This document shows positions 1-64,000 of a stretch of DNA of 64,000 nt, one piece after another. The notes beneath the pieces were generated by a model that did no database searches, was not told where the DNA came from, and saw only the letters and a list, made by a program, of their open reading frames with translations. How positions within the stretch are numbered: position 1 is the stretch's first letter; each line of letters opens with the position of its first letter. This DNA comes from Melioribacter roseus (GTDB lineage: Bacteria; Bacteroidota; Ignavibacteria; Ignavibacteriales; Melioribacteraceae). The stretch lies in contig DYLK01000010.1 in NCBI GenBank assembly GCA_020722065.1, forward strand, positions 1 to 64,000, in the 5' to 3' direction. Position numbers and translations under genes: made by a program.

Positions 1-177
1 GGTAAAAAAATTGTAATTAGAATACTCAATTAGGTTTAATTGAACTCTGCCTTTTGGGTATTTGGGCATTATAAATTTTAACAGGAATCTCTCAAAATTA
101 AAAAGATGCCCGACAAAAGATTTTGGGCATGATGGAAAACGGGGAAAAATGAGGAGTTATTTCTGAAAATATTTTTG

Positions 178-264
178 CGGAAAGAGAGGGATTCGAACCC
201 TCGGAACACCGTAGCGTTCAACGGTTTTCGAGACCGTCCTGTTCAACCACTCCAGCATCTTTCC
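178..264 (-). tRNA. tRNA-Ser(CGA)
   Basis: On the minus strand this folds as a class II tRNA. The acceptor stem is GGAAAGA/TCTTTCC with discriminator G, the anticodon loop is CTCGAAA (anticodon CGA, reads UCG), there is a long variable arm, and the T loop is TTCGAAT. The 3' CCA is not encoded. It is one of two adjacent serine tRNAs in the same orientation. Confidence 0.95.
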
Positions 265-288
265 ATTTCTAAATACAAACGATCTTGG

Positions 289-377
289 CGGAAAGAGTGG
301 GATTCGAACCCACGGACCACCTTTCGACGGTCACACACTTTCCAGGCGTGCCTGTTCAACCACTCCAGCATCTTTCC
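289..377 (-). tRNA. tRNA-Ser(GGA)
   Basis: A class II tRNA on the minus strand with the same acceptor stem as its neighbour (GGAAAGA/TCTTTCC, discriminator G). The anticodon loop is CTGGAAA (anticodon GGA, reads UCC/UCU). It has a long variable arm and TTCGAAT T loop. Here the bases after the discriminator are CCA, unlike the other tRNAs in this window. It lies 24 nt upstream of the tRNA-Ser(CGA) gene and is probably co-transcribed with it. Confidence 0.95.
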
Positions 378-472
378 AAAAAACGGAGTGCAAATATATT
401 AATTTAGGTTGAAGCAAAAAAATGAATATTCAAAATTCTACTTTCTATATTTGGACAACAATTAATTAAATT

Positions 473-1384
473 ATGAAAAAATTAGCACCTTTTTTTATTA
501 TACTTTCGGCTATGCTTTGGGGTGTGGATGGAATTGTTTTTCGTCCATTTCTTTATTCCTTGCCAGTTGACTTGGTCGTATTTCTTGAAAGTTTACTTGT
601 ATCTATTTTGTTGATTCCATTTGTTAGAATTTACCGAAATGAGTTGAAAAATCTAACAAAATCTGAAATTATCAATTTTATTGGAATTGCCGCTTTCGGC
701 GGAGCAATAGGCACAATGGCAATTACAAAAGCATTATTTTATGTGAATTATGTAAATCTTTCAGTTGTTATTTTGATACAGAAATTCCAGCCACTATTTG
801 CAATTTCGCTTGCAGCAATTTTATTGAAAGAAAAATTGGATAAAATGTTCTTTATTTGGGCTATTTTGGCATTATTTGGTTCATATATGCTTACTTTCGG
901 TTTTTCATTCCCCGATTTTACTTCTCAAAGTAAAACTATAATTGCTACATTGTTTTCATTATTGGCAGCTTTCAGTTTTGGATTTTCTACAGTATTAAGT
1001 AAACGTGGAATTTCTTCAGTTTCTTTCCAAACTGCAACAATTTTAAGATTTTATATCACTTCAATATTGATGCTTGCTATTACTTTATTTACAGGTAATC
1101 TGTCGGAAATTGTGAATGTTAGCCAAAATCAAATATTGATTTTTCTTTCAATTGCATTTTCAACTGGTGGGTTAGCAATTATTTTTTATTATATCGGATT
1201 GAAATACGTAAAAGCTTCTGATGCAACTATTTTGGAATTAGCTTTCCCAGTAACGGCAATTATTCTCGATTATCTAATTCATGGGAATTTTCTTGCAATT
1301 CCTCAGTTGATTGGCGGAACAATTCTTGTTATAGCAATTTTACAAATCACAAGATCTTATGGAAATTCTGAATTAAAAAAATAA
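473..1384 (+). CDS. EamA-family (DMT) transporter, 10 TM
   Basis: A 303-residue, very hydrophobic protein with about ten membrane helices in two repeated halves, the layout of EamA/RhaT drug-metabolite transporters. The first half contains the typical start (AMLWGVDGIVFR), and a second EamA-like half begins near residue 160 (SLLAAFSFGFSTVLSKRG). Family members export small metabolites across the inner membrane, but the substrate cannot be told from sequence. It starts at ATG 473, and no ribosome-binding site stands out. It is a single gene following the divergent tRNA-Ser pair, and the next gene begins 62 nt later. Confidence 0.85.
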   Translation: MKKLAPFFIILSAMLWGVDGIVFRPFLYSLPVDLVVFLESLLVSILLIPFVRIYRNELKNLTKSEIINFIGIAAFGGAIGTMAITKALFYVNYVNLSVVILIQKFQPLFAISLAAILLKEKLDKMFFIWAILALFGSYMLTFGFSFPDFTSQSKTIIATLFSLLAAFSFGFSTVLSKRGISSVSFQTATILRFYITSILMLAITLFTGNLSEIVNVSQNQILIFLSIAFSTGGLAIIFYYIGLKYVKASDATILELAFPVTAIILDYLIHGNFLAIPQLIGGTILVIAILQITRSYGNSELKK

Positions 1385-1446
1385 TAGGTTAATGAATCTT
1401 ATTTATTGAAATTCCATCATATTTTAAAAAATTTTATTGGAGAAAA

Positions 1447-2229
1447 ATGAAACGAAGTATTTTTATAGGGATGTTACTTTTATCAGTGTTTGTTGCAAAA
1501 GAAATTTTTGCACAAAATTTTACTTGGCATCGCGATTTTAACAAAGCAGCGGAAATTGCCAAAAAGGAAAACAAGTATATTCTTGTAGATTTTTACACAG
1601 ATTGGTGTAAATGGTGTAAAGTGATGGATGAAAAAACATATTCAAATTCCGAAGTATCAAAGAAAATGAAAAAGTATTTCGTTGCCGTAAAAATTAATCC
1701 AGAAAAAGACGGAAAAGTTAAATTTATGGGACAATCTTACACATTTGCTCAATTTGCACAAGCCGCTGGCGTTACGGGTTATCCTTCAACTGGACTTTTT
1801 ACTTCGAAAGGTGAATTTATAACAAACATCACTGGTTATCTCGATATTCCCAAATTTGATGGAATGCTTTCTTATCTACTTGGTGGAAAATACAAACAAC
1901 TTAGCTACGAAGATTATTCTCTTTATATTATGGTTGAGGCAGAATATAACAAGAATAAAAGTAGTGCTGACTTAAATTTTGTAATGGGTTTTTTCAATCA
2001 AGTTGTATTTAAAGATTATAACAAAGCAAAATCATTTTACCAAGCAGCAGTAAAATCAAATAGCAACTTTTCAGAAGCATTTGCAGGTTTATCGGAAACA
2101 TATAAATCGCTCGGTGATAATAAATCAGCAGAAAAAAATATGAAAACGGCGAAAAGTAAAGGATTTTCTGAAGGAGAAAATAAGATTATGAACAAAGTTG
2201 CGCAGATTGTTCAAAAATTATTTTCATAG
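1447..2229 (+). CDS. Secreted thioredoxin-like protein with TPR tail
   Basis: A 260-residue protein with a cleavable-looking signal peptide (residues 1-22, ending FA-QNF). It has a thioredoxin-fold domain with a CxxC redox pair (C54-K-W-C57) in the context YTDWCKWC, as in the thioredoxin_7/DUF255-like group. The cis-proline loop is probably GYPSTGLF (about residues 111-118). The C-terminal third (about 170-250) is helical and TPR-like (NKAKSFYQAAVKSNSNFSEAFAGLSETY). It probably acts in the periplasm as a thiol-disulfide reductase or chaperone-like factor. A GGAG-type RBS precedes the ATG at 1447. The partner protein is unknown. Confidence 0.8.
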   Translation: MKRSIFIGMLLLSVFVAKEIFAQNFTWHRDFNKAAEIAKKENKYILVDFYTDWCKWCKVMDEKTYSNSEVSKKMKKYFVAVKINPEKDGKVKFMGQSYTFAQFAQAAGVTGYPSTGLFTSKGEFITNITGYLDIPKFDGMLSYLLGGKYKQLSYEDYSLYIMVEAEYNKNKSSADLNFVMGFFNQVVFKDYNKAKSFYQAAVKSNSNFSEAFAGLSETYKSLGDNKSAEKNMKTAKSKGFSEGENKIMNKVAQIVQKLFS

Positions 2230-2384
2230 TTTTTCAGTATCAATTTTAATTGAGAATTCAAGTTTAAAACTTTAAGAACTAAAACTTGCAGAAACTACAG
2301 AAATTGATAATTCGTAAATCCGTAATTTGTAATTTGTAGTATGATTTGCACAGCTTTTCTATCAAAATCCAATTAATTATTCAC

Positions 2385-3086
2385 TTATTTATAATTTGGC
2401 CTGATATGATATTCGATTGGGTCTTCTATTCCAGCTTGCTGAAATCCACGTAAACGTAAAGCACAACTATCACAAACTCCGCATGCTTTGTCTTCACTTT
2501 GATAGCAAGACCAAGTTAAATGAATTGGTGCATTTAGTTCAATTCCTTTTTTTATAATTTCGGCTTTGGAAAGGTGAATGATTGGTGTTTCGATTTTAAT
2601 TTTAGTTTCGGGCTTCGTTCCCAAATCAATTGCGTATTCAAAAGCTCTAAAAAAATCGGGTCGGCAATCGGGGTAACCAGAGGAATCTTCATACACAGCA
2701 CCAATAAAAATTCGAGTAGCTCCAATAACTTCTGCCCAACTTGTAGCTGCGGTTAGGATATTTGCATTTCGAAATGGAACGTATGAAGATGGAATTTCAG
2801 TATTTGAAAGATTAGCTTTTGTTACTTCAATTGATTTATCAGTTAAAGAAGAACCTCCAATTTTTGCAAGATGTGATAAATCAATAACCAGTCTTCGTTT
2901 TACATTATAATAATCTGCAATTTTATGAAAAGATTCCAATTCCTTCAATTCAGTTCTTTGCGAATAATTGACGTGAAGAAAGGCTAATTTATAATTCTGA
3001 TTGGCAATTGCAGCGGTTACACAACTATCTAAACCACCGCTCACTGAAATTACGGCTATCTCTTTTTTCTTGTTCACAATGCTCAC
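2385..3086 (-). CDS. queC: 7-cyano-7-deazaguanine synthase QueC
   Basis: A 233-residue protein of the PP-loop ATPase family. QueC converts 7-carboxy-7-deazaguanine to preQ0 using ammonia and ATP, on the way to queuosine in tRNA. The PP-loop SGGLDS is at residues 16-21. The C-terminal zinc-binding cysteine cluster (WSCYQ...ACGVCDSCALRLRGF) is complete and the length is normal. It lies 3 nt downstream of the dCMP deaminase gene on the same strand, so the two are probably one transcript. No queD, queE or queF is next to it. Confidence 0.95.
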   Translation of the reverse strand: MSIVNKKKEIAVISVSGGLDSCVTAAIANQNYKLAFLHVNYSQRTELKELESFHKIADYYNVKRRLVIDLSHLAKIGGSSLTDKSIEVTKANLSNTEIPSSYVPFRNANILTAATSWAEVIGATRIFIGAVYEDSSGYPDCRPDFFRAFEYAIDLGTKPETKIKIETPIIHLSKAEIIKKGIELNAPIHLTWSCYQSEDKACGVCDSCALRLRGFQQAGIEDPIEYHIRPNYK

Positions 3087-3089
3087 TCT

Positions 3090-3599
3090 TTATTTTTTAT
3101 CAAAATCAATCTTCTTTGCTGATGTAAAGCTCTCCAAATCGTAACTAATTGTTTTTGGTGGCATTGGTAATTTTCTGATTTTTACTCCAGATGCTTCAAA
3201 AAATTCTTCTGCTTTTGTTTTGTGATAATCTGAAAATACCACAACTTCTTTAATTCCTGCTCCAATTAATGCTTTTGTGCAGTTGGTACAAGGCATATTT
3301 GTTACATAAGCTGTTGCCCCTTCAGTTGTTACTCCGTGAAGTGCACACTGAATAATTGCATTCATTTCAGCGTGAATTGTACGAATACAATGTCCATCTT
3401 CAATCATACAACCAACATCATAACAATGTGGTTGTCCAGGCAAAGAACCGTTGTAGCCTGTTGCTAAAATTTGTTTATCTCTAACCAAAACACAACCGAC
3501 GTGCATTCTTGGGCAAGTTGCTCTTTCGGAAACGAGCATCGCCATTTTTAGAAAATATTCATCCCATTCAGGGCGTTTGTAAACTCTAATTTTTTTCAT
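3090..3599 (-). CDS. Deoxycytidylate (dCMP) deaminase
   Basis: A 169-residue zinc-dependent deaminase of the ComEB/DCTD family. It converts dCMP to dUMP for thymidylate synthesis. Counting from the ATG at 3599, the zinc and catalytic motif HAE is at residues 76-78 and PCTNC at 103-107. Upstream cysteines and histidine (PHCYDVGCMIEDGHCIRTIHAE) match the extra-zinc region of dCMP deaminases. A TTG nine bases further upstream is in frame, but the ATG that gives MKKIRVYKRPEWDEYF matches the family start better. It is transcribed with queC and divergently from the SMR gene, with a 25-bp palindrome between the two promoters' regions. Confidence 0.92.
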   Translation of the reverse strand: MKKIRVYKRPEWDEYFLKMAMLVSERATCPRMHVGCVLVRDKQILATGYNGSLPGQPHCYDVGCMIEDGHCIRTIHAEMNAIIQCALHGVTTEGATAYVTNMPCTNCTKALIGAGIKEVVVFSDYHKTKAEEFFEASGVKIRKLPMPPKTISYDLESFTSAKKIDFDKK

Positions 3600-3666
3600 A
3601 TTTACCAAAAGTATTATTTAATAATAGAAATTCGTGTATAAAACTAATAAATCAAAACCAAATTTG

Positions 3667-3691
3667 TTAATGAAAAATGATTTTTCATTAA
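3667..3691. promoter_or_regulatory. 25-bp perfect palindrome between divergent genes
   Basis: Arms TTAATGAAAAAT and ATTTTTCATTAA surround a single central G: 12-bp perfect arms with almost no loop. It lies in the 241-bp gap between the divergently transcribed dCMP deaminase and SMR exporter genes. No gene ends here, so a terminator is unlikely. The shape suits a dimeric regulator's operator, but this is inference. Confidence 0.45.
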
Positions 3692-3840
3692 TTTTATTGA
3701 TAGATAATCAAATTGTTAGGAGTTCTACAATTTGCAATAATTAGTTTTGTTTAAGTTGTGAAAATTGGTACGAGTTTCGTTTAATTTTTATTAATAGTAT
3801 GAATACGTATTTTTCATATTTTAAGAAAATGGAGAATTTT

Positions 3841-4164
3841 ATGAGTTGGATTTTTTTGATACTTGCTGGAATTATGGAAATTGGTTGGCCCTTGGGAATG
3901 AAATATGCTTGGCAGAATAATAAATTCAATCTTTTTCCAGCAATAATTTCTGTCGTTGCAATGGCTTTAAGTGGACTTTTCCTATTTTATGCACAAAAGG
4001 GAATTCCAATTGGTACAGCTTATGTTGTTTGGACTGGAATTGGAGCGATTGGTACATTTACACTTGGAATAATTCTTTTTGATGAACCAGCAAAAATTAT
4101 GAGAATACTATCTGTTTCGCTTATTTTAATGGGAATAGTTGGACTAAAAATAACTTCAAATTAG
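3841..4164 (+). CDS. SMR-family exporter, Gdx/SugE-like (guanidinium exporter)
   Basis: A 107-residue small multidrug resistance protein with four membrane helices. The membrane-embedded glutamate motif (AGIMEIGWPLGMKYAW, E about residue 13) and the segment PIGTAYVVWTGIGAIGT are those of the Gdx (SugE) branch, which exports guanidinium, rather than EmrE. In-frame ATGs exist upstream at 3799 and 3829, but a GGAG sits seven bases before the ATG at 3841, and MSWIFLILAG is the family's normal start. No guanidine riboswitch could be recognised in the leader. The next gene, corA, follows 7 nt later. Confidence 0.85.
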   Translation: MSWIFLILAGIMEIGWPLGMKYAWQNNKFNLFPAIISVVAMALSGLFLFYAQKGIPIGTAYVVWTGIGAIGTFTLGIILFDEPAKIMRILSVSLILMGIVGLKITSN

Positions 4165-4171
4165 AGGAAAA

Positions 4172-5221
4172 ATGGAAAATTGGAAAAGAAATTTATCAGG
4201 AAAAGTAGGAAAACCATCAGGGACATTTGTTTATACAGGAAAATATGAAGAAATAACAAAAGTTCAACAAATTGTTTTTGACTCCGAGTATTTCTCAAAA
4301 TATACGATAAATAACATATCTGAATTACAGATAGATGAAAAGCGAATAAATTGGGTAATTGTAAATGGGTTTTCGAATATATCTTTGATTACACAAATTG
4401 CTGAAAAATTAGAAATTCACCCACTTCTCTTGGAAGATGTTTTGAATGTGAATAATATACCAAAAATTGAAAAAGAAAAGGAGCAACTTTCTATCATCCT
4501 TAAGAATTTTGTAAATATTAATGAGAAAATTGTAGAATCTCATCTATTGATTTGTATTTCTACAAATATAATTGTTGTTTTTAACGAAATAACAAATCCT
4601 TTAATAGATGAAAAAATAACAAGATACGAGCTAAATCAAACTCGAGGCAGAACACAAAATATTGATTATTCTTTGTATTCAATACTTGATAGCGTAATTG
4701 ATTCCTATTATATCGCATCCGAAAATCTTCGAGAAGAAATCAGCAATTTAGAAGAGAAAATATTTATAATGAAGAGGGAGAACCATATTGATGAGATTTA
4801 TAATCAAAAAAATAAGTTGGAAAGTCTGCGAAAATCAATTTCTCCTGTACGAGATATTATCAGAAACATCATTGAAGATGAATTAGAAAAAATTTCTAAT
4901 AAAAATTTAATTTATTATCGCGATTTACATAACCATATCCTTGAAATTCTTGGCTATTACGAAAGTTTCCGAGAAATTCTTTCTGGTTTGATAAATCTAA
5001 ATGAGAGTAATTTGAATAATGAGACTAATAGAATAATTAAAACTCTTACAATCGTCTCAACATTGTTTATCCCGCTTACTTTTATTGTTGGAATTTACGG
5101 TATGAATTTTAAGTTTATGCCAGAACTTGAATGGAAATATGGATATTATTTTATTTTAAGTTTGATGGCAGTAATTACAGCATTTATTTTGTTTTTTATA
5201 AAGAGAAAAAAGTGGTTATAA
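4172..5221 (+). CDS. corA: CorA-family magnesium/cobalt channel
   Basis: A 349-residue protein with a long, charged, helical cytoplasmic part and two C-terminal membrane helices. The pore signature GMN is at about residues 310-312 (VGIYGMNFKFMPELEWKYGYY), at the end of TM1. It forms pentameric channels for Mg2+ (also Co2+/Ni2+) in the inner membrane. The N-terminal soluble region holds the usual alpha/beta domain and stalk helix (YYIASENLREEISNLEEKIF). It is probably co-transcribed with the SMR gene (7-nt gap). Confidence 0.95.
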   Translation: MENWKRNLSGKVGKPSGTFVYTGKYEEITKVQQIVFDSEYFSKYTINNISELQIDEKRINWVIVNGFSNISLITQIAEKLEIHPLLLEDVLNVNNIPKIEKEKEQLSIILKNFVNINEKIVESHLLICISTNIIVVFNEITNPLIDEKITRYELNQTRGRTQNIDYSLYSILDSVIDSYYIASENLREEISNLEEKIFIMKRENHIDEIYNQKNKLESLRKSISPVRDIIRNIIEDELEKISNKNLIYYRDLHNHILEILGYYESFREILSGLINLNESNLNNETNRIIKTLTIVSTLFIPLTFIVGIYGMNFKFMPELEWKYGYYFILSLMAVITAFILFFIKRKKWL

Positions 5222-5240
5222 TTTTAGATTCAAAATGTTT

Positions 5241-5270
5241 TTGTTAAAATGAAAAACATCCTTATATTTC
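5241..5270 (+). promoter_or_regulatory. Bacteroidetes-type promoter of tRNA-Met/secG
   Basis: TTG at 5241-5243, then 19 nt, then TATATTTC at 5263-5270. This is one base off the Bacteroidetes -7 consensus TAnnTTTG with a TTG at -33. The tRNA-Met 5' end follows 17 nt after the -7 box. The assignment rests on motif match only. Confidence 0.5.
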
Positions 5271-5287
5271 GCACTCGTTTTTTTAAC

Positions 5288-5361
5288 GGCGGGGTAGCTC
5301 AGTAGGTCAGAGCAGTGGAATCATAATCCACGTGTCGGGGGTTCAAATCCCTCCCCCGCTA
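5288..5361 (+). tRNA. tRNA-Met(CAT)
   Basis: A cloverleaf tRNA: acceptor GGCGGGG/CCCCGCT with discriminator A, D stem starting GCTC, anticodon loop ATCATAA (anticodon CAT), and T loop TTCAAAT. The GGCGGGGTAGCTCAG start resembles elongator tRNA-Met. A CAT-anticodon tRNA could also be the lysidine-modified Ile2 species, but its body looks like Met. CCA is not encoded. secG starts 17 nt downstream, probably on the same transcript. Confidence 0.93.
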
Positions 5362-5378
5362 CAAATTTAGGAGAAAAA

Positions 5379-5756
5379 ATGTACACATTATTATTGGTTA
5401 TTTCAATTATAGCCGCAATATTATTAATTCTTGTTGTTTTATTACAATCAAGTAAAGGTGATGGACTTTCGGGAACATTCGGAAGTGCTGGAAATCTTGG
5501 TTCAGTTTTTGGGACCAGAAGAACTTCGGACGCTTTAAGTAAAATTACTTGGTGGCTTGCCGGAACTATTTTAGTACTTGCGTTAGTAACAAATTTATTC
5601 TTTTTGCCAAGCCAATCTTCACAGGAACAAAGAGAATCAATTATTCAAAAAGCTTCGGCAAACGCAATTCCAACACAACCAGCTTTGCCACAAAATTTGG
5701 TAGGAAATACAAATACTTCTACAAATACAGCAAAACCAGATTCAACAAAGAAATAA
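5379..5756 (+). CDS. secG: Preprotein translocase subunit SecG
   Basis: A 125-residue membrane protein with two helices separated by the SecG cytoplasmic loop (LLQSSKGDGLSGTFGSAGNLGSVFGTRRTSDALSKITWWLAG). SecG assists SecYE in protein export. The C-terminal tail (about residues 85-125) is low-complexity, rich in N, T, Q and P, as in many FCB-group SecG proteins. The RBS GGAG precedes ATG 5379. The gene lies directly after tRNA-Met and ends at an intrinsic terminator at about 5772. Confidence 0.95.
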   Translation: MYTLLLVISIIAAILLILVVLLQSSKGDGLSGTFGSAGNLGSVFGTRRTSDALSKITWWLAGTILVLALVTNLFFLPSQSSQEQRESIIQKASANAIPTQPALPQNLVGNTNTSTNTAKPDSTKK

Positions 5757-5771
5757 TTTTATGAATTTCTA

Positions 5772-5801
5772 GAAAAAGCCATCTTCTGATGGCTTTTTTT
5801 G
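5772..5801 (+). terminator. Intrinsic terminator after secG
   Basis: The hairpin AAAAAGCCATC-ttct-GATGGCTTTTTTT has an 8-bp core stem (AGCCATC/GATGGCT and flanking A-T pairs), a short loop and a run of seven Ts. It lies 16 nt after the secG stop. Confidence 0.9.
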
Positions 5802-5857
5802 TTTTAAACTCAAGCTAATTTCCTATATTGGTATTCAAAAGAATTAAATTTTTAGAT

Positions 5858-6298
5858 ATGAAACAAGCGGAATTAACCCAAAAAGTTACTGAATATATCA
5901 AATTAAATGATAATTTTGCCGATTGGCTCGGTGTTGAGGTTTTAGATTCTCGACCTGGTTATGCAAAAATTTCAATGAAAATTCGCAAAGATATGATTAA
6001 CTCTTTTGGCTCTTGCCATGGTGGAGTAACTTTTGCTTTTGCTCAAACTGCGTTAGCTTTTTGCTCGAATAATTATGGTAATATTGCAGTCGCATTGGAA
6101 ACAAGTATGGCGTTTACTAATCCAGTTTTTGAAGGCGATGAATTAATTGCCGAAACTAAAGAAGAAAGCAAAAAAAATACCATTTCTGTTTATTGTGTTA
6201 ATGTTGAAACTAAAAGTGGTAAAAAAGTTGGCGTTTTTCGTGGAACAGTTTATAAAACCGAAAGGCAATATTTTGGTGGAATTACAGTTGAAGACTAA
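5858..6298 (+). CDS. Hotdog-fold acyl-CoA thioesterase (PaaI family)
   Basis: A 146-residue hotdog protein. The segment FGSCHGGVTFAFAQTALAFCSNNYG matches the PaaI thioesterase core (N/GG.TF.LADTA), and LDSRPGYAKISMKI and YKTE fit the flanking strands. PaaI releases CoA from phenylacetyl-type thioesters, but no other paa genes are present, so the true substrate is open. ATG 5858 (MKQAELTQKV) is preferred to the longer frame because MKQAE is the normal family start. Its 3' end overlaps the start of the next small gene. Confidence 0.8.
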   Translation: MKQAELTQKVTEYIKLNDNFADWLGVEVLDSRPGYAKISMKIRKDMINSFGSCHGGVTFAFAQTALAFCSNNYGNIAVALETSMAFTNPVFEGDELIAETKEESKKNTISVYCVNVETKSGKKVGVFRGTVYKTERQYFGGITVED

Positions 6299-6578
6299 AT
6301 ACAAGATATTTTTAATCGCTTTATTATTTATTCTGACAACTTGTTCGGCTTCTATAATGGTTACCGATTATTATATTTCTGAAAATTCCAACTTTGCTAA
6401 AAAAGAAATCAAATATCTCAATTGGGAAAAAGATTTTGGGATAAAAATCATAAAAATTAAACGAAATGGAAAATATTTAAAGGTAATTTCGGATAGAACT
6501 CAAATTCAACCAAATGATACTTTAACAATAATAGGTTCAAATAGTGAAATAAATAGATTTAGGATGATATATAAATGA
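6288..6578 (+). CDS. Small lipoprotein with RCK_C-like C-terminal part
   Basis: A 96-residue protein read from TTG 6288, which overlaps the thioesterase gene by 11 nt. The first 19 residues are a lipoprotein signal (hydrophobic stretch then TTC-S, Cys19). The C-terminal about 50 residues (FGIKIIKIKRNGKYLK...IQPNDTLTIIGSNSEINRF) have the strand pattern of a TrkA-C/RCK_C domain, usually a cytoplasmic regulatory module of transporters. A lipid-anchored copy would be unusual. The start codon is inferred from the lipobox position; the frame extends upstream but that part is a shadow of the thioesterase. The next gene overlaps by 4 nt (ATGA). Its function is not known. Confidence 0.6.
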   Translation: MKTKYKIFLIALLFILTTCSASIMVTDYYISENSNFAKKEIKYLNWEKDFGIKIIKIKRNGKYLKVISDRTQIQPNDTLTIIGSNSEINRFRMIYK

Positions 6579-7570
6579 AAAAAAATATAGTTATTATCCT
6601 AATTTCTACTTTAATTTCAGCATTAATTACTGCGGGTGGAATTTTAATTTATCAAAAATATGATGAAAAAAGTCCAGAAATTGTTTATAAGATTTACAAT
6701 TCTAATCTAAATAGAGAAAATGATAAGGATTATCCATTTCAATATGTAGTTCAAATGCCCGAAATTCCCGAGACGTTAACTTTTTGTGGAGAACCAATTC
6801 CATTAAACAATTTTGAAGTACGGGAAAGATTGGAAAGAGAATTCATTTCAAATACATATTGGCATTCTGCAACTTTCCTTAATATGAAACGAGCTGGAAG
6901 ATGGTTCCCGTTAATTGAGCAAATTTTAAGAAAACAAAGAATTCCAGATGATTTCAAATATCTTGCTGTGATTGAAAGTAATTTGGATAATGTGGTTTCT
7001 CCTTCAAAGGCAGTTGGGTTTTGGCAATTTTTAGAAAAAACTGCAAAGGAATACAATTTAATAGTCAATGAAAATGTAGATGAACGCTACGATGTTGAAA
7101 AGTCCACGTTGGCTGCAACTAAATATCTAAAAAAAGCTAAAAGAGTTTTCGGAACTTGGACGATGGCGGCGGCTTCATATAACCATGGAATTGCAAATAT
7201 ATCTGAAAAAATAGTTGCTCAGAAAACTGAAATTCTTTTTAATATGCAACTTACTGAAGAAACTTCACGTTATATTTTTAGATTGCTTGCTGTTAAAACA
7301 ATTTTTGAAAATCCCAAAAAATATGGTTATTCAATCGAACAAAAAGATTTGTACAAACCGTTAGAATTTGAAAAAGTTGAAGTGAATCAATCAATTGACG
7401 ATTTAGCGGAATGGGCACAAAATGCTGGGATAAATTACAGAATCTTAAAATATTATAATCCTTGGCTTCGTCAGAAAAATCTAATAATCCCGAATGGGAA
7501 AAGATTTTTTATCAAAGTCCCAAAATCTGATACAATTGCAATTATTCCAGAAGATTTTTATTCGAATTAA
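6575..7570 (+). CDS. Membrane-anchored lytic transglycosylase (SLT family)
   Basis: A 331-residue protein with one N-terminal membrane helix (about 5-25) and a periplasmic SLT domain. The catalytic glutamate is probably E134 in LAVIESNLDN, followed by AVGFWQFLEKTAKEY and the AAASYNHG motif of MltD-type enzymes. It cleaves the glycan strand of peptidoglycan to leave 1,6-anhydro ends. The C-terminal region (about 265-320) resembles a worn LysM-like module (SIDDLAEWAQNAGINYRILKYYNPWL). It is translationally coupled to the preceding small lipoprotein. Confidence 0.85.
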   Translation: MKKNIVIILISTLISALITAGGILIYQKYDEKSPEIVYKIYNSNLNRENDKDYPFQYVVQMPEIPETLTFCGEPIPLNNFEVRERLEREFISNTYWHSATFLNMKRAGRWFPLIEQILRKQRIPDDFKYLAVIESNLDNVVSPSKAVGFWQFLEKTAKEYNLIVNENVDERYDVEKSTLAATKYLKKAKRVFGTWTMAAASYNHGIANISEKIVAQKTEILFNMQLTEETSRYIFRLLAVKTIFENPKKYGYSIEQKDLYKPLEFEKVEVNQSIDDLAEWAQNAGINYRILKYYNPWLRQKNLIIPNGKRFFIKVPKSDTIAIIPEDFYSN

Positions 7571-7644
7571 ATTTACAACTATCGAAAAAATGCTTAATCA
7601 AATTTTTATATTTCATTTATTCTTAATTTTTTATTGGATTTAAT

Positions 7645-9681
7645 GTGAAAAAAGAAAAAGTTTTAGTTACTTCGGCACTTCCTTACGCAAATGGACCAAT
7701 TCATTTGGGACATTTAAGTGGAGCTTATTTACCCGCCGATATTTACGTTCGATACAAAAGATTGAACGAAGACGACGTTATTTACATTTGCGGTTCAGAT
7801 GAACACGGCGTTGCAATTACAATTACTGCGGAAAAAGAAAAAATTTCACCAAACGAAGTTATTGATAGATATCATAAAGCAAACTTACAAGCATTTGAAA
7901 AATTTGGAATGAGTTTCGATATTTATTCCCGAACAAGTATTCTAGAACATCATAAAACTGCTCAAGAATTCTTTACAGATTTCTACAAACGAAATTTGCT
8001 GACTGAGAAAAAAACTCTCCAATTCTATGATTCCAAAGCAGAAATGTTTCTTCCAGATAGATACGTGGAAGGAACTTGTCCTCGCTGTGGAAATGAAGAA
8101 GCTCGTAGTGATGAATGTGAAAAATGCGGTGCTTTATATGAACCATCTGAATTGAAGAATCCAAAAAGCAAGGTAACTGGCACAACTCCAATAATGAAAG
8201 AAACTTCGCATTGGTATTTCCCTTTGGGTAAATATCAAGAAAGATTGGAAGATTATGTAAACGAACACAAGCAAAAATATTCTTGGAAAGAAAATGTTCT
8301 TCAATATTGCAATGGTTGGTTCAAAGAAGGTTTGAAAGATAGAGCAGTAACTCGCGATTTAGATTGGGGAGTAAAAGTTCCGCTTGAAACAGCTACAGGA
8401 AAAGTGCTTTATGTTTGGTTTGAAGCCGTTTTGGGCTACATTTCTGCAACAAAAAAACTTGGTGAACAACGAGGAAATCCAGATTTATGGAAAGATTATT
8501 GGCAAAATGAAGAAAGCAAATACATTGCATTTATTGGAAAAGATAACATCGTTTTTCATACAATTATATTCCCAGCAATGTTGCTTGCTTGGAATGATGG
8601 TAATTCCGATAAATATATTCTCCCCCAAAATATTCCAGCAAACGAATTTTTGAATTTTGAAGGGAAAAAATTCTCGAAATCTCGTGGCTGGGGGATTGAT
8701 GTTGATGAATTTTTGAAAATGTTTCCAGCTGATTCACTTCGATATACTTTAGCAGCAAATCTTCCAGAAAATAAAGACACAGATTTTTATTGGAAGGAAT
8801 TTCAAGCTCGAAATAATAACGAATTGGCAGATATTCTCGGAAATTTTGTGAACCGCACATTTGTTTTTGCCAATAAACATTTCGAAGGGATTGTTCCTAA
8901 AACCGAAAATTTGCAGCAAATTGATATAGAAATGTTAAATCTGATTTCCAAAGCTCCTGAGAAAATAGCTGAATTGATTGAAAATTTTCATATTAAAGAT
9001 GCAGTTTTAGAAATGATGAATTTAGCGCGTTTGGCAAACAAATATTTTAACGATTCTGAACCTTGGAAAACAATTAAAATTAATAAACAAATTTGTGCAA
9101 ATACAATAAATGTAAGTTTGCAAACAATTTACACACTTGCAACTATTTTGGAGCCTGTAATTCCGTTTTCGGCTGAAAAAATGTTCAAAATGTTAAATAC
9201 CGAAAAAACAAATTGGTTGGATAGTGGAAAATCAATTGTGAAAACTGGAACAAAATTAAATTCACCAGAAATTTTATTCACAAAAATTGAAGATAAAACA
9301 ATTGAAGAACTTATCGCCAAACTTCCTTCAAATTTAGTTGAAGAAGAAAAAGAAATACCTATTTCAATTGATGAATTTGAGAAGGTGAAATTAAAAACGG
9401 CTCGAATTTTAGAAGCCGAAAGAATCAAAAAAAGTGATAAGTTATTGAAATTGCAAGTTTTAATTGGTTCAGAAAAACGTCAGATTGTTGCTGGAATTGG
9501 AAAAAGTTATTCGCCCGAAGAATTAATTGGGAAAAATATTGTAGTTGTTGCAAATCTAAAACCGGCAAAATTATTCGGAGAAGAATCAAAAGGCATGTTG
9601 CTTGCCGTAGAAGATTCAGAAGGAAAATTGGCTCTTGTTGGAATTCCCGACAATGTAAATCCAGGAACGAGTGTTCATTAA
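7645..9681 (+). CDS. metG: Methionyl-tRNA synthetase with C-terminal tRNA-binding domain
   Basis: A 678-residue class I synthetase that charges tRNA-Met. The HIGH-type motif PIHLGH is at about residues 17-22. The zinc knuckle CPRCG...CEKCG begins at about C145. KFSKS is near residue 342. The C-terminal about 110 residues are an EMAPII/Trbp111-like OB fold (FEKVKLKTARILEAERIKKSDKLLKLQV), which adds tRNA affinity and dimerisation. It starts at GTG 7645. It heads a long block of tightly spaced genes through the chaperones to the M23 peptidase. Confidence 0.97.
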   Translation: MKKEKVLVTSALPYANGPIHLGHLSGAYLPADIYVRYKRLNEDDVIYICGSDEHGVAITITAEKEKISPNEVIDRYHKANLQAFEKFGMSFDIYSRTSILEHHKTAQEFFTDFYKRNLLTEKKTLQFYDSKAEMFLPDRYVEGTCPRCGNEEARSDECEKCGALYEPSELKNPKSKVTGTTPIMKETSHWYFPLGKYQERLEDYVNEHKQKYSWKENVLQYCNGWFKEGLKDRAVTRDLDWGVKVPLETATGKVLYVWFEAVLGYISATKKLGEQRGNPDLWKDYWQNEESKYIAFIGKDNIVFHTIIFPAMLLAWNDGNSDKYILPQNIPANEFLNFEGKKFSKSRGWGIDVDEFLKMFPADSLRYTLAANLPENKDTDFYWKEFQARNNNELADILGNFVNRTFVFANKHFEGIVPKTENLQQIDIEMLNLISKAPEKIAELIENFHIKDAVLEMMNLARLANKYFNDSEPWKTIKINKQICANTINVSLQTIYTLATILEPVIPFSAEKMFKMLNTEKTNWLDSGKSIVKTGTKLNSPEILFTKIEDKTIEELIAKLPSNLVEEEKEIPISIDEFEKVKLKTARILEAERIKKSDKLLKLQVLIGSEKRQIVAGIGKSYSPEELIGKNIVVVANLKPAKLFGEESKGMLLAVEDSEGKLALVGIPDNVNPGTSVH

Positions 9682-10653
9682 TTGATGCAGAAAGTTAAAG
9701 CCGAAAAAAATCGTACAATTTCGCTTGAGCAAAAAGAAATTGAAATTCTTTTGCAAAAATCAGAAATTCTAAATTCCAAAGTCGAGTTAAATGAAATTCA
9801 GAATAAAATCATTTTTCAAGATTTTTTTTCTGTCGCACAATATCTTCCAACTAATTTTGTGGATTTATTGATTCTTGACCCGCCATACAATATGTACAAA
9901 AAGTTCAATTCAAATTCTTTTGCACAAAAAACTATTGACGAGTATTCTGAATATTTAGATGAAATTCTTGCAAACATAATTCCAACATTAAAAGAAACTG
10001 CTTCAATTTATGTTTGTGGCGATTGGAAAAGTTCAATTTCAATTCCGTTTGTTTTGGCAAAGTACTTTAAAATTCGTAACCGAATTACTTGGGAAAGGGA
10101 AAAAGGACGTGGAGCAACGACGAATTGGAAAAATAATTCAGAAGATATTTGGTTTGCGACAGTCTCGGATAAATATTTCTTCAATTCCGAAGCAGTAAAA
10201 CTGAAACGGAAAGTTTTAGCACCATATAAAAATGAAAATGGGGAACCAAAAGATTGGGAGAAAAGTAAAAGCGGTGATTTTCGATTGACATTTCCGTCGA
10301 ATTTATGGACGGATATTTCAGTTCCATTTTGGTCGATGCCAGAAAACACAAATCATCCAACACAAAAACCTGAAAAACTTATTGCAAAATTAGTTTTAGC
10401 AAGTTCAAAACAAGGAGATTTTATCTTCGACCCGTTTCTTGGTTCGGGAACATCTGCAGTTGTTGCAAAAAAATTAAATCGAAAATATTTGGGAATTGAA
10501 TCTGACAAAGAATTTGTTGCTTTATCCCAAAAAAGATTAGAAATTGCAGATACAAATTCTGAAATTCAAGGTTATTTTGAAAATGTATTTTGGGAAAGAA
10601 ATAGTTTTAATTATAAAAATAAAAAGAAAAAATTATCATTTGGAGGAAATTAA
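9682..10653 (+). CDS. Orphan beta-class DNA methyltransferase (N6-adenine or N4-cytosine)
   Basis: A 323-residue SAM-dependent DNA methyltransferase. The catalytic motif DPPY (residues 66-69) comes before the SAM-binding motif FDPFLGSGTSAVVAKKLNRKYLGIESD (about 250-275), which defines the beta class. The target-recognition region lies between. DPPY favours N6-adenine methylation. It starts directly on the metG stop, at TTG 9682 or the adjacent ATG 9685, and its own stop overlaps the next ATG by one base (TAATG). No restriction enzyme or specificity subunit is nearby, so it is a solitary methyltransferase embedded in a housekeeping block. Confidence 0.85.
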   Translation: MMQKVKAEKNRTISLEQKEIEILLQKSEILNSKVELNEIQNKIIFQDFFSVAQYLPTNFVDLLILDPPYNMYKKFNSNSFAQKTIDEYSEYLDEILANIIPTLKETASIYVCGDWKSSISIPFVLAKYFKIRNRITWEREKGRGATTNWKNNSEDIWFATVSDKYFFNSEAVKLKRKVLAPYKNENGEPKDWEKSKSGDFRLTFPSNLWTDISVPFWSMPENTNHPTQKPEKLIAKLVLASSKQGDFIFDPFLGSGTSAVVAKKLNRKYLGIESDKEFVALSQKRLEIADTNSEIQGYFENVFWERNSFNYKNKKKKLSFGGN

Positions 10654-12626
10654 TGGTTAAAAAAACTGCAATTTATGCTTCTATTCTACTTGCAATAATT
10701 TTCACAGCGTGTTCTACATCTGATGAAATAACTCTTGCAAGCTATTCCGTTGGAAATGTTACAAAATCTGAATTTGCCGAAAAATATGCAGAAAATAACG
10801 GTGGAATTGAAAAAGCTAAAACGGATTCTATTTCAAATTACAAAGATTATCTTAATTTATATACAGATTACAAATTGAAATTACGTAATGCACACATTCG
10901 TGGTTATGATAAATTGCCTGAAATCCAAAATGAATACAACAATTACGTTGAACAAATTGGAGAAAGTTACATTATTGAAAAGCAGATTTTGGAACCAAGG
11001 TTAGCAGAAATCTATGATAAAATGAAGGAAGAAGTTAGAATTAGTCATATTTTGATTAGAACTGACGATAAACCAGAAGAAGCTGCAAAAAATAAAGCGG
11101 AAATGTTGATTGAAAGAATTCAAAAAGGCGAAGATTTTGTAAAAATTTGCAAAGAAAACAACGAACACAAACAAACTCGCGATAACGGTGGAGATTTATA
11201 TTATTTTACTGCAAATCAAATACTTCGACCAATCGAAAAAGCAATGGATGTTACAAAAGTTGGCGAAATTTACCCAAAACCAGTAAAAACTGCTTATGGT
11301 TATCACATTATAAAAGTAACTGATAGACGACCAAGAAAATACAAAGTAAAAGCAAGTCATATTTTAGTTAAATTTGTCGCTGATTCTACAGGAAAAATCG
11401 ATACTTTAGCTACGAAAGCAAAAATTGACAGCATTGCACAAAAAATTAAACTTGGCGAGAATTTTGAAGAATTAGCCAAAAAATATTCAGATGATAAACA
11501 ATCGGCTCTAAAAGGTGGTGATTTGAATTATTTTGAAAGAAGAAGAATGGTTATTCCGTTTGATTCTGCTGCATTTTCGATGAAAGTAAACGAAATCTCA
11601 GATCCAATTTTAACAAATTTTGGTTATCATATAATTAAAGTTACCGACATCGAAGATTTACCACCATATAAAGCTATGGAAATGAGCATTCGTGAAACTT
11701 ATAAAAAAACAGCTTTTGAAAGCGATAAACAAGATTATGTTGCTACTTTAGAACCAAAATTTAAAGTGAGAAAGAATGAAAAATTACTTGATTTAGTTGC
11801 AACAAAGCTAAAATCTGTAAAATATGGCGATAATTTTTTGCAGAATGAAAAATACAATGAAGTAAAAGATTCCGTGATTCTTTCAGTTGAAAAAGCAAAT
11901 GTTACAGTTGCTCAACTTCTAAACGGAATGGCACAAAATAAAGATGCTAAAAACCGTGAAATAAATAAATCAGACCTTGGAAAAGAAACTGACGCAATAA
12001 AATCACATTTATTATTTGTAGAACAAGCAAAAAGAATGCAAAATGAAAATCCTGAATTCAGCAAATTAATGAAAGAATTTAAGGACGGATTATTAATTTA
12101 CAAAATGCAAGAAGATGAAATTTGGTCGAAGATAAAATCAGATACAAATGCTTATAAAATGATTTTTGAAGAAAAACGAAATGAACTAAATACAGATAAT
12201 TACGTAACTTACGACAGAATTTATTCAGATAACGATAGTTTACTTTCAGTAGCGTACAAAGAAATTTCAGAAGGAAAACCATTTGATGAAGTTTTACTTT
12301 CTATTGAAAATAACCCAAATGGGAAATTGAGAATTGAAAAAGATGTTCGTAGAACTTTCGATGAAAATCCAGTTGCAAAAGAAGCATCAGCTTTGAAAGA
12401 AAATACAATTTCCACTCCGATAAAAAAAGACCGATTTTGGTCAATAATTCGAGTGAAAAGCAAAGAACTTTCACGTCCAAAAACATACGAAGAAGCGTTG
12501 CCTGAAATTCAAACAATATATCAAGAACGAAAAACTAAAGAACTTTCTGAGATTTTGAGCAATAAATTGCGAGAAATCTACAATGTTGAGTTCAATTACG
12601 AAGCATTAAACGATTTATATAAATAA
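10653..12626 (+). CDS. Lipoprotein peptidyl-prolyl isomerase, two parvulin domains
   Basis: A 657-residue lipoprotein (signal to TAC-S, Cys20). Two parvulin domains follow one another: about 130-230 (RISHILIRTDD...GYHIIKVTD) and about 235-340 (KASHILVKFVAD...GYHIIKVTD). A long helical C-terminal part and a third, PPIase-like but diverged, region make up the rest. It resembles PpiD/PrsA-type foldases that help exported proteins fold. A GGAGGAAAT RBS lies just before ATG 10653. It is the first of three consecutive SurA/PpiD-like genes. Confidence 0.85.
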   Translation: MVKKTAIYASILLAIIFTACSTSDEITLASYSVGNVTKSEFAEKYAENNGGIEKAKTDSISNYKDYLNLYTDYKLKLRNAHIRGYDKLPEIQNEYNNYVEQIGESYIIEKQILEPRLAEIYDKMKEEVRISHILIRTDDKPEEAAKNKAEMLIERIQKGEDFVKICKENNEHKQTRDNGGDLYYFTANQILRPIEKAMDVTKVGEIYPKPVKTAYGYHIIKVTDRRPRKYKVKASHILVKFVADSTGKIDTLATKAKIDSIAQKIKLGENFEELAKKYSDDKQSALKGGDLNYFERRRMVIPFDSAAFSMKVNEISDPILTNFGYHIIKVTDIEDLPPYKAMEMSIRETYKKTAFESDKQDYVATLEPKFKVRKNEKLLDLVATKLKSVKYGDNFLQNEKYNEVKDSVILSVEKANVTVAQLLNGMAQNKDAKNREINKSDLGKETDAIKSHLLFVEQAKRMQNENPEFSKLMKEFKDGLLIYKMQEDEIWSKIKSDTNAYKMIFEEKRNELNTDNYVTYDRIYSDNDSLLSVAYKEISEGKPFDEVLLSIENNPNGKLRIEKDVRRTFDENPVAKEASALKENTISTPIKKDRFWSIIRVKSKELSRPKTYEEALPEIQTIYQERKTKELSEILSNKLREIYNVEFNYEALNDLYK

Positions 12627-12629
12627 CAA

Positions 12630-13469
12630 TTGAAATTTCTCATTTCACATAAAATTCACACAAATCGGGAAAAAATAATACTTTTCCCGATTTTTCTTTT
12701 ATTTCTATTTGCATGCAAGGAAGAAAAGCAATTGCAACCAGAAATAATTGCCAAAGTTGGTGATTCAGTTTTGTTTGAAACTGACTTGCAAGCTCTTGCA
12801 CGCGTTTATGGAATTCCACTTTCTGATAGAAAACAGATAATTGAAGAGTGGATTGATTCAGAAGTATATTTTCAAGAAGCAAAAAATCGTGGTATTACAA
12901 ATTCTTCAAAATTCAAGGTGATTTTGAAAGATTCTGAAAAAAAGTTAGCAAAATCAATTTTAGAAGAAGATTACGTTCAATCTAAAGTATTTGAAATAAC
13001 CGATTCCGAGATTGAAAATTATTACAATTCACATTTAGATGAATTTCTTTATTCCCAAAATGTTTTTGTGCTTACCAAGTTAAATTTTAAGCAATTTGAG
13101 ACTGCAATTGAATTCCGTAATTCAGTTATTCAAAAAAATTGGGAATTTGCAATAAAATCCTATCCAAACAATGTCATTTGGGAAAAGAAAATAGTTGCCC
13201 AAAGTGATTTACATTTACCACAATTACAAAGAACAATTTCATTAATGGAGGAAGATGAAATATCTCCTATTATTGATGAACAAGATTCAACATTTTCAAT
13301 CTATAAAACAGAAAAAATAATTCCTAAAGGAACGCAAATTCCAAAGGAAAATATTATCGATGAAATTAAAGTTCGTGTAGAAATTATGAAGCGAGCTCGT
13401 TCGCTTGAGCAATTAAGACGCGATATTTATTCAAAATATCAAATTGAAAACTACGAGGAAACAAAATGA
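12630..13469 (+). CDS. SurA-like lipoprotein with degenerate parvulin region
   Basis: A 279-residue lipoprotein read from TTG 12630, with a lipobox LFAC-K (Cys29). Residues about 38-110 (EIIAKVGDSVLFETDLQALARVYG...WIDSEVYFQEAKNRG) match the SurA/PpiC N-terminal chaperone segment. The part where a parvulin domain would be (about 125-230) lacks the usual SHIL and GYHII motifs, so PPIase activity is doubtful. It sits between a double-parvulin lipoprotein and SurA, and its stop overlaps the surA ATG by 4 nt. Its likely role is as an outer-membrane-protein chaperone subunit; this is inference from position and the N-terminal domain. Confidence 0.7.
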   Translation: MKFLISHKIHTNREKIILFPIFLLFLFACKEEKQLQPEIIAKVGDSVLFETDLQALARVYGIPLSDRKQIIEEWIDSEVYFQEAKNRGITNSSKFKVILKDSEKKLAKSILEEDYVQSKVFEITDSEIENYYNSHLDEFLYSQNVFVLTKLNFKQFETAIEFRNSVIQKNWEFAIKSYPNNVIWEKKIVAQSDLHLPQLQRTISLMEEDEISPIIDEQDSTFSIYKTEKIIPKGTQIPKENIIDEIKVRVEIMKRARSLEQLRRDIYSKYQIENYEETK

Positions 13470-14737
13470 AATATTTTAAGGTTATAATTTTTAACCTATT
13501 ATTTTTAACAACTATCAACGCACAACAAGTTTTGGATAAAGTAGTTGCTGTAATTGATAATGAAATAATTCTTAAATCTGAATTGGACGTTCGTGTTGCT
13601 TATATGGCTGCTAGAATGGGCAAAAAGCAAGATGACCCAGTTTTACGACAATCAGTACTTCAGCAAATGATTGATGAAAAATTACTCTACGTTCAAGCTG
13701 AACTCGATTCAATTGAAGTACGAGATGAACAAATTGACCAACAACTTGATAATCAAATGAATTATTTTATTAGTCAATATGGTAGTAAAGAACGAGTTGA
13801 AGAAGTTTACGGAATGAGCATCGAAAAAATTAAACGAGAGTTTCGCGAAGACGTTAAAAAAGATATTATGGCTCAAACTGTTCAACAAAAAAAATTTAGT
13901 GGAATAGAAATTTCAAGACGAGAAGTTGTAGATTTTTTTGAAAATTACAAAGATTCACTTGGTTTAATTCCAGAAAAACTAACTATTTCACATATTTTTA
14001 TTGACCCACAAAAGAGCGATAGACTTAAAGCAAAAGCGTTAGAATTTGCAAAAACCATACTCGATTCACTTAAAAAAGGTGCAGATTTTGGTGAATTAGC
14101 AAAGAAATTTTCTGATGATCCTGGCAGTGCTGCAACTGGTGGAGAACTTGGTTGGGCACAAAGAGGTGTATTTTTCCCACAATTCGAAGCAGCAGCTTTC
14201 GCCCTTGAAAAAAATCAAATCTCAGAAATTACGGAATCGCCTGTTGGATTTCACATTATACAGTTGCTTGATAGAAGAGGCGAAGCAATTAACACACGCC
14301 ATATTCTTATTAAAATAAAAAGTGATGACGAAGCAGATATTAAAGCTATTGAATTACTAACAGAATTACGAGATAGTATAAAAAATGGTAAAAGTTTTGA
14401 AGAATTAGCTAAAAAATATAGTGATGATAAAGAAACAGCAAAATTTGGAGGTAAACTCGGAACTTTTGAAATTGGTAAAATCGACCAACAATTACGCGAT
14501 GTAGCTTATAAATTGAACATTGGAGAAATCAGCTTCCCAAAAAGAATTGATGTAAGTAGAATAAGTTACGGATTTCATATTGTAAAATTGGATAATCGTG
14601 TAAAACAGCACAAACCTAATCTCGAGACAGATTTTGACGATATCAAAGAACTTGCATTACTAAGAAAAAAACAAAAATTATACAGAGATTGGCTTGAAGA
14701 AATTAAAACAAAAATATTTTGGGAAATTCGAGAATAA
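13466..14737 (+). CDS. surA: Periplasmic chaperone SurA (two parvulin domains)
   Basis: A 423-residue exported protein with a signal peptide ending at INA-QQ. The SurA N-domain (QVLDKVVAVIDNEIILKSELDVRV) is followed by two parvulin domains: about 172-275 (ISHIFIDPQK...GFHIIQLLDRR) and about 280-385 (TRHILIKIKSD...GFHIVKLDNR). SurA carries unfolded beta-barrel proteins across the periplasm to the outer membrane. It is coupled to both neighbours: ATGA overlap with the gene before and TAATG overlap with moxR after. Confidence 0.92.
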   Translation: MKYFKVIIFNLLFLTTINAQQVLDKVVAVIDNEIILKSELDVRVAYMAARMGKKQDDPVLRQSVLQQMIDEKLLYVQAELDSIEVRDEQIDQQLDNQMNYFISQYGSKERVEEVYGMSIEKIKREFREDVKKDIMAQTVQQKKFSGIEISRREVVDFFENYKDSLGLIPEKLTISHIFIDPQKSDRLKAKALEFAKTILDSLKKGADFGELAKKFSDDPGSAATGGELGWAQRGVFFPQFEAAAFALEKNQISEITESPVGFHIIQLLDRRGEAINTRHILIKIKSDDEADIKAIELLTELRDSIKNGKSFEELAKKYSDDKETAKFGGKLGTFEIGKIDQQLRDVAYKLNIGEISFPKRIDVSRISYGFHIVKLDNRVKQHKPNLETDFDDIKELALLRKKQKLYRDWLEEIKTKIFWEIRE

Positions 14738-15714
14738 TGGGAAACGATGTAAAATTAGTTCAGGAATTAAAAGAGAAAGTAGATAACGCTTTTCAAGAAA
14801 TAGCAAAAGTGATTATTGGACAAAAAGAAACAACAGAAAAATTAATGATTTCACTTTTTTCTGGTGGACATTCATTGCTTGTTGGTGTGCCAGGTTTAGC
14901 TAAAACTCTTTTAATTAAATCATTTACCGAAGTTTTTGACCTCAAATTTAATAGAATTCAATTTACGCCCGATTTGATGCCGTCAGATATTACTGGGACA
15001 GAAATTCTGGAATCAAACAAAGAAACTGGCGAAAAGATATTTAGATTTATAGAAGGTCCAATCTTTGCAAATGTTATTCTTGCAGATGAAATTAATAGAA
15101 CGCCGCCAAAAACTCAAGCCGCATTACTGGAAGCAATGCAAGAAAAACAAGTTACAATTTCAGAAAAAACTCTTAAAATTAGCGAACCATTTCTTGTTTT
15201 GGCGACACAAAATCCAATTGAGCAAGAAGGGACTTATCCACTTCCCGAAGCACAATTAGATAGATTTATGTTTAATCTTTGGATGGATTATCCAACAAGC
15301 GAAGATGAATTTGAAATCGTAAAACGAACTACAGTTCCACAAAAAGTACAACTTGAAAAAGTATTTTCTAAGGATGATATTTTTAAGTTTCGTGAATTAT
15401 TACTCAAAGTCCCTGTCGCTGATAATTTGATTGAAAAAGCTGTGAAAATTGTTGGATTAAGCAGAAAATCAAATAATAATGAATATCCTTTTTCAAGATT
15501 AATAGAATGGGGAGCTGGTCCGCGAGCATCTCAATTTTTAATTCTCGCAGCAAAAGGCAAGGCAATTTTAGATGGAAGATTCACACCAAATTATGATGAC
15601 ATTCGCGATGTAGCAATTCCAGTTTTGCGACATAGAATTGTGCCAAGTTTTAACGCTGAAGCAGAAGGCATTCAATCAACTGAAATTATAAACCAAATCC
15701 TTAAAGTAATCTGA
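14737..15714 (+). CDS. MoxR-family AAA+ ATPase
   Basis: A 325-residue AAA+ ATPase. Walker A is GVPGLAKT (residues 50-57), Walker B is VILADEINRTPPK, and sensor 1 is VLATQNPIEQEGTYPLPEAQLDRFMF, the standard MoxR pattern. These ATPases act as chaperones for von Willebrand factor A-type partners in envelope or maturation systems. An earlier in-frame TTG (14719) exists inside surA, but ATG 14737 overlaps the surA stop and gives the normal start. The usual DUF58 partner is not next door; one is found about 10 kb downstream. Confidence 0.92.
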   Translation: MGNDVKLVQELKEKVDNAFQEIAKVIIGQKETTEKLMISLFSGGHSLLVGVPGLAKTLLIKSFTEVFDLKFNRIQFTPDLMPSDITGTEILESNKETGEKIFRFIEGPIFANVILADEINRTPPKTQAALLEAMQEKQVTISEKTLKISEPFLVLATQNPIEQEGTYPLPEAQLDRFMFNLWMDYPTSEDEFEIVKRTTVPQKVQLEKVFSKDDIFKFRELLLKVPVADNLIEKAVKIVGLSRKSNNNEYPFSRLIEWGAGPRASQFLILAAKGKAILDGRFTPNYDDIRDVAIPVLRHRIVPSFNAEAEGIQSTEIINQILKVI

Positions 15715-16940
15715 TGAAAAAAATATTTTTAATTCTTGTAGTATTCTCGATAATTATCTCTTGTTCAAAAGAGGAAAAAGCTCCCAAAAAAGAAAAAAAT
15801 GAATACGGATTTTATTCCGACACACTAATTGAACATGATGGAAAAGTACTTGATGATGAATTATTTACAGATATTCTAAAACCATTTTTGCCTTATGCTG
15901 AAATTATAAAGCTTGCCGAACAGTGCAAACCAATTTTTGATGTAAAAAAAATTAGAACAGATGCTGAATATGTTGCTTATGTTTCTCCAGATTCTTCACA
16001 CAAATTGATGTATTTTGTTTATGAAATAGATAAAGTAAATTATGTGCATTTTTCGTTTACTGATAGCATCCCCAAAATTGAGGTAAAGGAAAAAGTTGTT
16101 ACGCATATTGAAAGAAAAATTCACGGGGAAATAAATGAAAGTCTTTGGGCAACAATGTTAAATATGAATATAAATCCAGTTTTAGCAATCAAAATGAGTG
16201 AAATACTTGCTTGGCAAATAGATTTTAATGAAATACACCAAGGCGATAAATTTAAAGCAATTTATGAAGATATTTATATTGGGGATGAATACATTGGAAT
16301 TGGTAAAATAACCGCTGTTTATTTTGAACATGAAAATGAACCATTTTATTCATTCAGATTTCTTGTTGATGGGAATAAGGAAGAATTTTATAATGAAGAA
16401 GGGAAGAGTACTAGAAAAGCATTCTTAAAAGCTCCGCTAAAATTTATTCGCATTACATCTAAATTTTCAAATAGTCGTTTTCATCCTGTTTTAAGAAGAT
16501 ACAGAGCACATCATGGAATTGATTATGCTGCACCAATCGGAACGCCAGTTCAAGCAATTGGAGATGGAAAAGTAATCTCAGCTTCTTATCAAGGCGGAGC
16601 AGGAAATTTTGTTAAAATAAAACATAATAAAACTTTTACGAGCGGTTATATGCACCTTTCTCGTTACGGAAAAGGCATTAAACCAGGGAAAATGGTAAAA
16701 CAAGGTGATATTGTTGGTTATGTTGGTAGCACTGGACTTTCCACTGGTCCGCATCTTGATTTTAGATTTTGGGTAAACGGAACGCCTGTTAATTATTTAA
16801 CACAAAAATTCCCTTCGACAAAACCAATTGAAAAGAAATATGAAAAAGAATTCTTTTCGATGAAAGATTCTTTGAAAACAATCATCGATAAAATTGGAAA
16901 AAATGAAACAACTTCATCTAAAAACGTAAAGAAAAAGTAG
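15714..16940 (+). CDS. M23 peptidase-family lipoprotein with HLD in place of HLH
   Basis: A 408-residue lipoprotein (signal to ISC-S, Cys17). A LytM/M23 domain occupies about 255-365: HHGIDYAAPIGTPVQA supplies HxxxD, and the second signature reads TGPHLDFRFW, where the usual HxH is HxD. Family members cut peptidoglycan cross-links or activate amidases. Asp could still bind zinc, so activity is not excluded. A middle domain (about 135-215) resembles the OapA/SH3-like segment often preceding M23. The C-terminal tail is lysine-rich. It overlaps moxR by one base and closes the block begun by metG. Confidence 0.88.
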   Translation: MKKIFLILVVFSIIISCSKEEKAPKKEKNEYGFYSDTLIEHDGKVLDDELFTDILKPFLPYAEIIKLAEQCKPIFDVKKIRTDAEYVAYVSPDSSHKLMYFVYEIDKVNYVHFSFTDSIPKIEVKEKVVTHIERKIHGEINESLWATMLNMNINPVLAIKMSEILAWQIDFNEIHQGDKFKAIYEDIYIGDEYIGIGKITAVYFEHENEPFYSFRFLVDGNKEEFYNEEGKSTRKAFLKAPLKFIRITSKFSNSRFHPVLRRYRAHHGIDYAAPIGTPVQAIGDGKVISASYQGGAGNFVKIKHNKTFTSGYMHLSRYGKGIKPGKMVKQGDIVGYVGSTGLSTGPHLDFRFWVNGTPVNYLTQKFPSTKPIEKKYEKEFFSMKDSLKTIIDKIGKNETTSSKNVKKK

Positions 16941-16981
16941 GTAATTGATAGTTACCCTAAAAATTCTAATCATTTAGCTAT

Positions 16982-19900
16982 TTACTTTTCTTCGAGAATC
17001 AACTTTTTCTTTAATTCTTTTCCATCTCGTAGAATTGTGAACTCAACTTTTTGTCCAGGTCGATATTCTTTTAATTTGTTGGAGTACTCTCGCAAGTTCG
17101 AGATTTTATTTCCATCAATTGCTGTAATAATATCACCAACTTTAATTTCAACCATTTCTGCTGAAGAATTTTCATAAACATCCGAAACTCGAACTCCTCC
17201 ATCTGAAAATGAAAAATCGGGAACAATTCCAGTTTTTACACTTCGGTTTGTGTTTTGTGTCGGCTGCGTCTTTTGAGTAGTTTCTGCCGATTTTGTTTCG
17301 CTTGATTTAATTTCGCCAGTAAATGTCAATGGTTCTTTTCTATTTGCAAGATATTCAGCAACTTCCTTCCCGACAGTTGCAACTTTCACCAAGCCAGATT
17401 TATCAATTTTTTCGATTGTATCGCTTGGTTTGTGATAATCTTTATTTGCACCGCTAAAGAATTGAATTGCAGGAATTCCATTTTCCAAAAATGCAACTTG
17501 GTCGCTTGCATCCAATTTTTCTTTTATTAATTCAGTAGGAATTCCAGTAACATAATCTGTTCCCATAAAAATAAATCGCCATTCTCGTGCAGATTCGGAA
17601 TTGATAATTATCAATTTATTCTGAAATAATCTTCCAACAGTATCAAAATTAAGATTTGCAATAATTCCTTCTTTCGCAATTTCCTTTGGAAGATTTTTTA
17701 TAAAATATCTTGAACCAACCAAGCCAGATTCTTCGGCTGTAAAAGCGACAAAGTAAATCGGGCGTTCGAAATTACTTTCTTTCAAACTTCGAGCAAGCTC
17801 TAACAAAACTGCAATTCCAGATGCATTATCATCGGCTCCAGGATGAATTTTCCCTTCATTCCCAGAATTTGCATAAGGGAAACCAGTCCCGAGATGATCA
17901 TAATGAGCTGAAATTATTAATGGCGAGTTTTTTAGTGAATCATTTTTACCGGGTAAATAGCCAACAATATTTGTTAAAGTTAGATTTTTATCTTTTATTG
18001 TTTCGTTCCAAGTTTGGTGAAATGAATTTTCAAAACCGTGTTTTAACCCAATTTTTTCAAATTGTTCGGTAATATATTTTTTTGCAAGCTCAATTCCAAC
18101 ATTATCAATTCCACGTCCAAGCATTTTTTCAGATGAAAGTTCTTTGATATCGTTTATCATATTTTCTTCAGAAAATACGGGATTTAGATAGGCAAGAGCT
18201 TTTGCGGGAACTATCTTTGCATTCGATTTTGCATTTTTATCGAAATAATAAACCATTGGCGAATTGAAAGAAGGGAACTCGCCTTTTTCTGTATTTTCTG
18301 GTTCATCTCCTTCGAAAGCCAAATAACTATATTTCCCATAATGAGGCAATTTGCGAATCAATCCATCAATCGCTTTTTGATTTTCGGTTGCAAGCCACAC
18401 AATAATTCTTTCGGGATTTTTGGGATTTTTAATAGCAATTACAAATGAATGATTTTCTTTTGGGATTGATTTTTCAAAAATTTCAACATTTTTATCACTA
18501 ATTGCGATTTTCATATTTTCGAATTCATTTTTGAGCAAATCTAAATATTTATTTGAGTTGCCGAAAACCCAAATATCTTCGTTTGTTGGAATTTCAGAAA
18601 TAGAATTCTCGGTGAAAATTTTGCCTTGCTTTTCTTTCATCCAATTATCAGCAATTTGGGAATAATCAATTTTATCTTTTTCTGGAAGAATTACGCTAAC
18701 ATTCGTTGAACCAAATATCTTTGAAAAAGACGGTGGAATTTCGTTCGGGTCAAGTTTTCTGAATATATCAAATTCGGGATCGACTTCAATTTTGATTGGT
18801 TTTTCTGAAATATTGAACGAAAATGTTTGTTCTTTTTCACTCAAAAATGCTTTTTCAGTTTGGAGTTTATTTTGATAATAAATCACAATTGGAATATTTA
18901 GTCGATATAAATCTCCTTTTTGATTTTGTGAAAGTGTTATTTTCAGTGTGTTTTCATCAAAAACTGCATTTTTAACTGAAATTTCAGCTGCACCTTTTTT
19001 ATAAAGTAAATCTTCAAAAAGATAATCGACATCATTTTTTACAATTTTTTGAAAAGTAGATTGAATATCGCCGAAAGTTGCAAACTTGTATTTGTAATTT
19101 CTATTAAATTGTTGGAAAGCTTTAACAAAGTTATCATCTCCAATTTCCTTGCGGATTGTATGCCACAACATTGCAGTTTTTCCATAACCAATTGCTTCGG
19201 AAGCTCCATCAAACCGTGAAATAAATTGAATTGCTGGGAAATCATTTGTTTCATTAACAAAATCTGTAAATCTTTGCAAAATTGCTCGGCGATGTTCTGC
19301 TCCTTGTCCACGTTGCTCTTTAATTAAATGATCAGCCATATAAGCTGTAATTCCTTCGCACCAATTCCCTTTCTCGAAATCCACATAAACTGAATTTCCC
19401 CACCAATTATGCAAAAGTTCGTGAGGATAAGAAGAATGCAGAATGAACGGAAATCTTATTATTTTTTCACCGAGAAGTGTGAAAGATGGCATTCCATAAC
19501 CCGTTTCCCAAAAATTTTCGACAAGTGCAAATTTTTTATAAGGAAAAACTCCAACTAAATTTCTATACATTTCAAGATATTGAGCAGTAGTTTCAAGATA
19601 TTTTTGCGAAAGTGCGTCATCTTGAGTTCGCAAAAAAGACATTGCTTTTACTGAACCGACATCTTTTGAATTCTCCCAAAATTTTGCCGCAATCAAAAAC
19701 ACTTCTTCTTGTGGCTCGGGCGAATTCCAAACAGAAATATTGTTTTCATGGAAAATTCTTTCACCTTGACTTACTGATTTCCAGCCTTCTGGGAGTTCAG
19801 TTTTTAGTGTAAAAGTAAATAATTTCTCTTCAAAATTTGGGACCCAAAAAGTTGAGCCTGCTAAATAAACACCAATTTCTGAAATAATTCCCGCAGATTC

Positions 19901-20308
19901 TGAAAATCCACGTTGATAATTTTCTTCACTTTGAACAAGTGTCGAGTTGATTTTTCCTTCATAAAATAATTTTATAACTCGATTTGTTGGATTTTGTAAA
20001 GTGATTTTATAATTATTTAACATAACTTGCTGGTGTTTTTCGCGATCCATTCCCAAATCTTCTTGCGAGGTTTTGGTTCCCAAATTCTCGATTTTCGCCC
20101 CAACAACTTTGGTTATTACTAAATCGGAATTCATCTCAAAAGAAATTTCAGATGATTGTGAATTTGCTGAAAACGTAATTTCATCTTCAACTGATAAAGT
20201 GGAATTCTTTGGTTCAACTTTTGCTAAAATGTTGTGATGTAAGTATTTATCTTGCGAAAATAAATTGATATTCAAGACAATTAAAATTGAAAGCAATATT
20301 TTTAACAT
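16982..20308 (-). CDS. M1-like / M28 / PDZ fusion metalloprotease, secreted
   Basis: A 1108-residue protein with a signal peptide (to LFSQ). The first half resembles M1 aminopeptidases: HELLHNWWGN at about residues 296-305, followed by the distal glutamate in NWCEGITAYMADHL. From about 730 comes an M28 aminopeptidase domain (ISAHYDHLG near 799, PGADDNASG, TAEESGLVGSRYF, ASDQVAFLENGIPAI). It ends in a PDZ domain (about 1025-1108; VSDVYENSSAEMVEIKVGDIITAIDG). Both active sites keep their metal ligands. It probably digests peptides in the periplasm or outside. The stop of the upstream M16 gene overlaps its start by one base, so the two proteases form an operon. Confidence 0.88.
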   Translation of the reverse strand: MLKILLSILIVLNINLFSQDKYLHHNILAKVEPKNSTLSVEDEITFSANSQSSEISFEMNSDLVITKVVGAKIENLGTKTSQEDLGMDREKHQQVMLNNYKITLQNPTNRVIKLFYEGKINSTLVQSEENYQRGFSESAGIISEIGVYLAGSTFWVPNFEEKLFTFTLKTELPEGWKSVSQGERIFHENNISVWNSPEPQEEVFLIAAKFWENSKDVGSVKAMSFLRTQDDALSQKYLETTAQYLEMYRNLVGVFPYKKFALVENFWETGYGMPSFTLLGEKIIRFPFILHSSYPHELLHNWWGNSVYVDFEKGNWCEGITAYMADHLIKEQRGQGAEHRRAILQRFTDFVNETNDFPAIQFISRFDGASEAIGYGKTAMLWHTIRKEIGDDNFVKAFQQFNRNYKYKFATFGDIQSTFQKIVKNDVDYLFEDLLYKKGAAEISVKNAVFDENTLKITLSQNQKGDLYRLNIPIVIYYQNKLQTEKAFLSEKEQTFSFNISEKPIKIEVDPEFDIFRKLDPNEIPPSFSKIFGSTNVSVILPEKDKIDYSQIADNWMKEKQGKIFTENSISEIPTNEDIWVFGNSNKYLDLLKNEFENMKIAISDKNVEIFEKSIPKENHSFVIAIKNPKNPERIIVWLATENQKAIDGLIRKLPHYGKYSYLAFEGDEPENTEKGEFPSFNSPMVYYFDKNAKSNAKIVPAKALAYLNPVFSEENMINDIKELSSEKMLGRGIDNVGIELAKKYITEQFEKIGLKHGFENSFHQTWNETIKDKNLTLTNIVGYLPGKNDSLKNSPLIISAHYDHLGTGFPYANSGNEGKIHPGADDNASGIAVLLELARSLKESNFERPIYFVAFTAEESGLVGSRYFIKNLPKEIAKEGIIANLNFDTVGRLFQNKLIIINSESAREWRFIFMGTDYVTGIPTELIKEKLDASDQVAFLENGIPAIQFFSGANKDYHKPSDTIEKIDKSGLVKVATVGKEVAEYLANRKEPLTFTGEIKSSETKSAETTQKTQPTQNTNRSVKTGIVPDFSFSDGGVRVSDVYENSSAEMVEIKVGDIITAIDGNKISNLREYSNKLKEYRPGQKVEFTILRDGKELKKKLILEEK

Positions 20309-22881
20309 TATTCTTCTCCTTTTACCACAATTTTAATTTCATTTGCGGGTGAAAGATATTTATCAGCAACTTTTTGAACTTCAGCGAGTGTTACTTTTTT
20401 GAGATTTTCTAACACTTTAGCATCATATTCAAAATCATTTTCATAATACATAGATTCACACAAATAAAATCCTTGATTAATTGATGAAAGTCGGCGGAAC
20501 ATCATTTTTCCCAAATACATATTAATTCGTTTGGTCAATTCTTCTTGTGTGATTTTGCCAAGATATTTCTTCGTGAATTTCTCGTGGAATTGTTTTGTTA
20601 GAACATCTACATTCTTATTTTGCGAACCCATATTTATATAAAACATTGCAGAATTTTCCCGAACTTCAATTCCAACTCCCATATTATAAGCCAAACCTTG
20701 TTTTTCGCGAATATCGAATATTATTTTATCTTGAAGAATTAGCGATAAAGCTAAAATTGCTGATTTTTCTGATTTTTCAATTTGTTTGAGAAATCCGTAA
20801 TACAAAAATGCTCGTGGCGATTTCACTTTTTCAACTATTTCAACTGGTAACTGATTTTCACGAAATGTTACTTTTTGAATTGGATTTGAATTGAAATCTT
20901 TTGGCACAGATTTTTTGAAATCGGCATAAAGTTTTTCAATTTCTTCAGTTGATAACTTGCTAACAACAGAAATTATCATATTTTCTGGAATGAAATAACG
21001 TTTCCCGAAACCTTTGATTGTATCAAAAAGTAGCGGCGATTTCACTTTCCCAATTTTCGAATTGTATAATGTTTTGTCCAAAATCGTACTGAACATTGTT
21101 TGTGCTGGATTTGTCTTCTTCATCATTTGTCCGCGTTGGAAAGAGTTTACAGCAGAATTAAATTCTTCTTCAGTTGGTTCAAAATCGAGAATTTGTTTGT
21201 TCATAAAATTGATAACTTCAGGAATATTATCGCCCAAAGATTCAATTCGAATGTAACCAAAATCATCGCTCAAATAAATATCATCCATTGGAATAAATGG
21301 ATTATCATTAACTGTTAACACAATTCCGTGTTTTGCAATTTCTTTTGAAAATTGTTCACTTTTCAAATGTTCTTTAAAAGCTTCGTGCCAAATGAAAGCC
21401 GCATTTTCGCCAAATCTGTTTTCATATTCAGTTTTGTGTTTTAGCAAAATGTGAATTGCAAGCAAGTTGCTTTGTGGATTTTGTCGGACAATTATTTGGG
21501 CTTTCCCAGATTTTTGTGGAATTTGCGATGTTTTTATTTCAGTTGAATTCAAATCTTTTTTTTCTGCCGTTTGATTTATTTTCGATTTTTGAATTAGAAC
21601 AATCGGTTTTGAAATTGTCTTTATTTGTCCAAGTTCAAAAGCTGCTTTTTTGAATGAATTTCCATCATATTTTCTTAAAACTGCTTCAAAACCTTCAGTT
21701 GCAATAATATCGGCGTTGTAAATTCCAAACATGTGCGGTTTTTCGATATTCATCAAAAATTCAGTTCTCTCATTTGTGATGATTTTCGCTAATTCATCTT
21801 CCTTAATTGAGAAAGAATATTTTTGAAGAAAAGATGAAACGCTATCGATTAAAGAGTTTGTCAGATTACTTTCAGAAATTGGCAACATAATTTCAAGATA
21901 ATTTACTGCTGGTTTTATTCGAAGAGAAGTTTTGGCAGATAATTCAATATTGTTTGATTTTTTAAGGAAATTCTTTAATTCTTCATTCAATTCTGGCAAC
22001 TGAGATTCAACTAAAGTAGAAAGTTCATAATTAAAATTTCCACTCAATTGATAAAAAAGCCTAATATCTTCATTTTCACCATCATAAAAGCGATATTTTT
22101 TGTCAGATTTTGCGAAGTAGTTTTCAACTTCCGAAAAATTTGATTCTTGAATTTCTTTTGGTGCTATTTGTCCGAAATATTTATCAATCAATTTTAGCAT
22201 TTCTTTCGAATTGAAATTCCCAACGACACTTACTAACATATTATTTGGAATGTAATATTTTTTGTAGAAATTATAAACATCATCTCTTTGCATGTGTTTA
22301 ATTGTTTGATAAGTTCCCAAAGTAGGTAATGAGTTCGACAAACCTTCATAAATAACGGAAATTACATTCCTTTCAAGCTGTTCATCGGCATCAGCGAGTG
22401 ATTTTGTGATTTCTTCAAGAACAATTCCTTTTTCCTTCTCAAAATTTTCTTTAGGCAAAGTAGAATGGAAAAGCATTTGCGATTGAATTTCTATTCCTTT
22501 CTCGATATTTTCGGCTGGAGTAACCATCATAAAATTTGTGTAAAATTCAGAAGTATTTGCGTTATTGTAACCGCCAATTAAATCTGTGGCATCGTAAAGT
22601 TCGCGTTGTGTAAACTTTTCAGTTCCATTAAAAAGTAAATGTTCGAGCATGTGGCTCATTCCGCTTGTTGCGTAATTTTCATAAACCGAACCAACTTTTA
22701 CTGCCGTATTTATGCCAATCATTGGCAAAGCTTTGTTTTCGATAAGCATAACTTTTACGCCGTTATCAAGTTGATAGATTGAAACTTCTTCTGGAAGTTG
22801 ATTTTGAGCGAAAAATTGTGTGAAACTACTTGATAAGATTATGAAAAGTAGCTTTATAAATGAATTTTGAAAAGTTTTCAT
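20308..22881 (-). CDS. M16-family (pitrilysin-like) zinc protease
   Basis: An 857-residue exported protein (signal to FFAQ). The inverted zinc motif HxxEH is H77-M-L-E-H81 (SGMSHMLEHLLFNG), with the downstream glutamate in GIVLEEITKS. The second M16 half (from about residue 470) lacks the zinc site, as usual, but keeps the substrate-contact pattern (REKQGLAYNMGVGIEV). It probably degrades peptides in the periplasm. It is the first gene of a two-protease minus-strand operon, TAATG-coupled to the M1-M28-PDZ gene. Confidence 0.92.
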   Translation of the reverse strand: MKTFQNSFIKLLFIILSSSFTQFFAQNQLPEEVSIYQLDNGVKVMLIENKALPMIGINTAVKVGSVYENYATSGMSHMLEHLLFNGTEKFTQRELYDATDLIGGYNNANTSEFYTNFMMVTPAENIEKGIEIQSQMLFHSTLPKENFEKEKGIVLEEITKSLADADEQLERNVISVIYEGLSNSLPTLGTYQTIKHMQRDDVYNFYKKYYIPNNMLVSVVGNFNSKEMLKLIDKYFGQIAPKEIQESNFSEVENYFAKSDKKYRFYDGENEDIRLFYQLSGNFNYELSTLVESQLPELNEELKNFLKKSNNIELSAKTSLRIKPAVNYLEIMLPISESNLTNSLIDSVSSFLQKYSFSIKEDELAKIITNERTEFLMNIEKPHMFGIYNADIIATEGFEAVLRKYDGNSFKKAAFELGQIKTISKPIVLIQKSKINQTAEKKDLNSTEIKTSQIPQKSGKAQIIVRQNPQSNLLAIHILLKHKTEYENRFGENAAFIWHEAFKEHLKSEQFSKEIAKHGIVLTVNDNPFIPMDDIYLSDDFGYIRIESLGDNIPEVINFMNKQILDFEPTEEEFNSAVNSFQRGQMMKKTNPAQTMFSTILDKTLYNSKIGKVKSPLLFDTIKGFGKRYFIPENMIISVVSKLSTEEIEKLYADFKKSVPKDFNSNPIQKVTFRENQLPVEIVEKVKSPRAFLYYGFLKQIEKSEKSAILALSLILQDKIIFDIREKQGLAYNMGVGIEVRENSAMFYINMGSQNKNVDVLTKQFHEKFTKKYLGKITQEELTKRINMYLGKMMFRRLSSINQGFYLCESMYYENDFEYDAKVLENLKKVTLAEVQKVADKYLSPANEIKIVVKGEE

Positions 22882-22965
22882 GTTTTCCTCACAGAATTTT
22901 ATTATTGAATGAAATTTAGAAGATTTGAATTAGAAATGAAAGGGAAGATTGAAGCCAAATGAATC

Positions 22966-23877
22966 TTAGTAAAATTTTACTTCAATTCGATTAATTGCAG
23001 TTTTTAAGTCGATTTTTACCTTGTTTTTGGATTTATCATAATTTTGTGATGTAAAGGAATTTCCATCAAATTTAGAGAAATTTGGTAAATCTTTTTCAAG
23101 AAAAATTGATTTGCTCTCAATCAAACAACCTGTTTCTTTTGGAAGATTAACAACTATTTCGCTTGCCGCTGCGTCAATCATCAGATTCGAGTATTTTTGC
23201 AAATTCCCGAGAGTTATATCAATGTTTGAAGCTGCTGATTTTATCTCGAATTTTGTAACTGGGACTTTTCCCAAATTCATTTCCACATTGCTTGCCCCTG
23301 AATTTATGCCAATTTCCCAATCAATTTTGGGAGAAAGTGATAGTTTCAATTCAGAATCATCGTCATCTGCATTTTCAGATGAAATTGTTTTTGGATGGAT
23401 TTTAATATTTGCAATACCATTTTCAATGAAATTTTTTGTTTTGTATCTAAAATTTCCTTTTTGTTCAAATTGAATTAACTCACTATCATCATTATTCTCA
23501 TTGAAAACAATCTCATTTCCCAAAGTGGAAAGCTCCAATTTCGCCAAATTTATACTATCTGAAAATTCGATTGATTGCAAATTAGCGTCTTCATAAATTT
23601 CAATATTCATGTTCTCTTCATCATTGCAATCAAATCTTGCGTGATCCCAAAAAATATTGTATAAAGCAAAAGCTGAAATTATAGATGCAAGTATTATAAA
23701 AAAGTACTTAATTCCTAAGTTCTTAAAAAGTAATGCAATTCCCAGAAGAACTAAAAGTACTGGAATTACAACATCTGAATCTAAATCGATTCGTGCATCA
23801 ATTCCAAAGTAATCCAATAATCCAATTGTCCCCAAAGTTACAAATAAAATTCCCCAAAAAAGTTTACCAGTTTTCAT
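22966..23877 (-). CDS. LiaF-like membrane protein with adhesin-like beta domain
   Basis: A 303-residue protein. The N-terminal about 80 residues carry two or three membrane helices of the DUF5668/LiaF type (GILFVTLGTIGLLDYFGI...DSDVVIPVLLVLLGIALLFKNLG). The rest is a beta-rich domain with repeated short strands (ASNVEMNLGKVPVTKFEIKSAASNIDITLGNL), like the toast-rack/DUF4097 fold. Such proteins sit beside PspC proteins and modulate envelope-stress signalling. It lies 11 nt downstream of the PspC gene, so they are probably one transcript. Confidence 0.8.
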   Translation of the reverse strand: MKTGKLFWGILFVTLGTIGLLDYFGIDARIDLDSDVVIPVLLVLLGIALLFKNLGIKYFFIILASIISAFALYNIFWDHARFDCNDEENMNIEIYEDANLQSIEFSDSINLAKLELSTLGNEIVFNENNDDSELIQFEQKGNFRYKTKNFIENGIANIKIHPKTISSENADDDDSELKLSLSPKIDWEIGINSGASNVEMNLGKVPVTKFEIKSAASNIDITLGNLQKYSNLMIDAAASEIVVNLPKETGCLIESKSIFLEKDLPNFSKFDGNSFTSQNYDKSKNKVKIDLKTAINRIEVKFY

Positions 23878-23888
23878 CGTTGTGTTTC

Positions 23889-24407
23889 CTAATTTTCTTT
23901 TGGATTTCGTGAATTCATTAAAAGATAAATACCAACAACAACCAATACAGCAGGAACAATCAATTTGAAAGAAAACGAAGGCAATAGTTTATTTGCCAAA
24001 AACAATGTGCCAATTACAATTAGTGCAATTCCAAAATAGACTTTTTTGTTATTTTCGGGAAAATGAGACTGATTATCAACTTTTCTTTCATTTGTTTGCG
24101 ATTTTTGATTATTGAATGTTTCATCTATAATTGTCGCATCTTCAATTGTTGCGTTAGTCGGTTCATTCGAACTTGACTTCGTTTCTTCATTAGGTTTGTT
24201 GTAACTAGCACTTTCAAATGTTTCTACGGCTTCAAACGGAATTGCAATCCAAAGAATAATGTAAAGAATCACGCCAATTCCATCAAAGAATAGTAGTAAA
24301 ACAAAAATTATACGAATAATTGCTGGGTCAAGTTTGAAATATTTTGCCAAACCACCAGCAATGCCGGCAATTATTTTATCAGTACGCGAACGATATAATC
24401 TTTCCAT
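23889..24407 (-). CDS. PspC-domain membrane protein
   Basis: A 172-residue protein. The N-terminal about 60 residues are a complete PspC domain (MERLYRSRTDKIIAGIAGGLAKYFKLDPAIIRIIFVLLLFFDGIGVILYIILWIAIP). A polar linker rich in N, T and E (about 65-120) leads to two C-terminal membrane helices of the DUF5668/LiaF type. PspC proteins sense or transmit membrane stress. It leads a two-gene unit with the LiaF-like gene and is divergent from the TPR lipoprotein gene at 24534. Confidence 0.88.
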   Translation of the reverse strand: MERLYRSRTDKIIAGIAGGLAKYFKLDPAIIRIIFVLLLFFDGIGVILYIILWIAIPFEAVETFESASYNKPNEETKSSSNEPTNATIEDATIIDETFNNQKSQTNERKVDNQSHFPENNKKVYFGIALIVIGTLFLANKLLPSFSFKLIVPAVLVVVGIYLLMNSRNPKEN

Positions 24408-24533
24408 TTTTTTCTCATAATTGTGATAAAGTTAACATTAAGATGAAATGTCTGAAAAAAAGTTTCGTAAGAGTTCCACTCATTTTCTTATTTTGACAAT
24501 CAAACTTATAAATGTTAATAATTCGGAGAGAAA

Positions 24534-25025
24534 ATGTACAAATATTTAGCTCTATTTTTTATTTTAGTTTTAATTTCGTGCTCAGGCAAAAAAGTTGAAG
24601 AATATTATCAAGAAGCACAAACAGCTTTATCAGTTGATAAATATTCCGAAGCAATTGCAATTTTTGAAGAAATGATTAATAAATATCCAGAATCTGAAAA
24701 ATCTTTGCTTGCAGTTCTCGAAATTGCAAAAATTTATCATCTTGGGTTGATAAAGGAAATAAATTCAACAACTTCGCTTCAAAAAGCAGTTTATTACTAT
24801 ATAAAAGCTAATAATATGTTTCCAGAGACGGACAAAGGAAGGAACGCGCTTTTTCTTGCTGCATTTATTGAAGCAAATGATTTAAAGGATTTTGTTGCGG
24901 CAAAAAAGACATTTCAGCAGTTTATTGAAAAATATCCCAAAAGCGAAATGGTTGAATCGGCGAAAATTGAAATGCAGAATTTGGGGAAATCGCCCGAAGA
25001 ATTGTTAAAAGGAATTCAGAAATAA
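24534..25025 (+). CDS. TPR lipoprotein, BamD/YbgF-like
   Basis: A 163-residue lipoprotein (lipobox LISC-S, Cys16) made of tetratricopeptide-like helices, with the BamD-type repeat EAIAIFEEMINKYPESEKSLLAVLEIAKIYHLG and AKKTFQQFIEKYPKSEMVESAKIEMQNLG. It is shorter than BamD (about 245 residues), so it is either a reduced relative or a YbgF-like scaffold. It probably sits in the periplasm, anchored to a membrane. The RBS is GGAGAG before ATG 24534. The DUF58 gene starts right at its stop. Confidence 0.75.
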   Translation: MYKYLALFFILVLISCSGKKVEEYYQEAQTALSVDKYSEAIAIFEEMINKYPESEKSLLAVLEIAKIYHLGLIKEINSTTSLQKAVYYYIKANNMFPETDKGRNALFLAAFIEANDLKDFVAAKKTFQQFIEKYPKSEMVESAKIEMQNLGKSPEELLKGIQK

Positions 25026-25934
25026 TTGAAAGAGGGAAGTTTTACATATCGAGATTACCTAAAACCCGAAATTATTTCGACTATTAACAATTTTGAATTA
25101 AAAGCCAAAATGTTGGTGGAAGGTTTTTTAATCGGTTTGAATAAAAGTCCATATCACGGATTTAGTGCAGAATTTAATGAACATCGAGCGTATTTTGTTG
25201 GTGATTCAATTAAAAATATTGATTGGAAATTGTTTGGAAAAACTGAGAAACTATTTGTCAAAAAATATGAAGAAGAAACAAATCTAATCACCAAAATTGT
25301 AGTCGATTGTAGCAAATCGATGTCTTTCAAGCAAAGTGGGAAAATCTCAAAATTTGATTATGCGAAACTCGTTGCTGCCGCTTTGTCGTATTTATTAACA
25401 AAACAAAATGATGCAGTTGGAATTTCTTTTTTTTCGGAGAACGTAATTTTAGATTCGCCTGCAAAAACATCCAAAATTAATTTACACAAAATTTTAGCAG
25501 ATTTGGAAAATCAGCAAGTTGATAAATCAACAAAAATATCAGAAAGTTTGAAAGAGATTGCTTCGAAAATCAGAAAAAGAAGTTTGGTTGTAATAATTTC
25601 AGATTTTTTTGATGATTTAGATGAAATTCTTCTTTCACTAAAACAGTTCAAATACAACAAAAATGAAGTTATTTTATTTCAGATTTTAGATAAATCCGAA
25701 ATTGATTTCAATTTTGAAGATGATTCTACTTTTGTTGATTTGGAAAATGGAACGCAGTTGAATGTTCAACCACAGTTGTTAAAAGTTGCTTATAAACGCA
25801 GATTTAATGAATTTCAGAATCGATTGAAAGAAGAATCAGCCAATTTTAAGATAGATTTTCATCAGATTTCAACAGATACGCCACTTGATAAAGCACTATA
25901 TTTATTTTTTAGCAAACGGGAAAAAATGAAATAA
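25026..25934 (+). CDS. DUF58 (vWA-like) protein
   Basis: A 302-residue protein with the DUF58 signature (FSAEFNEHRAYFVGDSIKNIDWKLFGKTEKLFVKKYEEE) followed by a von Willebrand A-like fold whose MIDAS motif DxSxS is D94-C-S-K-S98. It has no clear membrane helix. DUF58 proteins normally pair with MoxR ATPases; here the only MoxR gene in the window is about 10 kb upstream. It is read from TTG 25026 directly on the preceding stop. SpoU methyltransferase follows 2 nt later. Confidence 0.85.
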   Translation: MKEGSFTYRDYLKPEIISTINNFELKAKMLVEGFLIGLNKSPYHGFSAEFNEHRAYFVGDSIKNIDWKLFGKTEKLFVKKYEEETNLITKIVVDCSKSMSFKQSGKISKFDYAKLVAAALSYLLTKQNDAVGISFFSENVILDSPAKTSKINLHKILADLENQQVDKSTKISESLKEIASKIRKRSLVVIISDFFDDLDEILLSLKQFKYNKNEVILFQILDKSEIDFNFEDDSTFVDLENGTQLNVQPQLLKVAYKRRFNEFQNRLKEESANFKIDFHQISTDTPLDKALYLFFSKREKMK

Positions 25935-25936
25935 TT

Positions 25937-26689
25937 ATGATTTCGAAAAACAGAATAAAATTCTTAAAATCACTTTCGGTAAAGAAATTCCGACAAAAAG
26001 AGCAGAAATTTTTAGTCGAAGGTAGAAAAATTATTCAAGATGGAATCGAGAGCAATTTTTTCTGCGAGGAATTGTTTTATGTGCCAAACTCGGATTTTGA
26101 GCAAATAATTACAACGGCAAGCAAAAAATCGGTGAAATTAACTGAAATAACGGAAATTGAAGCAAAACAAATTTCAGAAACAGAAAATACACAAGGAATT
26201 TTTGCATTATTTCATTTTTCCAAAACAAACATTTTGTGGGGGACAAATTTTGTAATCGCATTGGAAAATATTTCTGATCCTGGAAATCTCGGCACAATTT
26301 TACGAACTGCGGATTGGTTTGGAGTGAAAGAAATTCTAATTTCAAGCGATTCAGTTGATGTTTTCAATCCCAAAGTAATTCGTTCGGCAATGGGAAGCAT
26401 TTTCCATCTCAAAATAAAAATATCTGATGATTTTTATAACGAAATTGAAATTCTTAAAAAAATGGGATTTTTAATTTATTTGGCAGATTTAAAAGGCGAA
26501 GATTATTCATTACCAAAATTCAAACACGGAAAACGGGCTGTAATTTTCTGCAACGAAGCAAACGGAGCATCAAACAAGATTAAGGAAATTTCTCAACAAA
26601 AAATTACAATTCCCAAAAAGGGAAGTGCGGAATCATTAAATGTTGCCGTTTCAAGCGGAATAATTCTTTCTGAATTAATAGATTTATAG
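25937..26689 (+). CDS. SpoU/TrmH-family RNA 2'-O-methyltransferase
   Basis: A 250-residue SPOUT methyltransferase. The three family motifs are present: NISDPGNLGTILRTADWFG (motif 1), VIFCNEANGASNKI (motif 2) and IPKKGSAESLNVAVSSGIILSEL (motif 3). An N-terminal SpoU substrate-binding domain (RIKFLKSLSVKKFRQKEQKFLVEGRKII) precedes it. It methylates ribose in rRNA or tRNA using SAM; the target is not evident. It is in one operon with the DUF58 gene (2-nt gap). Confidence 0.9.
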   Translation: MISKNRIKFLKSLSVKKFRQKEQKFLVEGRKIIQDGIESNFFCEELFYVPNSDFEQIITTASKKSVKLTEITEIEAKQISETENTQGIFALFHFSKTNILWGTNFVIALENISDPGNLGTILRTADWFGVKEILISSDSVDVFNPKVIRSAMGSIFHLKIKISDDFYNEIEILKKMGFLIYLADLKGEDYSLPKFKHGKRAVIFCNEANGASNKIKEISQQKITIPKKGSAESLNVAVSSGIILSELIDL

Positions 26690-26796
26690 AAATTTCGGAA
26701 TACAGAATTCTGGATTTAGTAAAAAATAAAAGCTAATTAAAACATTAGGAATTTAATAACTTGTGATATAATTAAATTACAATTAAAGGATAAATT

Positions 26797-27381
26797 ATGA
26801 ACGAAAAAAATTTTTATGTAAACGAATATGCAGTTGTTGATGAAAACGTAGAAATTGGTGAAAATACTAAAATATGGCATTTTTCTCACGTGCAATCTGG
26901 AGCGAAAATTGGAAGAAATTGCATTCTCGGACAGAACGTAAATGTGGGCAATAATGTTACGATTGGTAATTTTGTGAAAATACAAAACAATGTATCGATT
27001 TATGAAGGCGTTACTTTGGAAGATTACGTTTTTTGCGGACCTTCGATGGTTTTTACAAATATACTCAATCCAAGAAGTAAATATCCGCAAGTTGGAGCCA
27101 AATATTACATCAAAACATTGGTTAAAGAAGGAGCCTCACTTGGGGCAAATTGTACGATAGTTTGCGGAAACACAATCGGAAGATTTGCGATGGTTGGTGC
27201 TGGTTCGGTTGTTACGAAAGATGTCCCAGATTTTGCGTTGGTTGTCGGAAATCCCGCAAAAATCGTCGGTTGGTATTCCGAAGCAGGCGAAAAACTCAAA
27301 TTTGATGAAAACGGTTTTGCAACTTGTCCCAGATTGGGAATTAAGTATAAACTCGAAAATGGTATTGTGAAGGAAGTTTAA
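26797..27381 (+). CDS. Left-handed beta-helix acetyltransferase (WbpD/WlbB-like)
   Basis: A 194-residue hexapeptide-repeat protein. The coils [IV]-G-x-N-x run from about residue 10 to 150 (VENVEIGENTKIWHF, AKIGRNCILGQNVNVGNNVTIGNFVKIQNNVSIYEGVTL, GASLGANCTIVCGNTIGRFAMVGAGSVVTKDVPDFALVVGNPAKIVG). The segment FCGPSMVFTNILNPRSKYP matches acetyltransferases that N-acetylate UDP-3-amino-sugars for surface polysaccharide. No other sugar genes adjoin it, so the exact substrate is uncertain. It has its own terminator about 40 nt downstream. Confidence 0.85.
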   Translation: MNEKNFYVNEYAVVDENVEIGENTKIWHFSHVQSGAKIGRNCILGQNVNVGNNVTIGNFVKIQNNVSIYEGVTLEDYVFCGPSMVFTNILNPRSKYPQVGAKYYIKTLVKEGASLGANCTIVCGNTIGRFAMVGAGSVVTKDVPDFALVVGNPAKIVGWYSEAGEKLKFDENGFATCPRLGIKYKLENGIVKEV

Positions 27382-27420
27382 CCGTGTAAATGCTTCATTA
27401 AGATTATTTCAATTATTATG

Positions 27421-27456
27421 GAAAAGCCTTTTGATAAATCATTAAAAGGCTTTTTT
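27421..27456 (+). terminator. Intrinsic terminator after the acetyltransferase gene
   Basis: Stem AAAAGCCTTTT/AAAAGGCTTTT with a short AT-rich loop and a six-T tail, 40 nt after the stop at 27381. Confidence 0.85.
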
Positions 27457-27492
27457 GCATTTGAAGAGTAAAATTAAACAACAAATTATTTT

Positions 27493-27524
27493 TTTGCAGA
27501 ATAGAAAAATTCTATTTAGCTTTG
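27493..27524 (+). promoter_or_regulatory. Bacteroidetes-type promoter with palindromic spacer
   Basis: TTTG at 27493-27496, a 20-nt spacer, then TAGCTTTG at 27517-27524, an exact match to the -7 consensus TAnnTTTG. The spacer holds a perfect inverted repeat AATAGAA-AAA-TTCTATT (27500-27516), which could be an operator. No protein gene follows on this strand until 30163. Confidence 0.5.
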
Positions 27525-27529
27525 TGTAA

Positions 27530-27731
27530 AATAATAATGTAAGTGAGGTCTATTAATTAAATTACCTTACTTACTGCAAATAATGAAAAAAAATTTTTCA
27601 AAACGCAACTAACAGCCAAGCAACATAAAAATATTTTTGCATTCAGCATTCTAGTTTTGGGCAAGGTTTAGAGAAAAGATAAATTAATTAAATTAAAAAC
27701 AAAAAAGTCTTCTTTAAGAAGACTTTTTTCA
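27530..27731 (+). ncRNA. Candidate small RNA, about 200 nt, family unknown
   Basis: This gene-free stretch runs from the promoter above to an intrinsic terminator. Near its 5' end is an 11-bp hairpin GTAAGTGAGGT/ACCTTACTTAC (27539-27574, one G-T pair) with a 14-nt loop. The loop sequence TTAATTAAATTA recurs near 27683-27694. The only ORF is nine codons (ATG at 27583). No Rfam-type consensus was recognised. Alternatively the stretch is just spacer between two terminators, the second serving pdaD on the other strand. Confidence 0.4.
27700..27731. terminator. Bidirectional intrinsic terminator
   Basis: Stem AAAAGTCTTCTT/AAGAAGACTTTT with almost no loop, flanked by A-run and T-run, so it can work both ways. 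On the minus strand it lies 44 nt after the pdaD stop; on the plus strand it would end the candidate small RNA. Confidence 0.8.
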
Positions 27732-27774
27732 TTTTAAAAACTACTCTGGAATTAGGTTTTAGCAATTCAATCTG

Positions 27775-28320
27775 TTATGGAATTAAAACAGCAACTGCGA
27801 TTGTTGTTGTCCAAAGACCGTTTTTATTCCCTTTTGCAGATTGAGTTACGTTGAAAGTATTAACAATTTGTCCTGACATTTTGAAAACTTGCTCTTTCTC
27901 GTTCCAAGCTTTATCGGGGTCGAAAGTAATTCCAAGAGTTGTTGCCAACATCGAGGCGGCTAAATCTTCGGCATAATCACCAGCAAATTCACTTGTTTCT
28001 CCAAAAGGATGATGTTCGGAAAGGTAACCGTACATCGATTTATCTTTTGGAATTGCAACTCCAATCGAAGAAGCAATTTGTCTATTTGGTTCGTTGGTAG
28101 CATTTCTTGCCATAACAGCATGCACAATTTGTCCAGGTTTTAATTCTTCTAAACCTTTTTCAACAGAAACACGCTTACAGCCAACTGGGTAAATACTACT
28201 TACAGTAACAATATTGAATTTTTCAATTTGTGCATCTCTTAAGGCAGCTTCAAAAGATGCAAGGTATTCTTTTTCGACACCTACTCCTTTAGTAAAGAAT
28301 ATTTTTCTTGGTACGTACAT
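27775..28320 (-). CDS. pdaD: Pyruvoyl-dependent arginine decarboxylase
   Basis: A 181-residue proenzyme that decarboxylates arginine to agmatine, the first step of one polyamine route. The self-cleavage Ser-Ser pair is S41-S42 in [11 protein letters not shown], where S42 would become the pyruvoyl group. The segments [28 protein letters not shown] and [25 protein letters not shown] are typical of the PdaD family, first known from archaea and found in several bacterial lineages. Its start is 2 nt after the tyrS stop. No other polyamine gene is present in the window. Confidence 0.93.
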
Positions 28321-28322
28321 AG

Positions 28323-29555
28323 TTATTCCTCTATAATTATAATTTTTGCAAATTTTCGTTTTCCGACTTTCAAAACAAAATCATTTTTTTTATTTATTAC
28401 AAATTTAAAGTCGTTAATTTTTTCATTATCAATCGAAACGCCACCTTGTTGAACTAATCTTCGCGCTTCGCCATTTGATGGAGCAAAGTTGATTTGTGTA
28501 ATTAAATCGAGAATTCCAATTCCATTTTCTGAATATTGAATTGAAAATTCGGGCATTTCATCTGGGATTCCTTTGTTGATAAAAATTTTGTCAAATTCAA
28601 TTTCGGCATTAATTGCAGCTTGTTCTGAATGATACATTTCTACTATCATTCTCGCTAATTTTCTTTTCAAATCACGTGGATTAATTGAATTGTTTTCCAT
28701 CTGCAATTTGTAAGATTTGATATTTTCAACTGATTCATCTGTAATAAGTTCAAAATATGGTATTATTAAATTATCTGGAATTGAGAGAGTTTTGCCGTAC
28801 ATTTGCTGCGGAGTGTCGTCAATTCCAATATAATTTCCATAAGATTTACTCATTTTTTCCACGCCGTCAGTTCCGACAAGTAGCGGCATTGTAAGAATTA
28901 CTTGCGGTTCTTTTGCAAATTCGCGTTGAATATCTCTACCAACTAAAAGATTGAATTTCTGGTCTGTTCCACCAAGTTCGACATCTGATTCAATTGCTAC
29001 AGAATCCATTGCTTGTGCAAGCGGATAAAGAAATTCGTGCAGACTTATTGGAGTGTTTGAATTAAATCGTTTTGTAAAATCATCTCTTTCAATCATTCTT
29101 GCAACTGTGTATTTTGAAGCAAGTGAAATTACTTCCTGGAAATTCATTTTGCCGAGCCATTCGGAATTATAAACAATTTTAGTCTTTTCGGGGTCGAGAA
29201 TTTTATATGCTTGTTTAAGATAAGTTTCGGCATTTGTTTTGGCTTCTTCAAAAGTTAGCGGCGGGCGAGTAGAATTTCTACCGCTTGGGTCTCCAATCAT
29301 TGCGGTGAAATCGCCAATTATCAATATGGCTTGATGCCCAAGTTTTTGGAATTGAGCTAATTTTCTGATAACGACTGAATGCCCGAGATGTAAATCTGGA
29401 CGAGTTGGGTCGCAACCAAGTTTTATGTTCAAAGGTTTGTTTTCTTTTCTCGATTTTTCGAGTTTTTTAACTAATTCTTGTTCTGGAATTAGCTCGACAA
29501 CACCTTTTTTAATTATTTCTAATTGTTTATCAATTTCGGGGAAAATTTCCGACAT
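28323..29555 (-). CDS. tyrS: Tyrosyl-tRNA synthetase
   Basis: A 410-residue class I synthetase. The HIGH-type motif is HLGH ([25 protein letters not shown], about residues 56-59), KMSKS is at about 233 ([15 protein letters not shown]), and an S4 RNA-binding domain closes the protein ([31 protein letters not shown]). It charges tRNA-Tyr with tyrosine. It is on the minus strand between smpB (7-nt gap) and pdaD (2-nt gap), probably one transcript. Confidence 0.96.
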
Positions 29556-29562
29556 AAATCTC

Positions 29563-30021
29563 CTAAATCTTTATTTTTCTTTCAGCACTGCGTTGCAAAT
29601 CTCGTCTTGCAATATCTTCTCGTTTATCGAACAATTTTTTACCTTTTGCCACACCTATTTCAACTTTTACTTTTCCATTCAAAAAATATAATCGAAGTGG
29701 GACAAGCGTGTTCCCTTTTTCTTCAATCTCTTTCCGAATTTTTCGAATTTCAGCTTTGTGCAACAACAATTTCCGTTTTCTATTTGGGTCGTGATTATTA
29801 TATGTGGCTTCTTTGAATAAACCGATAAAAGCATTTACTAACCATATCTCATTATCTTCGATTGTTGCGTAGGCATCAGTTAAATGAATATTAACTTGTC
29901 GAAGTGATTTTACCTCAGAACCGTTCAATGAAATTCCAGCTTCGTAAGTTTTTAAGATTTGGAATTCGTGCCGAGCTTTTCGGTTTGTGATTATATTTTT
30001 ATTATTCTTATTATCTGTCAT
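29563..30021 (-). CDS. smpB: SsrA-binding protein SmpB
   Basis: A 152-residue protein with the SmpB core (NRKARHEFQILKTYEAGISLNGSEVKSLRQVNIHLTDAYATIEDNEIWLVNAFI) and the basic C-terminal tail GVAKGKKLFDKREDIARRDLQRSAERKIKI. SmpB binds tmRNA and brings it to stalled ribosomes for trans-translation. No tmRNA gene was recognised in this window. It is the first gene of the smpB-tyrS-pdaD unit. Confidence 0.96.
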   Translation of the reverse strand: MTDNKNNKNIITNRKARHEFQILKTYEAGISLNGSEVKSLRQVNIHLTDAYATIEDNEIWLVNAFIGLFKEATYNNHDPNRKRKLLLHKAEIRKIRKEIEEKGNTLVPLRLYFLNGKVKVEIGVAKGKKLFDKREDIARRDLQRSAERKIKI

Positions 30022-30162
30022 TTTTTAAGTATGCAAATTTATCTTTTCAAGTAATCTAATGCAATAAAACATCAGCAAATCCAAATAAAAATGAAAACTT
30101 TTTTATTTTTATAATTAAATAAGTTATGATATCTTTGAACCTTATTTATAGAAGAATTTAAT

Positions 30163-31146
30163 TTGATAAAATTATCACTTTCCGAAGTTAACAAACCAAT
30201 TGAAGACGAATTAGAAGTCTTTAATAATCATTTTAAAGATTCTTTAAAATCTCAAGTAAAAATCATCAATTTTATTACAAAATTCATTCTAAGTCAGAAA
30301 GGGAAGAAGATTCGTCCGACTTTAGTTTTGCATTCTGCCAATGTTTGTGGAGGAATTACAAAAAGAACTTACGTTGGAGCATCGCTTGTCGAATTACTTC
30401 ATACTGCGACTTTGATTCATGATGATGTAATTGATGAAGCCGATAAAAGACGTGGATTCCCTTCGCTTAATAATATTTGGAAGAATAAAGTTGGTGTTTT
30501 GATGGGCGATTATTTACTTGCTCGCGGATTGATGATTTCAGTCGAGAATGAAGCCTTTGATTTTCTGAAAGAAATTACATTTGCCGTAAAAAAAATGTCG
30601 GAAGGCGAACTGTTGCAAATCAATAAATCTCGAAAGTTGGATATTACGGAAGAAATTTATTATGAAATAATTGAAGCTAAAACTGCGTCATTAATTGAAA
30701 CTTGCTGTGTAATTGGGGCTTTAAGTTCAACTGATGATAAAAATAAAATAGAAAAATTACGATTGTATGGTAAAAATTTTGGAATTGCATTTCAAATTCA
30801 GGATGATATTTTAGATTTTGTTGGAAAATCATCACTTTTTGGGAAAAATATTGGTGCTGATATAAAAGAACGCAAAATCACACTGCCGTTAATTTATTCA
30901 TTAAATAATGCTTCAAAATCTGAAAAAGATTACTATCTGAAGTTGATAAGAAAGAAAAACAAAGAAAATAAATCAATTATTGAAATAATTGATTTTATAC
31001 AAAAGCAAAAGGGAATTGAATACGCAACACAAAAAGCCGAAGAATTCCTAAATCAAGCCAAATTGGCAATTTCCGACTTCCCAAATTCGCCGAGTAAAGT
31101 TTCATTAATAAACTTGCTTGATTATGTAATAACACGTTCGAAATAG
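30163..31146 (+). CDS. Trans-polyprenyl diphosphate synthase (octaprenyl/heptaprenyl type)
   Basis: A 327-residue all-helical prenyltransferase. The first aspartate-rich motif is LIHDDVIDEADKRRG (about residues 85-99) and the second is FQIQDDILDFVG (about 212-223). The residues KGKKIRPTLVLHSANVCGG and KTASLIETCCVIGAL fit long-chain synthases that make side chains of menaquinone or ubiquinone. The chain length is not readable from sequence. It starts at TTG 30163. A TATCTTTG box (30130-30137) matching TAnnTTTG lies upstream and may be its -7 element. Confidence 0.9.
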   Translation: MIKLSLSEVNKPIEDELEVFNNHFKDSLKSQVKIINFITKFILSQKGKKIRPTLVLHSANVCGGITKRTYVGASLVELLHTATLIHDDVIDEADKRRGFPSLNNIWKNKVGVLMGDYLLARGLMISVENEAFDFLKEITFAVKKMSEGELLQINKSRKLDITEEIYYEIIEAKTASLIETCCVIGALSSTDDKNKIEKLRLYGKNFGIAFQIQDDILDFVGKSSLFGKNIGADIKERKITLPLIYSLNNASKSEKDYYLKLIRKKNKENKSIIEIIDFIQKQKGIEYATQKAEEFLNQAKLAISDFPNSPSKVSLINLLDYVITRSK

Positions 31147-31185
31147 TAATATTTTGTATATTTATTCCCAAAATGATAAAAAATT

Positions 31186-31560
31186 ATGATATTTTATTCA
31201 GTTGGTAAACGTGTTAAGGAATTTGTAAAAGTAATAATCAACCCAAGTGCTTTGCAAAAAAGGGATGAAAAATCTATGAATTCAAATACACGAACTGAAA
31301 TTCATAAGTTCCCGAATGGAGAAAAGAAAGCCGAGTTGAAATATGTGAATAATGAATTAAATGGACTTTCAACTTTTTATTTTGAAAATGGAATAATTCG
31401 AGCTCGTGAACATTACAAAGATGGCAAATTAGACGGTTTAAGCAAAAAATATTACGAAAATGGCAAATTAATGAGTGAAGAATTTTACAGAAATGGGAAA
31501 TTGCTTTTCAAACGTGTCTTTAGTTTGGACGGAGCAGTAACTTCAGAAACAAGATTTTAG
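31186..31560 (+). CDS. MORN_2-repeat protein (YwqK-like)
   Basis: A 124-residue protein with about four MORN_2-type repeats, each around ENG.......Y.dGKLdG (FPNGEKKAELKYVNNELNGL, FENGIIRAREHYKDGKLDGL, YENGKLMSEEFYRNGKLLF). The N-terminal 35 residues are basic and not repetitive. An alternative ATG at 31276 (MNSNTRTEIHKF) would give a 94-residue protein. Such proteins are often labelled YwqK antitoxins, but no toxin lies beside it and the label should not be taken as function. It lies immediately before prmC (stop and ATG abut). Confidence 0.65.
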   Translation: MIFYSVGKRVKEFVKVIINPSALQKRDEKSMNSNTRTEIHKFPNGEKKAELKYVNNELNGLSTFYFENGIIRAREHYKDGKLDGLSKKYYENGKLMSEEFYRNGKLLFKRVFSLDGAVTSETRF

Positions 31561-32415
31561 ATGTTAACAGTAATTGAAGCAATAAATTTAACAACCGATT
31601 TTTTTACTAAGAAACAGATCGAATCGCCAAGATTAAATGCTGAACTGATTTTATCTTCAGTTTTGGGATTAAAAAGACTTGATTTGTATTTACAATTTGA
31701 ACGACCACTTAATGAAAGCGAAAAAACAAAATATCGAGAATTGATAAAAAGAAGGTCAGAAGGCGAACCAATTCAATATTTAATGGGATTTACAGAATTT
31801 TATGGTGAAAAATTTTTGGTAAATAGTGATGTTTTAATTCCACGACCCGAAACTGAATTGCTTGTAGAGAAAATTATCTCCGAAAATTTTACTTTAGAAG
31901 AAATTAAAATTCTTGATATAGGAACTGGAAGCGGAAATATTCCAATTATGATTAAGAAAAATATTCCAAATGCGGAAATTACTTCAATTGATATTTCGGA
32001 GAAGGCTATAGAAATTGCAAGGAAAAATGAAGAAATTATTCTAAAATCGAATAAAATTAACTTTCTGAATCTCGATATTTTTGATGAAGAAAAATTGAAA
32101 TCACTTGAGAAATTTGATATTATAGTTTCAAATCCACCTTATGTTTCTGAAGAAGAATATCCGAATCTACAAATTGAAATTGTAAATTACGAGCCGAAAA
32201 ATGCAATTACTGATGGAAAAGATGGGATTGAGTTTTATCGTCAAATTGAAAAAAATTGTATGAAATTATTGAACGAAAAAGGAAAAATTTATCTGGAAAT
32301 TGGCAAAGACCAAGAAAATTCAATCTTGAATTTATTTGATGATGATTTTTTTTATAAAGAAAAGGTTAAAGATTATTCAGATATTTATAGAATTTTAAAA
32401 TTGGTAAGAAAATGA
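31561..32415 (+). CDS. prmC: Peptide chain release factor N5-glutamine methyltransferase
   Basis: A 284-residue SAM-dependent methyltransferase that methylates the GGQ glutamine of release factors. The SAM motif is ILDIGTGSGNIPIMI (about 118-132) and the catalytic NPPY is at about 191-194 (IIVSNPPYVSEEEY). The N-terminal helical domain (SPRLNAELILSSVLGLKRLDLYLQFERPL) recognises the release factor. RRSEGEPIQYLMGFTEFYG is also diagnostic. It overlaps dtd by 4 nt (ATGA). Confidence 0.96.
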   Translation: MLTVIEAINLTTDFFTKKQIESPRLNAELILSSVLGLKRLDLYLQFERPLNESEKTKYRELIKRRSEGEPIQYLMGFTEFYGEKFLVNSDVLIPRPETELLVEKIISENFTLEEIKILDIGTGSGNIPIMIKKNIPNAEITSIDISEKAIEIARKNEEIILKSNKINFLNLDIFDEEKLKSLEKFDIIVSNPPYVSEEEYPNLQIEIVNYEPKNAITDGKDGIEFYRQIEKNCMKLLNEKGKIYLEIGKDQENSILNLFDDDFFYKEKVKDYSDIYRILKLVRK

Positions 32416-32864
32416 AAGTTGTAATTCAAAGAGTTGGACAAGCTTCAGTAAGTGTGGAAACGGAAAAATATTTTCAAGCAATTGGGCGAGGGTTTGTTAT
32501 TTTTGTTGGAGTTACACATTCTGACACAGAAAAAGACGTGGATTTTCTCGTGAAAAAATGTTCACAATTAAGAATATTTGGCGACTTAAATGGGAAAATG
32601 AATCTTTCGCTTTCGGAAGTTGACGGCGAAGTTTTGATAATTTCTCAATTTACACTTTACGGAGATGCGAGAAAAGGAAATCGTCCAAATTATACAGAAT
32701 CAGCAAAACCAGAATTAGCTTTCGATTTATACAAATCTTTTGTTGGCAAAATGAAAAGATCAATTACTCCAGAAAGAGTAAAAGAAGGAATGTTCGGTGA
32801 AATGATGAAAGTTAAAATTTGCAACGATGGACCAGTTACGATAATTATTGATTCAAAACAATGA
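32412..32864 (+). CDS. dtd: D-aminoacyl-tRNA deacylase
   Basis: A 150-residue protein that hydrolyses D-aminoacyl-tRNA so that D-amino acids do not enter proteins. It starts MKVVIQRVGQASVSVE as in the family, has the SQFTL active-site motif (VLIISQFTLYGDARKGNRPNY) and the NxGPVT motif near the C-terminus (ICNDGPVTIIID). The length is normal. It lies between prmC (4-nt overlap) and comEC (6-nt gap). Confidence 0.96.
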   Translation: MKVVIQRVGQASVSVETEKYFQAIGRGFVIFVGVTHSDTEKDVDFLVKKCSQLRIFGDLNGKMNLSLSEVDGEVLIISQFTLYGDARKGNRPNYTESAKPELAFDLYKSFVGKMKRSITPERVKEGMFGEMMKVKICNDGPVTIIIDSKQ

Positions 32865-32870
32865 GATAAA

Positions 32871-35237
32871 ATGAAGGGGAAATCGCCGATATTGATTTTT
32901 ACAATATTGCTGATTTTTGGAATTATTTCGGGCAATTTTCTGCAATTAAGCAATTTTTATGAAATTCTTGGCTTCACTTTTGTCTCAATAATTCTTGTTT
33001 TAATATCACTTTCCCTCAAACAAAAAATTCTTGCAAATGTATTTTCTTTTATCTCAATTTATTTTGTTGGGATTCTACTTATCACACATTTTTCGTTAAC
33101 GACTGAAAAATATCCTTTTGAGAAAACACTTCTCCGAAATGTTCAAGTATTTGGGAAAGTAACCGAATTATCTTTGCCAAACAAAAAAGGAAGTGAATTT
33201 ATTCTTCAAATAGACTCGATAAAATCTGAAAATGCAAAAATTCGAGTTAAAATAAATTTACTCTGCAAAACAAAAAGCGCATCACAAAAAGTGAAATATG
33301 GCGATTATTTGCAAATTCAAGGTTCAATTATTCGAGCAAGAAACCAAAGAAATCCTGAAGAATTTGATTATAATAAATACTTGTGGCAAAATGATTTACA
33401 AGGAATATTGTCGGTAAAAACAATCAATCAAATTCGACAAAAAGCAGAAGAATCAGTCATTTCAGAAATCCAAAACTTTGTTTTTGATATTCGAATGAAT
33501 TTGGTGAATATCATAAAAAAGTACTATTCTGGCGAAAAATCAAATTTAATTCGAGCTTTATTGATTGGCGATAGAAAAGACATTGACCACGAAATTGTAA
33601 ATTCGTTTGTGGTTGTTGGAGTTGTTCACGTTTTGGCTGTTTCGGGTTTGCACGTTGGATTTATTGTGATGATTTTGAGTTTAGTACTCGGCAGAGCAAA
33701 TATTTACTGGCGAATAATTCTTTCGATTATTGGAATTGTTCTTTTTGCAATAATTAGCGGCGGGCAACCTTCCGTAATTCGAGCTTCAATTATGGCAATT
33801 TTGATGCTGATTTCAACACTTTTTGGGAGAAAATACAATTCAATTTCAGTTTTGGCGGTTGCGGCATTTCTGATTTTGATTTTTAATCCAATTGATTTAT
33901 TTAACCCTGGATTTCAGTTATCATTTGCGGCGGTTTTTTCAATCGTCTATTTTCATCCGAAAATTCAGAATTACATTATTCAAAATGTAAAAAATCACAA
34001 ATTGCAAACATTTTTAACTTTTTCCCTTCTCACTTTTTCGGCAACAATTGGCACTTTGCCATTCACAGTTTACTATTTTCACATCTTTTCCATAGCTTCA
34101 TTTTTCGCAAATTTACTTGTTGTTCCGTTAATTGGTTTTGTTGTTTCCCTTGCAGTTTCAAGTTTAGTATTTAGCTTTTTCCCCTTTATTGCGACACAAA
34201 TAGCAACAACGAATTCCTTTTTGATTGATGTAATTTTCAAGATTGTAGATTTATCAGCAAAATGGGAATTTTCATTTATTGAGATTTTCCAATTCAATTT
34301 GGCAATATCAATTCTATATTTTGTGATTTTAGTGATAATTATTTACTCTTTTTCGAAAAGCCAAAAGCTATTTTTTCGAATATTTATAATAATTCTAACT
34401 TCATTTATAATGTATGTTTATTCTAACATATTGAAAAACAACATTTTACCGCAAAATAGAATGAATATTGTGATGATTGATATTGGACAAGGCGATTCCT
34501 TTTTGCTGCAATTCCCAGATAACACAATTGCGTTGATAGATGCTGGAAATGCAATTCACGGTTTTGATAATGGGAAAAATGTGATTTTACCACTGCTGAA
34601 AAATCTTGGAATAAATAAAATCGATTATCTTTTCATCACACATTTAGATGGCGACCATTATCTCGGAAGTTTTTCGATAGTCGAGAAAGGAATTGTAAAA
34701 CGAGCTTTCAAACCAATAATGAACCCAAATTTCAAGAAAGATGTTGAATATGAAAAATTTCTGAAGAAAAATAACGTGGAAATATTTCATTATCATCGAC
34801 AGAAATTTAACTTCGGCGGCGTAAGAGTATTCGTGCTAAATGATTCTACTGCAAGCAATTACAAGGAATTTGACCAAAATAACAAAAGCGGAATTTTGAA
34901 ATTAGTTTATGGAGAAACAGAAGTTTTGTTCACAGGCGATTTAGAAATTGAAGGCGAACACTTATGGATGAAAAATTACAAAGGATTTTTACAATCAGAT
35001 ATTTTGAAAGCGGGACACCACGGGAGCAAAGGTTCAACATCGCAAGAATTTTTAGATTTAGTAAATCCAAACTTGGCTTTGATTAGTGCGGGCGAAAATA
35101 ATTCGTTCAAACATCCGCATAAGGAAACAATCGAAAAATTAAAGAAAAAGGAAATTGAAATTCTAAGAACCGACAAATCTGGAGCAATAATACTTTCACT
35201 TGACGGAAAAAGTATAAAGCAAATCGATTGGAGATAG
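32871..35237 (+). CDS. comEC: ComEC/Rec2-family DNA-uptake channel protein
   Basis: A 788-residue membrane protein with the three ComEC parts. An OB-like DUF4131 region (about 90-190) lies between membrane helices. The Competence domain (about 210-500; ALLIGDRKDIDHEIVNSFVVVGVVHVLAVSGLHVGFI) has about seven more helices. A C-terminal metallo-beta-lactamase-like domain (from about 535) carries HLDGDH (LFITHLDGDHYLGSF) and AGHHGSKGSTS. ComEC passes single-stranded DNA into the cell during transformation. No other com gene is nearby. It is full length. Confidence 0.93.
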   Translation: MKGKSPILIFTILLIFGIISGNFLQLSNFYEILGFTFVSIILVLISLSLKQKILANVFSFISIYFVGILLITHFSLTTEKYPFEKTLLRNVQVFGKVTELSLPNKKGSEFILQIDSIKSENAKIRVKINLLCKTKSASQKVKYGDYLQIQGSIIRARNQRNPEEFDYNKYLWQNDLQGILSVKTINQIRQKAEESVISEIQNFVFDIRMNLVNIIKKYYSGEKSNLIRALLIGDRKDIDHEIVNSFVVVGVVHVLAVSGLHVGFIVMILSLVLGRANIYWRIILSIIGIVLFAIISGGQPSVIRASIMAILMLISTLFGRKYNSISVLAVAAFLILIFNPIDLFNPGFQLSFAAVFSIVYFHPKIQNYIIQNVKNHKLQTFLTFSLLTFSATIGTLPFTVYYFHIFSIASFFANLLVVPLIGFVVSLAVSSLVFSFFPFIATQIATTNSFLIDVIFKIVDLSAKWEFSFIEIFQFNLAISILYFVILVIIIYSFSKSQKLFFRIFIIILTSFIMYVYSNILKNNILPQNRMNIVMIDIGQGDSFLLQFPDNTIALIDAGNAIHGFDNGKNVILPLLKNLGINKIDYLFITHLDGDHYLGSFSIVEKGIVKRAFKPIMNPNFKKDVEYEKFLKKNNVEIFHYHRQKFNFGGVRVFVLNDSTASNYKEFDQNNKSGILKLVYGETEVLFTGDLEIEGEHLWMKNYKGFLQSDILKAGHHGSKGSTSQEFLDLVNPNLALISAGENNSFKHPHKETIEKLKKKEIEILRTDKSGAIILSLDGKSIKQIDWR

Positions 35238-35370
35238 AAAATTGTTAAAAGTAAATGAACTGAACGATTTTAGTCAGTTTTTAATTCTCAAAATATTCCA
35301 ACAGTATCGCTATATGATACTATGCAAGAATTATATTTACTCTTAATTTTAACAATAAATGGAGATAAAA

Positions 35371-35439
35371 GTGAAAGAATTTAATACTCAAAATGGAGAT
35401 ATTGTTATAAATATACTTTTATATGTTAGCACTAAATAA
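35371..35439 (+). pseudogene. Possible stub of a disrupted gene
   Basis: A good RBS (GGAG at 35361-35364) stands six bases before GTG 35371. The frame then runs only 22 codons (VKEFNTQNGDIVIN...) before stopping, exactly where the IS5-like relic on the other strand begins. This looks like the start of a gene interrupted by the insertion, but the piece is too short to identify. Confidence 0.3.
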
Positions 35440-35785
35440 AAAAAAGGAAATGTTCTGCTGTAACTCTGCCTGATTGGAAGTTCTTCTTTCTCTGATATCA
35501 CTTTACACTTTGTAATGATCTTTCTGTGTAATTTGTTATCTGTTGGATAGGTGATGATTTTTTCATGTACTGTCGTATCTATTCTTACATCTGGATCAAA
35601 CCTGTCATCGCCGTTTATCCGTATGCTTTCCTTCAATTTAATTTTTTCTTCCAATATGAACAATGGATGTTTCTGATCTAAAGTATCCCTTAAAGAAAAA
35701 ATATACTGATTTGTGATTTCTTTTCTGTCTTTTTTATCATAATATTTTGCAAGGTTTTTTATGCAATTTATTTAAATCTTGCATT
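35388..35785 (-). pseudogene. Decayed IS5-family transposase
   Basis: On the minus strand a frame reads FSLRDTLDQKHPLFILEEK, the typical N-terminal start of IS5-group transposases. It jumps within a few residues to KESIRINGDDRFDPDVRIDTTVHEKIITYPTDNKLHRKIITKCKV and IRQSYSRT, the region around the first catalytic Asp (DTT). About a hundred residues between are missing, the sequence after RQSYSRT is lost, and the frame upstream of 35785 is broken by a stop. It is therefore a doubly truncated relic. No terminal inverted repeats were identified. The rest of the 700-bp gap after comEC shows no gene. Confidence 0.8.
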
Positions 35786-35937
35786 TTTTGATAATCTTTT
35801 TTTGTCCTTTTCTTCTTTCTTGTTTTATTTTTTAACTTTTTTGCTTTTTAAGAACCGCTTATGTAGATTCAATTAATTGAAAAATTAAAGAAATTTAATA
35901 GAAAAATCATCATAAAACATTAACACTGAGAATTGCT

Positions 35938-37041
35938 ATGAAAATTGAAAAGATTGAACTTCGGCACATTAAAATGGAATTAGTTTCTCCATTCACAACA
36001 TCAATGGGAACGGAATATGACGAGGAACACATAATTGTTCGCGTTGATGGAGAAGGTTTTACGGGTTGGGGCGAAAGTGTTGCTGAAGGAACTCCATTTT
36101 ATTCTTATGAAACGGTAACAACAGCTTGGCATATTTTGCAAGATTTTCTAATTCCATCAATTTTGGGAAAAAATATCCAAAATATTAATGAAGCAATTAA
36201 TGCTTATGAAAAAGTACGCGGACATAATATGGCTAAAGCTGGTTTGGAAGCTGCTTTGTGGGATTTATTTGCTAAATCTGAAAATAAATCGCTTTCAGAA
36301 ATGCTTGGTGGAACTAAAAATAAAGTTGATGTTGGAGTAAGTATCGGAATACAGAACTTCGAAGCAGAATTACTGGAAAAGATTGAAAATTATCTCGAAG
36401 AAGGATATCAAAGAATTAAAATTAAAATTGCTCCTGGGAAAGATATTCAATTTGTAAAAGCAGTAAGAAAAGAATTTCCAGAAATTTTATTTCAAGTTGA
36501 TGCAAATTCAGCTTATGAATTAAAACATATCGACTTATTCAAGCAAATGGACGATTATAATTTACTTTTAATTGAACAACCACTTAGTTATGAAGATATT
36601 TATAATCATTCAAAATTGCAAAAAGAATTAAAAACACCAATTTGTCTTGACGAAAGCATTCATTCATTGGAAGATACACAAGCGGCAATTGAATTGAACA
36701 GTTGCAAAGTTATTAACATAAAACCAGGAAGAGTTGGCGGATTTACAGAATCGAAGAAAATTCATGATTATTGTATGTCGAAAAATATTCCAGTTTGGCA
36801 CGGAGGAATGCTCGAAAGTGGAATTGGTCGGGCGGGAAATGTGGCACTTGCTTCATTGCCAAATTTCACTTTACCTGGTGATATTTCAGCAAGCAAAAGA
36901 TATTACAAGCAAGATATTGTCGAACCAGAATTTGTAGTAAATTCCGATGGAACGATGGATGTTCCAACAAAACCAGGGATTGGAGTGGAAATCAATTATA
37001 AAATGCTTGAAAAAGTTACAGTTGTAAGAAAAGAATATTAA
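35938..37041 (+). CDS. Enolase-superfamily enzyme, o-succinylbenzoate synthase/N-acylamino acid racemase type
   Basis: A 367-residue member of the muconate-lactonizing subgroup. The KxK acid/base motif is K161-I-K163. Metal ligands follow in QVDANSAY, LIEQPL and CLDES, and the second catalytic lysine is in NIKPGRVGGF. These are the features of MenC (menaquinone synthesis) and of NAAAR racemases, which cannot be separated by sequence alone. No other men gene is in the window. It starts at ATG 35938. It is flanked upstream by the transposase relic and downstream by a repeat island. Confidence 0.85.
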   Translation: MKIEKIELRHIKMELVSPFTTSMGTEYDEEHIIVRVDGEGFTGWGESVAEGTPFYSYETVTTAWHILQDFLIPSILGKNIQNINEAINAYEKVRGHNMAKAGLEAALWDLFAKSENKSLSEMLGGTKNKVDVGVSIGIQNFEAELLEKIENYLEEGYQRIKIKIAPGKDIQFVKAVRKEFPEILFQVDANSAYELKHIDLFKQMDDYNLLLIEQPLSYEDIYNHSKLQKELKTPICLDESIHSLEDTQAAIELNSCKVINIKPGRVGGFTESKKIHDYCMSKNIPVWHGGMLESGIGRAGNVALASLPNFTLPGDISASKRYYKQDIVEPEFVVNSDGTMDVPTKPGIGVEINYKMLEKVTVVRKEY

Positions 37042-37085
37042 ATAGTAATTAGTGAAAAGATTGATTGTATGATTGGTTGTGGTAG

Positions 37086-37105
37086 GTCAGACGTCCTTGT
37101 CTGAC
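37086..37105 (-). repeat. GTCAGAC palindromic repeat, copy 1
   Basis: Inverted repeat GTCAGAC-gtcctt-GTCTGAC. The surrounding segment (37081-37110), reverse-complemented, matches 41306-41335 nearly base for base (AATTGTCAGAC-RRGGAC-GTCTGA-S-CTACC). The two copies face opposite directions. Confidence 0.8.
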
Positions 37106-37274
37106 AATTACAAATTAAAGATGTCAGAACTATGATTTATATGATTAAATGATTTTTAAGATTAAAACATAAAGACAAAAGTAGTTTAAGATTATGAAAT
37201 TTTAGTTAGAAGCAAAATATTCTTGAATTAAAGAAAGTTTTGCTGTTCACTTGTTTAATAATAAAAAATAAAAT

Positions 37275-37410
37275 ATTGCAGTTCACTTTAGTGAACTGAT
37301 AAATTATATATTAATAAAATTGGCTTCAGCCACATAGAAAAATCACCAAATGATGCTAAAGCAAAATTATTTATCATCATTCAAATCAGTCAGCTAAAGC
37401 TGACTGCAAT
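37275..37410. repeat. BIME-like head-to-head pair of palindromes
   Basis: Four hairpins are arranged symmetrically. Outer pair: CAGTTCAC-TTTA-GTGAACTG (37279-37298) and CAGTCAGC-TAAA-GCTGACTG (37387-37406), each with 8-bp perfect arms. Inner pair: TGGCT-TC-AGCCA (37321-37332) and TGC-TAAA-GCA (37354-37363). The right outer element reverse-complemented reads ATTGCAGTCAGC-TTTA-GCTGACTGAT against ATTGCAGTTCAC-TTTA-GTGAACTGAT on the left, so arm bases changed together and pairing was kept. This is typical of REP/BIME elements. No REP transposase is in the window. Confidence 0.8.
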
Positions 37411-37463
37411 AAAAAATCAAATTACTTAATTAGTAGTTCATCTTAAGTTTACAAATTCAAGAG

Positions 37464-37488
37464 ATTCCCGATAGAAACATTCGGGAAT
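37464..37488. repeat. ATTCCCGA/TCGGGAAT hairpin
   Basis: Eight-base perfect arms with a 9-nt loop, followed by ATGACGGC and a run of Ts. It could work as a terminator, but no gene ends close upstream (menC-like stop at 37041). It resembles dispersed intergenic repeats more than a terminator. Confidence 0.6.
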
Positions 37489-37530
37489 GACGGCTTTTTT
37501 TCTTTGTTTTGCTTTTTTGTCATCTCTTTA

Positions 37531-37650
37531 ATCAGTAATGAGTAAATAGTAAACTGTCAATAGTAATCAATCAAATAACGAATCAACCAATCAATCACCA
37601 AATCTCCAAGTCTCCAAGTCCCAAAGTCTCCAAGTCCCAAACCCTCACAG
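37531..37650. repeat. Tandem-like repeat block (AGTAATGAGT and CTCCAAGTC units)
   Basis: The first part (37531-37568) is a run of related AATCAGTAATGAGT / TAGTAATC words; the second (37601-37650) repeats TCTCCAAG and CCCAAAGTCTCC several times. The same two parts, in the same order but on the opposite strand, lie at 41461-41573. The rest of the 717-bp gap between 37041 and 37759 holds AT-rich sequence with no ORF. Confidence 0.75.
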
Positions 37651-37717
37651 TTACAGTATCAACTATGCGGGAAAGGTAAGATTTGAAATTCACAAATCCG
37701 AAATTCAACTATTTCCT

Positions 37718-37725
37718 TATATTTG
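37718..37725 (+). promoter_or_regulatory. Probable -7 box upstream of gltX
   Basis: TATATTTG is an exact match to TAnnTTTG, 33 nt before the gltX start codon. No clear TTG was found at the -33 position, so this is weak. Confidence 0.35.
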
Positions 37726-37758
37726 AAATTCAATTTTTGAAGTTATGGAGGATTCCTT

Positions 37759-39210
37759 TTGAACGAAATACGAGTACGTTTTGCTCCAAGTCCCACAGGT
37801 TATTTACACGTTGGAGGCTTACGAACAGCTTTATATAATTATCTTTTTGCAAAGAAAAATGGTGGAAAATTTATTTTAAGAATTGAAGATACTGACAGAA
37901 CAAGATATGTTGAAGGTGCGGCTGAACAATTATTGGATACATTAAAATGGACAGGTTTAGAATATGACGAAGGTCCAGATAAAGCTGGGGATTTTGGTCC
38001 TTATACTCAATCAGAAAGATTAGATATTTACAAAAAATATGCTTTAGAACTTATTGAAAAGGGAAAGGCTTATTATGCTTTTGATACTCCTGAAAGATTG
38101 CAAGAATTGCGTGATTATCAATATGCTAATAAACTTCAGCCAAAGTATGATAAACTTGCTTTAAATCTAACAAAAGAAGAAGTAAATGAAAAGTTGAAAG
38201 CTGGCGAACCTTATGTAATTCGATTGAATGTTCCAGAAAATGAAAGAATAATTGCGAAAGATTTGGTACGCGGATTAGTTGAATTTAACACAGATATTAT
38301 CGATGACCAAGTTCTGATGAAAAGCGATGGTTTTCCAACTTATCATCTTGCAAATGTTGTGGACGACCATTTAATGGGAATTTCACACGTAATTCGTGGC
38401 GAAGAATGGCTTTCTTCATTGCCAAAACATATTTTGCTTTATCAATATTTTGGTTGGGAAATTCCAGAATTTGCACATTTACCACTTTTGTTAAATCCAG
38501 ATAAAAGTAAATTAAGTAAAAGACAAGGCGATGTTGCAGTTGAAGATTATAAAAACAAAGGCTATCTAAAAGAGGCTTTGGTGAATTTTGTTGCACTTTT
38601 AGGCTGGAGTACAAGTGATAATCGTGAAATGTTTTCGCTTGAAGAATTAGTTGAAGAATTTTCGATTGATAGAGTTCACAAATCTGGAGCTGTTTTTAAT
38701 ATCGAAAAATTGAATTGGTTAAATGCCGAACATTTACGAAAGAAATCGAACGAAGAATTAACAAATATGTTGCGTTCTGAATACGACAAATCTCGATTTG
38801 CAGAAATTGAAGTATCTGACAAATATCTTTCTCAAGTTGTTGAAGCAATGCGAGAGCGAGTTTCATTTGTTAATGAATATATCGAAAAATCACCATATTT
38901 CTTTGAAAGACCAACAGAATATGATCAAGCGGTTTTACAAAAGCGATGGAAAGAAGATTCGTCGGCATTTCTGAAAGCTTATGCAGATAAAATATCAGAA
39001 ATTGAAAATCCAACCAAAGAAGATTACGATCACATTTTGCATCAACTTGCTGAAGAATGGCAAGTCGGAATTGGCAAAGTTATTCATCCTTTACGTTTGG
39101 CACTTTCGGGCGTTGGAATTGGTCCTGGAATGTTTGATTTAGCATTCATTTTAGGGAAAAATGAAGTAATAGCAAGAATTAACTTAGCAATCGAAAAAAT
39201 TAAAATTTAG
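37759..39210 (+). CDS. gltX: Glutamyl-tRNA synthetase
   Basis: A 483-residue class I synthetase. The ATP-binding motif is [25 protein letters not shown] (about residues 6-30) and the second is KLSKRQGDV near 253. The rest follows bacterial GluRS, including the C-terminal helical anticodon-binding part. It starts at TTG 37759, with GGAGGA 6 nt upstream. It lies directly before glnS (8-nt gap). With a separate GlnRS present, it is expected to charge only tRNA-Glu. Confidence 0.96.
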
Positions 39211-39218
39211 TTGGAATT

Positions 39219-40901
39219 ATGGAAAACAAAGAAAATAAACCATCGAATTTTATTCGAGAAATAATTGACGAACACAATCTAAATAATCGATTTAATAAAA
39301 AAGTACACACACGCTTTCCACCCGAACCAAATGGATATTTGCACATCGGACACGCAAAATCTATTTGCTTGAATTTTGGAATAGCAAAGGATTACAACGG
39401 GAAATGCAACTTGCGTTTTGACGATACAAATCCAGCAAAAGAAGAAGTTGAATATGTTGATTCAATTCGAGAAGATGTTCGTTGGCTTGGTTTTGATTGG
39501 GAAGATAGAGAATTTTATGCTTCGGATTATTTCGACCAACTTTATAATTATGCTATTGAATTAATCAAAAAAGGTAAAGCTTATGTTGATTCACTTTCGC
39601 CTGAAGAAATTCGAGAATATCGCGGTACACCAACCGAACCCGGCAAAAATTCTCCTTATCGTGAAAGAACAATAGAAGAAAATCTTGAATTATTTGAAAA
39701 GATGAAAAATGGCGATTTTGAAGAGGGAACTCATATTCTCCGAGCTAAAATTGATATGACTTCACCAAATATCAATTTGCGTGATCCAGCAATTTATCGA
39801 ATTAAAAAAGCTCATCATCACAGAACTGGAGATAAATGGAATATTTACCCAATGTATGATTTTGCTCACGGATTTTCTGATTCCATCGAAGGAGTAACAC
39901 ATTCACTTTGTACACTCGAATTCGAAAATCATCGTCCTCTTTACGATTGGTTTTTAGATGAAGTGAACGCTTTTCATCCACAACAAATTGAATTTGCGAG
40001 ATTAAATCTAACATACACATTACTAAGTAAACGAAAATTACTCCAACTTGTTCAAGAAAAAATTGTTGACGGTTGGGATGATCCGCGAATGCCAACTATT
40101 TCTGGTTATAGAAGACGAGGTTACACACCAGAATCAATTCGAAATTTTGCGGATTCTATCGGAGTAGCAAAGCGTGATGCTTTGATTGATGTTACAATTC
40201 TTGAAAATTCTATACGCGAAGATTTAAACAAAAAAGCACAAAGAGCATTGGTTGTTCTTGAACCGCTAAAAGTAACAATATCAAATTATCCAGAAAATGT
40301 AACTGAAGATTTGGATGCAACAAATAATCCCGAAGATGAAACAATGGGAAAAAGAAAAGTTCCATTTTCTCGTGAGATTTTCATCGAAAAAGAAGATTTT
40401 CAAGAATTCCCGCATAAGAAATTCCATCGACTTTCGCCCGGCAACGAAGTTAGATTAAAATACGCATATATAATTAAGTGTGAAAAAGTAATCAAAGATG
40501 ATTCTGGCGAAGTTGTAGAATTAATTTGTAGTTACGATAAAGACACAAAAAGCGGAAGCGGTAATTCTGATAAAAAAGTTAAAGGAACAATTCATTGGGT
40601 TTCAGCAAAAGATGCAATAAATGTTGATGTTTTTCTTTATGATAGATTATTTAATGTCGAAAACCCAAGTTTAGAGAAAGAAAAAACATTACATGAATTA
40701 ATAAATCCTAATTCTTTATTAAAATTAGAAAACTGCAAAGCCGAACCATTTCTTAAAGTTGCCAAAGTTGGAGAAAATTACCAATTTGAGAGAAAAGGTT
40801 ATTTCGCTGTCGATTCCAAATATTCAACTGAAAATAAGTTAGTTTTTAATCGGACAGTTACATTGAAAGATACTTGGGCTAAAATATCTCAGAATTCTTA
40901 A
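39219..40901 (+). CDS. glnS: Glutaminyl-tRNA synthetase
   Basis: A 560-residue class I synthetase. Motifs: [21 protein letters not shown] (HIGH, about residues 38-58) and LLSKRKLL (the KMSKS equivalent). [18 protein letters not shown] and [35 protein letters not shown] are diagnostic of GlnRS. The C-terminal beta-barrels bind the anticodon. It charges tRNA-Gln directly. The gene forms one unit with gltX and is followed 48 nt later by tRNA-Leu. Confidence 0.97.
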
Positions 40902-40949
40902 TTGATTTTGAAATAAAAATACACTAAGTTTGAGCCCTCGAAATTTTAA

Positions 40950-41033
40950 GCCGGAGTGGCGGAATTGGTAGACGCGCTTGACTCAAAATCAAGTATTCGC
41001 AAGGATGTGCCGGTTCGAGTCCGGCCTTCGGTA
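40950..41033 (+). tRNA. tRNA-Leu(CAA)
   Basis: A class II tRNA: acceptor GCCGGAG/CTTCGGT with discriminator A, anticodon loop CTCAAAA (anticodon CAA, reads UUG), long variable arm, T loop TTCGAGT. CCA is not encoded. Its 3' third is repeated immediately downstream. Confidence 0.95.
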
Positions 41034-41046
41034 CAAAATAGAATAA

Positions 41047-41098
41047 ATGTGCCGGTTCGAGTCTGCCTGTCGGCAGACAGGTCCGGCCTTCGGTACAA
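41047..41098 (+). repeat. Duplicated tRNA-Leu 3' end split by a 20-nt palindromic insert
   Basis: The T arm and acceptor end of tRNA-Leu (ATGTGCCGGTTCGAGT ... CCGGCCTTCGGTACAAAA) recur 14 nt after the tRNA. The copy is interrupted at 41063-41082 by CTGCCTGTCGGCAGACAGGT, whose core CCTGTC-GGCA-GACAGG is a perfect palindrome; GT is present on both sides of the insert. Read without the insert, the copy is identical over the T arm and acceptor. Confidence 0.85.
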
Positions 41099-41129
41099 AA
41101 AGGAAACCAAAATTGGTTTCCTTTTTTTG
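41099..41129 (+). terminator. Intrinsic terminator after tRNA-Leu
   Basis: Stem AGGAAACCA/TGGTTTCCT with a short AAAAT loop region and a run of seven Ts. It probably ends the gltX-glnS-tRNA-Leu transcript. Confidence 0.9.
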
Positions 41130-41207
41130 TTTTTGTCTAAACTATGATTTATTTGATTTTTAAATTTGCGAATTATTAAATCTGGTCATTCTGGTCGTTT
41201 TTATACA

Positions 41208-41229
41208 TTCGAGGAATAAGTACCTCGAA
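41208..41229. repeat. TTCGAGG/CCTCGAA hairpin
   Basis: Seven-base perfect arms with an 8-nt loop, in the gene-free island after tRNA-Leu. No copy was found elsewhere in the window. Confidence 0.5.
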
Positions 41230-41305
41230 AGAAGACAAAATTAATATTGAAAATCCGATAATCTGATTAATCAGTTTAATCAGTGGTTCAGACTTCTTTG
41301 ATTTC

Positions 41306-41335
41306 CAATTGTCAGACGGGGACGTCTGAGCTACC
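41306..41335 (+). repeat. GTCAGAC palindromic repeat, copy 2
   Basis: TCAGAC-ggggac-GTCTGA with flanks AATTG and GCTACC; the reverse complement of the copy at 37081-37110 differs at only a few positions. The pair stands on opposite sides of the gltX-glnS-tRNA-Leu segment and faces opposite ways. Confidence 0.8.
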
Positions 41336-41355
41336 GAGAGCAAATGATTTTCTCT

Positions 41356-41452
41356 ATGTCATACTGAGCGAATGCGAAGTATCTTGAGAAAATTACTAAT
41401 TACGAATTGTGAATTATTGATTAAAGATTCTTCACTTCGTTCAGAATGACAT
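41356..41452. repeat. Inverted pair of TGTCATNCTGARCGAA repeats
   Basis: Left copy 41356-41383 (ATGTCATACTGAGCGAA... GAAGTATC); right copy 41426-41452, reverse-complemented, reads ATGTCATTCTGAACGAA..GAAGAATC. The two differ by three substitutions and one or two bases of length, separated by about 42 nt of AT-rich sequence. This resembles a dispersed intergenic repeat seen in many bacteria. Confidence 0.75.
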
Positions 41453-41460
41453 TTTAAGAC

Positions 41461-41573
41461 TGTGGGACTTGGAGATTGTGAGATTTGGAGACTTTAAGAA
41501 TGTTGATTTCGTAATTTATTGTTTTTCACTGTTTATAGTTCACTGATTACTAATCACTCATTACTGATTACTG
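41461..41573. repeat. Inverted copy of the CTCCAAGTC/AGTAATGAGT block
   Basis: 41461-41498 (GGGACTTGGAGA...GATTTGGAGACTTT) is the reverse complement of the CTCCAAGTC part, and 41531-41573 (GTTCACTGATTACTAATCACTC...) of the AGTAATGAGT part, of the block at 37531-37650. No ORF lies in the 41130-41650 gap. Confidence 0.75.
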
Positions 41574-41650
41574 AAAAAAGTTGCTCAGACATTTATTTTT
41601 CTTCTATTTAACGCTTTCTTTTTATTTTTGCACTTAAAATTGGAGATTAA

Positions 41651-42274
41651 ATGAAAGTTAAACCTGTTTATATTTACGTTGGTTTGTTTTTTATTGCTTT
41701 AGTATCTATTATCATTTTTTCTTATTCAACTACTTCGAATGAAAATGAAATGCCAAAAGACAAATTTCACGAAAATGTTGCAAATATGCCGAATGATGAA
41801 ATTCATAGAGGAATGGGTAGTATGGGTAGTTCGGATTTAAAACCTGAATATTTTAAAACACTTGATTCTCTTAAAATTTTATATAATAAAAATCCAAAAG
41901 ATTCATCTGCTGCGCTAATGTTGGCTCGATATCAAATTGCTGGTCATAAAAACGCAGAAGCACTTGCTATTTATGATAAACTTGCTAAAGATTATCCACA
42001 ATCAGTGAAAGTATTGCAAGAAGCTGCTTATATGTATTTTCAAACGGAACAATATGATAAGGCTGAAAATTATATTAAATTGGCAATCAAAGTCGATCCA
42101 AAATTTGCTAGTTCGTATTTCAACCTTGGAATTATATATGTAAGTAAAGGCGATTCACTTAAAGCAAAGCAAACTTGGGAAAAACTGATTGCAGATTTTC
42201 CAAACGCACCAGAAGTGAAAATTGCTAAAACAGCACTCGAAGAACTTAAAAATTCAAAAAAAGGAGAAAAGTAA
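41651..42274 (+). CDS. Membrane-anchored TPR protein
   Basis: A 207-residue protein with one N-terminal membrane helix (about 5-25) and a periplasmic tail. After a methionine-rich linker (about 34-60), three tetratricopeptide repeats follow (SLKILYNKNPKDSSAALMLARYQIAGHKNAEALAIYDKLAKDYPQSVKVLQEAAYMYFQTEQYDKAENYIKLAIKVDPKFASSYFNLGIIYVSKGDSLKAKQTWEKL). It may be a scaffold, similar to the TPR half of CcmH/NrfG proteins, but no cytochrome maturation gene is near. TATTTTTG (41623-41630) may be its -7 box. The next gene starts at its stop. Confidence 0.75.
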   Translation: MKVKPVYIYVGLFFIALVSIIIFSYSTTSNENEMPKDKFHENVANMPNDEIHRGMGSMGSSDLKPEYFKTLDSLKILYNKNPKDSSAALMLARYQIAGHKNAEALAIYDKLAKDYPQSVKVLQEAAYMYFQTEQYDKAENYIKLAIKVDPKFASSYFNLGIIYVSKGDSLKAKQTWEKLIADFPNAPEVKIAKTALEELKNSKKGEK

Positions 42275-43189
42275 ATGGGTTTATTAGTAGTTGGTTCAAT
42301 TGCGTATGATACAATAGAAACACCATTTGATAAAATTGATGACGCACTTGGTGGCTCATCAACTTATATTTCAATTGCAGCAAGTTTTTTTACTGCACCA
42401 ATTCATTTAGTAGGAATTGTTGGGAGCGATTTTAAGCAAGAACATAAAAGTCTTCTTGCAGAAAAAAATATTGATTTGGACGGTTTGGAAATTGTAGAAA
42501 ATGAACAAACTTTCCGTTGGGGTGGAAAATATCATTACGATTTGAACGTACGAGACACACTTTTTACTCACCTAAATGCTTTTCAGAATTTCAACCCAAT
42601 TATTCCAGCAAAATATAGAAAAGATAAATTTGTAGTTTTGGGAAATATTGAACCTAAATTGCAGCTAAAAGTTCTTGAACAAATGGATAAACCAGAATTT
42701 GTAATTTGTGATACTATGAATTTATGGATTGAAACGGCTCGAGAAGATTTGGATAAAGTAATTTCAAAATCTGATGTTCTTATAATTAACGATTCTGAAG
42801 CAAGATTACTAGCCAAAGAACCAAACTTAATTAGAGCTGCACGAAAAATAAAATCATTAGGTCCAAAATATTTGATTATTAAAAAAGGTGAACATGGAGC
42901 TTTGTTGTTTAACGAATCTCAAATATTTTCTGCTCCAGCTTATCCATTGGAATCAATTTTTGACCCAACTGGGGCGGGCGATTCTTTTGCTGGTGGGTTT
43001 GCTGGATTTCTTCATCAAACTGGCGATTTGAGTTTCGATAATATTAAAAAGGCGGTAATTTTTGGAAGTACAATTGCTTCTTACACAGTTGAAAAATTTA
43101 GCCTCCAACGTTTAATGGAAATCACAAAACTTGATATTAAGGATAGATTTCATGAATTCAAGGAATTAAGTAGATTTGATTATGAATGA
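42275..43189 (+). CDS. PfkB-family carbohydrate kinase
   Basis: A 304-residue ribokinase-fold kinase. The N-terminal signature GGSSTYISIAASFF and the C-terminal DPTGAGDSFAGGFAGFL (catalytic Asp, anion hole) are present. The substrate is not evident. It overlaps mtnA by 8 nt, which suggests linked expression with the methionine-salvage isomerase. MTR kinases of that pathway belong to another fold, so this is not simply that enzyme. Confidence 0.88.
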   Translation: MGLLVVGSIAYDTIETPFDKIDDALGGSSTYISIAASFFTAPIHLVGIVGSDFKQEHKSLLAEKNIDLDGLEIVENEQTFRWGGKYHYDLNVRDTLFTHLNAFQNFNPIIPAKYRKDKFVVLGNIEPKLQLKVLEQMDKPEFVICDTMNLWIETAREDLDKVISKSDVLIINDSEARLLAKEPNLIRAARKIKSLGPKYLIIKKGEHGALLFNESQIFSAPAYPLESIFDPTGAGDSFAGGFAGFLHQTGDLSFDNIKKAVIFGSTIASYTVEKFSLQRLMEITKLDIKDRFHEFKELSRFDYE

Positions 43190-44183
43190 AATTTCAGCGT
43201 TGAATTTGCTTGATGAGAAGTTGCAAATTCTTAATCAAACGAAATTGCCTTTGGTTGAAGAATATATTTTAACCGATGATTTGGAGAGAATTTGCGAATC
43301 AATTGAAAAATTGGAAGTTCGCGGTGCCCCAGCGATTGGAATTGCAGCTGCTTATGGTTTTGCACTTTCTTTCAAATTAAAATCAGAATTAAATGATAAT
43401 TTCATTATGCAAGTTTACTCTCGACTTGCAAAAACTCGACCGACAGCAAAAAATCTCTTTTTTGCAATTGATAGAATGTTGAAAGTTGCAAAAAAATCAA
43501 ATCAATCAAATATCTATCATAATTTAATAGAAGAAGCTATTAAAATTCACAAAGAAGATATTGAAATGTGCAATAAAATGGGAGAAAACGGGATTGAAAT
43601 TTTCAAGAAGAAATCAATTGTTTTAACTCATTGCAATACTGGTTCACTTGCAACTGGCGGAAGTGGAACTGCGCTAAGTGTAATTAAAACTGCTTTTTAT
43701 AATAATTTGATTGAAATGGTTTTTGTGGACGAAACTCGACCTCTTTTACAAGGTTCGCGATTAACTGCTTTCGAATTAGAAAAAGTTGGAATTCCATTCA
43801 AAATAATTGTTGATTCGGCTGCTTCGCACACAATTTTAACCCAAAATGTAGATTTAGTAATTACCGGAGCCGATAGAATTGCTTCAAACGGCGATTCTGC
43901 AAATAAAATTGGTACTTATAATCTTGCAATTTCCTGTAATTATCATAAAATTCCATTTTATATTGCAGCTCCAAGTTCAACAATCGATTCTCAGATTAAA
44001 AATGGAAAGGGTATTATTATTGAGGAAAGAAGTAATTCTGAAATAACAAGTTTGAATGGAAATGAAATTACAAAGTCAAAATACAACACATTTTCGCCCG
44101 CTTTTGATGTAACTCCGAATTCATTAATTTCGGGAATTATAACAGAGAAGCAAGTTTTTAGATTTCCATACAAATTTGTATGA
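43182..44183 (+). CDS. mtnA: S-methyl-5-thioribose-1-phosphate isomerase
   Basis: A 333-residue protein of the eIF2B/MtnA family. It isomerises methylthioribose-1-phosphate to methylthioribulose-1-phosphate in methionine salvage. Diagnostic segments are VRGAPAIGIAAAYGFAL, HCNTGSLATGGSGTALSVIKTAF (catalytic Cys), VDETRPLLQGSRLTAFEL and VITGADRIASNGDSANKIGTY (catalytic Asp). ATG 43182 is chosen over the TTG six bases upstream. Other salvage genes are not present. It overlaps recO by 4 nt. Confidence 0.93.
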   Translation: MNEISALNLLDEKLQILNQTKLPLVEEYILTDDLERICESIEKLEVRGAPAIGIAAAYGFALSFKLKSELNDNFIMQVYSRLAKTRPTAKNLFFAIDRMLKVAKKSNQSNIYHNLIEEAIKIHKEDIEMCNKMGENGIEIFKKKSIVLTHCNTGSLATGGSGTALSVIKTAFYNNLIEMVFVDETRPLLQGSRLTAFELEKVGIPFKIIVDSAASHTILTQNVDLVITGADRIASNGDSANKIGTYNLAISCNYHKIPFYIAAPSSTIDSQIKNGKGIIIEERSNSEITSLNGNEITKSKYNTFSPAFDVTPNSLISGIITEKQVFRFPYKFV

Positions 44184-44923
44184 CGGAAATTAAGAAAGCA
44201 AACGGAATTATTTTAAGAAAGCTCGATTTTCATGAAAGTAGCAAAATTGTTCATATTTTTTCAGACGATTTTGGGAAGATCTCAGTTTTAATAAAAGGTG
44301 CAAAAAGCGGAAAATCATCAATTGGGAAGATAATTGATATTCTAAATTCTATCAGTTTTGTTTATTACAAAAAATCTACTTGTGAATTGCAAGTTTTAAC
44401 CGAAGCGGAATTAAATGAACATTTTACAGGAATTCGCAGCGATTTTGATTCAATGATATACGCAACTGCAATTCTCGAATTAATCGAACGGTTAATTCCG
44501 CCCGAAGAAGTTCATAAAAGATTGTTTAATGGAACGATGCGAATTCTAACGTTAATGTCGAACAATCCAAATTCTTCATCACTATATTTCTTGAAATTCC
44601 TTCACTTTTTTCTTGATGAAATAGGTTATAAACTTGAGTTGGAAAATTGTATTTCATGTGGAGAAACTTTAGAAAATTCTCGAAAAGTTGGGTTTAATGT
44701 TGCAAAAGGTTTTGTATGTCAAAAATGTAGCTCAAATGAATTAATAAATTTTACAATGGAAATGGAACAATTCAAAAAACTACAATGTTCAATTGCAAAA
44801 AAAAATGAATGTCAGCTGACAGATGTACAAATCATAAAATTCATTGAACTTTTTGAAAAATATCTAACATATCACATTGAAGATTTTAGTGGAATTAAAT
44901 CACTAAAATTGATAAGAAAATAG
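44180..44923 (+). CDS. recO: DNA repair protein RecO
   Basis: A 247-residue protein with an N-terminal OB fold (KKANGIILRKLDFHESSKIVHIFSDDFGKISVLIKGAKSGKS) and a helical domain with a zinc site of four cysteines (CISCGETLENSRKVGFNVAKGFVCQKC). RecO works with RecF and RecR to load RecA onto gapped DNA. It is the last gene of the PfkB-mtnA-recO overlap chain; the HtrA gene follows 8 nt later with its own GGAG site. Confidence 0.93.
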   Translation: MTEIKKANGIILRKLDFHESSKIVHIFSDDFGKISVLIKGAKSGKSSIGKIIDILNSISFVYYKKSTCELQVLTEAELNEHFTGIRSDFDSMIYATAILELIERLIPPEEVHKRLFNGTMRILTLMSNNPNSSSLYFLKFLHFFLDEIGYKLELENCISCGETLENSRKVGFNVAKGFVCQKCSSNELINFTMEMEQFKKLQCSIAKKNECQLTDVQIIKFIELFEKYLTYHIEDFSGIKSLKLIRK

Positions 44924-44931
44924 GAGAAATT

Positions 44932-46416
44932 ATGAAAAATAAAAAAAATATTTTGGGAACAGTAGGTTTACTATTACTTGGAACAGTTTTCGGAATGATA
45001 TTCGTTTCAAGTTTTGATTTAGGAAAAATTGCAAATGCACAAGTAAAACTTGGCAGCGACGCTCCGCCTGTGGAATTAATTTCACCAGAATTGCAAGTTT
45101 TTCAAGATGCATTTTATAACGTTGCTGATAAAGTAACTCCATCAATTGTCGAAATAAAAGTTGTAAGTAAAACGAGTGAAAATCCTCATAATGGATTGGA
45201 ATTCTTCTTCCCATTTGAACAAATGCCACGAGAACAACAAGGTTTGGGTAGCGGTGTTGTAATTACAAAAGATGGTTATATCGTTACAAATAATCACGTA
45301 ATTGAAAAGGCAACAAAAGTAGAAGTTACTTTGCATAACAAAAAAGTATATGAAGCAGAAGTTATTGGAACAGATCCGCTAACAGATTTAGGTGTAATTA
45401 AAATTGATGCCGAAGATCTTCAACCAATTTATTTTGGCGATTCTGAAAAAATTAGAGTTGGTCAGTGGGTAATGGCAATCGGAAATCCACTATCGTTTTC
45501 TTCAACTGTAACTGCTGGAATAATTAGTGCAAAAAATAGAAGTCTAAAACTAATTCAAGATAGTTACGGAGTAGAAAATTTTATTCAAACTGATGCAGTA
45601 ATAAATCCAGGAAATAGTGGCGGAGCCTTGGTTGATTTGAACGGAGCTTTAGTTGGTATTAACACTGCGATTGCTACAAACGGTTTCTCATCAAGTTATA
45701 TTGGTTATGGATTTGCTATTCCAGTAAATATTGTAAAAGCTGTCGCTCAAGATTTGATAGATAACGGTTCAGTTTCACGAGGTTACATTGGAGTTAGAAT
45801 TGAAGCAGTTAGCGACGCCACGGCAAAAGCAGTTGGTTTGGATGAACCACGTGGAGTTTTAGTTCAAGGTTTAGTTGAAGATGGAGCTGCAGCAAAAGAA
45901 GATATTCAAGAAGGTGATATAATTCTTGAAATTGATGGACATAAAGTTTATCAACCAAATGAATTACAGGGTTATGTAGCTCAAAAACGTGCAGGCGAAA
46001 AGATAAATCTTTTGATTTTTAGAGATGGTAAAAAATTCAATAAAGCAGTAAAATTGCTCGCACTTGAAAAAGATGAAAAATCTAAAAAAATTGTCCGCAG
46101 AAAATCTTCTGAAGATAATACTGAAAACATCATTTTCAAGGATCTTGGATTATCAGTAAAAGACCTTTCTTCAAAAGATAAATCTGAACTTGAAGTTGAA
46201 AATGGAATTTATATTGTAAATGTAGATAGATTTAGCAAAGCAGAAGAAGCTGGTTTGGGACGTGGTTTGGTTATTCAAAAAGTTGATAGAGAAAAAGTTG
46301 AGTCTGTTAAAAAGTTTGAAAAATTAATTGAAAATAAAAAAGGCGGTGCAGTTTTATTGCAAGTCCGATATCCAGATAAATCAAAAAGATTTGTTGGTTT
46401 GGAAATTCCTAATTAA
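44932..46416 (+). CDS. degP: Periplasmic serine protease DegP/HtrA (Do)
   Basis: A 494-residue exported protease-chaperone. Catalytic triad: H122 (TNNHVIEKA), D152 (DPLTDLGVIKID), S229 (NPGNSGGALV). Two PDZ domains follow (about 265-370, and a shorter one at about 400-490). A membrane-anchoring or cleavable helix covers residues 8-28. It degrades misfolded envelope proteins and complements SurA-type chaperones seen earlier. It ends at an intrinsic terminator. Confidence 0.95.
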   Translation: MKNKKNILGTVGLLLLGTVFGMIFVSSFDLGKIANAQVKLGSDAPPVELISPELQVFQDAFYNVADKVTPSIVEIKVVSKTSENPHNGLEFFFPFEQMPREQQGLGSGVVITKDGYIVTNNHVIEKATKVEVTLHNKKVYEAEVIGTDPLTDLGVIKIDAEDLQPIYFGDSEKIRVGQWVMAIGNPLSFSSTVTAGIISAKNRSLKLIQDSYGVENFIQTDAVINPGNSGGALVDLNGALVGINTAIATNGFSSSYIGYGFAIPVNIVKAVAQDLIDNGSVSRGYIGVRIEAVSDATAKAVGLDEPRGVLVQGLVEDGAAAKEDIQEGDIILEIDGHKVYQPNELQGYVAQKRAGEKINLLIFRDGKKFNKAVKLLALEKDEKSKKIVRRKSSEDNTENIIFKDLGLSVKDLSSKDKSELEVENGIYIVNVDRFSKAEEAGLGRGLVIQKVDREKVESVKKFEKLIENKKGGAVLLQVRYPDKSKRFVGLEIPN

Positions 46417-46450
46417 TTTTGCAAAAATTTAGTAAATAAATTAGAATTTA

Positions 46451-46497
46451 CTGTCGGCTTATTAACACATTTACTTAATTTGCCGACAGTTTTTTTA
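46451..46497 (+). terminator. Intrinsic terminator after degP
   Basis: Stem CTGTCGGC/GCCGACAG with a 23-nt loop and a following T-run, 35 nt after the degP stop. Confidence 0.75.
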
Positions 46498-46508
46498 TTG
46501 GTGAAAAT

Positions 46509-47720
46509 ATGATTAGATTTTTAACCGCAGGCGAATCGCACGGAAAAGCTTTAAACGTAATTTTGGAAGGATTTCCTTCGAATTTTGAAATTGATATTGA
46601 CAAAATCAATCTTGAACTTGCTCGCAGACAATCGGGTTACGGTCGCGGTGGAAGAATGAAAATTGAGGCAGATAAATCACAAATTCTCTCTGGTGTACGT
46701 TTTGGAAAATCGCTTGGAACACCAATCTCAATTATTGTTGAAAATAAAGATTGGAATAATTGGCAAGAAAAAATGTCAGCTACTCCAACAGAAACAAAGA
46801 TTGAAAAAATATCGATTCCACGCCCAGGACATGCAGATTTTACAGGTATAACAAAATATAATTATGATGATATTCGAAATTCAATAGAACGTTCAAGTGC
46901 ACGAGAAACTACAGTTCGAGTTGCAGCTGGAAGTATCGCAAAGCAATTTTTAAGCAATTTCGGAATAGAAATTGGAAGTTTTGTAGAAAGTATTGGCGGA
47001 ATTTTCTCAGAAACGGATTACTATTCTGTAATTATGAAAAATGTTCACGAATTAGAAAAAAAGTATCTTGAAATTCGAAGAAAAACAGAAAATAGCAAAG
47101 TAAGAGTTTTAAGCAAAACACACGAGAAAATGATAATTGAAAAGATTGATTTAGCAAAGAAAACTGGTGATACTTTAGGTGGAACTTGTGTCATTTTTGC
47201 AATAAATCTACCAGTTGGTTTAGGAAGTTTCGTTCATTACGATAGAAGATTAGATACAATTATTTCAAAAAATATTATGTCAATTAATGCTGTAAAAGCA
47301 ATTGAATTTGGGAAAGGATTTTCAATCGCGAATGAATTTGGTTCGAATGTTCACGATGAATTAATTCTAAAAAACGGGAAAATATCAAGAAAAACAAACT
47401 TTTCTGGGGGAATGGAAGGAGGAATTAGCAACGGACTTCCTGTAATCGTAAGAATTGCTATGAAACCTATCGCAACATTGATGAAACCTTTGAAAACTGT
47501 AGATTTAGTCTCAAGAAAAGTTGTTGATGCACGAAAAGAAAGAAGCGACACAGTTGCAGTTCCAGCTTGTTCTGTAATTGCCGAATCGATGCTTGCGTGG
47601 TCAGTGGCTGAATTGTTTGTCGAAAAATTCGGAGGCGATTCAATTGAAGAGATGAAAAGAAATTATGAAAATTATACTTCTAACTTATCAAATAGAGTTT
47701 GGGAAAGGTTTTCGAAATGA
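46509..47720 (+). CDS. aroC: Chorismate synthase
   Basis: A 403-residue FMN-dependent enzyme that converts EPSP to chorismate, the last shikimate step. Family segments: GESHGKALNVILEGFP (start), RRQSGYGRGGRMKIEADK, RPGHADFTGITKYNYDDIRNSIERSSARETTVRVAAG and GGISNGLPVIVRIAMKPIATL. It is complete. It overlaps the MBL hydrolase gene by 4 nt (ATGA). Other aro genes are not present. Confidence 0.96.
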   Translation: MIRFLTAGESHGKALNVILEGFPSNFEIDIDKINLELARRQSGYGRGGRMKIEADKSQILSGVRFGKSLGTPISIIVENKDWNNWQEKMSATPTETKIEKISIPRPGHADFTGITKYNYDDIRNSIERSSARETTVRVAAGSIAKQFLSNFGIEIGSFVESIGGIFSETDYYSVIMKNVHELEKKYLEIRRKTENSKVRVLSKTHEKMIIEKIDLAKKTGDTLGGTCVIFAINLPVGLGSFVHYDRRLDTIISKNIMSINAVKAIEFGKGFSIANEFGSNVHDELILKNGKISRKTNFSGGMEGGISNGLPVIVRIAMKPIATLMKPLKTVDLVSRKVVDARKERSDTVAVPACSVIAESMLAWSVAELFVEKFGGDSIEEMKRNYENYTSNLSNRVWERFSK

Positions 47721-48355
47721 TTTCAGTTAAAAAATTTGTTTTTAATTCATTTCAAGAAAACACTTATATCGTTTGGGAAAATGAGTTGAAAGATGCAATT
47801 ATTATTGACCCTGGTTGTTCGAATCAATCGGAAGAAAATATTATTGTTAATTTCATTTCAGAAAACGAATTAAAAATCAATTCGATTGTAAACACACATT
47901 TGCATCTTGACCATTATTTCGGGAATTATTTTCTAAAGAATAAATACGATTGCAAAATATTTTATTCAAAAACTGATGAATTTCTATTCCCGATTATGTT
48001 TGAACAAGCCAAAATTTACGGTGTAACATTCAATCAAACTCCGCTTGCAGATGAATATTTAGAAAATATTCCATTTCTGAAAATCGGTGAAAATATTATA
48101 CAATTTATTCACACACCTGGACATACTCCAGGAGAATATTCCATCTATTTTGAGAAAGAGAAAATTCTTTTTAGCGGAGATGTACTTTTTAGAGAAGGAA
48201 TTGGACGAACAGATATTTGGCAATCAAATTATCAAGATTTGTTGATTTCAATTAAACACAAACTTTTTAATTTGCCAAATGATGTTGTCGTATTACCTGG
48301 GCACGAGGAAAGTACTACTATTTTGCACGAGAAAGAAAATAATCCTTTTCTTTAA
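47717..48355 (+). CDS. Metallo-beta-lactamase-fold hydrolase (glyoxalase II-like)
   Basis: A 212-residue MBL protein with THLHLDHYFGN (HxHxDH), HTPGHTPGEYS, LFSGDVLF and VLPGHEEST, giving the full dinuclear metal set. It is similar in size to YcbL-type short glyoxalase II relatives. The substrate is not determined. ATG 47717 overlaps the aroC stop by 4 nt; a longer in-frame TTG (47699) inside aroC is less likely. Confidence 0.88.
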   Translation: MISVKKFVFNSFQENTYIVWENELKDAIIIDPGCSNQSEENIIVNFISENELKINSIVNTHLHLDHYFGNYFLKNKYDCKIFYSKTDEFLFPIMFEQAKIYGVTFNQTPLADEYLENIPFLKIGENIIQFIHTPGHTPGEYSIYFEKEKILFSGDVLFREGIGRTDIWQSNYQDLLISIKHKLFNLPNDVVVLPGHEESTTILHEKENNPFL

Positions 48356-48460
48356 CATAAATTTTATGAAAAATGGGATAACATTTTGTTTCTTAATCAT
48401 TTATCCTTAAATTTACAAAACTCAAAAAGCCAAAAACGTCATTAATAAACAGGAGTTATA

Positions 48461-51043
48461 TTGAAGAAAGCAATCACATACTCAGCCATAATACTATTCA
48501 CTTTCTCAGCTTGTTCAAATTTTAGCAAATTACCTAAACAAGATGAAAACACTGAAACAATCGATTCACTTTATCAATCAATCAAACAAGATGTTGCAAT
48601 TGCAGACAAATACCTTGAAATTGATTCGCTTGAAAGAGCTAAATACTATTTTGAATCAGCAAAAAACACTCTTAAATATCTCGACGAATTTGAAGAAATT
48701 AGCCAAGATACAAATTTCATCCAAATCAATAGAGAAGTTAATTCACGTTATGCAAGTTTATTTTTTGATGACGAAGAATTATCTGACTCATTATCAAATG
48801 ATGAATTACAGGAATTTGTATCTTCGCTTGAAGATGATTCATTATCTTCAGATTCAAATGATATTGGAGCAATAATTGAAGTTGGTGATTTTAAATTAGA
48901 AATTAACCGTCACGTAGAACAATACATTGAATTTTTTGCCGCAGGTCGAGGAAGGAAAGTAATGGCAACTTGGCTTAATCGTTCGGGGAATTATTTCAAT
49001 ATGATGGCGGACATTTTCAAGGAAGAAGGTGTTCCACAACAATTAATATTTTTAAGTATGATAGAAAGCGGTTTAAGACCGAGTGTAAAATCTTGGGCAA
49101 GTGCTGTCGGATTATGGCAATTTATGAAACAAACTGCCAGAGCTTATGATGTTAATATCAATTCTTATATTGATGAAAGACGCGACCCTGAAGTTGCTAC
49201 TCGAGCAGCGGCACAGCATTTACGTGATTTATATGAATCACTTGGCGATTGGTATTTAGCACTTGCAGCTTATAATAGTGGTGAAGGTAGAGTAAAATCT
49301 GCAATGAGAAGAAGTGGAAGTAATAATTTTTGGAAAATACGTCCATTTTTACCAACAGAAACAAGAAATTACGTTCCGCAGTATATTGCCGCCACAATAA
49401 TTGGAGCTAATCCAAAGTATTTTGGTTTTGAAGATATTCATTACGAAGTCCCATTTGAAACAAAAATTTTTGAAATTAATGAAGCCATTGAAATTTCAGT
49501 ACTTGCTAAATGTGCTGGAGTTACAAAAGATTTTATGGGATCATTAAATCCAGCATTAATTCACAATACAACGCCACCAGAAGGAATGCCGAGCTACAAG
49601 TTAAAAGTCCCAGCTCAGAATTTTGATCAATTTGTGGAAAATGTTGAACAAGTTCCAGATGAAGTGAAAATTCAATATGTTTCGCATACCGTAAGACGTG
49701 GTGATTCACTTGGGAAAATTGCATCCAAATATAAAGTAAGTATAAATGAGCTTGCAAAAGCAAACGGATTAACAAAAAAATCGAAAATTTTTCCAGGTAA
49801 AAATTTAAGAATTCCAATTACTACAACTGTTACAGAAGATTTTGAATTAGTTCGAACAGATTTTGAAGAAATTCGAGATGAAAAGGATTACGTTACCGAA
49901 TCTCCTTATATGCTTAAATTAACAGAAGGGAAATCTGAAGTTGATTTTTCTTGTTTTAATCTAAATTTTAATAAAGAAAAAGAGAATTTATCTGACAAGA
50001 AAGAAATTACATATTCTGTCCGAAAAAATGATGAATTGCCTGATTTGGCATCTCTTTTTGATGTTCGAGTAACAGATATTAGAAGATGGAATAATCTACC
50101 ATATACAAAATCAATTAATGATGTTGAAGTTCTCAAAATTTACGTTGATACGTCAAAGGTTCAATACTACACTTCAATTAGTGAAAAATCTGATTACGAA
50201 CGAAACACGATTATAAATCCAGATTCGCAAGATAAATGGGTTCGTCATAAAGTAAGAAGAGGGGAAACATTATCTTCAATTGCAAGAAAATATCATGTGA
50301 AATCAACTCAAATTAAAAGGTGGAATAATCTTCGCAGAAATAAACTTTTTGCAGGAAAAACCTTGAAAATTCAAGTTGGTGGAAGTTCAAATATTGCTCG
50401 TGTTACAGCTGCTCCAGAAAATAATAATGAAAGTCGAAATAGCACAAAATATTCAACTAAAAAGATTTATGTAGTTAAAAAGGGCGATGTTTTAGGGAAA
50501 ATATCTGAAAAATTGCATGTTAAAATGGTAGATTTGAAGAGATGGAACAACCTTTCATCAGCAAAAATTAAGGTTGGTCAGAAGTTGAAATATTTTACAA
50601 ATTCAAGTTCATCTGAATATCAAATTGCTTCAAAATCAAATAATAAAAGAACGAATGTTAAATCGAGAACTACTTCTTCTAATAATATATATGTTGTAAA
50701 ACCTGGCGATTCTATTGGAAAGATTGCTATGCAATTTGGCGTTTCTCAAAAGGAATTGATGTCAATGAACAACCTTTCTTCAACAAAAATTAAGGTTGGT
50801 CAAGAATTGCGTCTTTCTGAACAAACATCGCCTAGAAAAAATACTCGAAGTTATGCTAATGTTGGAAGTTCTATGCAATCTTCAAAATTTAGAATTCATA
50901 CTGTGCAAAATGGCGAGAGTTTGTGGACTATTGCCAAAAGAAATAATTGCAAAGTAAAAGAACTTGTAAATTGGAATAATTTGAAAGATAATAGCATTAA
51001 AGCTGGTATGGAAATTAAGATTTACAACAATAGATTGAATTAA
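48461..51043 (+). CDS. MltD-like lytic transglycosylase lipoprotein with six LysM modules
   Basis: An 860-residue lipoprotein (lipobox FSAC-S, Cys18), starting at TTG 48461. An SLT domain (about 165-300; [48 protein letters not shown]) is followed by six LysM peptidoglycan-binding modules: near 405, 510, 595, 670, 750 and 815. E. coli MltD has two, so this protein is expanded. Linkers are Ser/Asn-rich. It cuts peptidoglycan while held to it. It ends about 65 nt before a bidirectional terminator. Confidence 0.9.
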
Positions 51044-51108
51044 TTGAAGAATAATTTATTATTCATGTAGATTTATTTATATTTTCAAATAACTATACTT
51101 TTTAATAA

Positions 51109-51134
51109 AAAACGCCACTTCTGTGGCGTTTCTT
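51109..51134. terminator. Bidirectional intrinsic terminator
   Basis: Hairpin AACGCCAC-ttct-GTGGCGTT with A-run before and T-rich sequence after. It serves the MltD-like gene (plus) and the CotH gene (minus), which converge here. Confidence 0.85.
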
Positions 51135-51165
51135 ATTAAAACTATTTTGCTTTTTATATATAGAA

Positions 51166-53505
51166 TTACTTCATCAAAATCATTTTCTTCGTCTCACTAA
51201 AACTGCCACTTTGTAATTTATAAAAGTAAACGCCGCTTGGTAATTGATAATTACTAATTGATAATTGGTAATTATGCACACCAGCTTGCATTTCTTTATC
51301 TATCAAAGTTGCTACTTTTTCGCCAAGTGTGTTGAATAGTTCCAATTTTACGTGTGAATTTTGTGGAATGCTAAAACCAATTTGAGTAGTTGGGTTGAAC
51401 GGATTCGGGTAGTTTTGGAATAGTTTAAATTTGCTTGGAAGATTTTGGTCATCGACATCAGTTTCTACATTTGTTGAATTTGGGGTTGGTGTATGATATC
51501 CCCAACTACTTCCACCATCAGTTAATCGTGCGTATGAAATATTGGCTTCTTGAATTGGGAATGTAACTGAATCTTCTATTGTTTGCCCATCATAATTAAC
51601 AAGAAAAACAGTTTCGCCATCAGAAGTTAGCTTAAAATTTGCGTGAAGATTATTTGGTTCAGTGTCGTCATCACACCAGATTAATAGAAAATCTTTCGAG
51701 GAAATTTCAGTATTTGCAGGGAATTGCCATTCTGTTAATTCTTCGGAATTATCAGAAAGAAAAAATCCCGATAAATTAACTGAATAATTGTTAGAATTAT
51801 ATATTTCTAACCAATCGCTGTATTCACCATTTTCATCTGAATTTGTGTTGGTATTTTTGGCTAAAATTTCATTAATAAAGATTCCGTTGTTTGAAAAACT
51901 TGTTCTTGTTACTTTAATCAATTTACTTCTAGGGAAAATTGCATTATTTTGGTTAATATCATTCACATAAATTTGAAATGCTATCGATGATGAAAATTCG
52001 TTTGGGGCAATTTTTACAATCCATCTATCATTTTCTTCTAATATGTTTGATAAAATTGGTTGAAAAGTAAAATCTTTTGAAATTACTTGGGTTAAATCAT
52101 CAACGTAGTATGTTAATTTCACATCTGAAAGTGAATAATACCCAAAAATTGAAGCAACAATTGTTAAAGTATCATTTACTGTTGGATTTTTGGGAAACCA
52201 ATCAATATCATACACAATTGGGTTAGTTGTTCGCCAAGTAAACTGTTGTTGGAGTGTTGTTGAACGAATTGAAACATATTCTTTTAATCCACGTTTTGCT
52301 GGGAATTTTTCCCAATGTGTTGTAGAATATGAATTATGGAAATCTTCATTTGTAAAACCATAATCGAGCGTTTTGAATGAATCTCTTTCAGCAGAATCTG
52401 TAATAAGATTTTTAAGTGAATCGATTTGATAACCCCAATTAGAAAGATTGAAAACTTCTGAATTATAGAATTTCATAAAATGAGTATATAAATTGCGGTA
52501 ATCATCAAATTGAAAAATTCTTTCAACAAGTGGTCTTCCGTCTGAATCAATTGTTGCATAGGAATATGGATTAATATTTGCCCAATCGTAACCAAAATCG
52601 AAATCAATTCCGAATGAATTATCATAATCGTATGGAATTATGTGGAATTTGTTTTCACTTGGATTGTGGTATAAATAGAAATTATTTCGTAGAAACCAGT
52701 AATCATCCCAACTTCCTAGAAGTTTGTTCGTCGCAAAATATTGCAGAATTTCTTTCACATCAATAACCGATTCAAGTGAATCTTGAAAATATTCATCGGG
52801 AGTTTGATTAATAATAGTGATTAGTCTTGCCAATTGAGAAAAATCATATTCGTCAGTGTTTGTTTTAAGCTCATAAGGTCTTTCATCATCAATCCAAGGA
52901 TAGTAGTCTTGCGGATTTGAACCTCGATATTTTAAGTCGGCAGGCCACGTACATTTCCATAGATTTCCAGAATTATCAGCAAAGTTTTTCTCAAGGAATT
53001 CGTCATCAATGTGTTCTACAGAAATATAAAGTCCGTAATAAACATCATTTATATAAACTTCAGAATAAGTTGCACGAGGGGCAACTACTCCAATTTTACG
53101 GAAAAAATCCCAACTGATTTTTGAACGAATAATTGATGGATCGTTATGCTCGCCATTTAGGTTCAATTTTTCAACATTATAGAATTTTCTTCCTTTTATA
53201 AATTCATTAAAATCAAGTTTGAATGATTTTTTTAATGCGGTTCTCGATGTATTTCCTCGCAGACGTAAACCAACTGAATCAATTGTTTCATTTATGTAGG
53301 AATTTTGGTAAATCACAGTTGCAATATGCAGTGAATCGCTTTCAACATTAGAATAAAGATATTCCAGAACTTCGGGGCTGGTGTAAATTTTAATTTTTGC
53401 GATAGTTTCGTCATCATAAATTTTCCAGCTATCATCATTTATTTGAGCTGAGATAATTCTGAAACTGAATAAAATTATAAGAAAAGGTTTTATGAATTTT
53501 TCCAT
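51166..53505 (-). CDS. Secreted CotH-kinase/lamin-tail protein with T9SS sorting tail
   Basis: A 779-residue exported protein (signal to IISA-QI). A CotH protein-kinase-like domain (about 30-400) has LRLRGNTSRTALKKSFKLDFNEF and PYDYDNSFGIDFDFG. Beta domains follow, then a lamin-tail (LTD) domain (about 550-670; INEILAKNTNTNSDENGEYSDWLEIYN). The final about 85 residues are a type IX secretion sorting domain (LFQNYPNPFNPTTQIGFSIP...GVYFYKLQ). It is likely secreted and anchored on the cell surface. The T9SS tail contains a DNA tandem repeat at 51241-51268. Its start overlaps the asparaginase stop region by 16 nt. Confidence 0.9.
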   Translation of the reverse strand: MEKFIKPFLIILFSFRIISAQINDDSWKIYDDETIAKIKIYTSPEVLEYLYSNVESDSLHIATVIYQNSYINETIDSVGLRLRGNTSRTALKKSFKLDFNEFIKGRKFYNVEKLNLNGEHNDPSIIRSKISWDFFRKIGVVAPRATYSEVYINDVYYGLYISVEHIDDEFLEKNFADNSGNLWKCTWPADLKYRGSNPQDYYPWIDDERPYELKTNTDEYDFSQLARLITIINQTPDEYFQDSLESVIDVKEILQYFATNKLLGSWDDYWFLRNNFYLYHNPSENKFHIIPYDYDNSFGIDFDFGYDWANINPYSYATIDSDGRPLVERIFQFDDYRNLYTHFMKFYNSEVFNLSNWGYQIDSLKNLITDSAERDSFKTLDYGFTNEDFHNSYSTTHWEKFPAKRGLKEYVSIRSTTLQQQFTWRTTNPIVYDIDWFPKNPTVNDTLTIVASIFGYYSLSDVKLTYYVDDLTQVISKDFTFQPILSNILEENDRWIVKIAPNEFSSSIAFQIYVNDINQNNAIFPRSKLIKVTRTSFSNNGIFINEILAKNTNTNSDENGEYSDWLEIYNSNNYSVNLSGFFLSDNSEELTEWQFPANTEISSKDFLLIWCDDDTEPNNLHANFKLTSDGETVFLVNYDGQTIEDSVTFPIQEANISYARLTDGGSSWGYHTPTPNSTNVETDVDDQNLPSKFKLFQNYPNPFNPTTQIGFSIPQNSHVKLELFNTLGEKVATLIDKEMQAGVHNYQLSISNYQLPSGVYFYKLQSGSFSETKKMILMK
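51241..51268. repeat. 14-nt tandem repeat inside the T9SS tail coding sequence
   Basis: TAATTGATAATTAC followed by TAATTGATAATTGG, then a partial third unit. On the coding strand this gives HNYQLSISNYQLPSG in the loop just before the conserved SGVYFY. The repeat is not a multiple of three, so each unit is read in a different frame. Confidence 0.8.
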
Positions 53506-54473
53506 TCAAATACCTCTTTTATTTCATTAATATTTTGTGTTTTTCCAAGAATAATCATTGTTTTTATTCTGGCTTTCTGACCGTTTAGATATTCAGCGAA
53601 AATTACACCAAGTTTTTTTAACCATTTCCCTGCTCCTTCATAACTATATGCATCTAAAGTTTCGCCAGCTGGACAACGCGAGACTAAAATTACAGGAATT
53701 CCTTTTTTAACAACGTATTCTATTCCCTCAAAAGCTTTCGGGGGAACATTCCCTACTCCGAGTGCTTCGACTACTAAAGCTGCTGTCCCTGAATCGGCTG
53801 AAAATCTAAAAAATTTATCATCCATTCCAGCATAAACTTCCAGTAAATCAACATTGGAATTTATCTTATCAGTTGGAATTTTCTCTAAATATTTTGGTAA
53901 CCGATTGTAAATAACTCGCCCTTTTTCGACAAATCCTAATGAGCCAAAATTTAGGCTGTGGAAAGTTTCAATATCATCAGTATGAGTTTTAGTTACTTCG
54001 CTTGCAGCATTAATTTCGCCATTTAAGCAGACTAAAACTCCCATTTTCTTACTATTTTCTTCATTAATTATGTGAATTGCGTCTCGCAAATTACGTGGTC
54101 CATCCCAATCTGGTTCAGAACTTGTACGCATTGCACCAATTACAACAATTGGTTTTTCGGTAACAACATTTAAATCTAAAAAGTAAGCAGTTTCTTCAAG
54201 TGTGTCTGTTCCGTGAGTTACAACAATTCCGTCATATTCATTTTTATTAATCTCAGTTTGAATTATTTTTGATAATTCCAACATTAATTCGGGTGTCATG
54301 TGTGGACCTGGTCGATTCCCAAAATTATAGATAGATAATTTTGCAAGATTTGTAATTTCGGGCATTAGTTGAAGTAATTCTTCTCCTAAAAAAAATGGAA
54401 TTGCGCCACCAGTTTTTTCATCAATTTTCATTGAAAATGTACCGCCAGTAAAAACGATTAATATGTTCTTCAT
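53490..54473 (-). CDS. Type I L-asparaginase
   Basis: A 327-residue enzyme that hydrolyses asparagine to aspartate and ammonia. The two catalytic threonine motifs are present: TGGTFSM (T12) and VVTHGTDTLEETAYFLDL. A lack of signal peptide suggests a cytoplasmic enzyme. It sits directly after the epimerase gene (1-nt spacing) and its end overlaps the CotH start by 16 nt. Confidence 0.93.
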   Translation of the reverse strand: MKNILIVFTGGTFSMKIDEKTGGAIPFFLGEELLQLMPEITNLAKLSIYNFGNRPGPHMTPELMLELSKIIQTEINKNEYDGIVVTHGTDTLEETAYFLDLNVVTEKPIVVIGAMRTSSEPDWDGPRNLRDAIHIINEENSKKMGVLVCLNGEINAASEVTKTHTDDIETFHSLNFGSLGFVEKGRVIYNRLPKYLEKIPTDKINSNVDLLEVYAGMDDKFFRFSADSGTAALVVEALGVGNVPPKAFEGIEYVVKKGIPVILVSRCPAGETLDAYSYEGAGKWLKKLGVIFAEYLNGQKARIKTMIILGKTQNINEIKEVFEWKNS

Positions 54474-55394
54474 TTATTTTCCTGTAAAATATTGAATTGT
54501 TTCAAATAAACCTTGTTCGAGTGAAAAGTCGGGAAAAAATCCAAGTAAATCTTCTGTTTCTTTTATTGAAGCTGAACTGAATTTTATGTCTCCAGGACGA
54601 ATTGGAAGATATTTTATCTTACTTTTTGAATTAGTAATTTTAATAATAGTTTTAGCAATTTCGTTTATTGTAACAGATTTTCCTGTTGCTACATTAAAAA
54701 CTTCGCCTTTTCCCTTGAAATTTTCAAGCAATTTTCCAGCTTTTACAACATCTTTAACAAACACAAAATCTCTTGTTTGTTCTCCATCACCATAAATTAT
54801 TATATCTAAATTATTTATTGCATTATGAACAAAAATAGGGATTGCTGCGGCGTATTGACTTTTAGGGTCTTGCCGTGGACCAAAAACATTGAAAAATCTT
54901 AGTGAATTTGTGTTAAGTCCAAACTCTTCAGCGTACATTTTTAAGTAAAATTCACCATCTAATTTAGTAATTGCATAAGGAGTTTTTGGTTCTGGAGTCA
55001 TTGTAATTGTTTTAGGTTGTTTTGGGTTATCGCCATAAATTGCTGCCGAACTTGCATGAATAATTTTGCCAACCTTATTCTTTTTGGCCGCTTCCAAAAG
55101 ATTTAATAATCCAAGGACATTGATGTCAACCGTTTCATTAGGTTTTTGAATTGATTCTGGTACCGAAATTAATGCTGCAAGATTAATCAGAATATCAGTT
55201 TCTTGTAAGATTTTTTCAACCAAAACCTTATCTGTAATGCTTATTTGGTGAAATTTAAGATTATATTTTTCTATATTTTTCTTAAAACCTGTTCTCAGAT
55301 TGTCTATAACTTCAACGTGAAAACCTCGATTTACAAACTCTTCAACAAAATGACTTCCTATAAAACCCGCTCCGCCTGAAATAACAACTTTCAT
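54474..55394 (-). CDS. NAD-dependent nucleotide-sugar epimerase (GalE-like SDR)
   Basis: A 306-residue extended SDR. The Rossmann motif GGAGFIGSHF is at residues 7-16, the active site is SSAAIYGD with PYAITK (Tyr-x-x-x-Lys), and RFFNVFGPRQDP follows. UDP-glucose 4-epimerase or a related epimerase/dehydratase of surface sugars is likely; the exact sugar is not determinable. It is transcribed divergently from dnaA and leads the epimerase-asparaginase-CotH unit. Confidence 0.85.
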   Translation of the reverse strand: MKVVISGGAGFIGSHFVEEFVNRGFHVEVIDNLRTGFKKNIEKYNLKFHQISITDKVLVEKILQETDILINLAALISVPESIQKPNETVDINVLGLLNLLEAAKKNKVGKIIHASSAAIYGDNPKQPKTITMTPEPKTPYAITKLDGEFYLKMYAEEFGLNTNSLRFFNVFGPRQDPKSQYAAAIPIFVHNAINNLDIIIYGDGEQTRDFVFVKDVVKAGKLLENFKGKGEVFNVATGKSVTINEIAKTIIKITNSKSKIKYLPIRPGDIKFSSASIKETEDLLGFFPDFSLEQGLFETIQYFTGK

Positions 55395-55429
55395 TTTTAC
55401 CTTTTTTTTTTATTTTCTACCCAAAAAAT

Positions 55430-55886
55430 AGCCAATTGCAAGCAAATTATAAGAAATATCTTATGCAACTGAAATCAAAAAATAAAAGGATTTTTAGTCG
55501 TAATTAAATCAAAAATAATCAAAAAAGTTTATTTGTTTGATATTAAAGGATTTAGCAAAAAAAACAAAATATTATTTGGAGAAAGTGTAAAAAGCCGTTA
55601 TTTTCGTACCGAAATTTGAACGTTACACATGTGTTAATAAGTTGTTAATAACTCAATAATGTGAAACGTTTCACAAAAGTGAAGTAACTCAATTCTCACT
55701 TGTTATTTATGTATTGGTTGTTTATAGACTAAAAAGCTAACTTGTAAGTCTATTAAAAACAAGAAGTTAAGTAATAACAATTAATGTTAGTAAATTGTTG
55801 ATAACTTTATTTGCTTTTGTAATTTTTATGTAATTTTTAATAAAAACAGTCATTTTTGTTGAACGATTATTTGTGGATAACTTTTT
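55430..55886. other. Probable replication origin (oriC) upstream of dnaA
   Basis: This gene-free, very AT-rich 490-bp stretch contains DnaA-box-like 9-mers in one orientation: TGTTAATAA (55632-55640, 55643-55651), TGTTGATAA (55796-55804) and a perfect TGTGGATAA (55872-55880) just before the dnaA ATG. It also holds ACACATGTGT (55625-55634) and the 16-bp palindrome described separately. A T/A-rich run (about 55805-55855) could be the unwinding element. Position beside dnaA supports an origin, but no skew calculation was made. Confidence 0.6.
55660..55675. promoter_or_regulatory. 16-bp palindrome resembling an inside-out parS
   Basis: TGTGAAACGTTTCACA is perfectly palindromic. The known parS consensus is TGTTTCACGTGAAACA; here the two half-sites are swapped. 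It is followed by AAAA and GTGAAG. Whether ParB binds it is unknown. Confidence 0.45.
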
Positions 55887-57323
55887 ATGACAGATTATGC
55901 AATTAAAATGGAATCAAATCCAAATATGAAAACTATATGGAAAGATTGCCTTTCAATAATAAAAGATAAAGTCCCAGATTTAACTTATAATACTTGGTTT
56001 TTACCAATTAAACCAATCGAGTTGAATAATCAAAATTTATTGGTTGAAGTTCCGAGTAGTTTTTTTATTGAATGGCTTGAAGAAAGATATGGAAATATTA
56101 TTGATGAAACTATTAAATCAGTAATTGGAAAAAATGCAGAATTATCATTTATTATTGCAGAAAATAAAGAAGAGAATTCAACCACAAATATTAGCAATTC
56201 TAATATTACACAATTACCAACTTTGAGAAAAGTTGAAAATAATAACTATTATAAAAAAGATGAAATTGATTTATCTGAAAAGGAAGAAACTCCGATATCT
56301 TTATTAAATCCTAGATATACATTTGAAAATTTTATAAAAGGTGAAAATAATCAACTTGCACGTGCAGCAGCTTTGGCAATTGCAGATAATCCCGGCGAAA
56401 CTTCGTTTAACCCACTTTTCATTTATGGTGGAGTTGGGTTAGGTAAAACACATTTAATCCAAGCAATTGGGAATGAAATCCTACAAAAAAAATCCGCAAT
56501 AAAAGTTAGCTATCTTTCGGCAGATATGTTTACTGCAGAATTTGTTGATGCAATTCAGCACGATAAAGTGAATGAATTTTCCAGCAGATACAAAACAGTT
56601 GATGTTTTGATAATTGACGATATTCAATTTTTGATCGGGAAAGAAAAAACACAAGATTTATTCTTCCAGATTTTTAATCAGTTACATCAATCAGGAAAGC
56701 AAATTATTCTTTCATCTGATAAACCACCAAAAGAATTAAAAGGATTAAGTGAAAGGCTTGTTTCCCGATTTCAGTGGGGATTAACGGCTGATATTCAACC
56801 ACCAGATTTAGAGACGAGAATTGCAATTTTGAATAAAAAAAGCAAAAATTATGGGATAAATATTTCTCACAAAATGATTGAATATATTGCACTAAATATT
56901 ACTTCAAATATTCGGGAATTGGAAGGTTGTTTAATAAAATTGCTCGCTAATTCATCTTTAAGTAATAAAGAAATTGATATAGAACTCGTAAAACGCACTG
57001 TAAAAGAAATAGCCACTAACCGAGAAACGAATATTACAATTGACCAAATTACAAAAGTAGTTTGCCAACATTTTAAGGTCGAGGAAAATGCAGTTCGTGA
57101 AAAAAATCGAAAGAAAGAAGTTGTAATTGCTCGCCAAGTTGCAATGTACTTATCAAAAAAATTAACCGCTTATTCATTAAAAACAGTTGGACTTCATTTC
57201 GGAGGACGCGATCATTCGACTGTAATTCATGCGCAAACTACAATTGAATCATTAATGGAAGTTGATCCACAATTAAAAGAATCGGTTAATTATCTAAAAA
57301 ATAAAATCGAATTTAGTATTTAA
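55887..57323 (+). CDS. dnaA: Chromosomal replication initiator DnaA
   Basis: A 478-residue AAA+ initiator. Domain I (about 15-95; WKDCLSIIKDKVPDLTYNTWFLPIKPIEL) contacts helicase partners. Walker A is GGVGLGKTH, Walker B is LIIDDIQFL, and the C-terminal DNA-binding signature is LHFGGRDHSTVIHA. It is complete. A perfect DnaA box lies 7 bp before the ATG, which suggests self-regulation. The expected neighbour dnaN is absent; carB follows convergently, its stop meeting the dnaA stop within a few bases. Confidence 0.97.
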   Translation: MTDYAIKMESNPNMKTIWKDCLSIIKDKVPDLTYNTWFLPIKPIELNNQNLLVEVPSSFFIEWLEERYGNIIDETIKSVIGKNAELSFIIAENKEENSTTNISNSNITQLPTLRKVENNNYYKKDEIDLSEKEETPISLLNPRYTFENFIKGENNQLARAAALAIADNPGETSFNPLFIYGGVGLGKTHLIQAIGNEILQKKSAIKVSYLSADMFTAEFVDAIQHDKVNEFSSRYKTVDVLIIDDIQFLIGKEKTQDLFFQIFNQLHQSGKQIILSSDKPPKELKGLSERLVSRFQWGLTADIQPPDLETRIAILNKKSKNYGINISHKMIEYIALNITSNIRELEGCLIKLLANSSLSNKEIDIELVKRTVKEIATNRETNITIDQITKVVCQHFKVEENAVREKNRKKEVVIARQVAMYLSKKLTAYSLKTVGLHFGGRDHSTVIHAQTTIESLMEVDPQLKESVNYLKNKIEFSI

Positions 57324-60300
57324 TATTCATTCCAACTTCTGATTTGGTTTTCTGTCCCTTTGTCAGATAAAATTGCTTTGAAAAATCTACGAGCAATTTG
57401 GATATTTGTTATCAGTGGAATATTGAAGTCAACTGTTTTTCTGCGAATTAGATAATCACTATCTAATTCATCTTCATCCGTATTTTTGGGAATGTTTATA
57501 ACCAAATCAAATATTTTTTCTTCAAGATAATCCATCACATTTGGCGACTTTTTATCAAAAGGTCTGTAAAGTATTTCTACATCAATACCATTTCGTTGAT
57601 AAAACAATGCAGTCGCTTCAGTTCCAAATAATTTAATCCCATTTTTCTGAATTTTTCTTAATTCTTCAATAATTTGAGCTTTTTCTTCAGTTCTTCCAGT
57701 TGAAAGAAAAATTGCTTTTTGGGGAATTTTATAACCAACTGCAAGCATACTTTTCAAAAATGCTTCGTTAAAATCATCTCCAATACACGCAACTTCGCCA
57801 GTTGAAGCCATCTCAACACCAAGAATTGGGTCTGAACCTTTTAATCTTGTAAACGAAAATTGTGGTGCTTTTACACCGACATAATCTAAATCAAAACTAT
57901 TGTGATGAAATGCTGGTTTTTTTTCTCCAAGAATCATGCGAGTAGCAATTTCAATAAAATTCAATTTAAGCACTTTTGAGATAAATGGAAAACTTCTCGA
58001 AGCACGCAAATTGCATTCAATTACTTTTACTTCATTATCTTTGGCAAGGAATTGCATATTAAACGGACCAGAAATTTGTAATTTATTTGCAATTTTTTTT
58101 GTAATCAGCTTTACTTTTCGCATTGTTTCAAGATAAGTTCTTTGTGGTGGAAAAACAATTGTTGCGTCTCCTGAATGAACTCCCGCATTTTCAACATGTT
58201 CTGAAATAGCATAAACTACAACTTCGCCATCTTGAGCAACTGCGTCAACTTCAATTTCTCGTGCATCTGTAATAAATTTTGAAATTACGACTGGATGTTC
58301 CTTGCTAATCTCAGAAGCGTTTTTGAGATAAATATTAAGTTCAGATTCACTTAAAATCACACTCATTGCAGCGCCAGAAAGGACATAACTTGGGCGTATT
58401 AAAACTGGGAAACCAACATTTTTACAGAAAATTCTTGCAGATTCGTAATCAGTTAATTCTTCCCACTGTGGTTGGTCAATTTCAAGATTATCAAGAATTT
58501 CAGAAAACTTGTCCCGACTTTCAGCATTGTCAATCTGTTCAGGCGAAGTTCCAAGTATTTTTACGCCATTTTTGCTCAACTTAATTGCTAAATTATTTGG
58601 AATTTGCCCACCGACCGAAACAATCACTCCAATGGGATTTTCTTTTTCATAAATATCAAGAATTCTTTCCAAACTTAATTCATCAAAATATAATTTATGA
58701 AAAGTATCGTGGTCAGTGCTTACTGTTTCTGGATTATAATTAATCATTACTGATTTGTAATTGTGTTTATCCAAAGTTTGTGCGGCATTTACACAACACC
58801 AATCAAATTCAACTGAAGAGCCTATTCGATAAGCACCACTTCCTAGAACAATTATTTGATTTTTATCACCAAAGTTTATATCATTTTCTGTTCCGTGATA
58901 AGTTAGATAAAGATAATTTGTTTTTGCGGGATATTCTGCGGCAAGTGTATCAATTTGCTTTACCACAGGGCAAATTCCAAGCGATTTTCTTCTTGCTCTC
59001 ACTGAAAATTCATCACTATTTGAAAGTAACCCGATTTGTTTATCAGAAAAACCAGCTTTTTTTAGATGGTAAAAGTTATCAAAATCAATTTCTTCGAGTT
59101 TGGAAGATTGAAATTTTTTCTTCAGATCTACAATTCTCTTTAATTTGTATAAAAACCATTTATCAATTTTGGTTAGTTTATTAATTTCATCAATAGAAAG
59201 ATTTTGCTCGAGAGCAGTCGCAATTTGAAAAATTCTATTTGGATTTGCCACTTTTATTTGATTTCTGATATCTTCGGTATTTTCAGAATTATTGCAAACA
59301 AAACCATTTTTCCCAATATCAAGCATTCTAATAGCTTTTTGCAAGACTTCTTCAAAACTTCGCCCAATTGCCATTACTTCGCCAACAGATTTCATTTCTG
59401 ACCCGAGAGTTGTGCTAACTTGGTTAAATTTTTGTAAATCCCATCGGGGAAATTTTAGAACAACATAATCTAATGCTGGTTCAAAAGCTGCAGAAGTTTG
59501 TTTTGTAACAGAATTTTCAATTTCATTAAGTGCATAACCAATAGAAAGTTTAGTTGCAACAAAAGCAAGTGGGTAACCAGTTGCTTTTGAAGCTAAAGCC
59601 GAACTTCGACTTAGTCTTGCATTAACTTCTATTATTCTATAATCTTCAGAATTTGGTGAAAGTGCATATTGTATATTGCATTCTCCAATAATTCCCAAAT
59701 GCCGAATTAATTTGATTCCAATTGAACGTAATTTGAAATTTTCAGTTGCCGAAAGTGTTTGAACAGGCGAAATTACGATACTATCGCCAGTGTGAATTCC
59801 CATTGGGTCAAAATTTTCCATAGAACAAACGGCAATTGCGTTATCGAATTTATCTCGAACAATTTCATATTCTACTTCTTTCCAACCAAAAAGTGATTCT
59901 TCAATTAAAATTTGATTTGTAAACGAGAAAGCACGGTTTGCTTTTTCTATCAAGTCTTGCTTGTTCTCAACTATTCCAGAGCCCAAACCTCCAAGTGCGT
60001 AAGCAATTCGCAACATAATCGGGAAACCAATTTTTTCAGCCGCTTGCACAGCTTCGTCAACTGAGTGAACAGAAAAACTTTGTGCCATTTGTAAACCAAC
60101 TTCGGTTACTTTTTCGGCGAATAATTTTCTGTCTTCAGTATTTTGAATTGTTTCAACTGAAGTTCCTAAAACTTTTATATTGTGTTTCTGCAAAATTCCT
60201 GAATTGTAAAGTTCAACTCCAACATTTAACGCAGTTTGTCCGCCAAATCCAAGCAAAATTCCATCAGGTTTTTCTTTTTCAATTACTTTTTCTACATAAT

Positions 60301-60514
60301 TTATTGAAAGTGGTAGAAAGTAAACTTCATCAGCCAATTGCTCGGATGTTTGAATTGTTGCGATATTAGGATTTATTAGAATAGTTTTAATTCCGTCTTC
60401 TTTCAGAGCTTTAATTGCTTGACTTCCCGAGTAATCAAATTCTCCTGCTTGACCAATTTGTAAAGCACCAGAGCCGAGAATTAAAATTTTGTTGTATTTA
60501 TCTTTTCTTATCAT
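57320..60514 (-). CDS. carB: Carbamoyl-phosphate synthase large subunit
   Basis: A 1064-residue enzyme with two ATP-grasp halves (each with an LGSGxxxIGxxxEFDY/W start, at about 12-25 and about 545-560: LILGSGALQIGQAGEFDYSG and IVLGSGAYRIGSSVEFDWC) and a C-terminal MGS-like regulatory domain. It makes carbamoyl phosphate for pyrimidines and arginine. Its start overlaps carA by 4 nt. Its stop region overlaps the end of dnaA by 4 nt, so the two genes converge tail to tail. Confidence 0.96.
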   Translation of the reverse strand: MIRKDKYNKILILGSGALQIGQAGEFDYSGSQAIKALKEDGIKTILINPNIATIQTSEQLADEVYFLPLSINYVEKVIEKEKPDGILLGFGGQTALNVGVELYNSGILQKHNIKVLGTSVETIQNTEDRKLFAEKVTEVGLQMAQSFSVHSVDEAVQAAEKIGFPIMLRIAYALGGLGSGIVENKQDLIEKANRAFSFTNQILIEESLFGWKEVEYEIVRDKFDNAIAVCSMENFDPMGIHTGDSIVISPVQTLSATENFKLRSIGIKLIRHLGIIGECNIQYALSPNSEDYRIIEVNARLSRSSALASKATGYPLAFVATKLSIGYALNEIENSVTKQTSAAFEPALDYVVLKFPRWDLQKFNQVSTTLGSEMKSVGEVMAIGRSFEEVLQKAIRMLDIGKNGFVCNNSENTEDIRNQIKVANPNRIFQIATALEQNLSIDEINKLTKIDKWFLYKLKRIVDLKKKFQSSKLEEIDFDNFYHLKKAGFSDKQIGLLSNSDEFSVRARRKSLGICPVVKQIDTLAAEYPAKTNYLYLTYHGTENDINFGDKNQIIVLGSGAYRIGSSVEFDWCCVNAAQTLDKHNYKSVMINYNPETVSTDHDTFHKLYFDELSLERILDIYEKENPIGVIVSVGGQIPNNLAIKLSKNGVKILGTSPEQIDNAESRDKFSEILDNLEIDQPQWEELTDYESARIFCKNVGFPVLIRPSYVLSGAAMSVILSESELNIYLKNASEISKEHPVVISKFITDAREIEVDAVAQDGEVVVYAISEHVENAGVHSGDATIVFPPQRTYLETMRKVKLITKKIANKLQISGPFNMQFLAKDNEVKVIECNLRASRSFPFISKVLKLNFIEIATRMILGEKKPAFHHNSFDLDYVGVKAPQFSFTRLKGSDPILGVEMASTGEVACIGDDFNEAFLKSMLAVGYKIPQKAIFLSTGRTEEKAQIIEELRKIQKNGIKLFGTEATALFYQRNGIDVEILYRPFDKKSPNVMDYLEEKIFDLVINIPKNTDEDELDSDYLIRRKTVDFNIPLITNIQIARRFFKAILSDKGTENQIRSWNEY

Positions 60515-61584
60515 TTTAAGGTTCTTATAAACATGTCAAAAATATAGCTTGTGTCATCGGGACCAGGGTTCGCTTCTGGATGAAATTGTGTCCCAAAAAA
60601 AGGTTTAGAAATGTGAACAATTCCTTCGTTTGTGCTATCGTTATCGTTTGTAAACCACTCGCGCCAATCTTCGGACAAAGTCTCGCGTTTAATTGCAAAA
60701 CCGTGATTTTGGGTTGTAATTAATGTCCTTTTCGTTCCCATTTCGTTTACTGGCTGATTATGTGAACGATGACCATATTTCAATTTGTAAGTATCGCAAC
60801 CAGCAGCCAAACCAAGAATTTGATGTCCCAAACAAATTCCCAAAATTGGTTTATTTTCTAAAATAGCTTTTTTTGTATGTTCTATTGTTTCCTTGCATTG
60901 CATTGGGTCGCCGGGACCACTTGAAATTACAATTCCATCAGCTTTAATTGAATTGAAATCGAAATTGTATGGAACTCGAAGAATTGAAATGTCTCGATTT
61001 AGAAATTCACGGAGAATGTTAAATTTTACACCGTGATCAACTAAGATTATTCTACTTTTGCCTTTTGCATATTCAATTTCAGAAGAAATAGAAACTTGTT
61101 CAACTAAGTTTTGTTTGTTTGGATCGATAATATTTGAAAAATCTGCTTTTTCATTTTCAAGAACAATTTTGGCAAGCATTGTGCCTTTATCACGAAGTTT
61201 TCGAGTTAAAGCACGTGTATCAATTCCATAGATAGCGGGAATTTTTTCTTCAATCAACCAATCAGAAAGTGATTTTTCTGCACTCCAATGCGAAAATTCA
61301 AATGAATAATCGTTTACAATCAATGCTCGAATCTGAATTTTATCAGATTCAAAAAATTGCAAAATTCCATCTTTTTCAGATTTATTAGGAACTCCGTAAT
61401 TCCCAATCAATGGGTAAGTTTCAACTAAAATCTGTCCAAAATATGATGGATCTGTTAAAGTTTCTGGGTAACCAATCATTCCAGTGTTGAATACAATCTC
61501 GCCTTCGGTTCTGGCAAAAAAACCGAAACTGTAGCCGACGTACTCGGTTCCATCTTCCAAAACTAATTTTAATTTTTCGTTCAA
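60511..61584 (-). CDS. carA: Carbamoyl-phosphate synthase small subunit
   Basis: A 357-residue glutamine amidotransferase. The N-terminal CPSase small-chain domain (LEDGTEYVGYSFGFFARTEGEIVFNTGMIGYPETLTDPSYFGQILVETYPLIGNYG) is followed by a class I GATase with the nucleophile in GICLGHQILGLAAG and the His/Glu pair in QFHPEANPGPDD. It passes ammonia to CarB. It is upstream of carB with a 4-nt overlap. No recognisable leader or attenuator was seen in the 75 nt before it. Confidence 0.96.
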   Translation of the reverse strand: MNEKLKLVLEDGTEYVGYSFGFFARTEGEIVFNTGMIGYPETLTDPSYFGQILVETYPLIGNYGVPNKSEKDGILQFFESDKIQIRALIVNDYSFEFSHWSAEKSLSDWLIEEKIPAIYGIDTRALTRKLRDKGTMLAKIVLENEKADFSNIIDPNKQNLVEQVSISSEIEYAKGKSRIILVDHGVKFNILREFLNRDISILRVPYNFDFNSIKADGIVISSGPGDPMQCKETIEHTKKAILENKPILGICLGHQILGLAAGCDTYKLKYGHRSHNQPVNEMGTKRTLITTQNHGFAIKRETLSEDWREWFTNDNDSTNEGIVHISKPFFGTQFHPEANPGPDDTSYIFDMFIRTLK

Positions 61585-61659
61585 TTTACTTGGGATTTAT
61601 TTTTTTTGATTGGGTTCAAAATTAGTGAAATTTGAACAAATAGCGTTCTAAAATTTGAA

Positions 61660-62157
61660 TTAATTTGTAATTCGCCAAGTAATTGAATTTTTTGGTTGTA
61701 TGTTGAATTTATCTGTAAAACCAGCTATAACTTCTACTACGTAAATTGCTGGTTCGGTTGATGGGTAACTTTTTGTTGTAAAAGGAGTTGTGTTTTTGTG
61801 AATGTTTACTATTTGTCTGTTCGAATTTATAAAAATCATATCAAGTGAAAGAATAGTATTTTTCATCCAAAAAGATTGAAAATCTTCATTTGGAAAAACA
61901 AATAACATTGCTTGGTTTTCATTCATTTTATCACGAAACATTAAACCAGTTGCTCTTTTTTGTTCTGTGTCAGCAATTTCAATATCTACTGTCGTTAAAA
62001 TTTTCCCGTTTTCATCTAAAAAAGATAACTCTCCATCTTTTTTGAATTGAATTGAACTCTCATTTACCGCTGTTGTTTTGGGAATTTCGAGCTTTTCTTC
62101 TTTACAACTTATCAAAAGGAGCAAAGAAAAAGTAAAAATCAATAACTTTTCTTTCAT
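61660..62157 (-). CDS. DUF192 lipoprotein
   Basis: A 165-residue lipoprotein; the start is put at ATG 62157 (MKEKLLIFTFSLLLLISC, lipobox Cys18) instead of the longer frame. The DUF192 domain covers about 45-160 (LMFRDKMNENQAMLFVFPNEDFQSFWMKNTILSLDMIFINSNRQIVNI). Members are small secreted or periplasmic beta proteins of unknown role. The divergent hydrolase gene starts 50 bp away. Confidence 0.85.
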   Translation of the reverse strand: MKEKLLIFTFSLLLLISCKEEKLEIPKTTAVNESSIQFKKDGELSFLDENGKILTTVDIEIADTEQKRATGLMFRDKMNENQAMLFVFPNEDFQSFWMKNTILSLDMIFINSNRQIVNIHKNTTPFTTKSYPSTEPAIYVVEVIAGFTDKFNIQPKNSITWRITN

Positions 62158-62206
62158 AAAATCACTTATTTTAAGTTTGAATTTTGAAAATAATCGCACA
62201 AAAGTA

Positions 62207-63058
62207 ATGAAAAATGAATTAATAGAACAAAAACAAATAGTTCTTGATGAAAGAAAGATGAAATTAATCTCAAGCGGTTGGGGAAAAGAAGTTACTGAGC
62301 TTGCGGAAGTTCACAATTTAACTTATTCATCTGATGGCTTAAAAGTTAAGGGTTTTGTTGCTTTTCCAAAAGGCATTAGTACAAAAATTCCTTGTATTAT
62401 GTGGAATAGAGGCGGACTTGGTGAACTTGGTGTGCTTGATGATTTTAATGCTTTTGGAATTTTGGGACTTTTGGCAAGTTGGGGTTATTTTGTATTTGCT
62501 TCGCAATATCGTGGAAATGCCGGCGGTGATGGAAAGGATACTTTTGGCGGTGAAGATGTAAATGATATTTTTAATTTGATGGAAATTGCTAATAATTTTG
62601 AGTTTGCAGATACAAATAATTGGGGAATTGAAGGTTGGAGTCGCGGTGGAATGATGACTTATCTTTCATTAATGAGAACGGAAGTATTTAAAGCGGCAGT
62701 TACTATAGGTGGAGTTTCAAATTTGAGATGCGATGAACCAAAAAGTAAATTCATGGAAAAATTAATTGAACGAACTTATGGGAAATTATCGCCTGAAGAA
62801 GAATTAAAAATGTGCAAATCTCGTTCAATTATTGCAAATTCAGAATTAATCTCGCAAAATACTCCGCTTATGATAATTCACGGTTTGGCTGATGATAGAG
62901 TGCCAGTCGAAGATTCGATTTTGTTATCTCAGAAATTGGCAAAATTCAAAACAAATCTAAAAGTAGTTTTGTTGGAAGAAGGAACTCACTTTTTAAAAGC
63001 ACATAAATCTGAAGTAAATTCTCTTAGAAAAGAATGGTTTAATAGATATCTAAAATAA
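62207..63058 (+). CDS. Alpha/beta hydrolase, prolyl-oligopeptidase (S9)-like
   Basis: A 283-residue hydrolase without a signal peptide. Nucleophile motif GWSRGG (IEGWSRGGMMTYLSLM), acid in HGLADDRVPVED, and His in EGTHFLKAH complete a Ser-Asp-His triad of S9 catalytic-domain type, without the beta-propeller of full POPs. ATG 62207 (MKNELIEQKQ) is preferred; the upstream extension overlaps the divergent DUF192 gene. The substrate is unknown. Confidence 0.85.
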   Translation: MKNELIEQKQIVLDERKMKLISSGWGKEVTELAEVHNLTYSSDGLKVKGFVAFPKGISTKIPCIMWNRGGLGELGVLDDFNAFGILGLLASWGYFVFASQYRGNAGGDGKDTFGGEDVNDIFNLMEIANNFEFADTNNWGIEGWSRGGMMTYLSLMRTEVFKAAVTIGGVSNLRCDEPKSKFMEKLIERTYGKLSPEEELKMCKSRSIIANSELISQNTPLMIIHGLADDRVPVEDSILLSQKLAKFKTNLKVVLLEEGTHFLKAHKSEVNSLRKEWFNRYLK

Positions 63059-63109
63059 AACGCTTTTTTCTAATAAAGACTTATCAAACTAAAAAATTAC
63101 TTTATGGGT

Positions 63110-64000
63110 TTACCAAATTCGAGCAATGATAAAAGTTATTAAAAATCCGAGAAATAAAGGTAGTAGAGTGGAAATTGTCGTCCATTTTATGCTGCCAGTT
63201 TCTTTATAAATTGTATAAATTGTTGTTGAACAAGGATTATGAATTAAACTGAATATCATTACATTTATTGCTGTAAGTAACGTCCAACCACCAGATTTCA
63301 GAAGAAACGCTGTATCGGCTAATGAATCGGTTTCAAACAAAACTCCAGCACCATTCCCGAATTCTGAAATTCCAGCAACTAAAGTTGTTAACATTAAAAT
63401 TGTTGGGATTACAATCTCATTTGCGGGAATTGCAATCAGATAAGCCAAAATAATTATTCCATTTAAGCCAAGTAAAATTCCGAAAGGATTGAGAAAATCA
63501 ATCAATTGTTTTGCTAAAACTTCATTTCCAAAAGAAATGTTTGAAATTCCCCAGATAACTAACCCAGAAGGAAATGCAAATATAATTGCTCGCCATAAGA
63601 CAAATATAGTTCTATCAACTAAGGAAGTGTACAGAGTTTGTAATATTCTCGGCGGTCTGTATGGTGGTAATTCAAAACTAAAAATTGAAGATTCACCTTT
63701 AAGAACAGTTTTAGATAATAAAAGTGAAATAATTAAAGTTAATAGAACACCAAGAAGTGTAACTCCGATAACTGCTGCTGAAGCAATTAAACTTGAATAT
63801 TCGATTGGAGCAAGTGTCCCTATAAAAATTGTTGCAATCAGAATTTGAGTAGGCCATCTTCCATTACACAATGCAAAATTATTAGTAATTATTGCAATAA
63901 GTCTTTCTCGTGGACTATCAATTATTCTTGTAGCAACAACACCAGCGGCGTTGCAACCAAACCCCATCGTCATAGTTAATGCTTGTTTCCCGTGTCCGCC
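63110..64000 (-). CDS. feoB: FeoB-like ferrous iron transporter, C-terminal part (runs off the edge)
   Basis: At least 297 residues, open at the window edge (the frame continues as GGHGKQALT before MTMGFGCN). About six to eight membrane helices with Gate-type motifs: TMGFGCNAAGVVATRIIDSPRERLIAIITNNFALCNGRWPTQILIA and, near the end, MIFSLIHNPCSTTIYTIYKETGSIKWT. These match the two Gate domains of FeoB. The N-terminal GTPase lies outside the window. It imports Fe(II). FeoB is inferred from the transmembrane part alone. Confidence 0.8.
   Translation of the reverse strand, partial: GGHGKQALTMTMGFGCNAAGVVATRIIDSPRERLIAIITNNFALCNGRWPTQILIATIFIGTLAPIEYSSLIASAAVIGVTLLGVLLTLIISLLLSKTVLKGESSIFSFELPPYRPPRILQTLYTSLVDRTIFVLWRAIIFAFPSGLVIWGISNISFGNEVLAKQLIDFLNPFGILLGLNGIIILAYLIAIPANEIVIPTILMLTTLVAGISEFGNGAGVLFETDSLADTAFLLKSGGWTLLTAINVMIFSLIHNPCSTTIYTIYKETGSIKWTTISTLLPLFLGFLITFIIARIW

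Follow-up and report, generated by a model that had tools for sequence, protein, structure and literature searches.

The hairpin array at positions 37273-37412 of the 64,000-nucleotide stretch of DNA analysed here (the window) is, judged by sequence comparison, probably a non-autonomous, BIME-like array formed by the orphaned ends of a TnpA subclass 1.2 Y1 (HUH) element. The complete element would have the form A-B-[tnpA]-B'-A', with A and B two hairpins and B' and A' their inverted counterparts, and the window would carry its gene-less form, A-B-B'-A', of which the genome holds repeated, BIME-like copies. What was directly observed is the structure of the array, its copies and their extragenic placement, the covariation of the hairpin arms, the homology to gene-bearing frames in other genomes, and the absence of a subclass 1.2 gene from the assembly to which the window belongs (G000).

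The array sits between two plus-strand genes, whose open reading frames end at 37041 and start at 37759, and consists of four hairpins in the order A-B-B'-A', i.e., an inverted pair of a double-hairpin unit. Each unit has an A hairpin with an 8-bp stem and a TTYA loop, about 20 nt of spacer, and a B hairpin (TGGC-TTYA-GCCA-CAT). A covariance model of the A-B half unit, R1, matches the plus strand at 37273-37338 (69.4 bits, E 7e-13) and, as the inverted copy A'-B', the minus strand at 37347-37412 (61.6 bits, E 4e-11). The A hairpin, CAGTTCAC-TTTA-GTGAACTG, lies at 37279-37298 on the plus strand, and A', CAGTCAGC-TAAA-GCTGACTG, at 37387-37406 on the minus strand, on which its loop reads TTTA. 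Both have perfect 8-bp stems and lie in outer 27-nt segments (37274-37300 and 37385-37411) that are inverted relative to each other, with 78% complementarity; the symmetric four-palindrome array with inverted outer hairpins that a preliminary description had reported is thus real. The inner hairpins had been said to repeat the theme, which is true of B (TGGC-TTCA-GCCA, followed by CAT; 37321-37332, plus strand), but B', at 37354-37363 on the minus strand by its R1 match, is degenerate (TGC-TAAA-GCA on the plus strand), and the minimum-energy fold pairs AATGATG with CATCATT there instead. Unlike this copy, other copies and relatives keep B' as AGGCTTTAGCCT. Folded as single-stranded DNA, the array reaches -22.1 kcal/mol, compared with -10.6 +/- 2.4 kcal/mol for shuffled sequences (z -4.9; none of 200 shuffles folded as well). 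In a 0.81-Mb sample of the genome, made up of the window and other stretches, a stem-7 filter left just 35 tetraloop hairpins, four of which have TTTA or TAAA loops; whole-genome counts given below come from searches of the entire assembly.

A DNA search of G000 (2.38 Mb, 69 contigs) found the repeat in 19 places, six near full length and 13 partial, and the other five near-full copies are 90-92% identical to that in the window. The covariance-model search proposed in the preliminary description gives 23 half units, so that the unit is not single-copy, and the accompanying search for a Y1 gene found one, which is RAYT-like and of class 2. Many copies are found a few hundred bases or less from the end of a contig, as repeats that break assemblies would be, and the true copy number is therefore probably above 19. 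All 17 copies that were checked are extragenic, in that none overlaps an open reading frame of at least 120 aa. The window array is embedded in a longer mosaic (37082-37488, plus strand), with a GTAG-tagged palindrome (GTAG-GTCAGAC-GTCCTT-GTCTGAC, 37082-37105) about 170 nt upstream of the array and the palindrome ATTCCCGATAGAAACATTCGGGAAT (37464-37488) at the downstream end. Alignment of the full copies shows that this mosaic is shared: the tagged palindrome (GTAG-GTCAGACG-TCCT-CGTCTGAC) stands directly upstream of A in five of the six, and five have the downstream block with ATTCCCGATAGAAACATTCGGGAAT. Since copies without the GTAG module exist (C13, C55 and the end of C50), the core is A-B-B'-A'. 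Inspection by eye showed no common outer inverted repeat, of the kind that marks a classical DDE-type MITE, flanking the six full copies.

Beyond this genome, R1 units were found in 41 of 58 related genomes, with the same A-B grammar and spacing and with a maximum of 74 in G027. On the strand that has the TTTA or TTCA loop, A is preceded by a foot of TTG, TAG or TAA; A and B are mostly spaced 36-46 nt, loop to loop; and B is a hairpin of 4-5 bp, usually GGC-TTYA-GCC and often with CAT behind it. The arms differ between genomes (CAGTTCAC, CCGTCCAC, CACTTGAC, CCACGACC and others). Among 50 distinct A cores that a sequence-only profile found outside its training set, 365 of 400 arm positions are paired (355 Watson-Crick, 10 G-T), from which it follows that the hairpin is conserved while its arms change. 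The 100% pairing in our alignment A3 was set aside as circular, its rows having been picked as hairpins, and replaced by this profile. For the earlier proposal that compensated arms betray selection on the hairpin, the covariation between genomes is the better argument; the comparison of A with A', on which it had been based, is no evidence by itself: both outer arm types (GTTCAC and GTCAGC) recur in other G000 copies and in G156, a genome of another genus of the same family, and the difference between them is not a private compensated change. An exact 22-nt pattern searched in 84,980 genomes returned six scattered palindromes, at most one of which (L016) possibly belongs to the A-B family. 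A GGCTTYAGCC core also occurs in Haemophilus influenzae, in a REP of the classical GTAG kind, so the TTYA loop alone is not diagnostic.

The connection to a transposase comes from the relatives. When the sequences on either side of 51 Y1 genes were scanned (the one of G000 and 50 of relatives), TTYA hairpins were concentrated around a subset whose products carry Y---Q--HH and a HUH motif. Y---Q--HH is the signature of TnpA Y1 subclass 1.2, and the 2018 survey that defined this subclass gave no REP-like structures for it and described it as generally without the typical terminal structures of IS200 (PMC6006769). When 25 subclass 1.2 proteins were placed in a tree, one side of a branch with 95/95 support comprised the seven TTYA-flanked ones and L121, where a hairpin with a TTTA loop is likewise present. 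With a profile of the seven (A2), we searched 164 genomes of the order. Within 450 nt of 29 of the 30 best A2 loci lies a TTYA hairpin whose stem is at least 8 bp long, where the scanner was tuned on the TTYA family, the loci are the best matches of a profile made from flanked genes, and the genomes are related; it is present at all 24 non-seed loci, the sole exception (L167) being one of the six seed genes. At 21 of the 30, the nearest strong hairpins face each other across the gene (> gene <), which gives the frame A-B-[tnpA]-B'-A'. Among the controls, a stem-8 TTYA hairpin was near 1 of 43 loci, namely 1 of 26 in a group mixed from class 1.1 and class 2 by simple motif labels and none of the 17 other subclass 1.2 loci. 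Nineteen further loci, 18 of them outside the order, all have TTYA hairpins (12 with a stem of at least 8 bp, 13 with the frame), and the frame is also seen in further classes of the phylum.

Genomes with a strong gene of the TTYA clade have a median of 11 units, as against 0-1 in the others (Mann-Whitney p 2e-4, relatedness not corrected). The array-rich genomes G019, G036, G039 and G047 have just weak A2 matches. No A2 match was found in G000, in its congeners G001 and G003, or in G010, whereas the congeners G002 and G004 have one; G000 and G010 hold A-B units despite this, and G010 has no Y1 match of any kind. Other subclass 1.2 lineages (L125, L143, L144, L147, L149) have flanking palindromes that are unrelated yet follow a similar arrangement, which suggests that such hairpins might be a general trait of subclass 1.2. 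Tandem GCCCTTTAGGGC arrays at two genes of G044 (L123, L151) have the same loop and belong to another subclass 1.2 branch; they were left out of the counts.

Homology between the window array and a gene-bearing frame is seen with G156 (L178). Here, A-B-B'-A' arrays alternate, a subclass 1.2 gene lies between a B and a B', and a gene-less array adjoins the gene-bearing frame; the A hairpins include both the CAGTTCAC and the CAGTCAGC arms of the window. Over 136 aligned positions, the gene-less array shares 84% identity with that of the window; for the two ends of the gene-bearing frame, whose flanks were set side by side for this comparison alone, the figure is 77%. G156 thus provides, at 77-84% identity, the matching ends of an autonomous element, of which G000 has none. 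A different picture emerges in G027, in which many copies lie inside an element with terminal inverted repeats, and the recent spread of the arrays there is therefore probably passive. These are B'-A'-A-B arrays (L204-L210, L212) within inverted ends CAATGCTGTCAACTTA..TAAGTTGACAGCATTG, and several of the copies are nearly identical. In the same genome, a small element with imperfect ends GGCTGTGTGAAAA..TTTTCACACAGCC interrupts an A hairpin in the region of its TTTA loop (L217, L219) with an apparent duplication of CTTTAG, a case of hairpin tips as insertion targets.

The preliminary description had pointed to RAYT (Y1) transposases as the enzymes that copy such units. A link to Y1 transposases does exist in the relatives, but the linked ones are of class 1, subclass 1.2, and not class 2 RAYTs. 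The sole Y1 gene of G000 (L001, 1267-1900, on contig C56) is class 2 by its YILKNP motif and scores 59.6 bits against a model of REP-associated transposases, below the cut-off of 80 bits. That this gene serves the array as a classical REP/BIME is a very improbable reading, even though a class 2 RAYT-like gene is present and the palindromes alternate as in a BIME. We rejected the gene as the partner of the A and B hairpins, since on either side of it stands a different palindrome that has dispersed copies of its own (inverted AACCTTCGAGG...CCTCGAAGGTT, TTCGAGG..CCTCGAA; about six copies in the 0.81 Mb sampled). A and B have no GTAG or GTGG foot, GTAG being confined to the separate palindrome at 37082; the single control locus with a stem-8 TTYA hairpin is all that the 26 class 1.1 and class 2 loci of relatives offer; and G010 has arrays although it lacks Y1 matches. 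The RAYT-like gene and its palindromes make up a second, independent REPtron-like system. The GTAG-tagged palindrome is a separate REP-like family with the classical foot, and its general form, GTAG-NTCAGACG-NNNN-CGTCTGA, has 29 matches in G000 with at most two mismatches, including that at 37082-37104 of the window, and none in the reversed control. A second mosaic cluster of palindromes, at 41040-41440 of the window, directly follows a tRNA gene (40950-41033), whose 3' end is partly repeated in it. The cluster also holds a CATTCTGAACGAAGTGAAGAATCTT repeat, a TTCGAGG..CCTCGAA palindrome (41207-41230) and, on the minus strand at 41312-41334, a GTAG-tagged palindrome.

Another possibility is that the array owes its subclass 1.2 ends to descent and is now spread without Y1 activity, by recombination between mosaic repeats or inside other transposons. 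The missing subclass 1.2 gene, the longer mosaic that the full copies share with the GTAG-tagged and downstream palindromes, and the arrays that ride in the G027 element would all fit, and the window array may by now simply be carried along within a mosaic repeat and spread passively in G000. As the whole explanation we nevertheless consider it unlikely, given the bare copies without mosaic modules, the rise of unit number with the presence of the gene, and an assembly, itself a MAG, that is broken at many copies, where a copy of the gene may have been lost. A hairpin array selected for host regulation, as a transcription terminator or as a stabiliser of mRNA, would account for the intergenic position, often downstream of genes, for the strong folding and for one terminator-like site on the minus strand (37298-37279). 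We regard it as highly improbable, because neighbours differ between copies and units take any orientation relative to genes, because an Rfam search of the window matched just the nearby tRNA and not the array, and because of the transposase linkage. A chance cluster of palindromes in AT-rich DNA is already refuted by the fold z of -4.9, the six near-identical dispersed copies and the phylum-wide family.

If the array is, as we favour, the gene-less end array of a subclass 1.2 element, its mobilisation might proceed as follows. The A and B hairpins would fold when the DNA is single-stranded, and the transposase would recognise the stem, the TTYA loop and the TTG, TAG or TAA at the foot of A. 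It would then cut and rejoin the DNA nearby via its tyrosine, as related Y1 enzymes do; if IS608 and TnpA-REP are a guide (PMC8266576), the bases of the foot would select the cleavage site. In this way the array would be copied or moved. Loop and spacing would be kept, and the arms of each element would change together with its transposase.

Placing the array in a REP/BIME-like class, as had been done from the window alone, proves justified: its palindromes of 20-40 nt are extragenic and multi-copy at a modest number, its units alternate in orientation and form mosaics with other repeats, and loop and flanks are conserved while the arms covary. Short extragenic palindromes in inverted pairs and mosaics, with conserved loop and foot, and a Y1/HUH transposase gene flanked by the same palindromes are likewise the features of REPs, BIMEs (REPINs) and the REPtrons of class 2 TnpA-REP/RAYT (PMC3733652, PMC8266576). 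That it is a classical RAYT-served REP is not supported, however: the palindromes beside the class 2 RAYT-like gene of G000 are others, just 1 of the 26 class 1.1 and class 2 loci of relatives has a stem-8 TTYA hairpin nearby, the linked transposase is of subclass 1.2, the unit is a double hairpin, and 23 half units in G000 and up to 74 in relatives compare with the more than 100 copies usual for REPs. With IS200/IS605 elements and their gene-less derivatives (PATEs), which keep the ends and lose the gene, the family shares a class 1 Y1 transposase and hairpins at both ends, but here the ends form an inverted, symmetric double-hairpin frame. The flanked genes of the relatives agree with subclass 1.2 as defined in Y---Q--HH, a length near 150 aa, low copy number and the presence of Bacteroidetes among the hosts, yet that account gives no REP or terminal structures, whereas the TTYA clade is consistently framed by A/B hairpins (PMC6006769). 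The "atypical secondary structures" of subclass 2.6, palindromes without GT[AG]G by Bacteroidetes Y1 genes with copies elsewhere in the genome, are similar, but those genes are of class 2 (YIH[QN]NP) (PMC6006769). No paper naming the A-B repeat was found in the open-access literature searched.

Subclass 1.2 transposases were described in 2018 as IS200 relatives without IS properties or recognisable ends, and their substrate was previously unknown; the A-B frame is a candidate for it that can be tested directly. The findings suggest that BIME-like arrays arise from a class 1 branch as well as from RAYTs. We lean, if only slightly, towards a second REP/REPtron lineage that runs through the phylum separately from the class 2 RAYTs, in which subclass 1.2 transposases, each within an inverted double-hairpin frame with arms of its own and a shared TTYA loop, would seed gene-less BIME-like arrays such as the one described here. 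The naturally varied arms would then offer many pairs of transposase and hairpin for mapping recognition.
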